A stretch of DNA of 17,879 bases from Phytophthora quininea. Its lineage: Eukaryota; Oomycota; Peronosporomycetes; Peronosporales; Peronosporaceae. The DNA lies in contig JAAVTG010000927.1 of assembly GCA_011947345.1 (NCBI GenBank), forward strand, positions 1 to 17,879. The letters run 5' to 3'. Under the pieces are notes generated by a model. The model had not been told where the DNA came from. It saw nothing but the letters and a program-made list of their open reading frames with translations, and did not search any database. A program made the translations under genes and the position numbers. Below, piece by piece: positions 1-17,879 of the stretch (the stretch's first letter is position 1; each line of letters begins with the position of its first letter).

Positions 1-2124
1 GACCGGAGGCGGCAGTGGCGCAGGGCGAGCGCTACTTCCTGTCGGTGGCTAAAGGCAGCGGATCCGATGAGGTCTACCACGTCGGCGACTGCGTTGAGCT
101 CGCGAGCAAGAATCTGGCGGTGGTTCTCGCGTTATGGGAGAGTCCGGAGGGTGTCAAGTCTGCCGAAGTGCGGCTCTTTATCGGGAATACCAGGCGCTGG
201 CACTAGCGAGGCGACGCAATGCAGCTAAGGCAACTAATGTGATTGGAGAAGCTGTAAGTACAATGTGTGCAGTCGCCAGAATGACCGTCAACGGACTAAT
301 GAACAAGTGCTGACAGGTCTACGAGACGGACTGCATCGAGACGGTCGAGCTGGCTGCTTTCGCTCGGAAAGTGGCGGTTCTGGAGGGAGGACTCGACGAA
401 ACGATTGATATTGCAGAGTTTGTGGCAGTCGGCATGCTCAACACGCAGACGAAGCGCATTTCGCCGCTGACGGAAGGGGAATCGCGACTGAAGAGGTCTC
501 GAGCTCTTGGCCCACGTGCCCGAGTGATGTCAGTTGAAGAGGAGACTAAAGTGGGAAAAGTAGCAGCTAAGAAAGCGAAAACAAAAGTGGAGAAACAGCA
601 ACCTAGTCATACAGGTGCCAAGAGACCGCGGGAGACCGGACAGGAGAAGAATGAGAAGAGTGAACCACCCGCCAAACGATCGCTAAATGACGCAAAGAGA
701 TCAGATGCGCTGAAAAGTACTGGAGCTAGAAGTTCGCCCGAGATTCGACAACCAGCAAACAATGCCTGCGAGAAGAAGAGCGGGAGTGCTTTGACAAAGG
801 AACCACCCGTTGTGGCACTAGAGAAGAGAAATGAGAATACTCTCCCTAGAGCCAAGCGATCGCCGGCAGCGGAAGCAGCGAATAAGAAGCTGCAGTCTGC
901 ATGCAAGGAGCTGCTACTGTCGAGTCTGCCGCGAGTGATGACAGGACGTGAAGACGAACGCGACGAGATTTACACTGCTTTGCATTCTTCCATCGAGCAG
1001 CAAAGTGCCGGGGGCCGATTTACATCAGCGGATTGCCAGGAGCAGGCAAGACGTCTATTGTCAAGGAGGTTATTCGCAAGTTGGAGAGGGAGCGTGACGG
1101 CGGGGAATTGCGCAACTTTGTGTGGGTGGAGATCAATGGGCTGCAGATGCCTCGCCCGGATGTTGCCTACAACGTGCTGTGGCAGGCACTGCAGTCCAAC
1201 AACAACAGTGATAATGAGACTGCTCAAGGGCCGACACGCAAAAACATCAGCGCCGCTCGGTTGTGCGAGTTTTTGCAGTGTGAGTTCCACAGTAAAAATG
1301 CGGCGCGTCCGATGCTGCTCGTGCTGCTGGACGAGATGGACTTCATGCTGGCTGGTAAGAACCAGGTGCTGTACAACTTGCTCGAGTGGCAGACCGCTGC
1401 CACCGCCAAGCTTGTCCTGGTGGGCATCGCGAACACGATGGATCTGCCCGAGAGATTGCCCTCGAAGATCCGCAGTCGACTGGGCGGCCATCGTATCACT
1501 TTCCCGGCGTACACCCGCGCTCAGCTCGAGAACATTATCCAGCAGCGACTGCTCCAGCTCGACATCTTCAGCGAGGAAGCCATCCAGATCTGTGCAAAGT
1601 CGCTGGCGCACCAGTCCGGGGACGTGAGGCAGGCGTTGTCGCTGTGCCGCAAAGCTGCCGAGGTGTGTTTGCAGCGACTGTTGGATAATGATCAGAGTAC
1701 CGCAAGAGCTACAGACGACAGCGAATACTTCGTGACTGGCGAAGACTTACACCAAGCGCAGGAGGCGGTGTCTGTGTCTGCGCCGTTGAGTCGGCTGCGG
1801 GCTTGCAGCAAATTCGAGTGCACATTCCTGGTCGCTCTGCGAATGGAAGTCCGCGCCCACGCAGCACGCAACACCGGCAGAGGCGGCGTGGAGCTGGAAG
1901 CTGTCATTGAGCGCTTCGCTATTCTGTGCAAGACCCACTCGTTCGTCCCAATCCCAAGGCTGCGAGGTCTGCTGTTTATTTGTGACGAACTGGAGCGCTC
2001 CGGCATCATCCGCCAAATCTCCACACGTACGTCACGATATCCACTGCTGGAATTGTGCTGCTCCCACCAGGAGTTACAGGACACCTTCCTCACACACCCA
2101 GTGGGCATGCAGTTAATATCATGA
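1..2124 (+). CDS. ORC1: Origin recognition complex subunit 1 (5'-partial; two apparent frameshifts)
   Basis: AAA+ ATPase subunit of the nuclear origin recognition complex, which with CDC6 loads MCM helicase. The frame is open at the left edge, so the start lies outside. Exons are 1-253 and 317-2124 (intron 254-316, gtaagt...gacag). In order: the end of a BAH domain (YHVGDCVEL..., then VRLFYREYQ, VYETDCIETVEL); a basic low-complexity linker rich in KRS/AKR, including KRSP, a possible CDK site; an AAA+ core with Walker A GLPGAGKT (about 1030-1055), Walker B LLVLLDEMDF, sensor 1 GIANTMDLPERL and sensor 2 GDVRQAL; and a C-terminal winged helix ending GMQLIS. BAH plus long linker favours ORC1 over CDC6. 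Two one-base omissions break the frame: at the T run 177-179 and at the G/C run 1010-1016, just before Walker A. Restoring one base at each site joins the conserved segments. It converges on histone H4. Confidence 0.93.
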
Positions 2125-2176
2125 ATCCAAGCTACTAGTACTACAGTACGACGTATTGTTTCTTCGGTGGTAGGGT

Positions 2177-2191
2177 GGTGTTAAAAACACC
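2177..2191 (-). promoter_or_regulatory. Histone H4 mRNA 3' stem-loop
   Basis: On the minus strand this reads GGTGTTTTTAACACC: a 6-bp stem GGTGTT/AACACC with a 3-nt loop, 121 nt past the H4 stop. It is followed by ACCC and then AAGAAAC 13-19 nt downstream. The same element follows H3 and H2B. Its position, GG...CC stem ends and ACCC flank match the SLBP-bound histone 3' stem-loop known from animals and some protists. The metazoan loop has four bases; here one T may be missing from the run. Confidence 0.85.
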
Positions 2192-2312
2192 AGATGTAGT
2201 TATGAGAGCAGGCTCTCCTGTTTGCAAGTAGCAGCACAAGGCTGCAGTTGAGTTTATGACTAGCGTCGTCACCGTACAGATGAAGCGACGCTCACCAAGC
2301 GAAGGAGACCGC

Positions 2313-3343
<1,031 letters not shown>

Positions 3344-3376
3344 GCTGTCATTGTCTCTGGCTAGCTTCGTCTCACT

Positions 3377-3407
3377 GTTGGGTCTGCCTGCAATAGGTAG
3401 ACCCAAC
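3377..3407 (+). promoter_or_regulatory. Long hairpin in the H3 3' untranslated region
   Basis: The arms GTTGGGTCTGCCT (3377-3389) and AGGTAGACCCAAC (3395-3407) pair over 13 positions with one G-U and a 5-base loop, GCAAT. It starts 33 nt past the H3 stop and 39 nt before the histone-type stem-loop. No comparable long hairpin lies after H4 or H2B. Function unknown. Confidence 0.7.
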
Positions 3408-3446
3408 TCAAACTAGTTGGCTCTCGAGCCTTCTAACTTCATCTCT

Positions 3447-3462
3447 GGTGTTTTTTAACACC
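3447..3462 (+). promoter_or_regulatory. Histone H3 mRNA 3' stem-loop
   Basis: GGTGTTTTTTAACACC: a 6-bp stem with a 4-nt TTTT loop, the classical 16-nt geometry of the histone 3' stem-loop, 103 nt past the H3 stop. The downstream flank is GCCCA. AAGAAAC follows at +14 to +20, resembling the purine-rich histone downstream element that pairs with U7 snRNA in animals. Confidence 0.88.
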
Positions 3463-4487
3463 GCCCACGCTTTTAAAGAAACTTGTCTAGTATGCTAGTA
3501 GTGCGGTGCTAAGTAGGCTAGTGTGGAGAGAGCAGAGATTTTGTCTTGTAGCGGAACGGCTGATAAGTGTGCAAAATGTGTTTGAATTGTAGAGAGGGAT
3601 AATTTGAATGTTCTGCAGAGCCACCCACCTCTAAGGTCAACAGCAAGCAGCTTCCTGCAATCTTCAGGCACGCCAGCTCGCTGCTTCGAAAGTATCACGG
3701 CTTCTCGCCTCTAAACATTCAGGTCACGTAACCAAGTTCAAAAGAACAGCGATTCCAAAATGCCACCCCATCTTATTTCTACTACGCTTAATCGCTGGGA
3801 CGAATTGAATCGGAGGTGTTTGTGTTTGCTGTCCACACCCTACGCATGCGTTGCTGCACTAGCCAAAAGCCAGCCCTCTTACGTCTAGTGTCTAGCAGTC
3901 CAGCGCTCACAGATTGTGCGTCTCTAAAGCGCTTCTTTCGGCGTCATATAAACGCTTTAGTCACAACAGCAATTCCTTTCCGAAACCAACGACGGAGTTC
4001 TCTTTCAATGTCAATCTACTTCAACTACACGTCATCAGACGCCTAACATAACGTCTTGCAAGCACGTGTGTTGCTACTATTGCCTGCATACGGCAGTTGC
4101 AAGTGAGGAGTTACTGCCATCACAACTTGGTCCTCCACAAGTGTATACATTGGAAACGCGAGTTCATACCTTATTCGCTGTGTAGATGCGTGGCGTGTGG
4201 GGTCGATTCATTTAGACGGGCCACGGGAGAACCAATGAAGCAATGATCAAGACGCAGCCGCGTGTGCACTCGGGACTTATCAATTCTTGTACACCACGAA
4301 ACCCAGAGCTTGTACGAGTCAGGCTCTCCTCGGTTGCAGTTGATCCTGCAATATGACTTACCAAAAATGGACCTACACATTAACTGCACAGTATTCACTA
4401 ACGACACAGCTCACTGCACCTGCACCTGTACAGGTTTACCAGCGAGCATGCTGCATACATCAGACAATACATCTTTTGGAACTGGGT
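3463..4487. other. Intergenic stretch of about 1 kb without a supported gene
   Basis: Between the H3 and H2B stem-loops. Open frames here are short (up to about 80 codons), low in complexity and match nothing I recognise. No H2A gene, tRNA or transposon ends are visible. The only exact symmetry noticed is a 12-bp palindrome ACCTGTACAGGT at 4424-4435, whose meaning is unclear. Confidence 0.6.
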
Positions 4488-4502
4488 GGTGTTAAAAACA
4501 CC
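4488..4502 (-). promoter_or_regulatory. Histone H2B mRNA 3' stem-loop
   Basis: The minus strand reads GGTGTTTTTAACACC, identical to the element after H4, 65 nt past the H2B stop. It is followed by ACCCA, as in animal histone mRNAs, and by AAAAGA at +11 to +16. Confidence 0.85.
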
Positions 4503-4567
4503 AGGAAAATTGAGACGACCTGTTGCATCGCTTAGGATGCCACAGGATGTCGTTTGTCGAAAGCGAC

Positions 4568-4915
4568 TTAAGCCGACGTGAACTTGGTCACGGCCTTCGT
4601 GCCTTCCGACACGGCGTGCTTGGCCAGCTCACCAGGGAGCATGAGGCGCACGGCCGTCTGGATCTCGCGCGAGGACAGCGTCGACTTCTTGTTGTAACGC
4701 GACAGCTTGCCGGCCTCCGAGGCGATGCGCTCGAAGATGTCGTTGATGAACGAGTTCATGATCGACATGCCGCGCTTGCTGATGCCCGTCTCCGGGTGCA
4801 CCTGGCGCAGCACCTTGTAGATGTAGGTGGAGTACGACTCGACACGCTTCTTGCCCTTGCCCTTGCCGGACTTGGCGACGGTCTTGGCAGCCTTCTTGGA
4901 GGGAGTCTTAGCCAT
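4568..4915 (-). CDS. Histone H2B
   Basis: Core histone H2B, 115 residues, a single intact exon. It has a short lysine-rich tail ([20 protein letters not shown]) followed by the histone fold: [20 protein letters not shown], then [20 protein letters not shown], then the C-terminal helix with [20 protein letters not shown] and TKF near the end. The AVSEGTKAV segment contains the lysine that is monoubiquitinated in other H2Bs. The ATG at 4915-4913 is the only one that gives a normal tail. It is divergent from gamma-COP across about 336 bp carrying paired E2F-like and CCAAT motifs. A histone stem-loop lies 65 nt downstream. Confidence 0.98.
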
Positions 4916-4961
4916 GGTGCTGGGTGGGGAGGTGATTCAAAGCTGCTGCGGAGCACGAGTC

Positions 4962-4977
4962 AAATCTGGGAATGGTC
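4962..4977 (-). promoter_or_regulatory. Initiator-like element of histone H2B
   Basis: The minus strand reads GACCATTCCCAGATTT, matching 12 of 16 positions of the oomycete initiator consensus, 47-62 nt upstream of the H2B ATG. That is the same distance as the H4 element, which supports it despite the weaker match. Confidence 0.55.
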
Positions 4978-5005
4978 TGAAAGGAGGTGCGACCTTGCCA
5001 CCTCG

Positions 5006-5042
5006 TTTTCCCGCCGGACGCACTCAAAAGTTTTCCCGCCGG
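5006..5042 (-). promoter_or_regulatory. Tandem E2F-like sites, H2B/gamma-COP promoter
   Basis: The 12-mer TTTTCCCGCCGG occurs at 5006-5017 and again at 5031-5042, 25 bp apart. In the direction of H2B transcription each reads GGCGGGAAA, the same orientation as the sites of H4 and H3. The nearer copy ends about 30 bp from the H2B initiator. Confidence 0.6.
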
Positions 5043-5060
5043 GTTCGCTCCGTGCGCTGC

Positions 5061-5098
5061 GATTGGCGGAGTCATTGGGGAGAGCGCTGATTGGCGGA
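5061..5098. promoter_or_regulatory. Repeated CCAAT/E2F-like elements, H2B/gamma-COP promoter
   Basis: GATTGGCGGA is repeated exactly at 5061-5070 and 5089-5098 (28 bp apart), with a further ATTGG at 5074-5078. Each holds an inverted CCAAT overlapping TTGGCGG, itself close to an E2F site. The CCAAT motif matches the one in the H4/H3 promoter. Confidence 0.5.
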
Positions 5099-5251
5099 AT
5101 GCAACGGACGGGTCTTCTACTGAGGAACGGTTCACTATTCGGACGGATAGTACCTAAAACCCGATATAAGAACGACAAAACGAGCTCTCTTATACGGAGC
5201 TTTACACGCGGCGGAAATCCCGAGCTGGAGCACCGCACCGACTGAGCGAGC

Positions 5252-8200
5252 ATGAAGCTGGGGTCGAGCCAGGACACGTACGGCGCCGCGGGTGAGGGCG
5301 GTCGCGCCAGCAGCTCCATGACCATCTCTTCCGTCATGCACGACATCAAGGAGAAGTTCAAGAACGACGAGGAGGACCAAGGTTCGTCTCGCCTGAGAAA
5401 GATCGCTCGGTTGTTTTTAGGGGAGGGGGCGCTCGCTTCCCCCTGCCCTCCCCTTCCTGTCGCGCTAAACTCTGTTGCGCTGCTCTCTAGTGTCGCCGTT
5501 CCAGGGGCTGGACAAGGCCACGGTGCTGCAGGAGACCAAGATCTTCTCGGATGCCAACACAGTGACGCGCCACCCCAAAAGTGCTGCCAGCTGATCACCA
5601 AGCTGCTTCACATCCTCACGCAGGGGAGCCCTTCACCAGCGCCGAGACCACCGCCGTCTTCTTCGGCGTCACTAAACTCTTTCAGTCCAAGGACGCCAAC
5701 TTGCGGCGAATGATGTATTTGTTCATCAAGGAGGTGGCGGAGGCCACGGCTGCCGACGAGGTACAGGAGCTTAAAGTCAGGGGTGTAAGGCCATAGGAAC
5801 TCGAGACTGACGGTTGCTGTGGCTCCATCAGGTGATCATTGTGACGCAAAGTCTCACCAAGGACATGAGCTCGGACGTGGATCTCTACCGCGCTAACGCG
5901 ATCCGTGTGCTGTGCAGAATCATCGATGTGCGTACATTTTCTAATAGTGCTTTTCAGCGGGATATCTAACTCTGCGTGCTCTGTCGTGCAGGGATCTATG
6001 CTGAACGCCATCGAGCGATACATTAAGCAGGCTATTGTCGACCGCAACGCGCTGGTGGCGAGCTCGGCCCTCGTATCGGGCATCCATCTGATTAAGAACA
6101 ACCCGGAGATCGTGCGTCGCTGGGTCAACGAAGTGCAGGAGGCCGTCAACTCGACCAACGACATGGTGCAGTACCACGGCGTCTCGCTGCTCTATCAGAT
6201 CCGGCAGCACGACAAGCTCGCCGTGTCGAAATTTATTACGCAGCTCCAGAAAACAAACCTGCGCTCCAGTCTGGCGACGTGTCTGCTGATCCGCTACACT
6301 GCAGGTCTCTTGCGTGAAAACGCAAACGGACAGGACTCGGCGCCGCTGTACGCGTTCCTGCACAAGATGCTGCGCCAGAAGAACGAGGTACGAGCACAGG
6401 CATGCGCATTCAGCTTGGGTTTGCAGAGGGGCTGATATGTGCTGCGGTTCTGTTCTTAGATGGTCATTTACGAAGCTGCGAAGGCTCTCTGCGCTCTCCC
6501 CGTGGACGCACGAGACTTAACGCAGGCCATTGTTGTGTTGCAACTGTTTTTGGGCTCGTCGAAGCCGACTCTTCGTTTCGCGGCCGTGCGGACGCTCAGC
6601 CAGGTTGCGTTGACCCAGCCCATGCTGGTCACGCGATGCAACGAGGACATGGAGGCGCTTATTTCGGACTCCAACCGGTCGATTGCAACTCTGGCCATCA
6701 CGACTCTGTTGAAGACAGGTGCGCTGTTCGCGACAACGCGAAACTGTTTGACAGTTGACTGACAGTGTCGTGGGCTATGAAATTGTATTTAGGCGCCGAG
6801 TCTAGCGTGGATCGATTGATGAAGCAGATTTCCACGTTCATGGGTGATATCGCGGACGAGTTCAAGATCGTCGTGGTTGAGGCCATCAAGAACTTGTGCT
6901 TGAAGTACCCCCAGAAACACCGCGTGCTGCTAAACTTCCTGGCTAACTTTCTTCGCGAAGAAGGCGGCTTCGAATTCAAGAAGACCATTACGGACGCGAT
7001 CTTGTTCCTGATCGACCGTATCCAGGAGTGCAAGGAGACGGCGCTGCTTCACTTGTGTGAGTTTATTGAGGACTGCGAGTTCACGCAGCTGTCGACAAAG
7101 ATTTTGCGTGTTCTGGGCCAGAAGGGTCCCACTACCTCAGCGCCAGCACGGTACATCCGCTTCATCCGCAACCGTGTCATTCTGGAGAACGCCCCCGTGC
7201 GCGCTTCCGCTGTTTCCGCTCTCGCTCAGTTTGCGATTCGCGTATCGTCTCTCCGTTCCAGCGTGTCGTCGCTTCTGCAATGCTGCAAGCTTGACGATGA
7301 CGACGAAGTTCGCGATCGCGCTACGATGTATCTGTCCATTTTGGATGGTGACGAGGTGACTAGCCGAACGCTTCTCGTTGAAGACTTCCCTATGAGCGTG
7401 GTGGCGCTCCAGAAATCTATCGACCAGTACGAGCTGCGCCCTACGGACGGCCCTCTGACATTCGATGCCTTGCCCCACGTGGAGGTTGTCGAAGATGTTG
7501 TTGAAACGAGTGCAGATGATGCCGAGGCGGAGGATGAAGTTGTCCAGGCTGACGCTGCACCGGAGCCGCAGGATGTGGCCAAGGAGCTGTACACGGTATG
7601 TCTTTACAGTTCTATCGATCCTATCGGCAGCAGACTAACCTTTTCTTTGTTGTTGAATGCTTCAGATCCCGGAGTTTGCCGAGCTCGGTGCTCTTTTCCG
7701 TTCGTCCAAGCGTATTGAGCTTACAGAGGCCGAGACGGAATACGTTGTTAGCTGCACGAAGCACGTGTTTGCGCAGCACATTGTACTGCAGTTCAAGGTA
7801 CTGAACACGGTGAGCGATCAGCTTCTTACCAACGTGAACGTTGGGTTCGTCATGGAGCCGGAGGATGTGTGGCGGGTTCACTCTGTTGTCCCTCTGGACA
7901 AGCTGGCCTACGGCAAGAACGGCTCGTGCTACCTCTGCCTACAGTATACTGGTGACGGTGTGTACCCTGTCGTTCAGCTCGCCAACGTTGAGGTATGTTC
8001 TTGTTGGCGTTGCATGACTCTGGTATTCACGGTGCCTTACATTTGTTTTGGTTTGCACTACAGCTGAAGTTCAAGGTCCACGAGGTCAACCCGTCGTCGG
8101 GAGAAGTCGAAGACGACGGCTTCGATGAAGAGTACCCGATGGAAGACATCGAAATCGGAGCCGCAGACCTGATGGCAAAGGTTTCGGTGAATGACTTCCG

Positions 8201-8576
8201 CTCAGCTTGGGAGCACATTGGGGACGGCGCCGAGGTGAAGGGTAGCTATGGTCTTAAGTACAAGAGCCTTGTGGAGGCGGTGGCCGCGGTCATCGACAAC
8301 CTTGGCATGCAGCCATGCGAGAACACGGCGGTGCCACAGCCCAAGGCCCAAGCTCACATCCTGCTGCTGTCGGGTGTCTTCGTTGGTGGAGTCAAGGCAC
8401 TTGTAAAGTCGAGAATATCGTTGGACGAACAGAGCGGCGGCATGATTCTACAGGTGCGTTTTATTATCCAATGGAAGTATCGATGCTTGCTAACCAACTT
8501 ATGATCCCGCTTGTAGATGGCCGTGCGTTCGGAAGCGGAGGAAATCAGTCAAACCATCATGGATTGCATTAGATAG
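5252..8576 (+). CDS. COPG: Coatomer subunit gamma (COPI), nine exons, two apparent frameshifts
   Basis: Large adaptin-like subunit of the COPI coat, which buds Golgi-to-ER and intra-Golgi vesicles. Exons: 5252-5381, 5491-5760, 5832-5927, 5992-6387, 6460-6718, 6793-7595, 7666-7992, 8064-8453, 8517-8576, all with GT-AG introns. The spliced product is about 910 residues, near the family length. The N-terminal alpha-solenoid shows gamma-COP signatures: [84 protein letters not shown] and [12 protein letters not shown]. An acidic hinge follows (about 7480-7570), then the appendage domain ([21 protein letters not shown]...), ending [12 protein letters not shown]. One base appears missing in the A run 5577-5580 and one in the G run 5623-5626; the conserved reading resumes after each. 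It shares its promoter with H2B. Confidence 0.95.
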
Positions 8577-8770
8577 GCAGTTGTATGCGGAGGCGATCGG
8601 CCAGGCGTCAACGTCGTAAAGCTAATGGAGAGGAACATCAGCAAATGTTGCCAGCCCAAGGAAGCGAGAAGTGCAGGAGATGGAAACCAGAGAAATTCGG
8701 GAGCCACAGGCAGTGAGACTAAGCTGCTGTTGCTCCCCCAAAGAAAAATGGTCAGTGTTTGTCGATGAAC

Positions 8771-10451
8771 CTAGCATGGTGCTGTATGTATGTGTGTATA
8801 TGTTTTGGTCATTCTACTGCGAGGTAACATCCAAAGACCCTCAGTCCACAGGCGCAGCAGTATGCCGCGGACTGCGGTCTCATCGCTGGCATCCTTGGCA
8901 AGGTCCTCAATCGAGATACCTGGTGCAGACGCAGAGGATGCGTATAACATCAAAAGCGTCTGCGCTAGTTCTCCTGGGAACACGATGCTCTTCGGCTGCG
9001 GCGGCATCTGCCCAAATGCGGCACTGAGGTCTTCGTCCTCGTCGCTCCCGTCATCATTACCGTCTTCCTCTTCGTTGTCTCCATCGGCGCTACTCGTCTC
9101 GGCAGGCTCGCCATCCTCGCTGCCTTCATCGTCGCCCTCATCTTCCTTGTCGTCGTCGTCGTCATCCTCACAAGAGCAGATGCCCATGTGATGCCGCCGG
9201 CAGTTCGATAGCGAGTAATACACCGCAACAAAAGCCTCCTTTTCCTCATTTTCTCCCATCGAGAGCCGAATGTGCGAGCGGTTCTTGAAGCGAATGGCAA
9301 CATTGCTATCGAGCGGGCTCGCTCCTTCGCCATTTTTCTTCATCTCTGCGGACTCTGTCGGCGGTGGCAACCGGTTAGCAATCACATCCAGCGCAGCCTC
9401 ATCCGCGGACTCCTGTAAGTTTTTCCCCGACGTGTTCAGCTAGTTTAGCCACCAGCTTCTTGCACGACGCCCTGAATTCTTTAGCATCGTCCGAGTCAGC
9501 AGGGAATTGTGTCCCCATGTAGTTCAAGTAGCCAACAGGCAGTCCACGGCGGAACGCGACGTCCGAGTCGAAAGCGTGGCGAATGACGCGGGGCAGCGCC
9601 ACCTCCAGAAAGTTGGCCCACGTGTTGTGCTGGTACACGGAGATCGTCACGTGCGTCGAGAATTGCTCTTCATCAGTGCACGCCTGGTGCACTACGCCGC
9701 GCGGAAAGTACAGTAGATCGCCTTCTTCGACCGTCATCTCCATCCACGGCTCGCCGATTTGGTTCGCACTCAAGTCCGAGCTGTGCTCGCCTGCCAGCTC
9801 CACGAGCGGGTGGTACAGCTTCCACTTCTTCCGGCCTTCCGTTTGCAACACAAACACCTCCACATCATCGTGGTGTGGTGCTAAAGCCTGCGAGCTTGCC
9901 GGCGTCAAGTAGGCACTAGAGCCTGCCAGTCCGCCGAGAGCCTCTTCAAAGGCAGCGTTGAGCTCGTATAGTCCGTCTACGTAGCGCTGCGGCTGGTAGA
10001 ACTGACAGCTATAGCCCTGGTCCAGCAGCCTCGCTACTTGCCGACTCGTGGCGTGTCCGTCCGAGTCCTCGCCGCTAAAGTTCTCGCGCTCCGAGTTGAC
10101 ATAGCGACACACGGTCAGATCCTTGCCGAAGCTCATGCGCGGCTGCTTCTCCATGACCTTGAGCATCTTCTTTCTGAAGAACAGACCGCTCGCAAATAGC
10201 GCGCCTTTGTCCGCTTTGCGTACCAGCAGCGGCTTCTTCTCAAAATGCTCGCTGAGGAAAGTATCAATGGGCATCCCTAAGAGTTTGCCAAGAGTGGCTT
10301 CTGCCCATTGGCGACTGCCCTTGGGGGCCTTTGGGGCGTCATTTTGCGCTGCTGTTAGCTTGGTCGCTGTCTTGGTCTTCTTGTTGGATTTCGGCGCGTC
10401 GGCGTCGGGGCCGCGCTTGCCGCGGTGAGTCTTCTGCTTGGTGCGGCTCAT
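8771..10451 (-). CDS. JmjC ribosomal-protein histidyl hydroxylase, NO66/MINA53 type (frame break)
   Basis: Fe(II)/2-oxoglutarate oxygenase of the nucleolar NO66 (RIOX1)/MINA53 group, which hydroxylates histidines in ribosomal proteins; NO66 is also reported as a histone demethylase. The ATG at 10451 starts MSRTKQKTHRGKRG; upstream codons lack another ATG. A basic nucleolar-type tail is followed by the JmjC barrel: SSAYLTPASSQALAPHHDD, with the iron triad inferred as H193, D195 and H255 (LLYFPRGVVHQAC), then THVTISVYQHNTWANFLE and EFRASCKKLVAKL. The C-terminal winged helix has ANRLPP and ILLRLWTEGLWM. A run of about 45 Asp/Glu/Ser/Gly-rich residues (about 9040-9170) interrupts that domain. The frame breaks near 9413-9428; joining needs one base fewer or two more, e.g. 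one each in the adjacent G and A runs. Length about 560. It is convergent with gamma-COP and divergent from the next gene. Confidence 0.88.
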
Positions 10452-10563
10452 GGCAACCAATGGCAGTTTGAGTATACCTTTTCCATATACAGTACGGATA
10501 GTTACACATAAGTATACGTTTGCGTCGTTTCAATCGAACCATTCCGAGGGAGAGTGGGCGATC
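10452..10563. promoter_or_regulatory. Short divergent promoter, NO66-like / CXXC-FHA gene
   Basis: Only 112 bp separate the two start codons, so they must share control DNA. It contains CCAAT at 10457-10461 and a partial initiator-like CCATTCC near 10539 for the plus-strand gene. No clear full initiator is seen for either gene. Confidence 0.4.
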
Positions 10564-13500
10564 ATGGCGGACGAGCTGGAGCGGCAGCGCGCGCGGCTGC
10601 AGGAGGCCGGCGCCGCGCTGAGGGAGCACCACGCGTCGGCACTCGCCATGCTGGCGGAGAGCAGCTCCGTCAGGTGCGTCTGCCCGTCATAGTTGCTTCT
10701 AAAGATCCCTATAGCAGGCAACTTATTCCGTACCTTGCTTTCCACCCATTTAGCGCCGAGAAACGACGCACCACGGCGGCAGCTAGCGCTGCAGTGAAGC
10801 TACAAGAGCCTGCACCAAGGTGTGTGAGAGTGTATTGACGGGTCTGGGAGGCTTAAGACTAAGATAAATGGTGTATAGTGACCAGGAGAAGGCCGAAGAA
10901 GCCCGCAATGCAGCGGAGCTGGAGCGTGTACGAGTAAAGCTGGAGGAAGCGCGGGCGAAAATGAGCGGTCCATTCTCGGAGATCCCCACGGGACGGGAGT
11001 ATGACTCGCCGCCGGATCCATCGGAAGAACAGGTCTACGACGCTCTGGAGAAGGCGTACAACGCGGCATTCGTGGCGCCTCCAGCTAGCAGCGGGGAGGC
11101 CACGCGGGTGGAGCACACAGACAGTGTTTTCCGACAAGATGAGGCTCAGAGGTGTGGTATTTTACAACAAGCTTCAAGAATCGATTAGCAAAATGATTAC
11201 GAAGCTGATTAAATTGGTTGACGTCGTCGATGCAGATCAGTGTTTGGACAGGCAGCAGACCCGCCAACGACGAAAGTAATTGAGAAGGCTAGCCCTGCAA
11301 AGAAGGTTTGTTTAAAAGTAGTGGTTGTAAGACGTAGATGTCTAACATGGTCCTAATGTTTGAATGCTCGCAGGACGCCAAAGTCGACGAGCGTGCAGGG
11401 TAAGTTATCGCGGGATCATCTATGGTTTGAATTTCCTCATTGTTCTTTGATTTATTTCTTGGCGTTCAGACATGTTGGAACGTTAAAGAGTTTGTGCCTG
11501 TCAACACTCAAGGAGCACGCGGAAGGTCTCGGACAGGAGTTAAGAAGTGATAATGCTGTTCAAGGGAGCAATATGGGGCCAGAATGTACACCATCTGCCT
11601 CGTCGTTCGGTCCCGCCAGTGGTGGGCAAGGGGATGTCAAACCGCGAGGAGGGCAGGAGCTGGAAGTTGCAGAAATTCTTGCTCCAGCTTCTGCGGAATC
11701 AATAACGACAACTGGGTCTGCTCCTCAATCACCAGGGACGGTCCCCGGTCTAACCATGCAGATGGATTCAGATGTGGATATGCAATCTCCCCGTTCCAAC
11801 TTGACAACACTGGAGTCTGGGAATTCCGAAGACGCAATAGTTGAGCGAGCCGACCATCTGTCTCTGAACGATTTCCTTGTCTCGGAGCTTCAGATGTATT
11901 GCTCCCGTTTATTTGACCAACCAGCACCAAAACGCGGGGCATCTGGCGTTAGCGATCTCGCTCAATTTACTGCTTTCCAACTTTACCAAGATCATCAGCG
12001 ATCTCTCATGGATTTTGACGACGAGTGGAAGAGGTAAGTGCTTACACACATGCAGGCATTTCAACCTGATATTTAACCTGTTGCTGGATAGGTCCCACGC
12101 GGACAGTTATCGAGGTTTTGCGGAAGATACACCCGTTGGTGCGCCACAGGGTAGCATAACGTGCAATCCGTTTCAGCAGAACAGCACAGGCATGGGGAGT
12201 GCAGAAGAGTGGGAAACATTGGCAAATGGAGTAAAAGCATCAAGTACGAATTATCAAGCGTGGACGAATGCACCTTTAAACTGGTCAAGTCAAGATCGAT
12301 GTCGTGATTTACTTGCTGCGTACAAGAGGGGCTCCAATGGAATCGTAATCGGGCGTGACAATGGCCACAGCGAACGTGTGCAGGTGGGTGTCTACGTTGC
12401 TCTGAATGGCTGACTATTATCGCTCATGTGTGTTGTGTCTGTTTAGATCGGGAATATATGGGTCAGCTTTGTTCAACCCAGAATACGCCTGCATTTCACA
12501 TGGTGATAGCAGGCAGTGCTGATCTTGCAGAATGGGAGTGTGCATTGTCGTCGAGCAAGTTGACGAAGCTATATCCTTATTGGGGCGACAAGAATGACCG
12601 ACAAAACCTGTTACAGCTATTGAGCAACGAGTATTTCTCCAGCCGCGTGTCAGCACACGTTCTCCTGACAAGTTACGAAGTTTTTATGGAAGACCTATCG
12701 GTCCTCACTTCTCTCCAATGTCAAATCTCTGTAATTGACGTCCCTGGACCAGCCGATCAGATCCCAAAGCTTTGGCCACAATTACTGTCGGGTCGATGTC
12801 GTCAGCGGTTATTAATTTGCCCACCTACCTACGAAATGGACGCTCGAAAGCTGCTGCACTTTGTCGTTCCTGAATTATTCGGATCGCGACGTAAATTGTT
12901 GGTAAGTCTTCCAAATGAAGTGACATAATAATAATTGGGCTAACGTTTTGTTAACTGTACTAGGCGTGGAATTGTGCGGCTTTTAACGACGGTCAAATCC
13001 GCGCATTATGCGATTTGGCGAAGGAGTTCATAATCGATTCAGACCCGAAAAGATTCGTGGAGAAGTTAGAATCGCGCACTCGAGAAAACAGCAAGCGTGA
13101 GAAAGACGCACTTGACAAACTGGACATGAGAGCTGGCGAATCGTCTATTAAGGTTCCTCTGAAGCGCTTACTACACGGTAAGCCATTCGATCGTGCGAGA
13201 GGCCACATTTCTGTGAAGGTACGAAACGACTCCTGCTATCCATTGTGGAGCGCGAAGCTGATGCTTTCATTCTCATTGCTGATTCCAGGGCAAGTTGTTA
13301 TCGCAAAAATTGTTTGCTGAACGGCTCGACCCCCACCTTTCTATCCAGGCGCCAACGAATCTTCCAAAAGTGCGTATCATTCTCTTTTCGTACGTTGTTG
13401 TTGATAGGAATCCAGCTAAGTTCATCCTTTTGTTTCCGCAGAAACGAAGAGGTGGCGGCAATAAACGAATTCGACGATGTGGGAAATGCGCTGGGTGTTT

Positions 13501-14952
13501 GGCTGAAGATTGCATGAAATGTGATCACTGCCAAGACATGAAGAAATACGGTGGCCCTGGTCTTCGGAAGCAATCATGTAGGAACCGGAAATGCTTAAAC
13601 CCCAAAATGCGGGGAGATGCCAGCAAAAGAGAAGACGCAGACGTGTCGACGAGGACGTTGCTGCCGGTGATGCTGACAGCGCCACATATGAGTCCGAGGC
13701 CTATTCTTCCGTGGAGAGTGACAGAGACTCTGTATCAACTGGCACGTATGGTTTCGGGTCGGATTCCGAGTCGCTTCCATATTCGGATGCTACGATCGAC
13801 TCCCCACGAGACTTGTTGCTGCCAGCGAGCGACACGCGTCTCGATGCGATGTCCCGATCTGCGCGGTCACGAGTTATGAGGTGCGGAAATGTGCTGGCTG
13901 CACTGCTCCTGACTGCATGAAATGCCTTTATTGCCTTGACATGAAGAAACACGGTGGGCCTGGACTGCGAAAGCAGTCTTGTAAGGACCGCAAATGCATC
14001 GCCCCAAAGATCGTCGTGTTGAACCAGTCGAAGGGCGGTCAGTATGAGGACGAGCACGGAAATGTGGTGTTCAGCGGCGACCACACTGGTGACTCGTTCC
14101 CAGGCTTCTACGAAGCACCCGATTCAACGGAGACTGATAAACCTGGCAAGCCAACAGAGGTGCTGTCCGTTATTCAGGAATGCGAGCGGTTTGTCGAGCC
14201 TCAGCTGACATTTGTGTGCACACTATGCACGACCGTTTCAGTTCCAAACTCTTGCTTGAGTTTCACGTGCGTCTAGAGCATGCCCAAGCGACGTACGAAA
14301 GTGCAGTCGCTCTGACGAAGTTCGAGCAGGAAGCGAGCAAGTTGTTGATGCATCCGATCTATCAGAATGCCATACTCTGCGCCGAGCCCAAGCAGCAACA
14401 TGACCGTGGGTCGCCGCTGGGATACGCAAAGCTCGAGGTGAGTCTTCTATCGCTGGGCATATCTTCACTAGTTACTGAGTTGCGTTTCCACAGGGCCATG
14501 GTTTCCAGTATTTCCTCCTCGAGCCATTCGTTGTGCTTGGACGAATGAACTTGGGTTGGCGCAAGCTGTACCAAGAGCTAGGCTTCCAGGGTCTTCAGGG
14601 TCTTGCTGCTGGCGACGTTGGGTGCCACGTCGGGAACGACTCGATGATCGCAAATACGCACGCTGTGATCTCGTGGGATGCGCACCAAGGCAGCTTCGTG
14701 ATCGAGTGTCTGAGCGCCCGCTCGTCCATATCCGTGGATGGACAAGAGGTGAGCTTCTCGTCGTCGCCAGTGGTGCTGCGCAGTCGCAACTTGGTTCAGA
14801 TCGGAGCGAGCGTGTTCCATTTCCTACTGCCAAAGACAACAGAGGCGGTAGCCAGTCGTGACAGCACCGAGAGTCGTGCAGGTGTCGCGCCGGTCAGCAC
14901 CGTCATGAGAATCACTACGCAGCAGCTCACGGAGAGCTCCAAGAGAGCGTAA
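10564..14952 (+). CDS. Multidomain chromatin-type protein: degenerate SNF2 N-lobe, two CXXC fingers, C2H2, FHA
   Basis: Proposed exons: 10564-10673, 10754-10819, 10879-11151, 11236-11305, 11374-11399, 11470-12033, 12092-12383, 12467-12901, 12964-13218, 13289-13369, 13442-14437, 14494-14952; about 1,209 residues. Order: charged coiled coil (LERVRVKLEEARAKM); Ser-rich linker; a segment aligning with the INO80/SNF2 N-lobe (residues about 430-690: GSNGIVIGRDNGHSERVQ, LYPYWGDKNDR, HVLLTSYEV, RCRQRLLICPPT, LLHFVVPELFGS); CXXC finger 1 (13460-13597) and 2 (13876-14000); a C2H2 finger with C-x2-C-x12-H-x4-H spacing (14217-14280); and a C-terminal FHA domain of FHL1 type (YAKLEGHGFQYFLLEP, VVLGR, NTHAVISWD, LVQIGASVFHFLLP). 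ATPase motifs are replaced and no helicase C-lobe is seen. Frame breaks of one missing base lie at 13604-13614, 13887-13889 and 14229-14231. The acceptor of intron 7 is uncertain (12446 or 12466). Domain calls are from motifs; the exon chain in 11152-11470 is the least certain part. Confidence 0.8.
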
Positions 14953-15181
14953 AAACTTATAAGGAGGACGGCAGAGGACGATAGCAATATCAGTTGAAGT
15001 GGAGTGTCCTCCAGAATGTCCCCCAAGTGGTGCTACAGGGGCCGCGCGCAAATAGTAGGATTTACGTAAAATTCCGCAGTTTAGCTAAATACGCCCCCCA
15101 GCCAACAGTCCCTCCCAACCAACAAAACAGCGATCGCCAGACTCACCGTCAGTCTTGGTATCCCCGGCAGTAGATAGAATC
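14953..15181. other. Intergenic region between FHA gene and Hsp70
   Basis: 229 bp. It must contain the 3' end of the upstream gene and the Hsp70 promoter. No heat-shock element (repeated GAAnnTTC) or convincing oomycete initiator was found by eye; a C-rich stretch lies at 15092-15120. Confidence 0.4.
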
Positions 15182-16889
15182 ATGGTGGTTGCAGGCATCG
15201 ACATCGGCACGACGCACGGCTGCGTCGGCGTGTGGCACAATGGCAAGGTGAACATCATCGCCAACGACCAGGGCTTCCGCACGACGCCCGCCTTCGTGTG
15301 CTTCGAGGGCGACGAGGTGATCGTGGGCGACACGGCCGTCAACAAGCTGCCGTCCCACGCCGACAGCACCGTGTACCACCTCAAGCGCCTTCTGGGCAAG
15401 TCGCACGCCGAGGTGGCCGACCGCTCCTTCGTCAAGGACTGGCCCTTCGATGTGGCCGCCGGCAAAACGGCGTGGCCCAGGCCCAGACCCAGCGCAACGG
15501 CGAGACGCACGACGTGTCGCCCGTCGAGTTCCTTGCGCTGCTGCTGCAGAACCTCAAGGACCTGGCCGAGGACTTCACTGGCGAGGCGCTCGAGCACGTC
15601 GTCATCAGCAAGCCCGCCCACGCCGACGACAAGCACGCCGAGCTGCTGAACGCCGCGGCCGAGAAGGCTGGTGTCAAGGTGCTGACGTACCTGAGCGAGC
15701 CACTGGCCGCTGTCATCGCCTACGGTTTGGATGAGGCCGCCAACAACCCCAAGCCCGAGTATGTGCTGGTGTTCGACATTGGTGGCGCCACCCACGACGT
15801 GACTCTGATCAACGCCGACAAGGGACTGTTCGAGGTCGTGGCCAGCAAGGGCAAGGACACGCTCGGTGGTGAGGACTTTACTAATGCCGTGTTCGACCAC
15901 TGCGCCAAGTCGTTCCTGCGCAAGACCAAGCTGGATGTCAAGACCAACCAGAAGGCCTCGAGTCGTCTGCGTATCGCCTGCGAGGCTGCCAAGCGCTCGC
16001 TGTCCACCCAGACCCAGGCCAACATCGAAGTCGACTCGCTCATGGAAGGAGAGGACTTTTCGCTCAAGCTGTCGCGCCCGCGCTTTGAGGAACTCATCTA
16101 CGACTACGTGGCCGAGATCATGAAGGAGGTGGACACCATCCTGGAGGAGAACGAGCTCGAGAAGGACGACATTGACCACATTGTGCTGGCTGGCGGCTCC
16201 ACGCGCATCCCGCTGGTGCAGAACCAGATCAAGAAGAGCTTCGAGGGCAAGACGGTGCACGCTCAGCTGTCGCCCGACGAGGTTATCGCCTTCGGCGCTA
16301 CCATCGAGGCTTCGGGTCTTGCCGAGCTCGTGGACGCCCCGAACCGAAGAAGCCCGTGAACATGGTGAACGTGGTGCCGCTGAACCTGTCGGTGGCTCTG
16401 GCCAACGGTAGTGTGTCGGAGCTCATCCAGCGCGACACGGTACTGCCTGCCACCGCGACCGAGACGTTCACGACGACCGAGGACAACCAGGAGGCTGTGT
16501 TCCTGCAGATCTACGAGGGACAACGTCTGATGGCCAAGGACAACACTCTGGTGGCTCAGCTGGCTGTTGCGGGCATCACCCCGCTGCCCAAGGGCGATGC
16601 CGAGATCGAGGTGACCTTCACCGTGAGCACCAAGGGCGTGCTCTCGGTGACGGCCTCGGAGCGCAAGGCTGGTCAGAAGACGCTGGAGGTGACCAATGAC
16701 CCCAAGCGTCTGAGCGCCGCTGACGTCGCTGCCATCGTTAAGAAGGCGGAGGACGCTGCCGATGAGGACGACGAACTGCTCGGCCAGCTGGAGGACGCCG
16801 AGGAGCTCGAGGCCGCCGCGGAGGCAGACGCTGCCGAGACCGCCAGCGCCCCTGTCGTGCCCGTTGTGCCCACGCAGGACCTAGACTAA
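15182..16889 (+). CDS. Atypical Hsp70-family protein with short lid (two apparent frameshifts)
   Basis: Hsp70-type chaperone, intronless, about 569 residues after allowing for two missing bases. The first in-frame ATG (15182) starts MVVAGIDIGTTHGCVGVW with no signal or transit peptide, so it is probably cytosolic. ATPase motifs: GIDIGTT, HLKRLLG (catalytic lysine kept), SEPLAAVIAYG (glutamate kept), VFDIGGATHDVTL (usual GGGT is GGAT) and VLAGGSTRIPLVQ. The substrate-binding beta domain is complete (VVPLNLSVALANG, TFTTTEDNQEAVFLQIYEGQ, GVLSVTASE). The helical lid is cut to about 60 residues of acidic/alanine-rich sequence ending PTQDLD, without the cytosolic EEVD end that recruits TPR cochaperones. 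This resembles ribosome-associated HSPA14/Ssz1-type proteins in part, but orthology is uncertain. Frame breaks are at A run 15464-15467 and at 16336-16341. Confidence 0.92.
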
Positions 16890-17107
16890 ACTACAAATCG
16901 CTAATCATCTTGCACACACCCACAGCAGCATTTGACTTGTGACGCAATTGTGTCTTGTCAAGAAGCAGCAGCCATGAAAAGCAACTTGCCTTCATGCTCG
17001 ACCACCTGAATTTAAAACATTCCGTTATGATTTACAGTTTTTACAGTTTCTACTTTAGACTCTGCGCGTCAGAATCCTTCCAGATCTCAAGAAGCCAGGC
17101 AGTGACC
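16890..17107. other. Intergenic region between Hsp70 and the YIPF gene
   Basis: 218 bp, T-rich around 17030-17060. Both genes point right. No clear initiator, TATA box or hairpin terminator is visible. Confidence 0.4.
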
Positions 17108-17879
17108 ATGGACGACGTCAAGTCTGCGGCGAGCGCTATGAACGTACGTTGGCGATTGAGACGTCCAACACTTGCAGCATGTTCTCCTCTGTCTTGCGCT
17201 TCCTCTCAGCCTCTGATCGCTGCTGCTTGTGCTGTCTTGACGTCGCTTTTGACCACAGGACCGAGGTGCCGACCTCGACTTTGGTACGTATGCACATTAA
17301 TGCAGGAAAAATAGTCGAAATGGGATGCTAATTGCTGTGCAATATTGTTGTTATGGTGCAGAGGTCTCGGTGGTGGAAGGTGACGAGCTGGAGGACGGAC
17401 TCATGTCCCCCAAAGTCCGGGACTCACTTATGGGGGCCAAGAAGGATGCTGCATACGACGATAATGACAAGCCTCTGAGGCCTGTAGGGCTGTGTGGGTG
17501 CTTCTCATTGGCTTACTATCAGCCTGTACGTGCTGCTGATCGGCCTTAGTTTTATGCTGGAAGATTTTTAACGACTTTAGTTATGTTTAGTATTTTGATG
17601 TCGACACGACGGACGTCCAGCAGCGTTTGATGCGGGCGCTGGTGCCGTTCAAGAAGGACCCGACATTTGCTGAGCTGGCACTGAAGGCCCCGGATGCGTA
17701 CGGTCCGTTTTGGCTGTCGACGACGCTGATTTTCTGCTTGGCATCGTGCAGCAATGCCGCGTCCTTTTGGACTACGAAGGCGACACCAGTGAGTGGTCGT
17801 ACGACTTTAGCCGTCTTGCGTCCGCGTACACTTTGGTGGAGATCTTCCTGCTAGGACTGCCCATCTTGATTTGGATGGT
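17108..17879 (+). CDS. YIPF1/2-like (Yip1 family) Golgi membrane protein, 3'-partial
   Basis: Yip1-domain membrane protein; the family acts with Rab GTPases in ER-Golgi traffic. Exons in the window: 17108-17143, 17259-17283, 17362-17525 and 17591-17879 (continuing past the edge). The ATG at 17108 (GTGACCATGG) begins MDDVKSAASAMN. The cytosolic acidic N-terminus leads to the YIPF1/2 signature AYYQPYFDVDTTDVQQRLM, then PDAYGPFWLSTTLIFCLA (first membrane segment) and, after a frame break, EWSYDFSRLASAYTLVEIFL and GLPILIW (second segment). One T seems missing from the run 17765-17768: without it the reading becomes FWTTK..., with it LDYEGDTSEW. YIPF1/2 is favoured over YIPF5/Yif1 by the FDVDT and YGPFW motifs. 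Together with gamma-COP it is the second early-secretory gene in the window, probably by chance. Confidence 0.85.

Follow-up and report, generated by a model that had tools for sequence, protein, structure and literature searches.

An oomycete protein family with an INO80-like lobe, tandem CXXC fingers and a predicted FHA domain is probably a motorless chromatin scaffold

What kind of chromatin protein results when an INO80-like lobe is followed by CXXC fingers, a C2H2 finger and an FHA domain in one gene, as appears to be the case in Phytophthora quininea, and what has become of INO80 itself in such an organism? The window, by which we mean the whole analysed stretch of 17,879 nucleotides (contig C919, 1-17879), comes from an assembly of 87.2 Mb in 993 contigs. 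The gene has 12 exons over 10564-14952 and 11 GT-AG introns of 56-84 bases each that were placed by hand, and GT and AG are present at identical exon junctions in a second copy of the gene on contig C197. The predicted product of ~1,200 residues carries an INO80-like lobe 1 half, then two CXXC fingers, a C2H2 finger and a predicted FHA domain, arranged as follows.

10564-10673, 10754-10819, 10879-11151, 11236-11305, 11374-11399 and 11470-12033, + strand: exons 1-6, GT-AG splicing by hand, continuous frame
10564-12033, + strand: N-terminal region, with a form of the family motif YDxxPDxSDExVYDALEKAYNAAF (alignment of 22 relatives) and a low-complexity linker
11470-12033, + strand: exon 6, carrying a helix that aligns with the INO80 stretch LNFLITQTELYAHF (INO80 alignment)
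12092-12383, + strand: exon 7, in which the INO80-like lobe begins
12321-12383, + strand: degenerate motif I region, NGIVIG... against NGILADEMGLGKT in INO80
12447-12901, + strand: exon 8, core of the INO80-like lobe, with the match to human INO80 (E 2.0e-11)
near 12731-12760, + strand: motif II region, VIDVPGPA in place of DEAQ
near 12812-12850, + strand: motif III region, without TGTP
12964-13218, + strand: exon 9, end of the lobe (AWNCAAF...) and then a basic linker, with lobe 2 absent after it
13289-13369, + strand: exon 10, basic linker preceding the first CXXC finger
13442-14437, + strand: exon 11, containing the first CXXC finger
13463-13594, + strand: CXXC finger 1, Pfam 49.5 bits, above cut-off
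13610-13880, + strand: acidic and serine-rich linker, SATYESEAYSSVESDRDS..., in a frame that differs from that of CXXC finger 1 in both copies
13884-13997, + strand: CXXC finger 2, Pfam 42.8 bits (51 bits in the second copy)
14211-14281, + strand: C2H2 finger, FVCTLC...FHVRLEH, with an internal frame change on C919 and continuous on C197
14494-14952, + strand: last exon, FHA at ~14500-14835, stop codon at 14950-14952

An acceptor at 12466, our first choice for exon 8, was dropped, as the relatives and the second copy favour the TTTAG at 12446. In the structure model the N-terminal helices are mostly of low confidence, which leaves the coiled coil of the initial annotation a tentative assignment.

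The identity of the lobe emerges from the family as a whole. With Pfam, SNF2-rel_dom reaches E 0.12 on a single exon and is not listed for the read-through, and DBINO has no match in the 22 aligned members. When a profile of these 22 members is compared with PDB chains, INO80 is matched at E 1e-46 (best 9.6e-47) to 6e-42, no other SNF2 chain comes closer to their scores than 53 bits, the top PDB matches are INO80 in eight cases out of eight, and a tree agrees with INO80 as the nearest SNF2 subfamily. The profile aligns with INO80 beyond the lobe on its upstream side as well, a direct comparison places the human INO80 lobe on 12467-12895 (E 2.0e-11, 27% identity), and the predicted structure folds as SNF2 lobe 1. 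The initial annotation had named an INO80-like SNF2 N-lobe and would have abandoned it had 12280-13200 lacked SNF2 similarity; that similarity is present there, in the match to the human INO80 lobe. By these comparisons INO80 is the nearest relative of the lobe, which is INO80-like and not just SNF2-like.

The lobe has nevertheless lost its motor when set against the INO80 ATPase, which is its closest sequence over lobe 1 and the preceding helices and has the same fold: Walker A, DEAQ, TGTP and lobe 2 are missing from the studied protein, which has CXXC, C2H2 and FHA domains instead. The patterns GxGK[TS], DE[AG][HQ], TGTP and RxHRxGQ are absent in all 38 family proteins found, some of whose gene models have no lobe, and in a motif-by-motif layout of 20 relatives and the window, DEA is retained in Albugo. 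Neither Helicase_C nor any other lobe-2 domain is among the Pfam families of the 22 aligned members. Since the motor motifs are gone in 38 of 38 proteins and there is no lobe 2, ATP-driven translocation by this family appears very unlikely.

The 38 relatives are those that reached E <= 1e-5 when 5.8 billion proteins were searched and 7991 candidates scored. An oomycete is named in 35 of them, one name is cut off and two have none, and the genera comprise Phytophthora, Peronospora, Plasmopara, Hyaloperonospora, Peronosclerospora, Pythium, Lagenidium, Albugo, Saprolegnia, Achlya, Thraustotheca and Aphanomyces. The closest by identity are several Phytophthora proteins (58-61%), with [Pythium] brassicae at 41%, values that point to a peronosporalean oomycete as the likely source, and several relatives are annotated at source as 'Chromatin-remodeling ATPase INO80'. 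The alignment took in 22 of the 38, and the order INO80-like lobe, CXXC, CXXC, C2H2, FHA is identical in all aligned rows that reach that far, with parts missing or misread in P0017, P0034 and P0037. The lobe is present in most aligned relatives; it is partial in P0027, P0033 and P0034, and the gene model of P0035 starts after it. The layout thus recurs from Phytophthora and Pythium through Albugo and the Saprolegniales, where a check for the same order in other oomycetes had been proposed, and these continuous relatives bear out the suggestion of a single polypeptide with this domain order. Two further protein searches, both of which depend on shared words and are silent on whether other oomycetes have an ordinary INO80, brought up 20 family members plus a carrot SWR1-like protein (family profile) and 10 family members (Saprolegnia lobe). 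Six Saprolegniales rows (P0025, P0026, P0028, P0029, P0031 and P0033) have two additional C2H2-like fingers between the lobe and CXXC finger 1, which are not found in the other aligned rows. The models P0022 (Lagenidium) and, from P. kernoviae, P0036 and P0038 include an HSP70 domain, as gene models fused to a neighbouring HSP70 gene would, and the gene neighbourhood therefore looks conserved.

Of the domains that follow the lobe, both CXXC fingers exceed the cut-off for Pfam zf-CXXC (E 5.2e-12 and 1.6e-10) and have eight cysteines, and the best solved relatives of the first are KDM2B, KDM2A and MLL1. The C, C, H and H of the C2H2 finger are invariant in the 22-row alignment, so that all three of the fingers proposed from the initial reading stand, this one with a weak Pfam score (E 0.34). 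The CXXC fingers of KDM2A/KDM2B, MLL1, CFP1 and DNMT1 share the zf-CXXC profile and a K-F/Y-GG and KQ-type loop, which reads KKYGGPGLRKQ here, whereas the studied protein has two such fingers in an INO80-like protein; Pfam lists no histone-modifying or methyltransferase domain for the 22 aligned members. The RKQ loop is kept in 22 of 22 aligned relatives, a conservation that only suggests binding of unmethylated CpG. 5-Methylcytosine is reported as undetected by several methods in two Phytophthora species (PMC6211444), and for that reason the CXXC fingers may not sort methylated from unmethylated DNA. A CXXC search of the assembly gave four matches, all within the two copies of the studied gene, and no other.

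Pfam recognises the FHA domain at E 3.7e-5 with 24.5 bits, where the cut-off lies at 20.7; the read-through scores only 20.8 bits. The model of the FHA exon folds as an FHA domain. Arginine, serine (SxxH), histidine and asparagine, which we take to be the phosphothreonine-contact residues of FHA domains, are found at the usual phosphopeptide-site positions in 21, 8, 19 and 19 of the 22 rows, respectively. The exon alone had no match among PDB sequences, the FHA profile found no solved chain there at E <= 0.01, and the fold fits FHA domains generally. Hence we claim no special FHA subtype: of the FHL1-type FHA named at the outset the FHA is retained and the FHL1 type is not, and the link to MCRS1, the FHA subunit of the animal INO80 complex, finds no support in these comparisons.

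The architecture had been thought to come from no described family, yet it is not new, because Table 2 of a 2014 dating study gives the combination '[SNF2 N-terminal], 2x CXXC zinc finger, [FHA]' for PITG_03547 of P. infestans (PMC4030286). This oomycete 'CXXC zinc finger containing protein' has the same domain list as the studied gene; it occupies a single row, in which neither the C2H2 finger nor the loss of the motor is given, and the word INO80 does not occur in the main text (PMC4030286). A literature search, with preprints and most subscription papers outside it, found no published account of the INO80 origin, the motor loss or the function of the family.

We propose that this INO80-lobe protein is probably a motorless chromatin scaffold, because the motor motifs and lobe 2 are missing while CXXC, C2H2 and predicted FHA domains follow; the earlier idea of a fused, INO80-derived scaffold is, from its sequence, plausible. 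The tandem CXXC fingers would keep the protein at CpG-rich DNA that is poor in nucleosomes, promoters for instance, with methylation playing no part should 5mC be lacking here as in the two Phytophthora species, and the FHA domain, by recognising a phosphorylated partner, would recruit a kinase-controlled factor to CpG sites. The dead lobe and the helices that precede it might then offer nucleosomes, actin-related proteins or another remodeller a surface to dock on, and would not act as a translocase. Eaf1 of NuA4, one of the motorless SNF2-branch scaffolds, likewise uses a remodeller lineage as a platform without a motor, but it belongs to another SNF2 subfamily and is not known to have CXXC or FHA. 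Alternatively, the protein could be a transcription or chromatin factor that binds CpG and bears an FHA domain, its INO80 piece being a remnant with no role of its own. The loss of motor motifs across all 38 proteins would agree with this, as would the distribution of invariant alignment columns, most of which lie in the CXXC fingers and few in the lobe (22 rows), but the lobe fold is kept in the model and the lobe itself in most aligned relatives, and we regard such a remnant as rather unlikely.

SNF2-domain matches number 65 in the assembly. Searched with the human INO80 lobe, the assembly gave 29 matches at E <= 1e-10 (among 50 scored candidates), the two best of which (53-54%) are two copies of one gene. 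This gene clusters with an HSA protein from carrot and is, by reading of its sequence, SWR1-like; the name ISWI-like used below is likewise presumed from sequence. When 31 SNF2 loci were compared with 12 panel queries, INO80 was best at only one (L038), where it tied. A piece on C193 with 59% identity to INO80 belongs to an ISWI-like copy, and another on C540, 51% identical to human INO80 over 83 residues, was not counted as INO80 because it is 65% identical to the genome's own ISWI-like protein. No ordinary INO80 was thus seen in this one assembly, by SNF2 matches or by the human INO80 lobe search. YL1, HSA, an Arp4-like actin and the SWR1-like gene were found, and the presence of YL1 and HSA means that chromatin-complex genes are not broadly missing; the actin-family loci checked comprised one Arp4-like and one conventional-actin-like. 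The assembly searches with PF13892 (DBINO) and PF04795 (PAPA-1) were silent, as were their controls, and are not counted as absence, and three PF08265 (YL1_C) matches were not used, the sole one that was read (L045) looking like a HIT-finger ORF. A second degenerate SNF2 gene (L080, 1-2101; C788, 24600-26700) has an HSA domain (29.7 bits), altered motifs I and III and a retained lobe-2-like part, and is, we presume, reminiscent of Eaf1/EP400-type scaffolds.

Since shared modules exist in the form of the SWR1-like gene, the Arp4-like actin and YL1, the studied protein might instead regulate another remodeller such as a SWR1-like enzyme, as rival or partner, competing for shared actin-related or nucleosome surfaces and not acting at CpG sites on its own. 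The contacts of INO80 with RuvBL and Arp5 depend on lobe 2, however, which is missing here, and this role seems to us improbable.

Is the gene intact? The window is not a single open frame, as the C919 copy changes frame at least four times, near 12.45 (just after the exon 8 acceptor), 13.6, 13.88 and 14.23 kb. The second copy on C197 covers most of the window at ~96-99.5% identity by piece and is continuous at the start of exon 8 and across the linker, CXXC finger 2 and the C2H2 finger; it has three frame changes, namely breaks in exons 8 and 10 and the 13.6 kb change common to both copies. These changes, one of them shared, are what a pseudogene decaying in P. quininea would show, but they mostly differ between the copies, and comparing the copies over 1156 codons, with stretches around the frame breaks left out, gives 24 synonymous against 15 non-synonymous changes and a pN/pS of 0.19, a value like that of a working gene. 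Two other genes on the same contigs also break at places common to both copies, which argues for sequencing or assembly error: a histone H3 gene (2820-3343), split between two frames with an identical break on C197 and a marker of indel errors in the assembly, and an HSP70 gene (15178-16889) downstream of the studied gene. The pN/pS ratio, the continuous proteins in relatives and the shared H3 and HSP70 breaks together suggest that the frame breaks are mainly sequencing or assembly indels, and a decaying pseudogene is very improbable. That two or more adjacent genes were mistaken for one, as the several frames in use across the window might imply, is the least credible reading of all, given that 38 database proteins match across the region, many at full length and in the same order, and that the second copy is continuous across the linker, CXXC finger 2 and the C2H2 finger.

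Elsewhere in the window are an ORC1/Cdc6-like AAA gene beside the histone genes (952-2124; Pfam AAA and Cdc6-ORC lid), an Adaptin_N protein in pieces (5869-7718), coatomer-gamma-like by reading of its sequence, and a JmjC_2 protein on the minus strand (9402-10529; Pfam E 3.8e-27), divergent to the studied gene.

Returning to a motorless scaffold as the preferred reading, its history can be considered. INO80 is generally regarded as a widespread eukaryotic remodeller. Its loss in some animals, such as C. elegans, is noted in a study that took INO80 as a control across 180 species (10 of them stramenopiles) and whose main text mentions neither oomycete nor Phytophthora nor Saprolegnia (PMC10538959). 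Because the assembly shows no ordinary INO80, it is likely that the INO80 ATPase lineage itself was converted to a motorless, CpG-directed and phospho-reading scaffold. More tentatively, and at somewhat less than an even chance, oomycetes as a group may be without an INO80 motor, the INO80 ATPase itself, and not a spare copy, having lost its engine early in the group and been rebuilt as a tandem-CXXC, FHA-bearing CpG reader with no 5mC to read. One would then also ask what role tandem CXXC fingers play in organisms that lack cytosine methylation. If true, this history would make oomycetes a group whose only visible INO80 descendant is motorless, conserved and joined to CpG and phosphopeptide readers, the position of INO80 would be useful even without ATP-driven sliding, and these organisms would provide a natural experiment on how nucleosomes turn over when INO80 is missing.
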